Shown: positions 1-64,000 of the stretch, piece after piece
Position numbering within the stretch: position 1 is the first letter of the stretch
How the letters are laid out: the number at the start of each line of letters is the position of its first letter
Origin: Terebella lapidaria
Taxonomy: Eukaryota > Annelida > Polychaeta > Terebellida > Terebellidae
DNA: 64,000 bases
Direction: 5' to 3'
NCBI GenBank assembly: GCA_949152475.1
Contig: OX424561.1
Location: 3,162,001 to 3,226,000 of the forward strand
Notes under the pieces: model-generated
What the model was told of the DNA's origin: nothing
The model's database searches: none
The model's input: only the letters and a program-made list of their open reading frames with translations
Translations under genes and position numbers: made by a program

Positions 1-1435
1 AATGAGGTCAAAGGTCAAATTCAAGGTCATGAGAATATTCAGCATATATCATTTCCTATATGTTCACAATTGATTCCTAAGCTGTAAAGTCGATAATAAG
101 CGAGATATTAGCCATTTTGTCATGTGACCTTGAAAATGAGGTCAAAAGTCAAATTCAAGGTCATGAGAATTTTCAGCATATATCATTTCCTATATGTTCA
201 CAATTGATTCCTAAGCTGTAAAGTCGCTAATAAGCAAGATATTGGCCGTTTTTTCCTGTGATCTTGAAAATGAGGTCAAAGGTCAAATTCAGGGTCACGA
301 GAATTTTCAGCATATATCATTTCCTATATGTTCACAATCGATTCCTAAGCTGTAAAGTCGCTAATAAGCAAGATATTGGCCATTTTGTCCTGTGACCTTG
401 AAAATGAGGTCAAAGCTCAAATTCAAGGCCACGAGAATATTCAGCATATATCATTTCCTATATGTTCACAATTGATTCCTAAGCTGTAAAGTCGATAATA
501 AGCGAGATATTAGTAAATTTTGTCCTGCGACCTTGGAAATGAGGTCAAAGGTCAAATTCAAGGTCACGAAAATATTCAGTATATATCATTTCCTATATGT
601 TCACAATTGATTCCTAAACTGTAAAGTCGATAATAAGCGAGATATTAGCCATTTTGTCATGTGACCTTGAAAATCAGGTCAAAGGTCAAATTCAAGGTCA
701 CAAGAATATTCAGCAAATATCATTTCCTGTATGTTCACAACTGATTCCTAAGCTGTAAAGTCGATAATAAGCGAGATATTAGCCATTTTGTCCTGTGACC
801 TTGAAAATGTGGTCAAAAGTCAAATTCAAGGTCACGAGAATATTCAGCATATATCATTTCCTATATGTCCACAATTCATTCCTAGTCTCTAATTTCAATA
901 TTAAGTGAGATATTAGGCTTAATGTGTGCCATTATAAAGCATAGGAAAATTTAACATGGGAAAGTCACATTTGGGCCGAGTTTGGGCCCAAAATGGCCCA
1001 CTTCAGGAGATTCAAGCGGAACGAAATTTATACATGTCACAGGGGTACATATGAGGAGTGTTTTTCATCAATAAGAAAAAAAAGTTACTGAACAGATTTT
1101 GAGAAAACGACCGTCGAAGTCCAAAATTGGCCATTTTTCGACGAAAACGGCCGCTCTGCAAGGTCAGAGGTCAAATTCAAGGTCACGACAATATTCAGCA
1201 CATATCATTTCCTATATGTCCACAATTGATTCCTAGTCTCTAATCTCAATATTAAGTGAGATATTAGGCTTTAATGTGTCCCATTATAAAGCATAGGAGA
1301 ATTTAACATGGGAAAGTCCCATTTGGGCCGAGTTTGGGCCCAAAATGGCCCACTTCGAGCGATTCAAGCGCAACAAAATTTATACATGTCACAGGGGTAC
1401 ATATGAGGAGTGTTATGCATCAATAAAAAAAAAAA
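1..1435 (+). mobile_element. Pearl-like repeat element, left part cut by window edge
   Basis: About seven core units of ~131 bp (to ~900), then the right-flank block (ATTTAACATGGGAAAGTC to AATAAGAAAAA), one more partial core unit (about 1,145-1,270), and a second right-flank block. The doubled block suggests unequal exchange between copies. It is interrupted at 1,436 by the next element and resumes at 2,491-2,714, ending in a GAC-rich microsatellite. Confidence 0.8.
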
Positions 1436-2490
1436 TTAGCCCAAAGGCTAAGATAGGTTACCGGACAATTTTGGTTTGGCCATGGCAGCATTGGCAGGTA
1501 ACAGACCTTGAGATTTACCAATCAAGGTTTGCTGTGTAAACATATGACCTTGGGATTTACCAATCAAGGTCATCCGTATGAACTTCGATGTAACCATTAC
1601 ATGTATGTGTGCGGCATTTGATATTCTATATGTTGGGTGGAATCGTTTAGGCCGCTCAGGTCAATTTACACATTCCAAGTCAGACATTTGGCACTCAAGG
1701 TCATCTGACGTCAAGTTCAAGGTCATCATTAGTTGTGCCATATATGTCTTCCTATATGTTCATAATGCAAACAGGAGCTCTATCTGCAAGCATTTCATCT
1801 ACAAAGGCAAATCTGGGCATTTTTTGACCCCAAAATGGCTGTTTTGACCTTTCAAGGTCATCCAAGGTCAAATTCAAGGTCACAACACAAGTCGCCATAT
1901 ATGACTTCCGATTTGAAAGTGCCAATTTCTAAGCTCTATCTTCAAGCGTTCTATGAGTACAGTCCTGACAGCTCCCATTATGAAGGAAAAAAGTGCCGAA
2001 AATTTTCTAAGTCCAAAATTTTTTTCAAAGGGTGAAAATTTTTTTTCCCCTAGAAATGGCCCAAAATGGATAGTAATGCGATCTGGGGCGAAAAAAATTT
2101 TTTTCGCCGACCCGCCAAAAATTCAAAATGGCCGCCACACGAAAACCGGCAGATTTAGGGCAACCAAACTTATACATATCACAGAGGTATATGAGGGGAA
2201 CCTTTGAAACTCAAAACTGATCAGACAGTTTTTGAGAAAATGGCCGTCAAAGTCCAAAATTGAGCGTTTTTCGACAAAAACGGCCGCCATTTTGAAAAAA
2301 ATGCGAAAATCAAAAAACAAAAAAATACCTCCTTCTCAAAATATTTTTAGGCATTTTTGTGCAAAATTTCAGAAAGATTCGATTGTTAACTTTAAAGATA
2401 AAAATGTTAACGCCGGACGGACGGACGGACGGACGGACGACGGACGCAACGCCATGCCAATAGGTTATCGGACCAAAGGTCCGGTAACCT
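1436..2490 (+). mobile_element. Pearl-like element copy 2, complete, nested
   Basis: Starts TTAGCCCAAAGGCTAAGAT then AGGTTACCGGAC; ends in a hairpin, AGGTTATCGGACC-aaa-GGTCCGGTAACCT (2,462-2,490). AGGTTACCGGAC and GTCCGGTAACCT form inverted ends. The interior has a single long-type core related to the 455-bp unit of the copy at 59.8-62.0 kb and a (GGAC)n microsatellite near 2,413-2,440. It is flanked by A-runs and lies within the previous copy. Confidence 0.85.
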
Positions 2491-3723
2491 AAAAAGTTAC
2501 TGAACAGATTTTGAGAAAATGGCCGCCAAAGTCCAAAATCAGGCATTTTTCGTCGAAAACGGCCGCCATTTTGAAAAAAATGCGAAAATCAAAAAACTAA
2601 AAAATACCTCCCTCTCGAAATATTTTTAGGCATTTTTGTGCAAAATTTCAGAAAAATTAGATCGTAAACTTTAAAGATAAAATTGTTGACGGACGACGAC
2701 GACGACGCCGGACGAGCCCAAGGGCTAAGAAAGGTTACCGGACAATACATATTTTAGATATTAGTATTTTGTCCCGTGACCTTGAAAATGAGGTCAAAGG
2801 TCAAAATCAAGGTTATCAGAATATTCGGCATATATCATTTCCTTCATATCAGCAATTGATCCCTAAGCTGTAAAATCGATAATGAGTGAGATATGAGCCA
2901 TTTTGTTCTGTGACCTTGAAAATGAGGTCAAAGGTCAAATTCATAGCAATATTTGGCATATATCATTTCCTATATGTCCACAATTGATTCCTAATCTGTA
3001 AAGTCAATAATGTGAGATATTAGCCATTTTGTCCTGTGACCTTGAAAATGAGGTCAAAGGTCAAATTCAAGGTCATCAGAATATTCGGCATATACCATTT
3101 CCTATATGTCCACAATTGATTCCTAAGCTGTAAAGTCAATAATAAGCGAGATATTAGCTATTTTGTGCTCTGACCTTGAAACTGAGGTCAGAGGTCAAAT
3201 TCAAGGTCACGAGAATATTCAGCATATATCATTCCCCATATGTCCACAATTGATCCCTAACCTGTAAAATCGATAGTAAGTGAGATATTAGTCATTTTGT
3301 CCTGTGACCTTGAAAATGAGGTCAAAGGTCAAATTCAAGTTTATCAGAATATTCGGCATATATCATTTCCTATATGTCCACAATTGATTCCTAAGCTGTA
3401 AAGTCGATAATAAGCGAGATATTACATATTTTGTGCTTTGACCTTGAAACCGAGGTCAGAGGTCAAATTCAAGGTCACAAGAATATTCAGCATATATCAT
3501 TTCCTATATGTCCATAATTGATTCCTAGTCTCTAATCTCAATATTAAGTGAGATATTAGGCTTCATGTGTCCCATTATAAAGCATGGGAAAATTTAACAT
3601 GGGAAAGTCACATCTGGGCCGAGTTTGGGCCCAAAATGGCCCACTTCGAGTGATTCAAGCGCAACGAAATTTATACATGTCACAGAAGTACATATGAGGA
3701 GTGTTATGCATCAATAAGAAAAA

Positions 3724-5200
3724 TTAGGCCAAGGGCCGAAGATAGGTTACCGGACAGTGTTTAATATTTTAGATGTTAGCCAGGTCACTGGTTGAATTCA
3801 AGGTCAAGAGAATATTCAGCATATATAACATTAAGCATATATCATGTCCACAGTTGATTGCTAAGCTGTAAATTCAATAATCAAAGAGATATTAGCAATT
3901 TTGTGCTGTGGCCTTGAAACTGAAGGGGCAAAGGTCAAATTCAAGGTCATCAAAATATTCAGTGTACATTGTATATCATTTTCTATATCATGTCCACAAT
4001 TGATTCCCAAGCCATACAGTCAATAGCGGAGCAAGATATGAGCCAGTTTGTCCTTGGACCTTGAAAATGAGGTCAGAGGTCAAATTCAAGGTCCGAGAAT
4101 ATTCAGCATATATCATTTCCTACATGTCCACAATTGATTCCTAAGCTGTAAAATCGATAATAAGTGAGATATTAGACATTTTGTCCTGTGACCTTGAAAA
4201 TGAGGTCAAAGGTCAAATTCAAGGTCATGACAATAATCTGCATATATCATTTCCTATATGTTCATAACTGATTCCTAAGCTGTAAAGTCGATAACAAGCG
4301 AGATATTAGCCATTTTGTCCTATGACCTTGAAAATGCGGTCAAAGGTCAAATTCAAGGTCATCAGAATATTCAGCATATATCATTTCCTATATGTCCACA
4401 ATTGATTCCTAAGCTGTAGAGTCGATAATAAGTGAGATATTAGCCATTTTGTCCTGTGACCTTGAAAATGAGGTCAAAGGTCAACTTCAAGGTCATGACA
4501 ATAATCTGCATATATCATTTCCTATATGTTCATAACTGATTCCTAAGCTGTAAAGTCGATAACAAGCGAGATATTAGCCATTTGTCCTATGACCTTGAAA
4601 ATGGGGTCAAAGGTCAAATTCAAGGTCATCAGAATATTCAGCATATATCATTTCCTATATGTCCACAATTGATTGCTAAGCTGTAGAGTCGATAATAAGT
4701 GAGATATCAGCCATTTTAAGCTCTGACCTTGAATTGAGGTCAGAGGTCAAATTCAAGGTCACGAGGATATTCAGCATATATCATTTCCTATATGCCCACA
4801 ATTGATTCCTAGTCTCTAATCTCAATATTAAGTGAGATATTAGGCATAATGTGTCCCATTATAAAGCATAGGAGAATTTAACATGGGAAAGTCCCATTTG
4901 GGCCGAGTTTGGGCCAAAATGGCCCTTTTCGAGCGATTCAAGCGCAACGAAATTTATAGACATCATAGGGGTACATATGAGGAGTGTTATGTATCAAAAA
5001 GAAAAAAAGTTACTGAACAGATTTTGAGAAAATGGCCACCAAAGTCCAAAATCAGGCATTTTTCGTCGAAAACGGCCGCCATTTTGAAAAAAATGCGAAA
5101 ATCAAAAAACTAAAAAATACCTCCTTCTTGAATTATTTTTAAGTATTTTTGTGCGAAATTTCAGAAGAATTCGCCCGTAAACAAAAAAGATAAAAATGTG

Positions 5201-5241
<41 letters not shown>

Positions 5242-5319
5242 ACGACGACGGACGACGGACGACAGACGACGGACGCAACGCCATGCCAATAGGTTATCGG
5301 ACCATAGGTCCGGTAACCT
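3724..5319 (+). mobile_element. Pearl-like element copy 4, complete, nested
   Basis: Left end TTAGGCCAAGGGCCGAAGAT with AGGTTACCGGAC; about eight core units to ~4,850; right-flank block; a (GAC)n/(GACG)n microsatellite at 5,197-5,280; terminal hairpin 5,291-5,319. It is inserted in an A-run of copy 3. Confidence 0.85.
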
Positions 5320-5796
5320 AAAAAAGTTACTGAACAGATATTGAGAAAACGACCATCAAAGTCCAAAATTAGCCATTTTCGACGAGAACGGCCGCTATGA
5401 CCTTGAAACCAAGGTCAGAGGTCAAATTCAAGGTCGCGAGAATATTCAGCATATATCATTTCCTATATGTCCACAATTGATTCTTAGTCTCTAATTTCAA
5501 TTTTAAGTGAGATATTAGGCTTAAGGTGTCCCATTATAAAGCATAGGAGAATTTAACATGGGAAAGTCCCATTTGTGCCGAGTTTGGGCCCAAAATGGCC
5601 CACTTCGAGCGATTCAAGGGCAACGAAATTTATACATGTCAAAGGGGTACATAGGAGGAGTGTCATGCATCAATAAGAAAAAAAGTTACTGAACAGATTT
5701 TGAGAAAACGACCGTCAAAGTCCAAAATTGGCCATTTTTCGACGAAAAAGGCCGCCATTTTGAAAAAAAATGCGAAAATCAAAAAACTAAAAAAAA

Positions 5797-7218
5797 TTAG
5801 GCCAAGGGCCAAAGATAGGTTACCGGACAATGTTTAATATTTTAGGTGTTAGCCAGGTCACTGGTTGAATTCAAGGTCAAGAGAATATTCAGCATATATA
5901 ACATTAAGCATATATCATGTCCACAGTTGATTGCTAAGCTGTAAGTTCAATAATCAGAGAGATATTAGCAATTTTATGCTGTAGCCTTGAAAATGAAGGG
6001 GTAAAGGTCAAATTCAAGGTCATCAAAATATTCAGTGTATATCATTTTCTATATCATGTATATCATGTCCACAATTGATTCCCAAGCCATACAGTCAATA
6101 GAGGAGCAAGATATGAGCCAGTTTGTCCTTGGACCTTGGAAATGAGGTCAGAGGTCAAATTCAAGGTCACGAGAAAATTCAGCATATATCATTTCCTATA
6201 TGTCCACAATTGATTCCTAAGCTGTAAAATCGATAATAAGTGAGATATTAGCCATTTTGTCCTGTGACCTTGAAAATGAGGTAAAAGGTCAAATTCAAGG
6301 TCATGACAATAATCTGCATATATCATTTCCTATATGTTCATAATTGATTGCTAAGCTGTAAAGTCGATAATAAGCGAGATATAAGCCATTTTGTCCTGTG
6401 ACCTTGAAAATGAGGTCGAAGGTCAAATTCAAGGTCATCAGAATATTCAGCATATATCATTTCCTATATGTCCACAATTGATTCCCAAGCTGTAGAGTCG
6501 ATAATAAGCGAGATATAAGCCATTTTGTGCTCTGACCTTGAAACTGAGGTCAGAGGTCAAATTCAAGGTCACGAGAATATTCAGAATATATCATTTCCTA
6601 TATGTCCACAATTGATTCCTAAGCTGTAGAGTCGATAATAAGCGAGATATAAGCCATTTTGTGCTCTGACCTTGAAAGTGAGGTCAGAGGTCAAATTCAA
6701 GGTCACGAGAATATTCAGCATATATCATTTCCTATAGGTCCACAATTGATTCCTAGTCTCTAATCTCAATATCAAGTGAGATATTAGGCATAATGTGTCC
6801 CATTATAAAGCATAGGAGAATTTAACATGGAAAAGTCCCATTTGAGCCGAGTTTGGGCCAAAATGGCCCACTTCGAGCGATTCAAGCGCAACGAAATTTA
6901 TAGACATCATAGGAGTACATATGAGGAGTGTTATTTATCAAAAAGAAAAAAAGTTACTGAACAGATTTTGAGAAAATGGCCGCCGAAGTCCAAAATCAGG
7001 CATTTTTCGTCGAAAACGGCCGCCATTTTGAAAAAAATGCGAAAATCAAAAAACTAAAAAATACCTCCTTCTTGAATTATTTTTAAGTATTTTTGTGCAA
7101 AATTTCAGAAAAATTCGCCTGTAAACAAAAAAGATAAAAATGTGGACGACGACGACGACGGACGACGACGGACGCAACGCCATGCCAATAGGTTATCGGA
7201 CCATAGGTCCGGTAACCT
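5797..7218 (+). mobile_element. Pearl-like element copy 5, complete, nested
   Basis: Left end TTAGGCCAAGGGCCAAAGAT with AGGTTACCGGAC, about seven core units to ~6,790, right-flank block, a short GAC-rich tract, and terminal hairpin 7,190-7,218. It is inserted in an A-run of copy 3. Confidence 0.85.
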
Positions 7219-7935
7219 AAAAACTTTCCTGGAAATATTTTTAGGTATTTTTGTGCAAAATTTCAGAAATATTCGTCCATAAACTTTAAACATAAAAATG
7301 TGAACGGACGACGGACGGACGACGGACGCAACGCCACGGCAATAGGTTATCGGACCAAAGGTCCGGTAACCTAAAAATAGGAGGACGAGAAGCAGAATAT
7401 TAATTTTTTTAGACCTAATATTATGATCACCATCGTGTTTATCAGATTATTTGCATAAAGTGCCTGGAAGCTATCCACATTTGAACAAGAACACAATAAA
7501 TTTCATCAATATCATGATTTAATAAGCATAAATGATACCAGTATCTATAATCACGTGTGTATTTTGCACACATTATATCATGAACAAATTGCATTCAAGC
7601 ATCAAATATACAGATATTAGTCTTGTGTTTCATTGTAGCATTCAAGTACACAATTTCTGGACAAGAAAATCCATCAGCATCATTACACAGTAATCCTGCT
7701 GACAGCACCAAACCGAACTTTGATTCATGCAAAATTCAAGTAAGAATAAATATATGTACACCACAAAAAGCAAAAGTGAAAAATATGACGACCTTTTGTA
7801 ACATATCAATCAATACAATAATTTTACAAAATGACATTATGTTGGATAAGTTTTGCTCACAGGTCTCCAAATAATATAACATCCCATAGTACCCTTGAAC
7901 ATGATCTAAATAAGATGTGTAGAGATAATTTGCCA

Positions 7936-8170
7936 AAATGACCTTCATCATCATCATCCCCCTCATCATCCACCTCCCCCTCCCCATCATCATCTTCCCC
8001 TTCATCATCCCCCTCATCTTCATCATCATCTGCATTAACCGCAAACCGCATCATTAAAATTTCTTCACCCACAACACAATCCCTTCTTCATCATCATCAT
8101 CCCCATCCCCCTCATCCTCATCATCATCCCTCTCATCGTCCGCATCCGCATCATCATCATCTCTTCCCAC
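7936..8170. repeat. Imperfect (CAT)n / CCCTCATC repeat
   Basis: Runs of CATCATCATC alternating with CCCC-rich spacers in two blocks (7,945-8,035 and 8,085-8,165). The acidic and methionine-rich open frames read from it are repeat artefacts. Confidence 0.85.
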
Positions 8171-8522
8171 TTTTCTCCCCACGATCACTTAGCTTGCACA
8201 AATCGACACATTTACTTCTATGCTACCAAAGTTAATTATCGTTAATTTGTTTAATGTATCTATGTTATGCGTGTACATATGTTTCAACTCAATTATCCAT
8301 ACCTACCCTGGGCTTTTAGGTTGTGTGGTATTATTGTTTTTTGTTTTTCTCTCACCATGAGTTGTTGGGCACCTGAGTGCTGCATCATTATTTATTGTTT
8401 TTTCAATTCATTCTCCATTATTTACCAGGTATACAGCCAAGATGGCTCAAGCCCTTCATCTCGCCATTGGTTGTATATTTTCTTATGTACTAATGTGAAT
8501 TATTGATTATGTACCAGTGCGA

Positions 8523-8543
8523 AATAAATTCTATTCTATTCTA
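8523..8543 (+). repeat. AATAAA plus (ATTCT)n tail, possible LINE or SINE 3' end
   Basis: AATAAATTCTATTCTATTCTA is the kind of short repeat tail found at the 3' end of many non-LTR retrotransposons. No reverse-transcriptase sequence precedes it, so only a truncated 3' end could be present. Confidence 0.35.
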
Positions 8544-9563
8544 TAAAAATATGTCCAACAGTTAACTGGCATTATTGAACTATGAACCATTTTATATTCT
8601 AACAGAGCTCCCATGATTTACCTGAGAGTTCAAATGTTCATACTCTTATTTGGATAAACATATGTGTGATATTTATATAGTGACTTTCATCAAAAATATA
8701 TGACTAACATTTCTTGTCATACACTGCATATATTGAATGTATGCGCACAATATACGACATGCGAAAATACAAATTATTTAAATGTATATGAACATATTAC
8801 TGTACATACATGTAAGGTAGACGTGGCTGGCAGTGTGGGGTTATAAACCTGTATAATATCCCTGGGGTTGTGTAAAGTTGTGTAAAGATACACTATTAAA
8901 CAAGTTATGATCACTCTCAGCACCAAATCCTATCAACTGGTATGTCTGTAAACTACAAGAGTCCACAACACAGAGCATAAAATACCCAGAGGCGACACTT
9001 TGCCTTGACTCTTGAATTTGCCACTCCTTCACTGGTGATTCAACGTATTTTCACATCTAGTGTCGGGGAGAGTTCGTTACTGCTCTCACTGACCCCCAAT
9101 TGTTTTATTTCCATGGGAGTAAGTGGAAGTTTCCTCTCTTCATAATTTATGCTCTTCGATTGGTAGTGTATATTTGAATAGAGTACTTAATAAATACATA
9201 TTTTCCTAGATACATTTTTATACTCAACAATTGATATATAAGTCAGTATCTAATATACATGTAGATTTTTGGACAGGATAACAACACTGATACACATTCA
9301 TAATAAAAGTCAAATATGTTGCATTTCTATACCGGATTCGATATCAAGCTTTCAGTGACATGTTTGTAATCATGTCAAATCAATAAAACAAACTTCAAGT
9401 CTCTCCCAATGATGAACATTTCCTAGAACCCACTCAGATCAACAGCTTAGCTCACATACTAAACAAATACACATTAAACATTGGTTATACAAACATTATT
9501 CATGTCGCACAAACACATACTCGAACACATGAATTATGTATAGCTTTGGTGTTGTTTCAACTG

Positions 9564-10324
9564 AGGGTCTGTTCGATTTGGCAATTCTAATCTCTTCTGA
9601 TCACGTGATAGAATAGCTTAGTAAGGCACAGAAGAGTCTTCTGAAATAGACAAATAGAACAAATCTGGGATTCTATCAAGATACAAAATGGTGACCTTCA
9701 GTGTTGTCCAGGGTATGCCAAAGTGGGAAAAAAATTACTGGTCCATTGGACCAGTAAACATTTCGATATTACCAGCCCAGAGCAATTTTTACTGGCCCAG
9801 AATTCATAAGTCACACCCAACAAAATAGTAGAATTGAGATATGCATGGCGATATGTAGATCCGTTGTAGTATATTAAGCAAATAAATTGACATTGTCAGC
9901 TTGAATTGTGCATATTTCCAATCAGCCGTCTTACTGCCCCCAGCCTCAAGCTGAGGCGTATCATGCTCATGATTTGAAGATCCGAGATCTGGTTGAATAA
10001 TATATTACTGACAAATGAAATATTTTACTATATTAAAAATTTATTTTACTAGAGTTATGATATTTTTGCTGATGAAAACTTTCCGGCCACCTGGGCCAGT
10101 GAAACTGTTATTATTACCAGCCCAGGATGTTTTTTACCAGTCTTGGGCTGTGGGCTGGTGACTTTGGCATACCCTGGTGTTGTCACTAAAAACAGAATCA
10201 ATTCTCCCTCTTCGATGATTTGAAACGAAGAGGCAGAATTGACTCTTAGAAGAGAGAATGCGAACGGAGAACAGCTATTCTAGAATGAACAGAATAGATA
10301 CAATAGCCAAATCGAACAGACCCT
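9564..10324. mobile_element. Outer MITE, Harbinger-like termini
   Basis: Perfect 18-bp inverted ends, GGGTCTGTTCGATTTGGC at 9,565 and its complement ending at 10,323. The start resembles PIF/Harbinger (Tourist-like) ends, but no clear 3-bp TWA duplication is seen, so the superfamily is tentative. It has no coding capacity. About 293 bp are its own; the rest is the hAT MITE inserted within it. Confidence 0.7.
9709..10176. mobile_element. hAT-type MITE nested in another MITE
   Basis: 468 bp with inverted ends CAGGGTATGCCAAAGT and an exact 8-bp target duplication GTGTTGTC (9,701-9,708 and 10,177-10,184). The 8-bp duplication and CAGGG ends are hAT hallmarks. Subterminal copies of ACTGGCCCA/ACCAGCCCA near both ends resemble transposase-binding repeats. 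It is non-coding. Confidence 0.88.
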
Positions 10325-10864
10325 GTAATACAACTGTTGATAAAAGTGAACAACATTGGTGAATGTCTTTGTGAAGTCTTCCAGTGTCAGTGATAGACTC
10401 AGAGGTGTGACTAAATCTCCCGTAGCGTGATTGTAGCGTGACTCGGCTGTCTGTTTGTCATCAGCATGTGGACTGTGAACTTTGCAGGTCCAACCTGTGA
10501 GGCAAAGACAGAAAGGTGACGGTGACTTCACAAGGTCCGACTGGGCGGCATTAGTGGAATGACAGCAAGCGAAGCAACACAAGCAGGCAAAATTAGTCAA
10601 ATCCACAGCTAGGGATGAATCTATCTGATGAATTTCTACACAAGTATGGAACACATTTATACAGCTTGTGACACTACAAGTGTTTCAAGACATGCAAGTA
10701 GGGGTACATACAGTTGTGCTTACTTACAGTTTTGACGGGCTTTGAGCCATATCAAGTGTTAGTGTCAAACTAAAGACAGAAGAGTGTCAATCGAACATGC
10801 AAACCAAACATTCAAACTGTGAAAAATTAATTTGAAAAATGAAAGTTCATTTCTTTTATTACAG
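10325..10864. other. Gene-free stretch between MITE and Copia
   Basis: A 375-nt open frame on the minus strand begins in the MITE end; it has no recognisable motifs and is probably chance or former 3' flank of the RhoGEF gene. AATAAA on the minus strand occurs at 10,855-10,860, beside the Copia insertion. Confidence 0.5.
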
Positions 10865-10869
10865 GTCAC

Positions 10870-11073
10870 TGTGAACATTATGATACATGTGTGAACATCT
10901 TGATATGCACATTATGATATTAATGATGACCTCATTCAACTGTATGCATTATGATGTTACTTAAGTACATGTGTACTGGAAGTGTTTGGTGACAGGAAGT
11001 TTCTGAGTAGCCATGTGCTAATTTGATGACATGAAGTAAAGTCTAGTTGTGGACAAAAAGAGTTGTTGTTACA
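10870..11073 (+). repeat. Copia 5' LTR
   Basis: A 204-bp terminal repeat starting TGTGAACATTATG and ending GTTGTTGTTACA. It contains short internal repeats of TGTGAACAT and ATTATGAT. It should carry the element's promoter; no clear TATA box was assigned. Confidence 0.95.
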
Positions 11074-11076
11074 ATT

Positions 11077-11094
11077 TGGTAGCAGAGCGTGGTT
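11077..11094 (+). promoter_or_regulatory. Primer binding site, initiator Met tRNA type
   Basis: TGGTAGCAGAG starts three bases after the LTR and is complementary to the 3' end of eukaryotic initiator methionine tRNA, the usual Copia primer. Pairing weakens after the first 11 bases. Confidence 0.8.
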
Positions 11095-11101
11095 GAAGAA
11101 G

Positions 11102-12418
11102 ATGGCAGTCAATTACAAGAACCCCCCAGAATTTGGAGAAACAAGTACATACGAACAGTGGAGGAATCAGCTGGAAATATGGAAGTTGATGACAGGGCTC
11201 CCTAAAGATAAACAAGCTCTAGCTGTGTCTCTGAGACTCACAGCCACCCCAGGGAAAGCAAGGGATGTAGCCCTTCAGGTTAGTGCTGCAGATCTCAATA
11301 CGGACGATGGATTGGACACACTCCTGGAGGCTCTGGATGCTGTGTTCAAGAAAGAAGACAGAGACAGTGCTTTCGAGGCTTATTCAGACTTTGAACACTT
11401 CAGGAAAACAGAAGGCAGCACCATGGCAGATTTTCTGATAGAATTCGAACACAAGTACAACAGGTGCAAGAAATTTGAGATGGAATTACCAGACGCAGTC
11501 CTGGCTTTCAAGCTTCTAGATGGTGCGAACCTAGATGTCAAAGAGCGACAGTTAGCACTGACAGCTACGAGTGATCTCACATATATAAGCATGAAATCAG
11601 CATTGAAAAGAATATTTGGGGAATCTGGCAGCACCAAAGAACCAATAACTTTGAAACAACAGTCAGCCCTTTACACACGACAGTCGAGTGACAGACACAG
11701 GTTTTCAACCGGGAATCAAAATCCAACTGATTCCAAGAAAACAAATCCACTGAATAGATATGGGAGACCAAGCAAGTGCGCAATTTGCCAAAGCATTTAT
11801 CACTGGGTGCGGGACTGTCCAGAGAGACAAGGCAACAGGAATCCAAGGGCTAGGTATGAGTCAGAGAGACAAGACAGAGGTAGACAACAGAGGTATGAAT
11901 CAGTACGTACCGCAGAGGCCACTCAAGCTGAGGCAACAGACGATTTAGAGATCTGTAATTTGACGCTATACAACAAGGAGAATCAAGTAGAATCACAAGT
12001 CAATGACATTCTGGTGGTGGAGGCCAGCGGGGCAGCAGTCCTGGACACTGCCTGCACAAAGACCGTGTGTGGAAAACAGTGGCTACAGGACTATGTGGCC
12101 AGTCTCAAGGAAAGTGATAGAGTCCAGGTGTCATCATCACCCAGCAACCAGAGATTCAAGTTTGGTGATGGAGCCATTGTGGAATCGGCTCAGAAGACAA
12201 AGATCCCAGCAAAGATTGGACAGAAAAAGTGCTACATAGAGACCGAAGTAGTGGACACAAACATACCACTCTTACTCAGCAAGCGATCACTGAAAACAGC
12301 TGGCACAATCTTGGATCTTGACAAGGACCAGGCCAAGATGCTAGGACAGAAGATAAACTTAGAGTTCACATCAACAGGACACTATTGTGTCAGTTTGCGG
12401 GATGAGGAATCGAGCTGA
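11102..12418 (+). CDS. gag: Copia Gag with zinc knuckle and protease-like end
   Basis: 438 residues from the ATG in AAGATGGCAG after the primer site; an in-frame ATG at 11,063 lies within the LTR and is unlikely to be used. The N-terminal two-thirds resembles the Copia capsid (UBN2/gag-pre type: W..WK..., FxxLxxEGxxMADFLIEFE). A CCHC knuckle (C-x2-C-x4-H-x4-C) begins at residue 226. An aspartic-protease segment follows at about residue 315, LDTACTKTVCG, with D-T-A where most retroelement proteases have D-S/T-G. The frame ends at UGA (12,416-12,418), directly followed in the same frame by pol. Confidence 0.9.
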   Translation: MAVNYKNPPEFGETSTYEQWRNQLEIWKLMTGLPKDKQALAVSLRLTATPGKARDVALQVSAADLNTDDGLDTLLEALDAVFKKEDRDSAFEAYSDFEHFRKTEGSTMADFLIEFEHKYNRCKKFEMELPDAVLAFKLLDGANLDVKERQLALTATSDLTYISMKSALKRIFGESGSTKEPITLKQQSALYTRQSSDRHRFSTGNQNPTDSKKTNPLNRYGRPSKCAICQSIYHWVRDCPERQGNRNPRARYESERQDRGRQQRYESVRTAEATQAEATDDLEICNLTLYNKENQVESQVNDILVVEASGAAVLDTACTKTVCGKQWLQDYVASLKESDRVQVSSSPSNQRFKFGDGAIVESAQKTKIPAKIGQKKCYIETEVVDTNIPLLLSKRSLKTAGTILDLDKDQAKMLGQKINLEFTSTGHYCVSLRDEESS

Positions 12419-12422
12419 CTAG
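12416..12422 (+). promoter_or_regulatory. In-frame UGA-CUAG between gag and pol, candidate readthrough site
   Basis: The stop is UGA followed by CUAG. The UGA-CUA context is an established readthrough-promoting signal in alphaviruses and in some animal mRNAs. The same frame continues open for 15 codons before the first ATG of pol and then to 15,418. A simple CGA-to-TGA mutation is the alternative. Confidence 0.55.
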
Positions 12423-15418
12423 CACAGGCAACAGAAGAAAATGAGATTCTCAGCATAACAGAAATGACAGTACTGGAACAAAAGGCCGCTATAATTAAGT
12501 TGCACAAACAGTTTGGTCATGCATCATCAGCAAAACTCTTGGGGTTAGTGAAGTGTGCTGGAGTAAAAGTCACATCAACGTTGACAAAAATTTTTGAAGA
12601 CATTGTCAATGACTGTGATGTTTTTAAGAAATTTGGTCGGGCACCACCAAAGCCCGCGACTTCACTGCCGCTAGCAAAGGAGTTCAATGAAACAGTAGCA
12701 GTTGACCTTCATGAACTCGGACCTAACCTGTGGTACTTGCACATGATTGACATCTTCACACGCTTCAGTGCAGGATGCATCATGAGAACAAAAAGGACGT
12801 CAGAGTTTGTAAAAATGTTCATTCGTCATTGGATTGGAATCTATGGACCGTGCAAAAAACTTTTGAGTGACAACGGTGGTGAATTTAACAGTGCAGAAGT
12901 CAGGGACATGGCAGAAAACTACAATATGGAGGTGAAAACGACGGCTGGGTACAGTCCTTGGAGCAATGGGATTGTTGAGCGACACAATCAGACACTGTCG
13001 GAGATCATTCGGAAAGTGAAACACGATAACAAGTGTGACTGGGATACGTCACTGTCATGGGCACTCATGGCCAAGAACTCTCTGTTGAATGTCTCTGGTT
13101 ACAGTCCGTATCAGCTGGTATTTGGCAGAAACCCAAACATGCCCTCAGTACTTACTGACAAGCTACCTGCACTGGAAGCGACAACAACGAGTGCAACAGT
13201 GGCGGAGAACATTACTGCGATGCATGCTGCACGTAAGGCTTATGCCGAAGCTGACTGTTCAGAGAGGATTCGTCGTGCTTTGCGAAAACAGACAAGAAAC
13301 AGTGACGAAACATTTGTGCATGGGGACAAAGTTTACTATAAACGGCCAGACAGTCATGAATGGAAAGGCCCAGGAGTAGTAATTGGACAAGATGGAGCTG
13401 TTGTATTCATCAGGCATGGAGGACTAGTTGTCCGAGTACATCGATCGAGACTGAGAAAAGTCGGCAGAACAGAGGAAACTGAAGTCTCCATTGAGTCAAA
13501 ACAGAAACATTGTGGGAACAGACCTGATGAACAAGGAAGCGAGCATGGACAAAGCGGTCCATCTAAAACAGGTGGAGATGAAACTGATGAGAGTGATGAG
13601 GAAATTCAGAATCCAAATGATCATAATGATAATGTGGAAATAGATGAAAACCCGACAGGTGGTGGTTTGGGACATGTGGAAGCCCCACAAGAGAAGGTTA
13701 CGAAATTTAAACCTGGGGAAAAGTTTCAGTATGTTGAACATGGAGTACGACATGCCGGAGAAGTAATCAGTAGAGCTGGGAAAGCTACTGGTGGGTACAG
13801 GAATTGGTTCAATGTGCGGTACTCGGAGCCAAACCACATGGAAGGAGTTAAAAAAGCTGTGGATATGAGTACAAAGGACATAGTGGATGCAGAGACTGCA
13901 GAAGAAAATGTGATGATTGTGGAATCATCGTTTGAAGAAGCGAAGAAGGTTGAGCTAAACAGCTGGCTTAACAACCAAGTCTATGAGGAAGTACCTGATA
14001 ATGGGGAGAAATGTATTACCACGAGATGGATATGCACAGTGAAGGACACAACAGAGGGGACAGTTCAAAAAGCAAGACTCGTAGCGCGAGGCTTTGAGGA
14101 GTTTGAGAGACATTCATTGCCAAAAGATTCTCCAACATGTAGCTCAGAGAGCTTACGCCTGATACTTGCAGTGATTGCACAACAAAACTGGATCCCTCAT
14201 TCTATGGACATAAAAACAGCATTTCTACAAGGTACACAGATAAACAGGGAGATCTACATTCGCCCTCCAAAGGAAGCAGGATCTAAAGGCAAAATCTGGA
14301 AAATGAAAAAATGTGTCTATGGTCTCTGTGATGCTTCCCTTCAGTGGTACAATAGAGTCAAAGATGTTCTTCTTGGCACTGGGGCCAAGGTCTCTGCCAT
14401 GGATCCGGCTGTGTTCTTCTGGACAAGCGAGCAACGAGAAGGAGAAACAGTCTATGGAATCCTGGCAAGTCATGTGGATGATTTCATATGGGCGGGAACT
14501 GCGGAATTTGAGCGACTCGTGATTCCTCACATCAGGAAATATTTTCGGGTTGGACGAGAGGAGGTGAAGACTTTCCGCTACGTCGGAATATCCCTGGAGA
14601 CCAGATCTGGAGACTTGTTCGTTAGTCAAGCAGACTACGTGAAAAGCCTGAACTTTATAAATGTGGACCCATCGAGAAAGTCCTCAAATGACTCTGTGAA
14701 CACTACAGAGCGAGAACAGCTTGGTTCCAAAATAGGACAAATTTTGTGGATAGCCAAACAAAGTAGACCAGATGTCATGTTCGATGCATGCTGCTTATCT
14801 GCAAACTTGAAAAATGCTATTGTCAGTGACATAAATGAAGTGAACAAGGTAATCAAACGGCTGCATTCGGACATGGTGACCTTGAAGTTTCAACAACTCG
14901 GGGACAAAACGGAGTTGAAGCTGGTGGTATTCAGTGATGCTTCACTTGGCAACTTACCAGACGGAGGTTCACAGGGTGGACATTTCATTGTGCTCATGGG
15001 AGCAAACGGACGTTTCTCGCCAATATGTTGGCAATCTCGACGGATTCGACGTGTGGTTCGAAGTTCACTAAGTGGGGAAACGTTGGCTCTTGCAGATGCT
15101 CTGGACACGGCAGTGTATCTGGCATCGATGTATGGTGAACTAACCTCAGGGACTTGCGACAGGATCACTCTACCCATCATCTGTGTGTTAGACAGCTTTC
15201 CACTGTGTCAAGCACTCAAGTCCACTAAGGCAGTGTCAGAGAAAAGACTCCGGAGAGAGATCAGTGCGATCAGAGAGATGTTGGACAACGGTCAAGTCGA
15301 GAACATTCTGTGGACTGGTAGCAAAGAACAGCTAGCAGACTGCCTTACCAAGAAAGGTGCTTCACCCTTGAAACTGTTAGAGGCACTGTCTGACGGCAAA
15401 CTCCAAATTAGACTCTAA
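12419..15418 (+). CDS. pol: Copia Pol: integrase, reverse transcriptase, RNase H
   Basis: Open for 999 codons after the gag stop; the first ATG is at 12,464. Integrase: an HHCC zinc region (H-x5-H near the start, then C-D-V-F where C-x2-C is expected), then the catalytic triad D (VDLHEL), D (LSDNGGEF) and E (NGIVERHN) with D-35-E spacing. Reverse transcriptase: TRWICTVK, KARLVARGF, SMDIKTAFLQG, KKCVYGLCDAS and the HVDDF catalytic box. RNase H: VVFSDAS, SLSGETLAL and VLDSFP carry the D-E-D acids. The only visible defect is Phe (12,623-12,625) for the second zinc cysteine of integrase. Without its own ATG context or splicing, Pol is probably made as a Gag-Pol readthrough product. Confidence 0.92.
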   Translation, partial: LAQATEENEILSITEMTVLEQKAAIIKLHKQFGHASSAKLLGLVKCAGVKVTSTLTKIFEDIVNDCDVFKKFGRAPPKPATSLPLAKEFNETVAVDLHELGPNLWYLHMIDIFTRFSAGCIMRTKRTSEFVKMFIRHWIGIYGPCKKLLSDNGGEFNSAEVRDMAENYNMEVKTTAGYSPWSNGIVERHNQTLSEIIRKVKHDNKCDWDTSLSWALMAKNSLLNVSGYSPYQLVFGRNPNMPSVLTDKLPALEATTTSATVAENITAMHAARKAYAEADCSERIRRALRKQTRNSDETFVHGDKVYYKRPDSHEWKGPGVVIGQDGAVVFIRHGGLVVRVHRSRLRKVGRTEETEVSIESKQKHCGNRPDEQGSEHGQSGPSKTGGDETDESDEEIQNPNDHNDNVEIDENPTGGGLGHVEAPQEKVTKFKPGEKFQYVEHGVRHAGEVISRAGKATGGYRNWFNVRYSEPNHMEGVKKAVDMSTKDIVDAETAEENVMIVESSFEEAKKVELNSWLNNQVYEEVPDNGEKCITTRWICTVKDTTEGTVQKARLVARGFEEFERHSLPKDSPTCSSESLRLILAVIAQQNWIPHSMDIKTAFLQGTQINREIYIRPPKEAGSKGKIWKMKKCVYGLCDASLQWYNRVKDVLLGTGAKVSAMDPAVFFWTSEQREGETVYGILASHVDDFIWAGTAEFERLVIPHIRKYFRVGREEVKTFRYVGISLETRSGDLFVSQADYVKSLNFINVDPSRKSSNDSVNTTEREQLGSKIGQILWIAKQSRPDVMFDACCLSANLKNAIVSDINEVNKVIKRLHSDMVTLKFQQLGDKTELKLVVFSDASLGNLPDGGSQGGHFIVLMGANGRFSPICWQSRRIRRVVRSSLSGETLALADALDTAVYLASMYGELTSGTCDRITLPIICVLDSFPLCQALKSTKAVSEKRLRREISAIREMLDNGQVENILWTGSKEQLADCLTKKGASPLKLLEALSDGKLQIRL

Positions 15419-15480
15419 ATCATATCACTCCCATCTTTCGCATGAATTGCAGTTCATTTTGCTTCGTTTCTTTTTCAGTT

Positions 15481-15491
15481 CCGGGAAAGAT
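15481..15491 (+). promoter_or_regulatory. Copia polypurine tract region
   Basis: A purine-rich stretch (GGGAAAGA) abuts the 3' LTR, where plus-strand DNA synthesis would start. It is short for a polypurine tract. Confidence 0.5.
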
Positions 15492-15695
15492 TGTGAACAT
15501 TATGATACATGTGTGAACATCTTGATATGCACATTATGATATTAATGATGACCTCATTCAACTGTATGCATTATGATGTTACTTAAGTACATGTGTACTG
15601 GAAGTGTTTGGTGACAGGAAGTTTCTGAGTAGCCATGTGCTAATTTGATGACATGAAGTAAAGTCTAGTTGTGGACAAAAAGAGTTGTTGTTACA
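15492..15695 (+). repeat. Copia 3' LTR
   Basis: 204 bp, apparently identical to the 5' LTR at every base compared by eye, followed by the target duplication GTCAC. Confidence 0.95.
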
Positions 15696-15706
15696 GTCAC
15701 TTTATA

Positions 15707-15712
15707 TTTATT
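15707..15712 (-). terminator. Candidate distal poly(A) signal
   Basis: AATAAA on the gene strand, 11 bp inside the boundary of the Copia right LTR. Cleavage 10-30 nt beyond it would fall in the LTR. A second AATAAA at 10,855-10,860 lies just beyond the element, so before insertion the two signals were about 25 bp apart. Confidence 0.4.
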
Positions 15713-16152
15713 TACATGTGATGTATAAATAGACAGGTTACATTAGTGAATATATGCATCTACATGTGTTTTTAAATAATCATGTATAATTACTCAGAGT
15801 ACACCAATGTGTATCAGTGAACTGTAATGATTAGTAAATTTTATATTATCATGAAGCACTGAAAACAATCATCATTTTGTATCAAACAGAAAACATGCGG
15901 TTAGTACAAGCACACAAAGATTGTGATGGCAAGACAGGATTGACAAACAAACTAAATGACAACAATAATTTGAATAAATAGCTTAACAAAACAACTACTG
16001 TTGTTTACAAACGAAATAGATACTGAACATGCACATGGATCTATACAAGTAGAAATAACCAAATATAGCTGGTATAAATGAGTAAATAATTGATTGATGG
16101 GTTATCAGTTCAGATTCTGATGCATTCTTTTGATTCAGGTCACTACCATTAG

Positions 16153-16158
16153 TTTATT
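16153..16158 (-). terminator. Candidate proximal poly(A) signal
   Basis: AATAAA on the gene strand, 44 nt after the TGA at 16,203-16,205. Its use would give a very short 3'UTR. Confidence 0.35.
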
Positions 16159-16202
16159 AGAACACTACTAGTTTGGACTGTGCCGAGGTCACTGGGAACC
16201 GC

Positions 16203-19200
16203 TCAGCAGTCAGAGCTGGCTGGAGTCCCACCCTGCAGCATCTGTACGATTTGTCGGACATACCCTTTCTTGGTGGGTGATGAACCCTCAGACTTGGACC
16301 GGAACTCATCTTCCCTGTCCTTGTACGGGGATGTGTAGTCATCAGCGACACTGTAGCTGTTCTGGCGGATCCTGGTCAGCGTAGCACACTCCACCAGTTC
16401 GCGTGTGCGCTCTCGTACCGTCTTGAAGGCGAGGTCTGAGCTGGATGCCGCTGAGCTGTTTGGAGAGATGACAGGGGAACCCGGGACAGATCCTGGGGAG
16501 GTGACGGCCTCCAGTGTCTTGAGGATCTCCTGGATGCCTTGTGCCTTCTCCTTTTGCTTGACCTCGATACGAGGCACGGGCTTGGATCGGCTCCGCTGTT
16601 CCATCAACTTCACAGTGTCTTTGATGGACATCTTAAATCCCCCAGCTGGATCTCCGGGATCAACGTCGCCATCCATGCCAGACTCCGCAGCTCCAAACTC
16701 TCCAGCGTCCACGGCTCCAGAAGCGGCGCCAAAGTTTAGAGACTCACAGAGGTTGTCCGCGCTGCTACAAAAGGACATCCGCTGGCTTCCTTCCAAGTCC
16801 TGGACAAATCGCTGCTCGTAGAAGAACTCGGAGCCACAGTCATCCCCCTCAGACTCACTGTTCTCTTCCTCCCCTGTAGGGTCAGAGCCACCAGCCGCTG
16901 ACGACTTCAGCAGAGAGAGAAGCTCTGCATTCAGCATGAAGCTAGTCTGTTCAGGGAGTTGGAGTCGGGAGTTATCCACTGTGTCTGCTACTGAGTTCTC
17001 TAGAGATGTAACTCCATGGTCTATCTCAGCAGAGTCATTCATCTCTGGAGTTTCTGTGGGTGTAGCCTCTGTATTCTGGTCACTGTTCTCAACCATGTGG
17101 ACCTCCTCCGACGATGTCACTGTATCATCCTGGGAGTTTTGTTGGTTCTTACGAGGTCTTGGTGGTCGATGCCGAGGCAGCGTGTACGTCCCGAGTACGA
17201 TGGGTTTGGCTGTGGCGATTCTCTCCCCAAGAGTGAGGCTCCCCGGCTCATTTTCTTTCAGCAGTTCCTTCAGTTCCTTTTTTACGGAAGATTCGCGAGT
17301 GCTCTGAGCCCTCTCTAGAAGGTGGCGTGACTTGCCTTTCACTCGCTCACTGTAGACCCGGGCGAGCTGATAGACAAAGCGGTGTTGTTTCTTTTCCTTG
17401 CGTTTCTCTTTGTCTTTGCCATGTTTCGATGGACTGCGAGAGTCTGGAGTCCGAGGCCGTCCGATCCGGAACATGTCCTCTGCTGACCTAGTCCGTGGTG
17501 TCCGAGCTGGACTAGAGTCCGTAGACTTGGGACTTGTCAGGCTGTGACCTCGGCCAGTGAACCGTGACGTGAGGTGCAGGACGGCATTTTTTAGGGAGTC
17601 GACAAAGCCGTCATTTATCGCCGGGCTGGACGGGGAAAGTGGACTGAAGATAGAGCGACTGGAAGGTGAGGTAGTGCGAGTGGAGTGAACGCTGGTCCCA
17701 TGGAAACTTCCAGCCCTCTGAGGACAGCCATGTGACGTCTGAGGGGTGCTTGTTCTATCTGACGGCAGACTAGACCATGTGTCCCGCCCGTCACAGCTGA
17801 CTGCCGAGCTTGGGCCTCTCGGCGACACTGGAGAACTCTTATGACCTGAGTGGTGCACCATAGTTCTGGAAGGCAACATTGGGGAATTTGTTGAAGTGAC
17901 GAATGAGGTCCCGGAGTCGGTAGTGTCGATTTCCAAGGGCAGAGTGGATGGGGGAGAGACCATCAGCCCGTTCTTGTCCATGAGCTGACGGGGAGGTGTG
18001 GCATAGCGGGATATGACACGTCCCCGTTCCCGACAGCATTCCACCTCCCGCACTAAATCGTCAGGGCCCATCTCCCTCGGGGGCGTAGCGAGCCGCGCAA
18101 TCCGACCCTGCAGCTCCTGATCCCGCTTGATGGCGCTAGACAGAGAAGACGCCACAAAGGCGCGTCTGTTAGAGAACACGAGCGTGTCCGAGGTCTGGCG
18201 ACGGTGACCTTTAACATAGTCATCTTCTCTGCTGAGCTGTCCCCGAAGGTCATCCGTCGACGTGAATGAGTTTGACTTTTTTAAGGTCATGACTGGTGGT
18301 TTGGTGATTTTGTTCTTTGGTGTTTTTGATTTTGAGCATGACTTTTTTACTTTTGTTTCCTCCGAACACATGGCATGCTGAATGGGAGATGTCGGTGAAC
18401 TGATAGGAGATCGAGGTATCCAAGGATCATCATACACACAATCACTGTCACACTGAACAGAAACATTCTTGGCAGAATCACAACTCGAGTCCCTCACTGC
18501 AGCACTGTGAGTCTCCTTGCTAGCACATGAGTTTGATTTTACTGTCACTAATGAAGCACATGAAGACATCAGTGACTCAGCACCAGAGGAAATATTATGT
18601 CTGTGACCTGAGGGGCTTCCCAGAAGGTAATTCCCATTGAGATTTACCCTGTGACATAGAGGGCTTCCCCAACAAGAATTGTTAGCACCACGGTTTTGAC
18701 CGCTATATCTGTTGCGCTGTTGGCACAATGAACATTTTGATTCTTGAGACCGCAGAGTACAGCATTCTGACACAGAGACCTTCCCATAGTTATCCAGTGT
18801 GTTTGGTGACACGTCACTGTTTTCTGTGGATGACTGACTAGAATCTATAGCAGTATGTCTATGGCACACATCAGATGGTGATTCTGCCTGACTTGGCACC
18901 ACATCAGGCAGGGTGGAAGCCACTCCTGTCGGACTCGCCGTTAAATCCAACTTGACATAGTTCCCATACTGGGTATCCCCTTGGCTCTCCTCCATGATTG
19001 GTTCAATATTCTCGTGAGATCTGTTAACACGCACTACATTCGAGTAGATGGACTCTGGCTCAGACTTGTCGTTCAGTTCATATCCTCTGCCGATGGTGAA
19101 CACCACATTAACGTAACCGTCGTCCCTCTCGTCAATGGTGCTCGGACGTGACACACGATCTGGTGACTCTCGTACTGGTGTTGTCTGGCCAGACTCGTCA

Positions 19201-19583
19201 CCTGACATCAGCGCTGCACTAAACGGGGATGCTGGTGCCGACGCCTGCTTGATGAACTTTTTGCGCATTTTCGTGATTAACAGCGAGTCCACTCGACTGA
19301 CCGGCCGCGAGTTTGGAGAATGGTCTGGAGGGAGATCGACCACAGGTATGAAATCCTCTGGATCACAGCCGTCGTCGGAATTCAGCACTTGACTCAGTCG
19401 CTCTGCCCGGTGACTGGAGTCATCAAAGCTTCCTATCCCCGGGCTGTCGTCTGGCACATGGTCACGATCTGTGTCCTTCGCGGCCTGTCGGAGAGCTTCG
19501 TGTAGACTCTCCAAGGAGCGACTCTCTGAACGCAGCAGACGGTTCCCCTGCCGAGGTTCTCTGTGACTCACAACCGGTGTCGG
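16203..19583 (-). CDS. PLEKHG1: PLEKHG-type RhoGEF terminal exon, long disordered tail
   Basis: A single 3,381-nt open exon (1,126 residues and TGA) after acceptor CATGTTTCAG|CCGAC, entering in phase 0. It is mostly Ser/Pro/Thr-rich and probably disordered, with many SP and RxxS sites. Three stretches stand out as ordered: a basic helix-like block (FVYQLARVYSERVKGKSRHL) of the kind seen as 'LAREYS' motifs in PLEKHG tails, a short block KMSIKDTVKLMEQRSRSKP, and the extreme C-terminal YVRQIVQMLQ helix before the stop. A cysteine-rich patch (C-x2-C with further Cys) lies near 18,700-18,780. The tail probably serves in localisation and partner binding, as in PLEKHG3, which binds actin (established for the family; not shown here). 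Confidence 0.92.
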   Translation of the reverse strand, partial: PTPVVSHREPRQGNRLLRSESRSLESLHEALRQAAKDTDRDHVPDDSPGIGSFDDSSHRAERLSQVLNSDDGCDPEDFIPVVDLPPDHSPNSRPVSRVDSLLITKMRKKFIKQASAPASPFSAALMSGDESGQTTPVRESPDRVSRPSTIDERDDGYVNVVFTIGRGYELNDKSEPESIYSNVVRVNRSHENIEPIMEESQGDTQYGNYVKLDLTASPTGVASTLPDVVPSQAESPSDVCHRHTAIDSSQSSTENSDVSPNTLDNYGKVSVSECCTLRSQESKCSLCQQRNRYSGQNRGANNSCWGSPLCHRVNLNGNYLLGSPSGHRHNISSGAESLMSSCASLVTVKSNSCASKETHSAAVRDSSCDSAKNVSVQCDSDCVYDDPWIPRSPISSPTSPIQHAMCSEETKVKKSCSKSKTPKNKITKPPVMTLKKSNSFTSTDDLRGQLSREDDYVKGHRRQTSDTLVFSNRRAFVASSLSSAIKRDQELQGRIARLATPPREMGPDDLVREVECCRERGRVISRYATPPRQLMDKNGLMVSPPSTLPLEIDTTDSGTSFVTSTNSPMLPSRTMVHHSGHKSSPVSPRGPSSAVSCDGRDTWSSLPSDRTSTPQTSHGCPQRAGSFHGTSVHSTRTTSPSSRSIFSPLSPSSPAINDGFVDSLKNAVLHLTSRFTGRGHSLTSPKSTDSSPARTPRTRSAEDMFRIGRPRTPDSRSPSKHGKDKEKRKEKKQHRFVYQLARVYSERVKGKSRHLLERAQSTRESSVKKELKELLKENEPGSLTLGERIATAKPIVLGTYTLPRHRPPRPRKNQQNSQDDTVTSSEEVHMVENSDQNTEATPTETPEMNDSAEIDHGVTSLENSVADTVDNSRLQLPEQTSFMLNAELLSLLKSSAAGGSDPTGEEENSESEGDDCGSEFFYEQRFVQDLEGSQRMSFCSSADNLCESLNFGAASGAVDAGEFGAAESGMDGDVDPGDPAGGFKMSIKDTVKLMEQRSRSKPVPRIEVKQKEKAQGIQEILKTLEAVTSPGSVPGSPVISPNSSAASSSDLAFKTVRERTRELVECATLTRIRQNSYSVADDYTSPYKDREDEFRSKSEGSSPTKKGYVRQIVQMLQGGTPASSDC

Positions 19584-19781
19584 CTGAAACATGGATGACA
19601 GAGTAAACAATCATCACAGGTCAGTAGAAAACCTTGAAACTGTTCTGATATTCATTATTTCTGTACATCATTTCTGTACATTCATTATTTCTGTACATTC
19701 ATTATTCTGTACATGCCATGATATCGTCAAAGCATTAAATGCAACTAATACTTCTCAATGTTGCATGTCATCAAATAATAC

Positions 19782-19919
19782 CTGAGCACTGTTAGTGCCT
19801 GTCTCTTCCTCCAGAAGGCTCTCTTCGCAGCTGACGCCAGCGAGTCGAGATTTGCTTGGACTCTTGTGCGCGTGACTGGGAAAGTTGGCAATATCGGACC
19901 GTCTTCGTATCCTCGGGGA
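19782..19919 (-). CDS. PLEKHG1: PLEKHG-type RhoGEF exon 12
   Basis: A 138-nt exon, phase 0 to 0; acceptor CCCTACAG|TCCCC, donor GCTCAG|GTATTA. It codes SPRIRRRSDIANFPSHAHKS then SPSKSRLAGVS and an acidic end. RIRRRSD looks like a basophilic kinase site (inference). Because it is phase 0 on both sides it could be skipped without breaking the frame. Confidence 0.85.
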
Positions 19920-20503
19920 CTGTAGGGGCAATGAGTTGTACTAATTGCAAATGCCATAAAAAAACCTACTGTGTCAAACTCGTCAGAGAATAAATGTATA
20001 TTAATTTGACATATTTGACATGTACTCTATAATAATAGATTATTGCATGTAATGCTCATCTAGTTGTTGAGGTGTAAAGTTTATTGTGCGAGAAAACAAC
20101 TCACTGCTGTTGGACTACTCGGTTCACTCTGTGTATCCAATCACAAAGCAGGAAATATCGTCCAATCAGAGCAGTGATAGTGATCCAGAGAAAGCGTGAT
20201 GTAAAGATGAGAGGATTGAAGCAGTGAGAACAAAGCAATCTTATTTATGAGTAATTTTCTGTTGACTTTAAAATTATGCAAATGTCAAAGTGGAAATGAT
20301 ACACAATGTAAGCAACAGATACAGAAATTGATTTCAAGATGAATGCTCAAACTAAAATTTGTTGATTTGTGTCAGGATTGCATAATTCAAACACTTAACT
20401 AACACAGCAGAAAGTGAATTTAGTATGTGATTCATTAGCATATAATTCAGCATATCATACAAAGCAAGCTTATTATTTCTGAACTACTAAGTATTCTGTT
20501 TAC

Positions 20504-20541
20504 CTTTCGTGTTCCTTTCTTGGTCTTGAGTAAACCAAAAT
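20504..20541 (-). CDS. PLEKHG1: PLEKHG-type RhoGEF exon 11, 38-nt microexon
   Basis: A very short exon with acceptor TTCTTTGCAG|ATTTTG and donor CGAAAG|GTAAAC, entering in phase 1 and leaving in phase 0. It codes DFGLLKTKKGTRK, a small basic patch. Skipping it would shift the frame between exons 10 and 12, so if it is alternative it must be coordinated with another exon. The strong splice signals and frame bridging support it. Confidence 0.82.
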
Positions 20542-20687
20542 CTGCAAAGAAATACACACAGTATATAGTACCACTGATCAAACTGTGACGTTTTTTTTTA
20601 ATCAACAGTGGCGTGGATATTTATTTACACTGTACTTCTGACTCTGACAATTTTTGCTGACTTTAGGTTTCATGCCCCGGTTGTTAC

Positions 20688-20798
20688 CTGGTATAAGACT
20701 GGTAGACTTCCGTCGGCCACGCCTTCTCTCTAAGTATTCCGGAGCATTGTGTTGCTTCTTCCCGGAATCCGAGTTCTCCACTCGACTTGTGTCCAAAC
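20688..20798 (-). CDS. PLEKHG1: PLEKHG-type RhoGEF exon 10
   Basis: A 111-nt exon; acceptor TATGCTGCAG|GTTTGG, donor ACCAG|GTAACA, phase 1 to 1. It codes LDTSRVENSDSGKKQ then APEYLERRRGRRKSTSLIP. The APEYLERRR motif followed by a basic patch recurs after the PH domain in the family (recalled, not searched). Confidence 0.88.
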
Positions 20799-21053
20799 CT
20801 GCAGCATAATGACAGCACGTTATGATGGGGCTTTTACACAACAGATCATTTTTCGGTGTCATCATGATAAAATATATATTGTTCCAACCTAAAACGTTAT
20901 GATGGTAAGTTATCACTTATCAGTCATTAACATTCCAACCGTCTTTAAAATGAACAAGAGATATTATTTTGACACATCAGTATAGATTATGTATGTTCCA
21001 TGCTTCACACGATAAAACAGTCACATATTTGGGAATGATCCAAAAGCATGCAC

Positions 21054-21186
21054 CTTCCTCCTCTCGAGATTTGCCGAGCATCATAACAAGCTCCTTGGCT
21101 TTGTCGGGTATCGCTGCGCTGTAGTTCTCAAGGATCAGATGCTTAAGCTCCTGACACCAGCGCCGCTTCTGGTCTAGGCACTTTGA
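21054..21186 (-). CDS. PLEKHG1: PLEKHG-type RhoGEF exon 9 (PH C-terminal helix)
   Basis: A 133-nt exon; acceptor TTGATCAG|TCAAAG, donor GGAAG|GTGCAT, phase 0 to 1. It codes SKCLDQKRRWCQELKHLILE and NYSAAIPDKAKELVMMLG. The QK..W...LK.LILEN..A.IP.KAKE run is the closing PH helix and its conserved extension in this group. Confidence 0.92.
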
Positions 21187-21429
21187 CTGATCAAATAAAA
21201 CATGGGTCCAAATATTAACTCAATAAGCTGAAACGACTCACACAGCTGAAGACCGTGGCTCAAATTAACATGGGTTTCAAATTTTATCACCATTATCATA
21301 AAGATATAAACTTACTTACTGGAATTACATTCATGTGTATGCCACACATTTGATCAGCTTCTATGATTATTGCTACAACATGTACTCTGACAGACCAATC
21401 AAAATCTAGGATCAACACTTTATATTCAC

Positions 21430-21525
21430 CTGTACAGTATACTGTAGACGAGGATTGTCGAAAGGAATCACGTGAAAACTGAGAGGCTCCTTTGGAATGC
21501 TCTCAATCAACATCAGGTTGGAACA
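21430..21525 (-). CDS. PLEKHG1: PLEKHG-type RhoGEF exon 8 (PH domain)
   Basis: A 96-nt exon, phase 0 to 0; acceptor TTCCAACAG|TGTTC, donor GTACAG|GTGAAT. It codes [20 protein letters not shown] then [12 protein letters not shown], the central PH strands. [17 protein letters not shown] is a family-typical run. Confidence 0.92.
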
Positions 21526-21646
21526 CTGTTGGAAAAAAAGACAAATTAGGTCATTTTTGTTGAAAATTTCAGAAAATAATCGAAATATTTCATTATGTGA
21601 TATATGAAATAATAGAAATGATTTTGGTACTTAGATGAAAGCTCAC

Positions 21647-21763
21647 AAGAATTGTGTCTTTGAGGGCGAGTGTTCCGTCTTCCTTGCGCTTTGTGATGAA
21701 AAGTCCTTTCTCGAACAGGAATAAGTGACGCAAGGCTTTGGCACCATACATCCGGAATGAGTC
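21647..21763 (-). CDS. PLEKHG1: PLEKHG-type RhoGEF exon 7 (PH domain)
   Basis: A 117-nt exon, phase 0 to 0; acceptor TTATTTAG|GACTC, donor ATTCTT|GTGAGC. It codes DSFRMYGAKALRHLFLFEKG followed by LFITKRKEDGTLALKDTIL. The R.LFLFEKGLFITKRK segment is the beta-strand core of the PH domain. Confidence 0.92.
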
Positions 21764-21917
21764 CTAAATAATACAGTTAAAAAAGCCATAATTTTTTTTT
21801 AAAAAGTAAAATTTTAGCATCAGATGGTTGTGAATTAAAACTGATTTACGATGTGGTCATATGACTCATACAAATGCTCTTTTCAAAATTTTTATGACAG
21901 ACTGAGAACGAACAAAC

Positions 21918-22118
21918 CTCGAGTACAAGGTCACCGAAGGTCGCGAGGTCGGCTCCCTCCCAGCCGTACAGCACGCTCTGGATCTCCTGCACGTGTACAA
22001 GACGCTCGTGTTTACGTTTCATCTCATTGATCGTGTCGGCCATCTTGGTCATGGACTCCAGTGCCTGCTGTATGATTGTGCGCCCGTCACGCGTCTCGTC
22101 ATAGTTGTTCAGCATGTT
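21918..22118 (-). CDS. PLEKHG1: PLEKHG-type RhoGEF exon 6 (DH end, DH-PH junction)
   Basis: A 201-nt exon, phase 0 to 0; acceptor CCCTTTAG|AACATG, donor CTCGAG|GTTTG. It codes 67 residues starting NMLNNYDETRDG, with INEMKRKHERLVHVQEIQS and DLATFGDLVLE. The MKRKHE...LQEIQS helix and the xDLxxFGDLVLE start of the PH domain are typical of PLEKHG1-3. Confidence 0.93.
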
Positions 22119-22908
22119 CTAAAGGGTTGACATGGAGACAGATTCATAATTATGTGAATCATATGACGATCATTTTGAGAAAAGCAATAGAGGGCTAACA
22201 GATATTCAGAGGAAAGCTATTATTAAGTCCATCTCGTCTTGAATGCTGGAGTTCATTTTCTATCCAATGGATATATAAAGTTTTAGCGTGTTAATGATTT
22301 ATTAGCTGTTCTGAAAACACTGGTAATCTGGTGATGGGGAAAAGTCAGTTTGTATATTGAATTTCTATTGTACGTTGTTTTTATCCTCATAGTAATGATA
22401 CAAACTACAAGTGGACTGCAACTATCAGATATAATATACAGGACTCAAGGATTACCAAGTGAAAGTCTGATGAAATACTAATTCCATGAAAGAGTAATAT
22501 TTCAAGATTAATTTTCACAATAACAAAATGAAAACCCGCTCTCCGGGATGGTTGTTGTTGTATCAGGTATCAGGATTTGATTGCTTGCAGACAATGACAC
22601 GCCCCCTCAATAAGCCAATAGCACATGGTGCCCAGGCACACACCCACATTGGGCTAAGGTTACAGGAATTGAATTTGAGGTGTATACGGCAAATATTAAT
22701 ATGTTGAAATGGATATATCATGTAATATCAGTTCATTAGATGTGAATAAAAAGTTGTATTATTATTCCTGATTAAATCCTGTACACACAGTCCTCAGGTT
22801 GTGATGTTGATAGAGCTTATCCTATATGTTTGTGATTATATTCCAATATGGAGATACATTATTACATCAAATATTGTCTCTTGGATATTCTATCAATTCC
22901 GCACTGAC
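22119..22908 (-). other. RhoGEF intron 5
   Basis: Intron between exons 5 and 6. AT-rich; no feature recognised. Confidence 0.8.
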
Positions 22909-23059
22909 CTGTAACAGTAGATGGTATTTGAGGATGCGCTGGACGGGTTTCAGCAGGTATGAGCCGAGCGGAAGGCCGTGTTGTAGCGCCATCTGCTGGT
23001 GTTTGAAGATATCGGCCTGCACCGGGTCGCACATACAGCGGGTCAGAACCTCCACCGCC
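22909..23059 (-). CDS. PLEKHG1: PLEKHG-type RhoGEF exon 5 (DH conserved region 3)
   Basis: A 151-nt exon; acceptor TCTGACAG|GGCGG, donor TTACAG|GTCAGT, leaving in phase 0. It codes AVEVLTRCM...[36 protein letters not shown] is the most conserved DH helix and forms much of the Rho-binding surface in Dbl proteins (established). Every expected residue of the motif is present, so the exchange domain looks functional. Confidence 0.95.
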
Positions 23060-23329
23060 CTGTCAGATGGACATAACTTATCTAATTGCATGGAATAATG
23101 TATGCGAGTACTTACAGTATTTTGTAATATAGTGAATTTATTATTCACAATTTTTGTATTCATAATCAACCGACTTCGAACAACAAATGACATGTGACCA
23201 ATTGGCGATGAACACTTGTATTCTTGATCAATTCTTGAGTTCAAACTATTCAACTTTTTGAAAACAACAAATTCAAGTTGATCAAATTGTTAATTATTAT
23301 GAGTTTCAAATATTTACAAAGTCTCGTAC

Positions 23330-23446
23330 CGTGGATAGTTGGTGCAGTAGTCTCCATAGACCAGGAATCCCTGGCCATGTTGGACGAAACACTGCGCCAC
23401 TTGGATCGGGTCTGAGCTACACCGCTCCAGGTACAACACAAACTCA
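23330..23446 (-). CDS. PLEKHG1: PLEKHG-type RhoGEF exon 4 (DH domain)
   Basis: A 117-nt exon; acceptor ATTTCAG|TGAGTTT, donor CCACG|GTACGAG, phase 2 on both sides. It codes EFVLYLERCSSDP...CFVQHGQGF...GDYCTNYP. The CFV...Y..YCTNYPR pattern matches the middle of the DH domain of the PLEKHG1-3 group. Confidence 0.92.
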
Positions 23447-24925
23447 CTGAAATATAATGTCATAACAAATTTACAGGATAACCATTTAAATAACCATATA
23501 TTTTTGCTTGAGGTAATGAAAAAGTTACGTATGCATTACCAGAGATATGTCTGTCTTATATATTTCTTTTCATAATACCAATATGTGTACTAAAAGGTTA
23601 CATCTCGGAGCATTTTTGGGGGGCATTTTTTTCGTTCCGATGAGCATTTTTGGGGAGAGTTTTATGAGGGTATCATATTTCCTGGATATCTCATTTGATA
23701 ATACATTTTTTTTGTGTTCATATTGCACAATAGCTCATTTTTTAATTACTTATTCTCTCTTGAGCAAAAATTGCAAAGAACAACAACTTTGCATCACATC
23801 TGGAGTCAATGTGCTGTAAAAAAACAGGAAAAGTTCTTAGCCTTGAGGGGGGAGGGGGCACTTAGCGGCAACCTTATCACAAATCTAACATGTATTCTGG
23901 AGTCTGAACTCCGGCGCAATTCAGAAGAGGGTGGGAACATAACTCAGATGTTGTTTGTGCCAAATCCAGATTTATTTGATCGCCCGTTTCTGATCTTGAG
24001 TGTTTGAACACAAGGGCTAAGTGTGTCGTAACATGATTATTATGTAGTAAATTGTTGGTTGATTTTTTTTTCTTTTCAAAAAAACTTAAAACATATTAAA
24101 AGAACAAAAGAAAGGAATCAGAACCTTTGGAATGTACCTCAAGGGCTATAGATTTCTGTTCGTGAATGACTTTGTGTACAGTAATTAACATCTACATTGG
24201 CTCCAATACTTTTTTTATTTATTGGCTTGAAAAGCTCTGTCTTAAAATTAAAAGCCTTGGAAATAAACCGCAATAAAATTAAAGTAACCACACTTCCGAA
24301 TTCCACCAGTAGATAACCCCATGTACTTCCTGGAAACCTCAGCTATTGTTTATTCTACCGACCATGCATTCATTCACAGAAAAAAAGCTCCCTGATCAAA
24401 ATAGCTGGAGCAGTACGACTGATCAGCAGGTATAATGAGCTAAGTACCTGTCAGTGTTTTTATCTGAGTTGCTTGATTTCCCAGGACCCTCCTGCCAATC
24501 TTCTCTTTCCCTCCCCTCAAATACACCTCAATATCTACCAACAGTGGAGGTAATGGCAGATAACTAGACACATAATCAGCTCAGTGTTATCTCTGCATTG
24601 CTGAGTTAAACAAATCAGCCGCAGGAGCTGAGGGGAATTCGATCTTCATTTACGTGCCACACCTATGTCTTATATAACGAACTTCTTTTCTTTCTCGAGC
24701 GTTATTTTTACATTTCTAGCTTCTAGTACATGTTATGTATACCAAGATCTGTGTGTAGTGCATGGAATCAGGAATGCCATATACTGAGTTCCAAATATCA
24801 ATTTTCTACATATTTCAGCATACAGGGGTGTGAGAATTTGTTTTTTTGTGAGAAAATTTGGGCTGAACATTATGAAGTACCAGAGCTATTGTATGAGCAC
24901 GATGAGGACATTCTCAGTAACACAC
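23447..24925 (-). other. RhoGEF intron 3
   Basis: Intron between exons 3 and 4. It contains a twice-repeated GAGCATTTTTGGGG near 23,607-23,657; otherwise nothing identified. Confidence 0.8.
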
Positions 24926-25026
24926 CTGTTGAACTGGTAGATGTCCTCAATGTTACCAAAGAGTAACATGACGTCCTCATCTGGAATCAGGTGACAGTCC
25001 CTCTTCAGGAGTGTTTGCTGGTAACC
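24926..25026 (-). CDS. PLEKHG1: PLEKHG-type RhoGEF exon 3 (DH domain)
   Basis: A 101-nt exon; acceptor CTGCTGCAG|GGTTACC, donor AACAG|GTGTG, entering in phase 0 and leaving in phase 2. It codes GYQQTLLKRDCHL...LLFGNIEDIYQFN. The LFGNIxDIYxFN segment is a signature of PLEKHG1-3 DH domains and fixes both the identity and the frame of the neighbouring exons. Confidence 0.92.
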
Positions 25027-27289
25027 CTGCAGCAGAGGACGGCAACATGTCAAAATTTGTCATTGTAACACTGTAGTGATAGTTGACTCAGGTCAGTTTC
25101 ATGACAGTATAATGAAACACACACTATAGTATCAAAAACTTCCATCTATTCTTGTAAATAGTAGTGGGTAAATTTTGGTACATTTCGAGTTCCCACGGTC
25201 ACTAAATATCATGAAAATTGGAAATTAGAATAATTTGAATGTTCAATGGAAACTCAATCCCCCAACAGGATTTGCCAAATATTTGTCATGGACAGTGTAA
25301 TTCATCAGGTTTGTTTATCATAGCGGCTGCTCAGTAGCAGTTTTATTACCAGCCCCTTGGAAGGAGCTGTTTGCTGTTGGTAGAGGGCACTGTGATCAGT
25401 TGAAGGTCAGAGAAAATGAGACAAAATTTGAACTGACGGTCTACATGCAGAGTTGGAAAGTTTTTTGTTTACTTTCCTAGGTCATGACCCCACTCTAACT
25501 ATCAGCATACATGCGGTAAATAGCCGTATACTGTTGTCCAGTAACACTGTACTCCTGAGGCTTCCCCCAGTACACCTGATATGTGAAGAGGTCATTGTAG
25601 CTTTGTTTGATCAAAGCAAATTAACCATGGCCACAGCTAAATCAGTGCATGCATTTATAATGATACTGAATATTACAGTAAACTTTGATTTGAACTGAAT
25701 CCTGGAACTAATCAAATATTTGACTTTGAACAAATATGAGTATCCAGACCAAATACTGTGTGTGAAAATTTCATGCTGCAAACATACCATACATGTACAA
25801 TGTTGTTAATGCCAGGCCATGAAACTTCTGCCTTATTTAGAAACTTTCCCTGAAAAATGTACGCTGGACTATATTTTTACACAGTGAGAATTCATGTGAG
25901 CTAACACAATGTTCGTGGGCTGATTATCACATTTGGGTGCGATGGAGAAACCTTCAAGGACTTCCCATCCAAGGGAACTACTAGAAGTGTTATCACCCTC
26001 TAAAGGTCACTCAGTGCTCCCGAGTACAACACAATCAGCGGCTGTTTGTCGGCCCATCGTGGGTGCAAGGATGGACCTGTATCTGCCCTTGTTGTCTTGA
26101 TTGTATTGTGATGACATATTTTGTATTTACGCATGAAAAATATATCGGTATCTATAGATGTAGTTGCAAGTAGAACCAGTAACTTTTCAACTCAACTAGA
26201 AAATTCCCAACCCACAGAACCGACCCACAGCTTGAAGCATCATTCAAATCTTCAATTGTTGATTGAAATTTATATCCATAGCTCCAACTCATTTACATAA
26301 TTTCCATGGTGAGGATCAATTTCTGCCAATTAGGACACAATCGCGGCTGAACAGACTGGGACCTTTTGACTGTGGGGCGAGTCGTGCATTTCACCGAGTG
26401 TGAAAGAACAATATCCTCCAGTGAAATGAAAAACGAGACATGTGTAACGAGAGTGATCCCTTTGACGCGGCCAATGGCTTTCAGTCATGACTTCAAAAAC
26501 TGCTGAGGATCTGCTGATGACTGAGTAAATTGCTGACGAACTTCATGAGAAAATATTTTTGAACAATGTGGAGCAACTTGCAATATCATTTCGATATCAT
26601 ACTGACAGATAATATTCTCCTAGATTAGTTCATTTTTACAAACAGCTTTTACCCCATTCCTTCTAGCTGAACTCCTTCCCTCCCTCCTTCTCACTCTCAA
26701 CCCCCCCCCCCCCACCTACAATTATTACACTCCCACTTTGTGGCAGGTCCCATCACCCAGCACATGTATCCACGGAAACTGGACAATAGAAATCTGTCAA
26801 GTTCAGCCGTGTTCCGGAATAAATGTTCCTCGGAGCGCTCGTTGCCCTGTGCCTGCGAGATCTGCAATAATGCGCCAGAAGGCACAATGAGGTTCTAATC
26901 ACAGTCAGCAGCTGACCATGCATCACACCCAGACAGCAAGGAAGCCAAGACACTCAGAATTTCTCAATTTCCCCTTGATCAGCTGATTTATCAAATCTGT
27001 GACTGAATCAATGTGGCATTTAGTCATAATTTGCCAGTAGGCGCGGACGACAGTCAGATGGTCCAAAGGGCCTCAGTCGGCAGCCGATGATCTGCCCATT
27101 TCTTTGTTTTGAGAAATATATATCGAATATGTACATTGACCTATCAAAATGATTGTCTGTTCTATTTTCGGCCCACCTTCATTCGTTGGATACAATTATA
27201 CATGCTTACATTTATATATGTTCCCGGAAAGAGATCCCACTTTTACTATGATACCATGGGAACAACCTGACCGTCGCCTGTATAAAATC
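25027..27289 (-). other. RhoGEF intron 2, part downstream of the minisatellite
   Basis: Unique-looking intron sequence with a 13-C tract at 26,701-26,713. No exon-like frame with fitting phase was found. Confidence 0.75.
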
Positions 27290-28101
27290 CCTCCTCACCT
27301 GTATGACATCCTCCTCACCTGTATGATATCCCTCCTCACCTGTATGATATCCCTCATCACCTGTGTGATATCCCTCAACAACTGTGTGATATCCTTCCTC
27401 ACATGTATGATATCCCTCCTCACCTGTGTGATATCCCTCGTCACCTGTATGATATCTGTCCTCACCTGTATGATATCCCTCGTCACCTGTGTGATATCCT
27501 TCCTCACCTGTATATCCCTCATCACCTGTGTGATATCCCTCAACACCTGTGTGATATCCTTCCTCACATGTATGATATCCCTCCTCACCTGTGTGATATC
27601 CCTCGTCACCTGTATGATATCTGTCCTCACCTGTATGATATCCCTCGTCACCTGTGTGATATCCTTCCTCACCTGTATGATATCCCTCATCACCTGTATG
27701 ATATCCGTCCTCACCTGTATGATATCCCTCCTCACCTGTATGATATCCCCCTCACCAGTATATCCCTCGTCACCTGTGTGATATCCCTCATCACCTGTAT
27801 GATATCCCTTGTCACCTGTATATCCTTCCTCACCTGTATGATATCCCTCGTCACCTGTATGATATCCCCCTCACCTGTATATCCCTCGTCACCTGTTAAT
27901 ATCCCTCGTCACCTGTGTGATATCCCTCGTCACCTGTATGATATCCCTCGTCACCTGTGTGATATCCCCTCTCACCTGTATGATATCCATCCTCACCTGT
28001 ATGATATCCCTCATCACCTGTGTGATATCCCCCCTCACCTGTATGATATCCCCCCTCACCTGTATGATATCCCTCCTCACCTGTATGATATCCCTCCTCA
28101 C
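27290..28101 (-). repeat. 21-bp minisatellite made of the exon 2 splice donor
   Basis: About 40 tandem copies, mostly 21 bp with some of 18-20 bp. On the gene strand each copy reads GATATCATACAG followed by GTGAGG, GTGACG or GTGATG and a purine-rich spacer. The unit equals the last 15 nt of exon 2 plus the first 6 nt of its intron, so every copy carries a potential 5' splice site. The ten donors from 28,102 to 27,913 are exactly 21 nt apart; the next lies 20 nt further and breaks the frame, and an in-frame TGA follows at 27,889. Long open frames on both strands here are products of the repeat. A copy pattern around 27,391-27,540 recurs at about 27,541-27,700, implying later block duplication. 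Confidence 0.95.
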
Positions 28102-28655
28102 CTGTATGATATCCCTGAGGTCCGCGACATATTTCCTCTCAGTCTCCAGTATCTCAGCCACCACCCGCTCCAGAAGGGACACACTGCTCGAGACATCACA
28201 CAATACAGGCGTATCCATGGTAACTTTGTCTGTCCTCTCATCCACATCCTTGTAACCATGCACATGGGTGCTATGCAGATGATTATTATGTAGGTGGTTG
28301 CCATGGAGATGGTTGCCAAGCACTCTGTCCCCATGGTCATCGACCCAAGTCTCTGCTATCGTCGATCCAGCCGCCACTTTTTTCCGAGGTTGCCGTGGTA
28401 ACGAAGAGGATGACGATGATGAAGTTGAGCTGATGGATAGAGGGCGCTTTTTAGCATCAGCTTCACAGTTAGTACATTCATCTTCCACCGAGGGAGCCAC
28501 CTCCGCCATGGCAATGGGCTCTGCTGTCGCCTCGTGCTGAGGGGGTGGGGCCAGCTCCGGAGGCTTGACCACTGGTGTAGGGGCTGTTGTCGGGGGCCCG
28601 TCGCCAGGGGACATCGCTGGAGTGTCATAGAGCGACATCAAGTCCACCGACGAGC
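28102..28655 (-). CDS. PLEKHG1: PLEKHG-type RhoGEF exon 2, start of DH domain
   Basis: First exon common to all starts. The acceptor is ...TTGTTACAG|GCTCG (enters in phase 1, completing a glycine codon); the family-length donor is ATACAG|GTGAGG, phase 0. It codes 184 residues: a Pro/Ala-rich linker, a polyserine run, a histidine-rich stretch of about 20 residues built from NHLH-type repeats, and then the first DH helix (ERVVAEILETERKYVADL, continuing to RDIIQ). Joining to exon 3 gives RDIIQ-GYQQTLL, which lines up without a gap with vertebrate PLEKHG DH domains, so this donor is the ancestral one. The donor is followed directly by about 40 tandem copies of itself. Confidence 0.9.
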
Positions 28656-31600
28656 CTGTAACAATGAGAAATTGTGAGGTCTCAAACATGGAAATTTTCG
28701 CATCACCTGATGTATCAATGGTGTGTGCCAATTTGAAACAGATAATGAGATAACCTGTCTATCAAAGTAACAATATCCAACATGATACATTAACAAGAAT
28801 TGCTTCCATAGATGACATGAATATCAACTACTGAAAGACAGAATTACAAAGTATGACAGGTTACAATTGTAACAGGACTGCTGAAATGATAGCTGCGACA
28901 CGTCAGACATCGATCTACGAGAATCATCGTCCGTGCGTCCTACACGAGCCAGAAGTTAACAATACCCCAGACAGATCACAGAGAGTGAAACACGAGACAT
29001 ACATGAGAGGCAAATGTCGGCCCGTACAAGACTTGATCCGATTTCTCAACCCAGCGGCTACGCTAATCAGTCTAATATAGATTAATCACCTACAGCACTC
29101 TGGATATCTCTTGACATATGACACTGTCCAAGTTTCATAAGTACATGTCCTTATAACTGTATTGCATTTGTGCATGATGTACATTTATGTACACTACTCA
29201 GTGTCAAAAGACATAATTATGCATATCTTTTTTTTCACCTTCTAAACATTTTTCTAAGGAGTAATTTGTCCTGTATCGAGTTTTATTTGCAGACATACCT
29301 GGATTTCGCTGTCGACTTTTGCCATGGAGCACATTTATATGATAAGATTTATGTCACTAGGCATGCAATATTCCTACAATCTCCGGTCTGACAACTACAA
29401 TTTACCTGGAGTGATATACTTGATATATGACCGTTCTACGATAATTTTCAGCTCCCTACGTGCGCCTTGTTCATGCTATTAATAACACATGTTTGGCAGA
29501 TTGAGGTGTGAGTTGCGCTCGACACTGTAACACTTGAAGTTGTCAGCGCGTACACATAACTGTGAAACAATCGACAGGACAAAACTGGCAACTGTCTGTG
29601 GTCAACAACAGATCATGACATTGTTTGTCACAGCCAGATCTGACAGGACAGAATGAAAACTCAATTAACATTCAGGTAGTAATCCGTATTATTGGATTAT
29701 GCACAGGTACATCAGTATTATGATTTAATATGCAGATCTATTTAAAATACTGGTAATAATGTAACTCATGCATGCTATGTAAGGCCATTCAATATTTTCT
29801 CTGATGTATTGGCCTCACTGTATGGAAATCTTAATTCGTAAAACATATGAATAGACCAAAAGAAACTGAAGTCTAAGAGATAAAATTTTAATTCTCGAAC
29901 AATATTCTTTTGCTTACCAATGGAGTAAAGGCCCAAGTTATCGAATTCGTCACCCACTCATGTTATTTTATCCAAAAATCTTGCATGACACAGATGCAGA
30001 TGCTGGACAGGCATTCGGTAGCCAAACTGTCTACAACAATGTTATATATCGTATAAATGTCTGCTGGCAATTGTTGTATGAACAGTTCCTAGACTGGCTC
30101 AGACAGTGGCGACTGTTGTCCTCAAGACAAAATTGACAATTCACTGATCATCAATCGACTTCCAGTGTGTTTTTCTGCCTAGTTCACTCCTTGCTATAGT
30201 TGTCCCAGCAGCAGCATATACGAGAATAAAGAGTTAAAGAGTCATATTCCTTTGTAAAACCTGCATAGAACGAGATGTAATACGTGTAGTAGTCCATTTC
30301 CTCCAAGAGATTTTTATGAAAGCTTACTTTCATGCAATTGAAGTGTCCTCCATAAAACAGACAAAATGCAACAATCGCACAGCGAAACAATCGACAGCAG
30401 TTTGCGAGTTATTTACTTTGTGGACTCCAGTGGTGCGGTGAAGACGCGCCACAGCCCTCTTGAGACCCGTCAACAGGCCACAGGTATGGAGCCAATGCTC
30501 TCGTGTGTGGTCTCACAAGGAAATCCAATGAACGTGAAAATCTTCCATCATTTCGCGACTTCACAGTGTCACATTTACTGATCAAGTACAAGACCCATCA
30601 TGTTACATCTATGCTGCTTATGTGAATGTTAGCTGCTTTTCTTTCATAAATGCCACCTGCAGAAAAGCTCACCGGTATGTGGATGTTATCAATTTCATCT
30701 ACATTATCATGATTATGTTCAACTAATAGTATCATTCTGTTTTTTGTGGAAGTCACTGTACAAAAGGTTTACCAAGAATGGACATGTACACTCACACAAA
30801 CCCGGCATGCGAATGACAGATCTCGGAAATCGTAACCACTTGAAGTGTCTAATAATAGAACCGCTACAGAATTTACTGAGTGCCATTCAAAAACTAAAAC
30901 TGCAGACCAACCCAGCCCTTGAGATCGAGAGGTATTGACCATAAATTACTGTGAGGCGCACGGTGTGAATGGAAAATAAGATAACACAAAACTTGTGATC
31001 CGTTTTTTTCCTCACGTACATGTAATTATGTCACGAAAAGAAATTTTGAATAGTGCAATATAATTTAAGCCAATATATACAACAAATGTGGTGCTCACTA
31101 CATCTCATAGATATAGAGAATCAACCTATTATAATTATTCTATGTCAGATATATTATTTGCAGTTGTTCCGAGTTATACTTCGTGCAGGTCAACGCACTT
31201 GTCCTGAGACACGTCTATCACAGGTTCTTGTCAGTTTTACGACTGACAGCAGATACGAGGAATTGTCACATTCGACAACCGGGTGGTCACAGCCTCGATA
31301 ATTCGGCAAATATTGATCATGTCTGATGTCTCTAAGTTGCCTACAAGTCACACACTGAACCAACTTGCTTCTTTCGCACAAGGTCGCAATGTTGTAAAAT
31401 AGAACAATTTTTCAAAGAAAAGTTTTTGCTCGGAAAGCAAAGTGTTTTAAAGATAATCGCAACAGAATGTACATTTGGGGATTTGAAACATGAGTCATTC
31501 TCATTGAGAACTCAAATGAAAATTATCCCATATTTAATCTCGAACAACAGACAAATGGTTGAGCTAATCTGCAGTACATTACCCCGGTTCCAAGGACAGA

Positions 31601-33606
31601 ATACCAATGTGATTTCATCTAATGCGTCACTCCTCATACATAATGATCAGGCAGTTCTCTTGAGTTCTCTAGCGACATTTATTATCTGGATGACATAACC
31701 CACATCTCACACCCTACATAAGTGCACAATCCCCCCCCCCCCCCCCCCGACCAAGATTGTCCCGAGTGAGTTGGCAAAAATTTACCGGGGTACAGGTGCT
31801 AACAGATTCGCAAACAATCAGAGACATGTACTATTGCCACCTGAACACCCGAGTGAAAATCTGTCCCTATTAAATATTTCATTGTTATTGCGCCTCTTCA
31901 GAACTAATATTTGTAATGGTAGGGATTTTGATTTGATTACTGTAGGTTAGGTGCTGCTGTGTAAATGCTGTGATCGAGGGATTCTGAGCAGACTCCCTCA
32001 CATTACATAAGCCCTGCTGACTGTAATCTGCAGTTTTTATCAGTAACTTTTTTTGTCAGTTCCCAGCAAGTAAAATATCAAGCTGCTAGTCCCTGCATTC
32101 CAGGGATGGTATGGAAACACTGCTCTTTATACAGTTCAATAATACGCATAGTAATTCATATTCATATATGTTACAATGGCATGTAATTGTCAAGAATGAA
32201 GAATAAATTTTAACAAATTTGTGGTATTTTTTGTGGGTATTATTCGGAGAAATTTGTATGTTTCTTCCAAAGCATCAGGACATCTAGAAAGATATATACG
32301 ACATATTACGCAGTTTGGAAACATTCTTAGGAGCTGAGTTATTGCTAATTACATGTGTCGGTGTGGAATTGATATCATACTACATGTATGCATGAAAATA
32401 CCCCCCAAAAGATGTATGTATGTATACACCTTGTCATAGAAAGATTAATCTTCTTGGTGTCTACCTTCTGTTCTAATCAATCACCGCAAAATACAATCAA
32501 ACCCCACACATTCCAAGTGTAAATATACGTGTGAAATGCAAAATATGTGCAAATATTATTGTCACCAGCAGAAGTGATCAACATTGTCATTTCTGTGAAT
32601 ATGGCCCTCAAGAGATTTCAATGCAATGACTCAGCCGTCTTATTTGGTGAAGAACAAAACAGATCAATAACGTCAAGGTTCGAGTACTGATTCTTACTTA
32701 TGACAATAACGCCACACCATCAATAAATACTTGTACATCAAGGATATCTTCACATTTACCATGTTCCTGATACAAGTTACTAGAGCTATGATAATATCAT
32801 TTCTTTATGGTGTGGAAAATATCCAAGGATACTTATTCATGTTACTGAAGATGTCAATATGTATCGCCTATCAGTATAACAGGTTAAAAAAATATATGTT
32901 GTTCATGACTTTTCACAATTTGTAATTTACCGATAATATGACAGTTTGTGTATTCATGTATATATGTATTTTATTGAGAACATACCTTTTGACGTTTCAA
33001 ATCTGAAGCACGTGAAGACACAATGTTCTGAATGTTAAGTCATCATCTAGATCGATGTGCACATGAGATCAAGGCAGAGAAATTGCAAACACTGTCATTC
33101 AAACATCTCAGATGACCATCCAAATTAAATCAATAAAGACAATTCCACACTATAATTGAATTAAAATAAGATTCATCATGATTTCCTCCAGTTTCCCAGG
33201 ACAGTGTGTCTATCTAATGCTGTACATAATTTTATCCTCTCATGTGTGCAATAAGAAGAACATGCTCTCAGGCAGGTAGACTGATATATAGACAATTTAT
33301 CATACACCATGATAATGCACAATATGTCACACCCTGGCCCCTGGACCTATCTGATAAACATTGCGTCACGGCAGTCAATGTAGACTAAAGGTAAAGGCGT
33401 TGTATGAGGAGAGATATTATCATCTGACCAAAGGTTCAGGACGTACACGTAAGTCTGCACTTGTAGGATGACCAGACTCATCTACATTAGCGGCAAATTA
33501 TATTACACGATTACTATTACTAGCAGTAACTATTATTAAGGGGTGAATTACTATTAATATTAATAATTATTAAGGATGCAAGTTATGGATGGTGCAATGA
33601 GCTCAC
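28656..33606 (-). other. RhoGEF intron between exon C and exon 2
   Basis: AT-rich intron without recognised genes; an 18-C tract at 31,731-31,748. Any promoter for exon C lies on the far side of that exon. Confidence 0.75.
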
Positions 33607-34171
33607 CCTTTGACACCCGGCGAATTAACACTGGGACCGACTCGGACTCCCTCAAAGTATCGAACAAGCAACTGCCGAAATTCACAGACTTGGATTTCTT
33701 TCTGGTTCGCCACACAACATCTGACGACATGCTCCTTTGCAGCTTTCCTGGTTTCTGATTGGTTGGAGGCTTCCCTTGTCTCTGATTGGCTTGGATCTTT
33801 TCCATGGAAACTGTCTTTGCAAAGTGTACTGTCCGTACACCTTTATCCTTCTTACTGATTGGCTGCGCATCAAAATCTTTTCGGGCTGCTTTGTTGCCAT
33901 GGTTACTTTGATCATATGACCTTGACCTTGGCAGTGAGCATGACCCTTTTCCTGGTAACTGTTTCCTTGGTGATGGTTTCCATGGCAGCGACCTCCCTGG
34001 TGACAAGTCCCGACTACTCGTTGCGCTCCGTGGCCTGGGGCGGTGTCGGTTTCCCCCATGTGGGTTTTCCCGATCAGGACTTCCATCTCGCCCACGACCC
34101 TCTTTAGCTCCGCCCCCACATCGAAACAAACTCACCAAATTGTCAACACTACTTGCAAGCGCGTTCCACAT
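33607..34171 (-). CDS. PLEKHG1: PLEKHG-type RhoGEF, alternative first exon C
   Basis: A 565-nt coding stretch starting MWNALASSVDNLVSLF (A at -3) and ending RRVSKG at the donor AAAGG|GTGAGC, phase 1. It codes 188 residues: a short amphipathic N-terminal segment, then a long Arg/Lys/Ser/Pro-rich basic region with RxRS-type clusters that could be kinase or 14-3-3 sites (inference). This is the first exon closest to the DH module, so its promoter would drive a transcript lacking about 23 kb of upstream intron. No homologous domain was recognised. Confidence 0.7.
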
Positions 34172-37100
34172 CGTGACATCGGTGCTATTGTGCTCAGCAC
34201 GGCTTCAAACGCGTGTCCTGATTCACGTCATGCACATGTAAATGTAGAGCTGTCTGTTGTGGAGCTCTTTCCTATCCATTTATCCCGTAATTCAAGAGTA
34301 TGATACCTTGAGAATGCAATGGCACCATGAGAAATTTCGTATCCAGAGAAGAAGTCTTGTGGAAAAATGAGGATAGAAGCTTGCACAAATTAAAACTCCC
34401 AAAACAGGTTGAATAGTTTTCATTCAGCAGATAGCAGCAAAGTCAGAAGTGAAATCATTTTGGCTATAAACCAACAGAATCCACTCCAGTTAATCTAATC
34501 CGCGGAAAAACTCTCAGATTTTTAGGAATACACAAAGGAGCTCCTCGCCCTGCCTAGTGTAGAGGATTTCAATGATATCCCTTTAGCAAGCTGACAAACT
34601 GAATCCAGCTGTTTTCAGATTAGACCCAATAGACAAACGGGAAATGTCCAAGACTTGGCTGTACATTGGTGAACCCTGTCTCCCTGCATTGATGCATGTT
34701 TAGCCAAGCTCTGATATATCCCATGTGTCTAGACCACGACTGGAGTTCTGATATCCGGTGGAGTGTCTGGATTGATAGTGTATATAGCATACATGTACAC
34801 CCGAGCATGCATGTCAGGAGATTATTCATTCATTACAGCGGCGTAACACCGACAGTATTCCCAGCAATACTCCCGCACCTTCACGCAGTTCATCAACATG
34901 AATTTCATGGCTGGCCACAGAAAAAACAGAGAGCTCTGAGCCAAGCACATGTGGATACATGCAAATTTGGACATTTTTCCTGGGCATGTTTAGCCATGCA
35001 TTGAAGCCAAACCTATACATGTACCTCAACATTTGGTGAGATTCTAAATCAGTTACTGTTAATCAAGAGTGGAAATGACTCAATGGTAGATGCCATTACT
35101 ACATTTAAGAATGTTTTTTGATTGGGGGAAGACAAAAAAAATTTACTAAGTGGTGGAAGATCAGTTTCACAAAACTCAGAACATTTCTCAATTTTAGACA
35201 GGAGCTCCAGCTGAAGGCAGAGAATTCCACTAAAACGACAAAGCTTGATTTTCCAGAGAACAAAAGTGCCTTATAGCAACACTGCGGCGGACATTCTTGT
35301 GCACATTCTGCAAGTGTAGTTGTCATGGTTACAAGTAGAATACATAACAAGAAATGTATTTCTAAGGTATGCAGCAGGACCTGTCAACCCTGATGGATTG
35401 CTGTTGTCAATAGTATAATATATAGACAAATTTGTCATACTTCCAGGAATATATAATTTGACAGATGTCTGGAACCAACAAATCACATGATTTGAAAATG
35501 AATTGATATTCATTTTAGAAATATTTCCTGTGAATAATTATGTAATGCTCCGAATTTGTCTTACTGGAGTAAATATAGATCGAGAAACCCCTCCCACAAA
35601 GGGCTCCTGTCAAACCACTTTGCAATGCACCCTATGAACTTGACTTCTGAAAATGTGAAAAAACTTAGACCCCAAAACCTGTCTTTAAAAATCCAAATAA
35701 CAGGACTGAGAACAAGTGGCTACTTTGTGGTGAAATAATGTCAGATAAAAATGGAAATGAAATATGGCAAACATGTGTGCACAGACATTTTTGTGATGTA
35801 TGTGAAAACTCTTTGATGTTTATATAACAAACATATTCTAAAGTGAAAAAAAAAAAAAAACTTCCAATGCTACCATTAAACAGGATGGACCAAGGTGGCA
35901 CCATAGCACTTAATTTTTGTTGTATATCCTGCTCATTTATCTCCATTCAATGAGCAAGTTTTCTGACCTGAAGTATAAGCACCTGTACATCCGGCATTAT
36001 CTACAGATTATAATACCTAGGAACTCTATGACTCTGTCTCTGAGGCATGGAGTTCACACATATCGATGTCTACCAGTTAACCAGTTAACCGAGTACTCGT
36101 AGGTATGTATGGGGACCTGCCTCTCACCTGTGAAACTGATGACAAACAACGGAACTACACATACACAGACAAACATGAAAATCAATATCTCGTTTTGCGA
36201 TTGAAGATCTGCAACAATAAAGCCTTGTACTGTAAAATAACAGGATTTCAGTAATCTGAACTAAATAATTTTATTATCATAATATGATTAATGTACATGG
36301 CACAGTATCACACACACACACACGGGTGATCAGCGACTATATTTATTACTGATTCGGCATGTTGATACACTACACTTGACCAGTGTTTGACCACTCTCTA
36401 ACCCCATGCCACCCCACACCCCCCCTTCCCATACACACCACAATCCATACAATGTATCAGCAATAAAGCACATTATCAGACAATGAAGAGCCAATGGTCC
36501 TGATTGAATAGCTACATGTATACAAGGTACAGGGCCCCAAGTGACCACTTCATCCACTGAGTGACCACTTCACGTACTAGAGTCCACCTTCAATACTGAT
36601 AAACCGAGTGCAGGCAATACATGAGATTCAAGCCTGGTGAACGGTTGAACCATTTAGCATGCACGCAGCACACTGTCCTCCAAGTCTGTGTGTGGCCAGA
36701 CTGTTTGATAAAATATGGCTTCTATCCTAACTATTACTTTTTATACAATGATGATGATGATGATGATGGGCCGGCTGACCTGTGACGATTACACATATGA
36801 GTGCGATGCATCTCCTTTGGAAGTCATCAATCTTTCAAGACATTAAATTTATTTTAGACAAACTTATTTTTGGAATGAGAGTGACTATCACAGCCATTAC
36901 TTTTGACCTGGCCGCAAAGAAATAGAAATTCTATGAATGTGGCTGACATGTCCAGAGCTCTGTGAACCCAATCATCATGTGAGGTGAAAATGCGAAAAAA
37001 GCTAAATTGGCTTTTCAACTCAGACATCATCGTTCATTCTTTGACAGAATGCAGCACACAAATTGCCCAAACTGACTCCCAGCATGTTCCTGTATCCCTG

Positions 37101-40100
37101 GCTAACCTCCAGTTGTACCCCATGTGACTTCCCCCACAGTTCCTAGTAACACTACCTCCATCTGTAGATCCATATATATCTCTTACTGCCTGCAGTATGT
37201 CCCCAAATGACTAATGGGCTTTCATGTCCCTTTGGAATTGTCACCCGGTCCACAAAGATGTATTCTCATTAGCGCCCATGTACATTGTGAAACAATATTT
37301 GCGAACTGTAAGCCTGTAATGTCTGCCTCTGCTTCTGGCTTGACTGATGGCATGCTAATTAGCATCAGTATCATTAACAGTAATTATACCGATCATTAAT
37401 TAAAGCCCTGTAATTTGCCTTCTTTTGAAACACAAATTATAAGCCTTCCACCGCATTTGCATCTAAACCATTAGACCCAATTTGCAGAAAACCTATAGAA
37501 TCAACCTGCCTCAGTGGCAGAACTAATTTGATACCAATATTTTACCCTCATTGGTATACTCTCAGCAAGCTTGTTGCCTTCGCATCTCCCCAATCACAGG
37601 CACAGAACAAACCCTGATCATAGGGAGACAATGCGGAAATATTGATTATTCCACAAATCCGTGAAAACTTTATCTATTATTCGCAGCCAGCCGATAATTT
37701 ACAGCCACTTGTCAGTGACAATTACACCCGCCGCTGCCCGCCCGGTGTGAGCCAGGTTTTTGGTGTAATGGCTGCTCGTCTTCCACCGACGAACCCACGG
37801 AGCCGATGAAGCAGTCATGCAAAGGTAGATTCCCTGGGGCTTTAGAAAGATTAATTGAAATGATTTTGTTATCAACTCCAATGGTGAGAACTATGCTATG
37901 CAATGGCAAGTCATCAACAGAGGTAGGAATCCTGACTTTAATTATTCCTTCAAGACCACTTGCGGAAAGTTGGTTTGCATGAAATCAGAAACCGACAATC
38001 TCTTATGGGTTTCTGATGAAATCTATAACATTTTTCTATAACAAACTTACAGAATCAATTGTCTTATGTGTCTAGATTTATCGTTCAATTTTCATAAAAC
38101 TCACTCATGAGCCACTTAGCTTGGAACATACTGAGAAAACTTTTTTTTTTTCAAAAGAAAATATTTCATATGCAAACAAACCTATACAATCAGATTCAGA
38201 AATGAGTGTCAGTTAATTTACGACCCTATCATATACACGTTAAAATGTTCATCATTTGCATATCCATTCATGTGCATGAATTTATATGGTCCTTTAATTT
38301 ACTCGTTTCAATTGTCATGAAAACCTATACGATCATAAAGACAAAGGACCTAAACAAATATATTCATTCCTACGCTGGAGTATATATTTATCACTCATTA
38401 CAAGTGTGACATCACCACTCCAAGAATCCACCACGTACTTTGTGACGATCTCAATACATCATGTCAGTCTGCCGTATGGACCCGTCATATATCTGTCCGA
38501 TACACCAAGTATGTATATAAATGTTTCTCTCTGCTGCTGTCACATTATCAAGACCTTGGTTTATGATGTCCCTCAGTGTTTCATCCTTGATTTACAATGT
38601 CCCCCACAGGTAACTTGCTGATTGTCCAGTGACAGTCTCAATGACATCGTCAACATCTCCCACTGTCTCTAAGATTAATTACCTTGTACCTAGCGATTGT
38701 TTCATCTGAACTCGTTCTCACATCGCTATACCCTGATTACAAGCGTTATTTCCTTGGCACCAATATTCCAGTATTTTGTGTCATGGTGACATCGTCGGTA
38801 AACACAGAAACATGAACCGAGCAATGCAAACAATGTCCGATCGCTGCCTATTGCATAATGTTTGCTCTGTTGTCATGGAAATGCATGTTCTGTGAGGAAT
38901 TTAATAATGACTCCATTTTTTTCCTTCTTGTCTGGGCATGAGAAATTGGCCCCCAAGGGCACCATCTTGACTAAGGTCAATAATTTGTCAGCTCCCTCTG
39001 CTCTAAAGTCCTGGTTGTTTGGTTGTAATTTTATCAGTCTTTGATGCTTGCATTCATCAACTTTTTGTTTGCATAATTATCAGCTCTCTGCTGCAAGACC
39101 GAGAAAACATGCATTGAGCTGAAATTATCCTGCACTTTCCACTGGGATGACCTCACACAGTTACAAACAGTTCACCCGTCACCAACCCAAAATATTACAT
39201 TGTTACCATTTTTGTCACAGTGGGATTAGGGAACTCTTTTTATGATGGGAAATATACCTTACCATGATGAAAATCTGTTTTGCTTCACAGATGATGGCCC
39301 ATTTACCCAAATATGACCATCCTTCTACGTTTTCTATCTGATTTGATACGATAGCGGTCGGTTTGTCATATGCCTGCCTCAGAAAAATTACAGGCAAACA
39401 TAAAACTGGTCCCATCACTTGAAGGTGAGGGGTTATGTCTACAGCCTACATGATGAACATTGTATAGAGGTGGAGTACATCAGATCTCGTGTAATGTACA
39501 TTTTATGGACATACCTCTAACAGCCTTGTCCACTGTGGGTTGGTGGTAGTTTATAAATGTCAGGACCACCCAGACTGTCAGTCCATGGTTCCCACCCCTC
39601 CATCTCTCACCCAAGGGACTATAGCCACATAATGTCTTTTTGTAATGTCATAGCCGCAGTAATGTCCCCACAGTCCCTAGCGGGGAGATCTACGGTAGAT
39701 CTACATGTGATGTAGGGCAGTGTTACCTCACACAATCAGCGTCTGACACCCGCCGGCCCAGCCGCCCCGACAGCCCGCCCGCCCGACAGTCCGCGCCGTC
39801 TGATTCAGCTGGATTAGAAATTGTCCAACCCATGGTAATGTTACGTAACTAAGCCCTTCCGCCATCAAATCAATTTTCTCTCTCTCTCCTTCACCAAGTC
39901 TAAGGCGGCCGCGTGGTCTATGTGCATGTACTATGCCAGGATTCTGTGTCAATTTACATGCTATCACCCTATATACAGTTATCTTTGATGATGGGATACT
40001 GCGAAGTATGACACAATGTGAAAGAAGCAAACTACAGTAACTGTCAACCGAATGTCATTGAATATTACCAACATTCTCCTATATTGGAAAACTATTGGAT

Positions 40101-43100
40101 GGTGTATGATACGCATATGTTGTTCAATCAACATGCATTGCAGATTTTAGTTATTTTCATGTTTTTAATACATCCGCACAAAAAAAGGAAGAAAAAAACT
40201 TGCATATTCCACTTTGCAGCTAGGTTACATTTCCAGTTAGCTTTTGGCTGACAGAGACTAGAGGCTCAGTTATTGCTGTAACGGACTCGAGGGTTCTCCT
40301 GTCACCGAGCTAAGGCCCTCTCCAAGGGATTTAGGACTGATAGGGCTGCTGATTGGCTTAATATGAGCACAGATACAAAGGGACAGTGCTGGCTGCGTCT
40401 GCCATCTGCCACTGCCAGATATCATAATCAAAGGAAAGCACCATGCTCTATTGACCATTATAAGGCTAGTTACTTCCAAAATTTTACAATAAAATTCACT
40501 TGGATTTTCTAAGTCATTCAAGCTTCAGGTTGCACAATTGCAATTTTCCCACTTGACAAAAATATACAGAACACGTCATAGCACTGTGTGAATCTTACCT
40601 TGTTTTTAATGAGATAAACAGCATAAATCCTTTCCATCATCAGTCAGTTATCACAGAATGAATCAAGTATTTCTCTCAGTACATTCCTTGAACATGTTGA
40701 ATTCTTGGCTTGAATTATTCAGGTAAATTGATATATCTCCTGCATCACATCCGACTTTGACAAACAATCATCATCGCGCAGTCATGAATAACTGATGTAG
40801 TGGCTTCTGCACAGGTTTCCGAAGATGTACCCTGCTGAGTGGTGTGTTACCGTGGCAATGATACTGTTGCTATTACATGTCATATCCCGGACCCCGACTG
40901 TGCGAGTATCGCTGGTGTGCGCGGACAGCCGAGTGCTCAATGCTGACTGCCGTGAGCGGATGAGTAGATGCCTTGATCGCTGTCGGCAGTAAGTTTCGTC
41001 CCCAGTCGCCGTCAGTGCTCATCTCTGTCGTGTGCGTTTGGAGGCGCATGTCGTGGACAATCGAACAATCGCATCTCAGCACAGCAGACATCGCGGGAGG
41101 CCCGTGTATGTATGGAAGGGAGTAGTGATCATCAGTCTGTAGTAGATTGTGGTTGACCCCAGTGACACCAAACAGACACTGACCACTCAGTGTGTGTGTA
41201 GGTGGGTGATGGGTGAGTGACCCATGGACCCTTGCAAAAATTGTGGAGCCCATCCACAGTGTAGAGTCCTCTAACACCCCCCCCCCCCCTCCCCTAACAC
41301 AGAATGGTAACCGAGGACAGTCACCAGGGCTTGTAATATATGCCTTCTCAAACAAGCTCATCAGAGCAGAGGTGACCACAAACAAAAGGTCGCAGGACTC
41401 CAATAATGAGCCATTACACAACTTCACAGGTCGCTCAACACCCCCCCCCCCCACCCCCCCTCGTGATGTTCACTTGTGCTGGCCAGGAATCTGATACCCT
41501 CTACCTCACAGATTTGTCTCCATGGTCACACGGAGTGATATCTCCTGTTGTCTCACAGACTGACTCCGGTAGTTACACAACCCGTAATCATGGTAATCAG
41601 TGTGATTTTGCCACCGCTGTATCGTCATTTCTGACAAATGGTACCAGGCTTTTCTCCTCGTACCCTGGAGATCAGGACTGTCTTGACATTATCTGTAGGC
41701 AACATCAGTTCATAAGCTTGAATAACGAAATGCAAAAATCAAATACATGATTTTTACATTAATAAGCAAACGCAGTTCGTTGGCACAAATATTCATATTT
41801 CTCTGGTTGATTTTCTTCTATTGTATTCAAAAATTGAAACACCAATACATCTGCATGAGACAAGTCTTGGCTTGGAATTGCCTGGTATTGACTACGAGTA
41901 CGTTTCCAGCAATGGACCCACGCATGACAGCGCTGACGATCACTGACGGCTTGGACCTTGTAATTAGAGCAGAATGCAGCATTCCACGGTATTGATCTAC
42001 AACATCGAGGACGTAAGAAAAGGCCATCATTTCTTCACTTCTCTCTGTCTGCTCGTATCTGTCGCCTCACCATGGTAACTCCCCTTCCCCTACCCCAACT
42101 CTACCCTTGGGGGACAGTGACAGAGAAGTTACCCTGGGGTGGAAGCCGGGTGGGCGTGGGACTCTGTGGGTCTGGGACCAGATGAGAGAGTGACCGTGAA
42201 ATATTTGGTAATGAATCGTTGGGGAAATGATTATACAATCTTGAGAACCCGGTGATCTTGTTGTTTGTGTGTAACTCAGACACGAATTATCTGCCGCTCA
42301 GCTGGAAAACATGCATGTTGTCATAACAACAACATGGTGACCATAGAAACGACATGTACCTACGTGACACTGCATGCAGTTTAGCAGTCAGGGACATTTT
42401 ATTCACAGCTAATTTTGTCTCCAGCATGCAATTGAAAACTGTAAGTGACAAAACATATCAAAATAGAAAGTATCTTCTCAAGTTGTTTTCTCATGTAATT
42501 ACAGATTCAATGTGGTTTTGTTTTCTGTGATCAGAATAATGTTCATGGGTTGTGAGGCCAATTGTGACAATCATACTGGAAACGATGCCCAAAAAATTAA
42601 TCTCTAGGTTACAGGGATTAAGTCAGATTGTGGCAGATTACTTTGATTTGTTATTGCCTATTAACCTTCAATGCAGCTGCTTGCCATCGCAGTGATCACT
42701 GAACAGTGCTAGGTTTAAACCCCATGGAAACTGTGCCAACAGGAGAGAGGGAAAAGTGAAGCACGTCAGACCTCAAGCCTTCAGACACAGATGCGATCTG
42801 CCAAAGCTCTGAAGCACAGCGGGTAAAAAAACGCACGCGGATCTTCACTAATGTTTTCAGTTTTTCTTCCACTTTCTCCCGACTCGATGACTCGTTTTAA
42901 CCCACTGCAAGTTGATCAATAACCATTTTGTCAGTGTAATTGTCTGGATGATGCTGGAGACGAACAAGGCGCTTCAACAAAATCATTTGCCCCTGTAACC
43001 ACCCCCTCCTTGCTATCCTGGTAAATCTTATTCCCTTTCACCCCCCGTCCCCCCCCCCACCCAATCCCTGTCACCCGGAGTCTCAGAAATCCGCCAGCTG

Positions 43101-46100
43101 GCCAGAGATTTCCCAAACCATCAGTGTCGCTCTGTCGAGGGGATTTTTTATGCTCTCACACACCTTCAACCAAACACAAACAATGACAAGTGCAAGGAAG
43201 AAAAGCCAATAAATTTAACATGCTTTACAGGGTTTAAGCCATACATAATAGACCCATCCCCACACTGAGACAGCAGTCAGATTTCACACAGTAAGTCATG
43301 AAACAATGAATCCACTTAATCCCAAATACGAGTTGTACTATGAAATTGTTTATTTGTGTAATATTGATTACTAGTATTATACAAATTGTACCCATGAACA
43401 ATTTAAAAGATGAAATATTGGCAAAATTTATTGTTCTTTCCTAACTAAATGTGTACAGGCAGAAATATGCATTAGGCATTATTATGTATTTCTGGTACAG
43501 GTGTATGACTTTTTCCTATTTATGGACCAATCACAAAGGTGTCCTCATGTCAACCCAGGTGTTCTTCATTTAGCATTCAATTTCGATGTTTTCTCAGGTT
43601 CAGAACTGTTTGGTTTCACGGGCAGGTATCGTTTGGGATCAGTGTATTTCCTGGCTGGACATTCTACTGGTAGGCAGTAGGTGGTTTGCACTAAAAGAGC
43701 TAGTTAAGGACACCAGAATATACCAGCAACTTTGCAGGTGTAGTGGATTCCTCTGGAAGAAAAGGGCCCCACAAAAATAAACTGCCACCCCATCGGAATA
43801 CAGCAGGTATGCCACAAAGGAGCACCACTTCCGGGTGTCCGGAGCGTTTGCCGTTTTGCCTGTTCATCTGTTTTCTGGGCAAACATTAGCCACAGATCTC
43901 TCCCATGTCACGCACGGAGTGGCCTAGCAAAGGGTCATGACCTATTTGTTTGTATGCAGAGCGCTGGACACCACAGAATATTTGTATCACATGTTGAATG
44001 AGTTTTTAGAGCCCTGGAGCCCCCCCCCCCCCCCCCTCCACTCATCAACATGCCTCCATCGCCTGCCCAATGTCTAGGACACACACACACACACTTCCAT
44101 ACACCAAGGTGCAGGAATTGCCAGGTGAGGAGTGATACGATAAATGGATAGTCTAGTTCTACAACCCGCTATCACACCAACAAGTGCAAAGTTTCCTGGA
44201 AATGGTACATTAGAGGGTGGAGTAAGATAAACCATTGAAAAAGATGTCCAATTTCTGCACCATAATTATATCTTTCGGGGATCTTGTCCAATATCACCAA
44301 TGTCGGTGTTAGTGATATTGTACTTGCCAAATTATACACAACAGTTGTTAGCCCAATAAATATTAAATTGTAATTCAAATAAATATATCAAATGCAAAAC
44401 ATCAATACCGGTAGCAACATAATCTCTACTTCAAAAGATCAAAAATTTGTATTGCCAAATTAATGGACTTAAAATTAACAAACTATAAACTGAATTCAGG
44501 TTAATTACTTGTCAATAGTTCACTATCTTTGTCCCTTTCCACAACTGTGTCTACACTGTACATCTAATGTACATTCAGATGTGTGATAAATGATAACTTC
44601 GATCTGAGCTTTAATTTCATTTCAATGTGGTCATCATTCAATGTTTTATGTTCCCTCCATTATTGTGCTTATGAATATTCATGGGTGTGTTTACTGTGCT
44701 ATGCTGAATAATAATATTCATGCAAATGAAGTGGCTGAATAATTAACAAGATGTCCACAAAACTGAACCCAAGTACATGTAGACATACTTGTATATTGCA
44801 TAATTCCTACGCATGTCCTGCGTTTGTTTGTAAGCGAAAGAATAGTCTCAAATTATTACAGAGAACATTCACTGTTAACAGAAATACATAAGATGTATTT
44901 CTGCTGTTAATTATGAGTAGACTATGAATATTATGATCACAACTCACCTCAGTTCAATGCAGCATATCCACATCACACACAGGAAGAAAATTATATTGTG
45001 TATTCCACCGATAGTTCTGCATTCAAGTAGTTCATTACGCCATATGCAACATGGTTGCTGTAACTTTATCGGACAAAGATGATGCACCATGTATCATACA
45101 CATAGCTATTCCATAATACAGTTGCCTACTGCCAAGTACAGCGCTGTAGCATGCACACAAATGAACCTCCCGTCTTGTTTTCTTCTCTTCAGCTGAGACA
45201 AGCGATGCACTGTGTTGTCATTTACCAAGCCCCCCCACAGGTGTCTAAAGTCAACAGGCCGCCCATCTGCCGCTGCCCAGAAAACACACGATTACATAAC
45301 GATCAAAGTTGATATTTCTCTGCGGCTGCTGCTCTGCTTCCAGGCACCGTGTTGATGGACTGAGGAATGAATCAATGGTCACTGGCTGCAGACAAATTTC
45401 CTGTAAATAACCACTAGGATTCTTGCTCCAGTTTTCAGTCTCAAGGAGAACAAGAAGCTAAAGAACTCGTGGAGGATTTTGTTCTGCTGGTTTTGCTTGA
45501 TCTCCGCTGCCAATCAGTGTTAAAATCTCCAGGTAATGGTAGGTAATCGCTGGTAATCAGACAGTTAATGGGTCAGGCAGCCCGGGAGGTAGGAGCTGAC
45601 AGGTACCATCAGAGGACCGGGGAGGCTCGGAGCTCCAGTCTCCATAGATACGCAGGGGTTCTCACGGTGCCAGTCTCCCGTCGGGATCTGTTTGTTTCCT
45701 GACCAGCAGCTGAGGCTACACCACACTGGGTGACTACTGTCAGCGTCCAGAGTGAAATGTACAATTATTCTTCCTTTCTGCAAATCCAGGAAAAGTAACG
45801 AACCCGTGCTGCTCCAGCTACATCCCCACAAATATACACAGTCCTGAGTGAATGACTAGAGAGTAGTAAAACTCTACTCACGCCCAGACTGCCTGCATGT
45901 CAGTGTGTATGTGTGTTGTTTACACACTTGGATAGAGCAGTATGTCTCTCAGCAGTATGGGTTTCTGCTGTCAGATGTCTGGAGTGTGCATGCTGCATGC
46001 TGCCAGACAGCTAGGACTGCCAACAACTTAGTGTTTGGGGGTGGGGGGGGGGGGTTATAATGCTCTATCAGAAGAAATATAAGGGAGAAGGGGGGGGGGG

Positions 46101-48128
46101 GGGGTGGAGGTTGCAGTTGCAATACATATGATAGCAATTGACCAGGACTCACAGTGGTTACATAACAAGCATGTTGAGGTTCATCAGTGTCTGTCTGGGG
46201 TCAGAATCTGGTCTGGGAATCTGACAAATCTTCCCTTGTTCTGACATGTTGTCTGTACATCTTCACATCTCTAATGTTTACACATGCTATAGAGATAATG
46301 CAAACAGTCTGGAAATATTTATCTACAAAACTTCCAACACCATAATTTTTTTGCTCTAAAGCAACAAATCAGATCTACCAATTTTTTCTTCTTTTTAATA
46401 CCGCTGGTGTTACCATCACTCCAGTGCCCAATAACTCCCAGCAGGTCTTATGTATTTCTGCTCCCAAATAACTGTCTTCTCTGGTCTCTACATTCTCTTT
46501 ATTCCCCAGGAAATGATCACGGAGAGAGGCGATAGGTATGTCTATTGTATTGTACTGACTCCAGCCCTATCACAATGGCAAACGGAAGAACATCAGGGGA
46601 AATGACCAGAAACCGCAGATATACAGCATGCCGCAATAAGTCTCATTTTTGTGCCTTACACAAAAGAATCCCCAAGGATGTCTCCCCATCGCCCTCACAG
46701 GAGCCAGATAAAATCTCTGGGAGGTACATGTAGGAGAATACGTTGTGGTCAGGGATAGACCACCTCTGTATTCACGGTAACCCACCAATCACTGGCAGAT
46801 CTGATCCCTGCAGGAGCCTGAACCCAATCAGTCTGGAAGTCAATGACACATGACCAACATCAAACTCCTTGTATCCTGGTCAAGGCATGATCTTGGGGGA
46901 GGTGGGGGGAGGGGGCAGGAACTGTGGGGGTATTATACATGGGGTCATGCCCAGGGTTCACAAGCAAAGTTAATTTACTCTAATGGCCTCTACTGATCTT
47001 AGCTTCTTGCTGCTTTGAGTTCTAGTTCGAAGCAGGGAATTGAAGGTAAGAAATTAATGTTCATATGCATGATTCACAACTATACGAGTATATTTTCATT
47101 TATGAATGTATCATTAGCCTGATAATCACAAATGTTCCTGGAGATAATGTAGCAGAGTACATTTGGGGTCTGTTGAACCTGATAAATGTGAAGGCGGAGA
47201 ACTATTCCGCGTAAATGTCAGCTCTTACATATTTTATGAATTCACATTATCTAGAATTCTGTTCAGAAAATTGGTGCATCAAAAAAAGGAAATCTTTTTC
47301 TGGTGCACTCTAATTACAATGGTACATGTAGTATCACAAATGTCCTAGCACACAGTACATCAAGTGTGATCTATCAGAGAGCACACATTACACCTGCAGT
47401 CCCTCGTCAGGAGACAGGTGTCATGTGATACCTGTAATCAGTCACGCTTCACTGATCACAGCTGATATCACACACACAGGGGTCACAGAGCACATGAACT
47501 CTACAGCACATGTTGATATACAGCTACATGTAGTTACTATACTGGATGAGTGTGAGTGATGTCAGCTGTGCAAGATTTGATACGTGTCCTATCTATATTG
47601 ATCAGTTTGCATAAACTTTGCATCCATACAGATTATGAGGTATATTTGTAGAATCTTTGTCATGATCTGAAACTTTTGGATCACCCCTGGTACTTTGCCT
47701 TTGCTTCCTAGAATCTACAAAAACCACAATCAAGTTCTAAATCTCTAATGCATTTCTGGCTCAAACAAAGAAGGTGATTTTGTTCTGACCTTCCTATACT
47801 GTATTTTTCTGGGAACAAAAACATGACATGAATGAACTGCCATGAAAGAGAAATGTATATAGTCTCTATCGGTATTCCTAATTTATGCGCAAACATGTAA
47901 ATCACACAATGGGTTCAGTTAGCATGGTTAGCTTTTTCCGGGATTCCACCTTGCCATTTTCTAGCAGAAATTTCCTGACATTTCCGTCTTGTTCCCGTGC
48001 TGTACTCAAAGTCTACGCAAACGTTTGCAGATGAGATTGTTCTGTGGTACATACACTACACAATGTACACCTCGACTTGGTACTAAATCTGTCCAGAGTG
48101 TTTACTTACACTGGCCATACAGTACCCA

Positions 48129-48987
48129 GGGTCATTCCATGCCATTTCAACGGAGGCCCCACGCACTTGGTCTCAGAAAATTCTGAAAATTTAACCAGGT
48201 ACTCCCCTACTATTCTGGACACACCATGTAAAATTTCAGTGTGGTCAGTCGAGAACCTTTCGAGATATGACCACTTTAGCAGGGGAGGTATCCATCAATT
48301 TTGATGCAAAATTTGCGGACCCTTATTTTTCATCGATTTTCACAGATCAATTTCTCAGCAACTACTTCACACAGGCATCTGAAATTTCAAAATCTAGCAC
48401 ATATTTTTCTGGTCTTCCAGAATATACAAACACATTTGGAATACATCTAAGCAGTTTGGTATGCTGGCCCTCCAAAAATGGGAAAAATTGCATGGACGTT
48501 AGTAGCTGAACCATGTTTAGGCCATCAGATATTGTCTTTCCAGATGGATTAGACAGCTATAACTCCTAGTATTTGTGAATATTTACATGTCCTTTGAGAA
48601 ACAAAAGCCATTTGACATAGACATGTTTCTGTGTCTGTGTAGCAGACCTCTAAATCTCCTGAAATCTGTTTCGGATCAATTTTTCAAACTGCCAAAACCC
48701 AATGTGGGAATGTGTGAAAACCTCCAATTTTTTTCACATTCTGAAGCACAATGAGTAGGCTTTTTGAGGATATAAAACTTTTTTTCTTTATGCAACTCCT
48801 TCATTTTTTATTTTCATGCTCAAAACGTGAATAATTCACCATTTCCACCATTTTCGAATGTTCAAATTCATTTACCTTAGATCATCTGAACAGTCAATTT
48901 TTTGTTGCTACATGAGTGTAAATTCATGTATTGTTTGTTTTAGGAAAACAACATCTCAAAATATACTTCATTTATTACTGTACAGGC
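48129..48987 (+). repeat. Left arm of a long inverted repeat
   Basis: About 859 bp beginning GGGTCATTCCATGCC and ending CATTTATTACTGTACAGGC. It matches the right arm in reverse, with scattered substitutions and small indels. Confidence 0.92.
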
Positions 48988-49689
48988 TGAACTTTCACAT
49001 ATTCTCTCAATGCAGTACAGTGTTAATTGTCATCGTCATTGCTGCAGCTCACTGCCTCATATCGCTGAAGCCTTTGCTTATACTGCTTGAGATCTCCTCA
49101 TGAAAGTTGTGTTGAGTAAGGAAATGGCAAGAAAATATGCACCAGGGAGCTCACCACTCTACACAGAATCAGAAGAAGAAAATGCCACATGCATTGAGAT
49201 TTCATCAACTTCTGATGACCATGATGACAGTGATGTTTCAGTAGATGTGGGGGTACAAAATGCAGAAAATGACAGTGACCAAACAGTTGACTTGAACCCT
49301 GACAACATGATAGACAGGAAGGATGGCATCACATCTGAAGATTGACCGACAGAAGCCCAAGAAGCAAGCAGTACAGGACCTCTAAGTGACGATTTGAAAT
49401 AACAATTCCCATTGTTGTTGGGATCACAACATCAGGTACATGAGGTTGTAATGAGACAAGTCACGTAGTACAAGCTTCACAGTACAAGCATACACGTACA
49501 TGTACCTTGGCAGGATCAACAGGAGCATGCTAATTCTTGCTAATCAGGAGAGTGAGTATATCTTCGGATCACCATGGGACGAAGAAAATACACGTCCAGC
49601 ACTTTGCTTGGACGATGAGCCACAAGACACACAGTACCCTGGAACTGCAGATGCCAATCAGCCACGTGAATCAGAGGAATCACTTTTGT
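48988..49689 (+). other. Spacer of the inverted repeat, coding-like and acidic
   Basis: A 702-bp central part. On the plus strand, frames at 49,100-49,345 and 49,500-49,709 read as acidic Ser/Asp/Glu-rich peptides (for example SSTSDDHDDSDVSVDVG), with no known domain. The composition looks like a fragment of a disordered protein, possibly captured host exons, interrupted by stops. No function is assigned. Confidence 0.45.
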
Positions 49690-50528
49690 GCCTGTACAGT
49701 AATAAATGAAGTATATTTTGAGATGTTGTTTTCTTGAAACAAACAATACATGAATTTACACTCATGGAGCAACAAAAAATTGACTGTTCACATGATCTAA
49801 GGTAAATGAATTTGACCATTCGAAAATGGTGAATTATTCACGTTTTGAGCATGAAAATAAAAAATGAAGGAGTTGCATAAAGAAAAAAAGTTTTATATCC
49901 TCAAAAAGCCTACTCTTTGTGCTTCAGAATGAAAAAAAATTGGAGGTTTTCATACATTCCCACATTGGGTTTTGGCAGTTTGATCCGAAACAGATTTCAG
50001 GAGATTTAGAGGTCTGCTACACAGACACAGAAACATGTATATTTCAAATGGCTTTTGTTTCTCAAAAGACATGTAAATATTCACAAATACTGGAAGTTAT
50101 AGCTGTCTAATCCATCTGGAAAAACAATATCTGATGGCCTAAACATGGTTCAGCTACTAACGTCCATGCAATTTTTCCCATTTTTGGAGGGCCAGCATAC
50201 CCAACTGCTTAGATGTATTTCAAATGTGTTTGTATATTCTGAAATATGTACTAGATTTTGAAATTTCAGATGCCTGTGTGAAGTAGTTGCTGAGAAATTG
50301 ATCTGTGAAAATCGATGAGAAATAAGGGTCCGCAAATTTTGCATCAAAATTGATGGATACCCCCCCTGCTGAAGTGGTCATATCTCGAAAGGTTCTCGAC
50401 TGACCACACTAAAATTTTACATGGTGTGTCCAGAATAGTAGGGGAGCATCTGGTACAATTTTCAGAATTTTCTGAGACCAAGTGCGTGGGAAGTGTTGAA
50501 AAATGGTTGAAATGGCATGGAATGACCC
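49690..50528 (-). repeat. Right arm of a long inverted repeat
   Basis: About 839 bp, reverse complement of the left arm, ending TTCCATGACCC-type at 50,528 on the plus strand (AATGACCC). No clear target-site duplication was found beyond the arms. A 165-codon plus-strand frame (50,426-50,923) crosses its edge into unique DNA; it was not recognised. Confidence 0.92.
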
Positions 50529-51750
50529 CCCAGCAACTGACCAATACCTTGTACGAGGGACCGGTCGGTGCTGTAAATACAACAGTAAATACCCCAGTAT
50601 GCCAGGATTGGCCAAGTGTGTATACGATAGACAAGGCATGGATATCGTGTGTTCAAGAGAAATTACCACGAACTGTTGGGGTATATCATTTTTCTGGAAC
50701 TCAAAAATGGTCAGCCTTACACACAAATATTCATGCAGCATATGATGGCTATATTGAAAGTGACAACATCAATGACAGGTTTTTCCGTGAACATTATGAC
50801 CGGTGCACTGATGTGAACCTGGTCGTGATCATCAGAACATCAGGAACTTGCCTCACGGAATTTACAAGCAAGGGATCTCCTCATAAACATTATAGGAAGA
50901 AAGGCCACAGCATTAACGTCTGATAAACAAGTCCTTCCGATAAATGATGTCAGGAGGACTTGTTGAGCTTAAAACAATTGTCACAACTCAGAAAATAATA
51001 CCCCTGCCATAAATTAACCTCCAACAACCACACAGTAAATATTCGTGCTGACAGAAAGAAATTGACTCACCATTGTAAAGGCAACTAAACACACACCCAC
51101 AATCAACTTACGAGCCGTGTTCCCAGTATACAACAATTATTATGACAGGCTTCATCATGTCCATGCTCAGGCAATTTGGGAAAGACTGGGATTTTCTTCA
51201 TATTTCCTCGCAATATTTAATTTTCTAACTGACAGCTTGGAGTACCAAACAACAATACACAATCAGACATACAGATGTGCTGACTGTCGCTGACTGTACT
51301 AGCGGCCTGTCAGATCTACATCATCAAAGGAACTACACATTTACACAACTTCCTATGTCAACTTCATCAAATATTATAAGCAAGCGTCTGAAAACAAAAT
51401 TATGAAATATTAAATTGATTAAATTGAAATGCCACTGAAAATTTCCACATATAGAGTCTATTTGAGGCTTACATTAAATCCAGTCATTGTGACTAGAAAT
51501 GCTGATGTTCATGATCAAAGATCCCATGTGGTACATTTACCAAATACTATAATACCGGCATATATTTGAGATCTGTCATTTTCACAAATTGGATAAAATC
51601 TTGAAAATTATTGGACACAAAACATCAAAAACTCCCACTGTACCTCTGGCGACTCATAATGACAAGCAAAATGAAAATGAATGTCCACGAAAATGGCCTT
51701 ATCGCCAAAACATCACAAACTCTAAGATCCAATGAGGATGCCATATTTAC

Positions 51751-52135
51751 CAAAGAATGCGCTCCAGGAGAGGCGGCTGAGGTCAGGAGTAGCTGTGTTG
51801 TCCCCGACAACCTGCAAATCGTCCCCGGCAACCTCCTCCGTTTCCCCTCCATGGTCCAGCGACATCAGGCTGTCACGCTTGGGTGAGTTCTCTCCGTCAG
51901 AAGGCGAGTAAATCCTAATGTCTCCATGATGTGATTTTTGCATCTCAGTGTCATCGTTGTCAAGTCTGTCCATGAGGCGACTGCTATCATTGTTGGTAGG
52001 TGAGGTATCCATGCTGACATCGTCTCGGCGACTGACTGTCACGGTGCCCGGGTGTCTCCCCGGGGAGGCTCTAGGCCCTGAGGGTCCATTGACCCATAAG
52101 CTGCGGTAGTCATGGCGATTGTTGTTACCACTCAT
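51751..52135 (-). CDS. PLEKHG1: PLEKHG-type RhoGEF, alternative first exon B
   Basis: A 385-nt coding stretch: ATG (A at -3), 128 residues beginning MSGNNNRHDYRSLW, then donor TTTG|GTAAAT in phase 1. It joins the common exon 2 with a glycine at the junction. The protein is acidic and polar (Asp/Ser/Thr rich), with no recognised domain. It looks like a separate promoter-linked N-terminus, because the A and C starts end in the same phase and would splice to the same acceptor. RNA evidence is not visible here. Confidence 0.65.
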
Positions 52136-55100
52136 GATAAGAGCTGTGCTACACGATATATCCTGTTGTTGTGCGGTTTTATTGCCATAGCAATGTTATC
52201 CAGTAGCATGGAGCCACACAAGCAGATAGCAACCCTTCCGTTCTTGCAGACAGACTGCCCCAAGTAATCACTTTATCTTGGCCCGCCACAGAGTAATTCA
52301 TTAGGCGAGATGTGTATCCCTTTCAAAAAACTATTCTCTGCAACTTCCTATTGTTGTAAAAATAAGTTGATATCAAAACGCAGCACACAAACATGATTTC
52401 AAAAATAAATGGTTTTGGAATAAACTTTCATAAACTTCTTGCCAAAAATAGCAAGAAAAACCAAAGTTCTGCACTTAATACAGGTCTAATTTCTTCATGT
52501 TTGCATTTATGACTCTATTTATGTTTTAATGGATACACGGTTACGATTTCCTTCCTGAGTGCAGTCATAATCACAGACTCGATTGGAACAGTCTATCAAT
52601 ATCTCCCAGCAGACGAAGGAGCCATCGATATCCATCAATATCCACATTCTGCCTCATCCTCAGATCAATTTCCGCCATCAAAAGCAAGCTCATTGACCGT
52701 TTTGACCGCTCCAGACCAGGTGAGAAATGGACAGTTGTCCTGAGTTGCAAGAGCGGTCCAGGTAACCCCCCAGAAGTCCGTTGCTAGGGGGATAGTAACC
52801 AGGGGCCTGATCCCTGTCTGGTGGCTATGGAACACCTGATGGGGCACAGATGTCCAGCTAATGAAGATGTATGTCAACAACTAAACCTGCATGTTACCAT
52901 GGTTTCTGGATTTGTATACCCTGGGAAAGTCCATGAACTTTCATATAAAAATTCTGATGATAACCATACATCAGTTTTTTTCCAGGTGTGATTTTTCCAT
53001 GACAGGAATTGTATGCGACCTACGAAACAATTAACTTGTGATTGACAGAATAGATCTACCAATTCTGGATGCTGTCCTAACGATCATTTTTGGAAACAGG
53101 TTTTGTAGTTAGCAATTGGCACCATGTGTAAGCAAATTGCTTTTGCTAGAACACAAAACTCCTCCTCTACTCCAGACATTTCCAAGCTCTATTTGCACTT
53201 AATTTTTTTCAGACTAATTATGTCAAATTACCGAAAGCAAGATAATTATGGTTCAGGCAGATATTTATCCTGTTACCAGGTCGCATTAAATTTATCTGCG
53301 TGAGTCTCCGAAATGATCTGTTTTGTCAAACATTTCCAGTTTTACGTTTCGACTTGCCACACCAATGCCCAATCTCCAGCAGGCCGGTGGCAGTTTCAGC
53401 GATACTATTCCATTTTTAGACCCCTTTCCCACAGACACACTATCCAGAACGCCAACCATTGACAGCCCATTGAGTTATGTTTTCCGCCCACTCAGAGAGC
53501 ACTTTCTGACCACCTGTTTGCCGTGAAACCTATAGGTGCTCAGGCAAACTGATATTACATCTTCGGACAACAGGAGCTCACTTCTATCCGAATCTCCCAG
53601 CAAACAAAAAACCTCTTTAGAGGCATGGATCTCCAGACACAAGTCTTCATGGAAATAAGGGCGTGATAGTTCTGGGTTTTGTTCCTGTGACCTATAGACC
53701 ATAAAGTGACCGCATTGTTGTTTTGTGCCCAGAAACAACTCCGGGATAGCCCACTCCACCAGTGATTTTAGTTTCTGAACTTTTTTCTTCGAATCTCGGT
53801 TCCAGTAGTAGATCAGAGATAATCCTCCAAGATGAATACATCCTGCTTACCTCACCGACTCCATGGCTAATGCCATCAAAACTCTCCAAGATACAAGACA
53901 CAAAAACAATCTTGGCGCAGATGGTAAAAAGGTTTTTGCTGGGGTAGGGTGCTTCAGGAGAGGCCAGTACTAAATGAGGTAGGCGCCTGTCGTTCCCTAC
54001 CCGTGACCTCTGGTATTCTTCCTCTGCCACCCCCCACCCCCCACCACTTCCTTTCCCCTCCCCTACCTCCCTCCCCCCATTCTCATGACTTTCCCCTATC
54101 ACACTCTGCCAAAAACTTTCTCTTTTGTCTTGAAAACTAGCTTTCTACCCCCCCCCCCCCCCCCCCAGGTCCCCATCCACATTCCCAATACCCCAGGGGT
54201 GATTCCACCCTCATCAAAAGACCCCTACACTGCCCCCCACTCTCCAGTGTTCTCATCCCCCCCCCCCCTGCCCCCCATCCCGCCCCTTTATCATCACAGT
54301 ATCCCCTAAAACAGCTAAGTGGCCACCAAGGAAAGAAAATAGCATTCATCCACAAAAATTCATTACAATCAATGGTAAAACCATTTGACTCTTTCGCGCA
54401 TGTTGTGTTGTTTTCAGGGCGGGTTCCGCACAGCACAAGGCAACCAGCTGGGGGCTTTAATGAGCTGTTCCAAGGTGAGATAACTGACTCATATAGGCCT
54501 GCACAATATTTTGTAGATTTTTCTGGGCTAAACTTTTACAAACAAAATACTAGGTACATCCACACACACTCCCTGAGATAAAAAATCCAGAATATTTCCG
54601 TCATCAGACTGATCCACCTTGCTGTAGTTACCATGGTTACTGCACTTGAGCTGTGTAAACACAGTAAACTGAATAAAATGTTGAAATACAGAAATAAAAC
54701 TCGGATGAATCAAACGATTCAGTGTTTGTGTTAATTCAGCAGTTAATACCACCAAAATTGGAGGTACATTAGACATGTTATATGATGTACGTAAATCAAA
54801 TGTTTACTTCTTCAACAAAAGTACAAAATCATCACGATTAAACATTGACTTGAAACACGATATCATGAACTACTACAGTGTATCAATCTAGTTGATCTTA
54901 TTCCTGTATGATTTTTTAATATGAGTATTTTATATAAATTCTCACGAGATGCACAAATGACACATAACCCAAAAACGTTATTTAGCCTGCACGGGGACAA
55001 TCAAGACCAAATGCATGTAATTTATGGACACATTATGACAAGCTCTACCTCCATGTCATAATGTAGCCAGTAACAATTGTACATTTTCTTTGTCATAATG

Positions 55101-55379
55101 TCAATAAAAATGCTTCAAATACAGACATTGGATTTTGAAAATGTTAAACCAGGTCAAATTGTATTCAAGAAAAAATATACATTCTCAGTCCATCAGAACC
55201 TTTGAATATTAATCTTTAACAGCGAATATGTAATATATGTTGGATCTCAGTCCCAACAGGGTCATAGAATTTTGTCAAAAATTAAAAAATTGGGCATTTT
55301 TTTCCTGCAGAATTATTCCAGTTCCTCAGGTTTGAACGATTTTTGGCATGTAACTTGTGTTGACGGTTAGAATTCTTAC
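52136..55379 (-). other. RhoGEF intron between exons A2 and B; upstream region of start B
   Basis: No coding exon recognised. Pyrimidine-rich tracts at 54,000-54,300 include C-runs at 54,148-54,166 and 54,257-54,268. The promoter of start B should lie just above 52,135, but no core element could be assigned. Confidence 0.65.
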
Positions 55380-56004
55380 CTTTCTTCCTGCGGTGTTTCC
55401 TGTGCGAGACGAGAGGTCGTCTGAAGGTCACGACGGGAGATTTGACCACCACGCCCGCTGCCTGGAAGATGTTGCACCGACTCAGTCGACTGCGAGCGAA
55501 CTTGAAGGATGAACAGACGGAGAATGCCGCCACGACTCGCACGTCCGTCTGTCCGTCCTCGGCAATGTCACAGCCCTTTGGGGTGACTTCACCATCCCCG
55601 CTCTGGTGGAGGTTGGGTTGTGAGGACAGCACGGGGTCCGTGGTCTCTGTGTGCCAACACAGCTCTTCAGGGTGGCTGTTGATCTCACAGTCATGTACAC
55701 ACGGGTATCCATCATGATCTAAATCCTTAGTGGCAAACCCGCCAGACTGTTGTGTCTGGTTCACGTTTGTAGATGTACACAAGGTCTTCGACACAGTGTT
55801 GATGACACACATATCTCCATTCGCCACAGTCTCTGCGATATCTGTAGATTCTTTTCTGGCATAATTAACAGGGTTGTTGTTATTGTTGCCATGAACACTG
55901 GGGCAGTCGTCATTGCGACCTGATTCAGATGGACTCTCTTCCAAAGTTGGGTGGATTTGATTCGATCCACTTTTCCCGAAATGCTTGGACAGTCTTGTAC
56001 ACTT
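55380..56004 (-). CDS. PLEKHG1: PLEKHG-type RhoGEF, alternative 5' exon A2
   Basis: A 625-nt exon coding 208 residues in the A isoform. The acceptor is ...TTCCAG|AAGTGTAC and the donor AAAG|GTAAGAAT. It enters in phase 0 and leaves in phase 1, exactly the phase needed at 28,655. The protein is hydrophilic, with asparagine and serine runs (a short HGNNNNNP stretch) and a basic end (HRKHRRKKG) that could bind membrane lipid or act as a nuclear signal (inference). No known domain was recognised. The unbroken frame and clean splice sites support a real exon; its pairing with exon A1 is inferred from phase and order. Confidence 0.7.
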
Positions 56005-57365
56005 CTGGAAGTATAAAATGGTTAAAAAATTATTCATATATGTTTACTAGTGTTTACATATCAATTATGTATTTGTAGCAGTCACATTTTCCATGTAGCT
56101 GGTCATCAACTTAAAAATACTGGTACATGTATGAATGATGAAACATCCTTCTTCTGGCCTGAGTTTCATTTCTTGCCTAACATTTAGCTGAAAGCAAATA
56201 CTTACCATAAACAAGAAATCACAAGGTAAAAGCATAGTTCTACATGCAAAGAGACAAACAGCCATTGTACATGTCAAATGTAGTAGTTGAGTGTTCAATG
56301 TATCCAACAGAACTCCAATACAAGCATCCCTTCAAATATCCAGCATGGTTTTTACTGAATGTTCTATACTGCAACATTTGCCCATTTCTTAATTTCATTA
56401 TCTGTATTCAGCGACATGTCCATGGATCAAACACGGATGCCCCAGAACTGCTTCTCTCAAGCTTGTACCAGCAAAAATCTTTTTCTTTCTGTCACTATAT
56501 CGTTGGGGACATCACATGTTTGATACGATGCCAACACCCTCCAAAGAATGTCAGACGGTAAAGTCGCCTTTAATGTCAACAATGCGGAGATTCTTCTGCG
56601 GCAGACAGTCATGGACAAGTCGTTGTTTTGCCGGGCTGTTTGACTCTGATTTGTTTCGTCATTGCCGTGTTATTGCCCGCAAAGCAATTTGTCGAGATAT
56701 TTCCCTGTCACACACCCCAGCCGGCAGGTGTGTTTGGGTCTTCTGACTGCATCACTGGACATACATACACAGACAAAGGCCCGCTGATGAACTGGACTTT
56801 CATTTATTGTCATTTTCCCATATATCTGATTTCCGGGAGGCCATGAACTACACCACACAGTACACCTACATATACATGTATACATTGACTGACATGATGC
56901 AATATTGGCCTTGCAACCTAATTGATGAATGGTCTGTTTTGGGTGAAAGGATGTTTTTACAATGTTTTAATTATCGGTGAATTTAATGACATAAATATGG
57001 CCCATAAAAACAAGTACTACCATGTTTAACAAATTAATTTGTCAATAATTGAATGACAGTACCAGTGTCCATAAAATATGCTGTAACACACAGCGAGTCT
57101 GATACTAGTAATTATCAAAGCTTTGATAGATGCAACTTTTATCAAATTTTGTTTGAAAAGAATATCGCAACATAAAACTGTACATTGAATAATATAATTG
57201 GTGCTTGCTCTAAATGAATAAAATACATCTAAAGGTTTTGTTCATTCAAATATCTAACTTATTTGCTACTTTTATTAATTTATATATTCATTAGAAGACA
57301 CAGTACTTCTTTGTATATCATGTTCATTGAGGGCACAAACAATAAACGAAACATCTGCTCCATAC
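56005..57365 (-). other. RhoGEF intron A1-A2
   Basis: Intron by splice phase. AT-rich, no recognised element. Confidence 0.7.
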
Positions 57366-57512
57366 CTTTCTGTTAGACAAAAGGCTGTTTCTTCTTGTCG
57401 ATTTCTCCTTTTTCAGTGGTTGTCTGTGCGGAGAGGCTCCACCTGGTGTCAAAACAGCCTGGTCGTCCCGACAGAGCAACGGCAGACTGATCGCTCGACG
57501 TAACAGATCCAT
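57366..57512 (-). CDS. PLEKHG1: PLEKHG-type RhoGEF, alternative first coding exon A1
   Basis: Codes 49 residues starting MDLLRRAISL and ending LLSNRK, basic and without a known domain. The ATG has G at -3 and G at +4. The donor is AAAG|GTATG and the exon ends in phase 0, which fits the phase-0 acceptor at 56,004. No signal peptide or membrane segment is evident. An AG at the end of a short T-rich stretch just upstream could mean that the 5' leader is itself spliced. The support is open frame, start context, donor and phase; there is no recognised homology, so confidence is moderate. Confidence 0.6.
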
Positions 57513-58214
57513 CTCCGTAAAAAGGAGTCTATTTTTGAACAGGTGTAAGTCGAAATATTAACTCCAATGCTGAACTTTCTTCCATCACTAGAAAGTACTT
57601 CCAACTGACTTCAATCCCAAACAAGATGGCAATTCAAATCAAATGAAGTCCATGTCTGACAACTCGGTAGGTTACACTGTATTGCATCAGTGGTTATCAC
57701 AATGATGATGGTATTTTGGGTAATTGTTTGTATGAAAAGGTTCTGTTTAACCATCACTTGGCGTCTATTATTCATGCTGTTTGATTCTGAATATTCCCAG
57801 GTGAGAAGTAACCATGGCAACCAGATAATGTTCCTCCAACAGAGTCCACATATTGATATCAAATGTCCATTGCATAACCATTTAATGACTTCTTATGCAA
57901 TTGTGTTCAGGCGAAACCTGCTCATTCACTTTGAACTTTTTTTTGCCATGTAGAAAACAAGAGAGATCACTTTCAACTGTAAAATACAAACCTCAACAAA
58001 TATATCTGGTTAAAATACCTTGAGATGTACCTGATCATTTCATTATGTTCTAGGGTAGATCAAATCACTTTATTTAAGTAAGTAAATAATGAAGAAGTTG
58101 CATTTAGCTCTGATATAATTGAATACATTTTAGTATTCTTAATAAATTTGTACTGCGTACTAGTTGTCCAATCCAGAATAAAAGATATCCATTTTCTAAT
58201 GAGATATACCCCAC
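57513..58214. other. Upstream of start A
   Basis: Should hold the 5' leader or an intron of the A transcript; no core promoter was assigned. Confidence 0.4.
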
Positions 58215-58785
58215 TATACTCGGATTTTTCTAACTCGTTTACACTGTTTTTCGCTAATATTTTCGTGATGGTGAATGCTATCGTTCTATAACTTGGCATA
58301 CTTCACCTAGGAGTCAAACGGCAACTTTCTACCAAATTTCAGACAGTTATCGCGAAAATTGAAAAAGTTTAGCAATCTACCTCAATGTTAAATGTCAGCC
58401 CAAAACGGGATCTCGAGAATCTGAGCATATTCGAGGAATTGGTCCTGTTTACATCCACCAGGATTCGAAATAATCTTGTAACTTTGAACCAGAAGATACA
58501 CTGGGGTGTACTCTACACAAACATGTTGATTTTGAAACATTACTCCGCTACAAATCCGAGCAAATGCACAAAATTGTGTGGGCCCAGATATTAAATAATA
58601 GGGCTGAATTTAACATTGGGGTAGATTGCCAACTTTTTAAATTTTTGCGATTGCTGTCTGAAATTTGGGAGCAAATTGCCGTTTGACTCCCAGGTGAAGT
58701 ATGCCAAGTTATAGAACGATAGCGTTAAGCATCACAAAAATATTAGCGAAAAACAGTGTAAACGAGTTAGAAAAATCCGAGTATA
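58215..58785. mobile_element. 571-bp MITE with ~180-bp inverted arms
   Basis: Arms 58,215-58,397 and 58,605-58,785 are reverse complements with a few mismatches, starting TATACTCGGATTTTT at both ends. A TA dinucleotide at each edge would fit a Tc1/mariner-type duplication, but it cannot be told apart from the arm itself. The ~207-bp centre is non-coding. Confidence 0.8.
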
Positions 58786-59782
58786 GACGATATCAAAACA
58801 TCTACTGGCAGTCCTCATCGGCTGCCAAACCTAAAATAATCTTCTCTTTGAATTGTGAGAAAAAGCAATATTGATTCAGTGGAATATGCTATATATATCC
58901 TATTATCCTCAGGATATCCTATTATCATCCATGGCCTCACAATGCAACATATCTAAAAAATTCACCATACACTTTCAATGGTGAAGTTCGAAAAAAATTT
59001 CCCCGCACGTGCAATGTGCTGCTGACCAACTGACCGTTTCCCTGCTCCCCACCGGCCGCTCACTTAATAAACGACCAGTGTTCTCGTCAGCTGCGGCCCG
59101 CTCGAGCCATCCCATCAGCCATCTGTGCAAGCGGAGATGTGCGCAGTCCAGGCTAGGGAGGTGGTCACATCTTGTCGACACCTCCGGGTCATATACCTCT
59201 CTTATCAACACACCTTCTGGAAGATGTTTTCTTCAGCGAAGATTCTCTCGCTCATGCATGTGTATGTCATGTTTTCTCTCCTCAAGAATCGCGAATAACT
59301 TCTATAACAATCATCACTAGGAACATTCACATCCTGACTTTTTCGCTTGGAGCTCGGCATACTATTATAAATGTAAATTTGATCATATTTTCCCCATCAA
59401 GTCCTACAGTGTTGAAAAAATGTGTTAAGAAAATGATGGTTTTAGATGGTGTATCGGCATGATCAGATGCAGAAATAGCATGTTGACATGGTAGATGTGT
59501 GTCTTGCTGGTGCCTGGTTCACCTTTGTTCACACGTCCTGGGTTTCAGTCTGGGATTACTCCAGTTGAAACGCCAATTGAAATCCATGCCTTCCATAAGA
59601 TTTTGGGAGTGGTGCAACCACAGGAGTATGTTGGTCACGCCAATTTCAAAATTACATCGTCTGTTTCATGCTGAAAAAGTTCGTTATTGAACTGTGTAAA
59701 CCATAAGCTCCATCATTTCCTATTTTTAAAAATTGACACCTGTGGATAAGTTTACATCGATGTTTATGCACAGGTTGTTTTT
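58786..59782. other. Gene-free stretch with CpG-rich patch
   Basis: 58,995-59,230 holds about 14 CpG in 235 bp and an open minus-strand frame of 78 codons. It may be an upstream promoter or leader exon of the RhoGEF A transcript; nothing proves this. Confidence 0.35.
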
Positions 59783-62018
59783 AGGTTACCGGACCTATGG
59801 TCCGATAACCTATTGCCGTCACGTTGCGTCCGTCGTCCGTCCATCGTCCGTCGTCCGTCGTCCGTCCACAGCTGTATCTTTAAAGTTTACAGGCGGATTT
59901 TTCTGAAATTTTGCACAAAAATGCCTAAAAATATTTCAAGAGGGGTTTTTTTTTTAGTTTTTTGATTTTCGCATTTTTCTCAAAATGGCGGCCATTTTTG
60001 ACGAAAAATGGCCAATTTTGGACTTTGGCGGCCATTTTCTCAAAAACTGTCTGATCAGTTTTGAGATATTTGTTTCAAAAGATTCCCCTTATGTACCTTT
60101 ATGATGTGTATAAGTTTTGTTGCCCTTGAATCGCCGGTCTCCGTGTGGCGGCCATTTTGAATTTTTGACGGGTCGGCCAAAAAAATTTTTTTTGCCCCAA
60201 ATCGCGTTACTATCCATTTCGGGCCATTTCTAGGCAAAAAAAAATTTTTCACCCTTTGAAAAAAATTTTGGACTTGGAAAATTTTCGGCACCTTTTTCCT
60301 TCATAATGGGAGCTGCCCGGACTGTACTCATAGAACGCTTAAAGATAGAGCTTAGATATTGGCACTTTCAAATGGAAAGTCATATATGGCGACTTGTGTG
60401 GTGACCTCGAATTTGACCTTGGATGACCTTGAAAGGTCAAAATAGCCATTTTTGGGTCGAAAAATGCCCAAATTTGCAGCTTTTCTGTCTTTTCTCGAAA
60501 ACTGTCTGATCAGTTTTGATATTTTCGTTTCAGAAGATTCCCCTTATGTACCTTTATGATGTGTATAAGTTTTGTTGCCCTTGAATCGCTGGTCTCCGTG
60601 TGGCGGCCATTTTGAATTTTTGACGGGTCGGCGAAAAAAATTTTTTTTGCCCCAAATCGCGTTACTATCCACTTCGGGCCTTTTCTAGGCAAAAAAAAAT
60701 TTTTCACCCTTTGAAAAAAATTTTGGACTTAGAAAATTTTCGGCACTTTTTTCCTTCATAATGGGAGCTGCCCGGACTGTACTCATAGAACGCTTAAAGA
60801 TAGAGCTTAGATATTGGCACTTTCAAATGGGAAGTCATATATGGCGACTTGTGTGGTGACCTTGAATTTGACCTTGGATGACCTTGAAAGGTCAAAATAG
60901 CCATTTTTGGGTCGAAAAATGCCCAAATTTGCAGCTTTTCTGTCTTTTCTCGAAAACTGTCTGATCAGTTTTGAGATTATCGTTTCAGAAGATTCCCCTT
61001 ATGTACCTTTATGATGTGTATAAGTTTTGTTGCCCTTGAATCGCTGGTCTCCGTGTGGCGGCCATTTTGAATTTTTGACGGGTCGACGAAAAAATCCATT
61101 TTGGGCCATTTCTAGGCAAAAAAAATTTCACCCTTTGAAAAAAATTTGGGACTTGGAAAATTTTCGGCACTTTTTTCCTTCATAATGGGAGCTGCCAGGA
61201 CTGTACTCATAGAATGCTTGAAGATAGAGCTTAGAAATTAGCACTTTCAAATGGGAAGTCATATATGAAGACTTGTGTGGTGACCTTGAATTTGACCTTG
61301 GATGACCTTGAAATGTCAAAACAGCCATTTTTGAGTCGAAAAATGCCCAAATTTGCACCTTGTTTGTCTTTAATCGAAAACTGTCTGATCACTTTTGAGA
61401 TTTTTATTTCAAAACATAGTAATTGGGGTTTTTGACATGATGTGTATAAATATGTATATAGTGTATAAAGTGCCTTGAATTGCTCAAAAGGCTAGAAATT
61501 TAGGCTGAATAGGCCCCAAATTTAATTTTTGGTCGTTTTCCTTCAAATTTATCTGATCAGTTTTGAGATTTTTGTTATAAAACATGCTAATACGGGTCCC
61601 TGACATTGTGTATAAAGATGGAGTGCTTTGAATTGCTTAAAAGGCCCCTTGAGTGTGTAAACTGGCCTCTACAGCCAAAAAATGTTTGTAGGTATAGCTG
61701 GAATTGGAAGTCATATACATGTATACCACATATATATGTGGCTTTTTTGGGTGACGTTGAACTTGACGTCAGATGACATTGAGTGCTATATCTCAGTGTC
61801 ACGTCCAACAAGAAATGTGTAAATTTCGTTTATAGACAAAAGACTTGTAGATAGACCTTGTATTTGTATTTTGAACATACATGAATACAAGGTTATATGC
61901 TGCACACTTAATGATGAGATTGAAGTTCACGAAGATGATTGGTTTATCTTAACGTTATATCTCACCTGTCCTGTTTCAACTAAAGTTGTCCGGTAACCTA
62001 TCTTAGCCCTTGGGCTAA
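59783..62018 (-). mobile_element. Pearl-like element copy 6, opposite orientation, long-core subtype
   Basis: Read on the minus strand it starts TTAGCCCAAGGGCTAAGAT, AGGTTACCGGAC (near 62,018-61,988) and ends with the AGGTTATCGGACC hairpin and GGTCCGGTAACCT at 59,783. Its core is about three tandem units of ~455 bp (about 60,030-61,390), each holding several AGGTCA half-sites, and a (GGAC)n microsatellite lies at about 59,833-59,872. The most diverged core sequence is at the left terminus (61,390-61,980). No transposase is coded. Confidence 0.85.
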
Positions 62019-63694
62019 TTTTTTTCCTTTTCAATACAAAATCTCGCTTTCTCCATAAAATCACTCAGCGAGCAGTAGACTTCAGAAGCTCATATCTAAA
62101 CAAGTAGCACCTCAGATCACTCCACAACCATTGATCTATACAGCCAGGAAAAGTCGGAAAGTTTGTAAATTCATCCCGGGTTTTCGGATATGCTGTGGAA
62201 TTTCCATGGAGGTAATACCTCAACATGACATCATCTCTGTTTATTGAGCGGTGATGTGCCTGAATTTTTAATAACTGTTTCTGATAACAGCAAGGTACCT
62301 TGTCGAAGTAACTACCAAGGATTCGAGAGGAGTATTGCATGCAATCGCAGGAAGTGTTTATTGTTTGGGATCTGCTGCCTAGGAACATTGATTCATTTGC
62401 TGATCAACAAACAAATCAATTCAATCAGTTTCTGGGTTGCCTCAATATGCTGAAATATACATTTATCACTCACGTGTGGTACATGTACAATACAAGTAAT
62501 ATAACATGATGTGTATTGTGTGATACCATACAAAAACATTTCTGAATACATATTACCGGTACCTGGGATATTTAGTTTTCAAAATGTATTTTTAAAAAAT
62601 CATTTAGGCCTACATGTACTAAATCATCAATACATCATGATACAGTTGAATTATTATCAACATGTGCCAGGGCCCTTTCGGGGTTAGGGAGACTTGCCTA
62701 AATCTCGGAGACGAGAATCCCGAAGAGGGGGGAGTATGTGCCAGGGCTTATTCCTACTAGCTCGGCTAGTGGGATATCCCTTTAGCTCAGGTTGGTATAT
62801 TGTTGAACTACCGTTTATTGGGTCCTAGGTTTGAATCCCTTCTCGGGTAAGTGGATTTTTCTGAACCCTGTAACAAACATGATGACATTTTTATCATATT
62901 AATAAATGAGCGAATAACCAACATTATTATTTTTCTAAGATAAAGATGAACATTACAGTTTCTTGGACAGGCACATGCTCCTCAGTGTAGACGCATATCA
63001 GGCATAGTTTGGTCTGTACCAGATGGTTGGCATGGTAACAGTGACCATGGACATATCAGCTTGTCACGACATGAGTCTTGCGACAGATGGAATGTGACAT
63101 GTGTTCTACATACATCACAACGGTAACTTGTTGTAGCGGTCTTCCATGAAACTTCTTCATTAGTATACATACAGTTACATTTATAATATTTCCTACATTA
63201 CATGAGATAGGTATGCAAGAGCATGTGTGAGATATTTACCTACATGTACAATCACATCTGAATCTGGAGGTCCGTGGTGTCCCATTCCACACCTGATCTG
63301 ACATCTCATTGATTTGAATATTTGGAGTTTAAATAAAAATAACTATTTGAGGATCAACACTCAAGAAATCATCCTTTTTCCAGTCACACAGTCTCAAGGT
63401 GGACAATCATGAACCTTGACGTACAAAATGGATTCTATATTTGTAGATAACTAAACCAATACCTTACAATGTGTTCCTGGCTAGATTGTATAAATTACTT
63501 TATATTATGCTAACAGGAGTCCAATTGACAACAATTTTCGTGAATTACATATACATGTACATGTAGATGCACAGCCCCATAGATCTACTAGCGTTATATT
63601 CATTATTATATTATTACCCGGTATTATTATTATACTCTATAACTTCTATCAAAACGCACCCCCTACATATTATATCGTCCTACGGCCCTGTAGG
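62019..63694. other. Gene-free stretch with LTR-like fragment
   Basis: Mostly AT-rich and without coding frames, apart from the repeat fragment at 62,663-62,860. Confidence 0.55.
62663..62860 (+). repeat. LTR-like fragment with tRNA-like Pol III boxes
   Basis: TGTGCCAGGGC occurs at 62,663 and again at 62,737; the second is preceded by a purine tract (GAAGAGGGGGGAGTA) like a polypurine tract beside an LTR. Within the second part, TAGCTCAGGTTGG (62,783-62,795) matches an A box and GGTTTGAATCC (62,828-62,838) a B box. The acceptor stem does not pair, so this is not a functional tRNA. It may be a tRNA-derived SINE or a degenerate LTR. Confidence 0.45.
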
Positions 63695-63757
63695 CTCACT
63701 CCAACAGTCTCCGTATGGCCCGAGCCACTCGGGCCATACGGAGACTGGTAGAGTGAG
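63695..63757. repeat. Strong hairpin
   Basis: AGTCTCCGTATGGCCCGAG (63,706-63,724) and its exact complement (63,728-63,746) are separated by CCA; CTCACTC (63,695-63,701) and GAGTGAG (63,751-63,757) extend the stem past a 4-nt internal loop. Confidence 0.9.
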
Positions 63758-63782
63758 TCTAGCCTAGGCTAGCGTCAGAGTT

Positions 63783-63977
63783 CCTAATCATCGACCCTCT
63801 CCCTATTCCTCGACCCCTGCAAGCGGCTGGACAATACTTCAATAAACTAAAATGTGAAATGTGCTGAAATGAGTACTAGAAGTACTTTCAATGTGGTTAT
63901 TGTCAGATGTCTGTTTTGCACAGCTGTTTGGCAGTGTTTGCAGGGGTCGATGATTAAGGACAGGGTCGATGATTAGG
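63783..63977. mobile_element. 195-bp inverted-repeat element
   Basis: CCTAATCATCGACCCT at the left and AGGGTCGATGATTAGG at the right are exact complements. A second inner pair, CGACCCCTGCAA and TTTGCAGGGGTCG, also matches. No target duplication is apparent. Non-coding. Confidence 0.65.
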
Positions 63978-64000
63978 TACCCCGACGATAGATCACCATA

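Follow-up and report, generated by a model that had tools for sequence, protein, structure and literature searches.

A 5′ splice site repeated about 40 times in a Terebella lapidaria RhoGEF gene: probably a tolerated border minisatellite, with similar arrays elsewhere in the genome

The RhoGEF gene and its donor array

The window, a 64,000-nucleotide stretch of the Terebella lapidaria genome (assembly GCA_949152475.1, contig OX424561.1, positions 3,162,001 to 3,226,000), carries on its minus strand a gene that, judged by its domains and relatives, is a PLEKHG/GEFmeso-type RhoGEF. The hand-spliced exons matched the Pfam RhoGEF (DH) domain PF00621 (8.5e-44) followed by the PH domain PF22697 (7.3e-9), in agreement with an earlier note that had read a DH exon here from the letters alone, and the relatives (best 120 of 3,045) include animal PLEKHG1/3 and GEFmeso proteins. 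In a DH–PH tree of 25 sequences (the window and 24 chosen relatives), the window sequence joins two nemerteans (95/90), separate from the lancelets; on this one gene, the host would be placed among the spiralians. A search for an annotated protein of the species itself with the long 3′ exon found none, returning two distant matches (30% and 35% identity). The features considered below are as follows.

28102..28655, minus strand: exon 2 of the RhoGEF gene, ending ...YVADLRDIIQ at donor 1 in phase 0 (Pfam RhoGEF on the spliced domain, and relatives)
28096..28104, minus strand: donor 1, CAG/GTGAGG, the donor probably used (modal family length and gapless junction in relatives)
27,277-28,116, minus strand: 21-bp tandem array, 40.8 copies (TRF: period 21, 86% matches, score 1176)
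27913..28101, minus strand: nine 21-nt units with donors 2-10, which would add 7-63 amino acids in frame
27889..27891, minus strand: TGA, the first in-frame stop if exon 2 were extended into the array
27277..27912, minus strand: distal part of the array, in which donor 11 would cause a frameshift and donors 12-41 a premature stop
24926..25026, minus strand: exon 3 (GYQQTLLKRDCHLIPDEDVMLLFGNIEDIYQFN...), preceded by the acceptor CTGCTGCAG
23330..23446, minus strand: exon 4, DH domain
22909..23059, minus strand: exon 5, DH domain

The array unit joins AGGGATATCATACAG, the 15 nt at the 3′ end of exon 2, to GTGAGG, the 6 nt at the 5′ end of intron 2. The genuine exon 2 border is copy 1, so that the array starts exactly at the border and its remainder lies wholly on the intron side. 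The earlier note had described a 5′ splice site amplified about 40 times at this border in units of this 15 + 6 composition; TRF and our parse, which yielded 41 donor-like units, bear out both the amplification and the unit, and the feature stands with one limit moved, since its low end had been placed at 27,290 and the array reaches 13 bp further. Spacing is exactly 21 nt in the first ten donors (28,102 to 27,913), as had been claimed, and 18–21 nt later. Each copy retains its own donor or a remnant of one (GT in 39/41 units, CAG/GT in 36/41 and CAG/GTGAG in 19/41), and the decoy burden that the note foresaw is thus real in the sense that the cell has some 40 look-alike donors to deal with. 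The units differ in sequence and show repetition at a lag of eight units (8 of 33 pairs identical). Across the genome (762 Mb, ≤3 mismatches), the unit has 12 single matches elsewhere versus 9 for a reversed control, so the array is unique to the RhoGEF locus, far beyond chance.

Donor choice and the heptads

Comparison with the protein family points to donor 1, from which the junction reads ...LRDIIQ/GYQQ.... Among the best 120 of 3,045 relatives, 118 span the junction stretch in alignment (P0002 and P0110 do not); the junction is gapless in 117 and +3 in one, and GY, with which exon 3 begins, follows it in all 118. The L..LFGNI distance equals that of the donor-1 product in 103 of these relatives and departs from it by +1 in 6, by −1 in 4 and by −2 in 5. 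None of the 118 has a heptad insert (+7 or a multiple), which indicates that the array never entered these relatives' proteins. We infer that the first-repeat donor is the genuine one, as in an F7-like donor VNTR. Its U1 duplex energy (−11.6 kcal/mol) is common to 18/41 units, donor 1 included; because it is no stronger than 17 others, position must decide. Donors 2, 3, 4, 6 and 7 pair with U1 about as strongly as donor 1.

The nine distal donors that the earlier note had placed in frame before a TGA are in frame, and the TGA was found at 27,891-27,889. The nine heptads that they would add differ by 10 nonsynonymous changes versus 1 synonymous change, where 13 of 62 possible non-stop changes would be synonymous (P = 0.29, small numbers), and no protein constraint is visible among them. 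The 21-nt unit is moreover open in 4/6 frames, which deprives the open frame of any weight as evidence for a peptide. A 328-aa antisense reading frame with PHLYDIP repeats (27307-28290, plus strand) is a by-product of the same openness.

Donor arrays elsewhere in the genome

Searching the genome with a pattern of three tandem CAGGTRAG octamers (gaps of 4–34 nt, plus two narrower versions) revealed, besides the window array and one duplicated copy, at least 17 distinct donor-like arrays among the first 100 matches listed for each version. Flanks were taken for all 17, and the upstream edge was reached in 16, the exception being an array on contig C12. In 11 of the 16 edge-resolved arrays the first copy is a plausible exon end, with database support for 7 of the 11 (Pfam for six, PDB for one) and an open frame plus an acceptor-like site for the other four.

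L030: exon end, Pfam Neur_chan_LBD 2.9e-8
L032: exon end, Pfam EGF_CA 8.1e-11
L036: exon end, Pfam Guanylate_cyc 7e-10
L037: exon end, Pfam DUF3512 4.5e-18
L043: exon end, ACC_central 2.8e-5 (23.0 bits versus a cut-off of 23.2; with a longer sequence 4.2e-6, 25.8 bits)
L050/L041, SMAD-like gene: exon end, MH2 4.8e-13 and PDB SMAD2/3 1.3e-28
L042: exon end, PDB otoferlin 1.8e-16, without a Pfam match
L033, L044, L047, L049: putative exon ends, open frame and acceptor-like site only

The eleven lie at the following genome positions.

C1:9678000-9679966, C1:12887966, C1:43231252, C2:22806851
C3:1739617-1742500, C3:11657023-11659900, C3:55656886-55658745, C4:4051220
C7:1200180, C7:7346336, C11:9648180

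The host genes are unrelated to one another: a Cys-loop receptor, an EGF gene, a guanylate cyclase, a DUF3512 gene, a SMAD, a ferlin, an acetyl-CoA carboxylase and four for which we found no database match (the best, for L044, at 0.27), among them L047, a putative TPR gene, and L049, a putative laminin gene. In the fetched flanks of L031, L034, L035, L045 and L046 no exon end was seen at the array start, which for L046 lies about 30 nt inside an intron.

Copy numbers among these sibling arrays span a few to about 90 (a 31-bp unit repeated over 2.9 kb on contig C3), and the commonest unit lengths are 40, 38, 28-29, 25, ~32 (28-38), 38, 34, 37, 33-36, 31 and 29-30 nt. In 9 of the 11 the commonest length is not divisible by 3 (L044 and L049 are mixed, and single units of other lengths occur), and an in-frame stop precedes the second donor in 7 of the 11; it falls 53 nt past the border in the SMAD-like gene, 96 nt in L042 and 171 nt in L044, and in L043 none was met within the 41 nt past the border that were examined. 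In this stop analysis the acceptors were picked mechanically, and some were not the preferred choice. The unit lengths and early stops indicate that the common element is the donor and not an added peptide. In the window array, donor positions vary about as much as other unit positions (0.28 versus 0.25 bits); in the SMAD array, too, they are no better conserved; in the TPR-like array, which was found through its donors, they vary less (0.11 versus 0.26 bits elsewhere). Variability in these three arrays gave no consistent sign of selection keeping or killing array donors.

On their sequences, about a dozen genes of this genome have apparently been hit by the border-array process independently, and the presence of many donor arrays in one genome is new. 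The literature searched, with partial coverage, yielded no survey of such arrays in spiralians, to judge by titles and passages. Two arrays outside the eleven were noted. The C12 array (C12:33722824-33728400 and beyond; L038, L048 and L051) is donor-like, with 27-bp units over more than 5.5 kb, and one 32-bp donor-like array occurs twice, 5.7 kb apart, in matching copies (C7:39863847 and C7:39869552), apparently through local duplication; the first of this pair is not at an exon end in the flank seen.

As controls we took 40 isolated CAGGTRAG octamers in two sets of 20, one hand-picked from 100 matches listed, all within 3 Mb of the start of contig C1, and one consisting of every fifth of 100 matches listed, with one octamer beside the C12 array swapped for its neighbour. 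Every frame of ≥25 aa ending at the octamer was scanned (50 peptides from 30/40 loci), and the 10/40 controls without such a frame were counted as misses. None of the 40 gave a Pfam match at E ≤ 1e-4; one weak SLC35F match (0.0017) lay under its cut-off. Pfam-supported exon ends thus number 6/16 for arrays, with peptides chosen by eye, versus 0/40 for controls scanned in all frames, a not perfectly even comparison (Fisher one-sided p = 0.0002), and 5/16 versus 0/40 when arrays are held to their longest frame within 195 nt (p = 0.0011). Under that rule L030, L037, L043 and the SMAD-like gene match, as does L036, whose longest frame is roughly its whole matching peptide, and L032 (whose EGF frame differs from its longest frame), L034, L042 and L045 do not. 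Counting the weak SLC35F match gives p = 0.0014 (6/16) and 0.0056 (5/16). Several controls are related repeats (L085/L087/L089/L090; L093/L103; L070/L075 in part), leaving about 35 independent, and with 34 controls instead of 40 the values are 0.0005 and 0.002.

Genome-wide there are 32,561 CAGGTRAG octamers, fewer than the 44,478 of the reversed control. Donor triplets outnumber the reversed pattern by 764 to 383, 217 to 144 and 279 to 170 in the three pattern versions; a few long arrays dominate these counts, which were not used as a test. A random sample of 20 × 10 kb held 9 or 10 minisatellites (period 10–100, ≥5 copies), and none of the five CAGGTRAG octamers in it was clearly an exon end. 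In the acceptor control, TTTYCAGG triplets stood at 62 to 107, and 2 of the 12 acceptor-like arrays whose downstream flanks were taken, from about 29 places listed, had an exon-like start at the last copy, neither with a Pfam match.

C1:94471151 (L052): acceptor-like array, last copy maybe an exon start
C8:42113001 (L054): acceptor-like array, last copy maybe an exon start

If these two cases are true, the exon-side copy would be used at donor and acceptor ends alike, a pattern more in keeping with exon definition than with a one-way scan.

Origin and tolerance of the array

The array is most likely tolerated rather than used. The repeats of human F7 intron 7 are fewer in copy number than the window array. 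They consist of 37-bp units in a coagulation gene, and in normal splicing, according to the review, only the most upstream donor serves (PMC6627357); both are donor repeats at an exon–intron border, with upstream-only use stated for F7 and inferred here. Lancelet 'mirages', as two reports describe them, are tandem repeats across exon–intron borders with minisatellite-size units and many AG/GT copies, in Adh3 (units of 10-72 bp), globins, TnC and PGBD5, with reported somatic length instability and reportedly without disturbance of splicing (PMC3087553, citing Canestro 2002; PMC3902484 for TnC and PGBD5). The window array shares the border-spanning units of minisatellite size (21 bp) and the AG/GT copies (CAG/GT in most). 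The lancelet examples covered there are few, the globins having 3 and 6 units, whereas here there are about 40 copies and at least 11 further plausible donor-border arrays, recognised by sequence, in a host whose DH–PH sequence groups with nemerteans. In human segmental duplications, minisatellite expansion at exon–intron borders has likewise been described, with 27 intron modifications, but those cases concern human paralogues with units of about 30 bp and 4 repeats on average, and novel introns were formed (PMC2812944). The earlier note's statement that no described case was known is therefore mistaken, F7 intron 7 and the lancelet mirages being of the same kind.

We consider it probable that the array is a border minisatellite of the mirage kind, with the exon-proximal donor in use and distal use amounting to noise. 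A 21-nt segment across the border of exon 2 with intron 2 would have been duplicated in tandem, and the founder pair expanded into the intron by slippage or unequal exchange. The array would be tolerated because the spliceosome takes the copy bordering the exon, as the protein families suggest, so that all other copies would be removed with the intron. Distal donors, if used at all, would lengthen the first DH helix (2-10) or cause frameshifts and early stops (11-41).

The earlier note had preferred a switch in which regulated use of distal donors lengthens the first DH helix by one to nine heptads and tunes GEF activity. Such a switch could draw on donors 2-10, which are stop-free and in frame, five of them about equal to donor 1 in U1 pairing, but the heptad is absent from every aligned relative, its changes look unconstrained, the unit is open in most frames anyway, donor positions are not better conserved, and most of the sibling arrays are unsuited to a simple in-frame addition of peptides; we hold this reading to be highly improbable. 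Hardly more credible is an artefact of repeats collapsed or expanded in assembly: the draft assembly of one lancelet mirage was wrong (PMC3087553), but here the units differ and repeat at a lag of eight, contigs reach 100 Mb and about a dozen comparable loci exist, although the copy number may still be off. It is somewhat less remote, yet unlikely, that the array is useful unspliced, with many intronic U1 sites raising U1 occupancy and so aiding exon definition or blocking premature cleavage and polyadenylation. The retention of CAG/GTGAG in nearly half the units and the greater frequency of recognisable exon ends at donor arrays than at isolated octamers would suit it; against it, the window array varies most at +5, a donor position important for U1 pairing, and the first 202 nt of the array, when folded, showed no excess RNA structure (z −0.79).

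A reading compatible with the tolerated border minisatellite, and one to which we give a real though less than even chance, is that real donors are hotspots of tandem duplication, for instance because of structures that form co-transcriptionally where exons end; donor arrays would then be an expected by-product. The difference in Pfam-supported ends between arrays and isolated octamers favours it (p ~0.0002, or ~0.001 under the stricter rule) and is not obviously explained by neutral birth at random sites. However, arrays may simply sit in gene-rich DNA, half of the controls were drawn from the initial 3 Mb of a single contig, with several controls belonging to the same repeats, the acceptor-like arrays gave only the two unsupported exon-like starts, and if about 16,000 real CAG/GTRAG donors are assumed, they would make up half of all octamers, so that 11/16 would by this estimate be no clear excess. 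Because of the possible gene-richness and the possibly large share of real donors among octamers, given the assumption of many introns, the exon-end enrichment of donor arrays is only suggestive. More tentatively still, there may be a lineage-wide preference for minisatellite birth at real 5′ splice sites, with donor arrays in dozens of genes; array length may then differ from one individual to another and influence how efficiently splicing proceeds.

The arrays bear on an old question, namely how the spliceosome settles on a single donor when its neighbours are identical. With about a dozen natural arrays that differ in gene, phase and unit length, donor choice becomes directly testable, and if the birth bias at 5′ splice sites is true, each would be a natural experiment in which the exon-side copy is picked from many near-identical donors. 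They extend border minisatellites past lancelets and human genes, and are raw material for intron gain and a recurrent trap for gene predictors; their recurrence across the genome is the part most worth following.

The window contains other repeats and frames. At 11030-15415 on the plus strand, a pair of long frames (462 and 999 aa) may encode a retroelement polyprotein. Blocks of a 134-bp tandem repeat occupy parts of the first 7 kb (1-916, 2756-3559, 3795-4847 and 6050-6755), and a 455-bp tandem repeat of 3.2 copies lies at 59991-61411.
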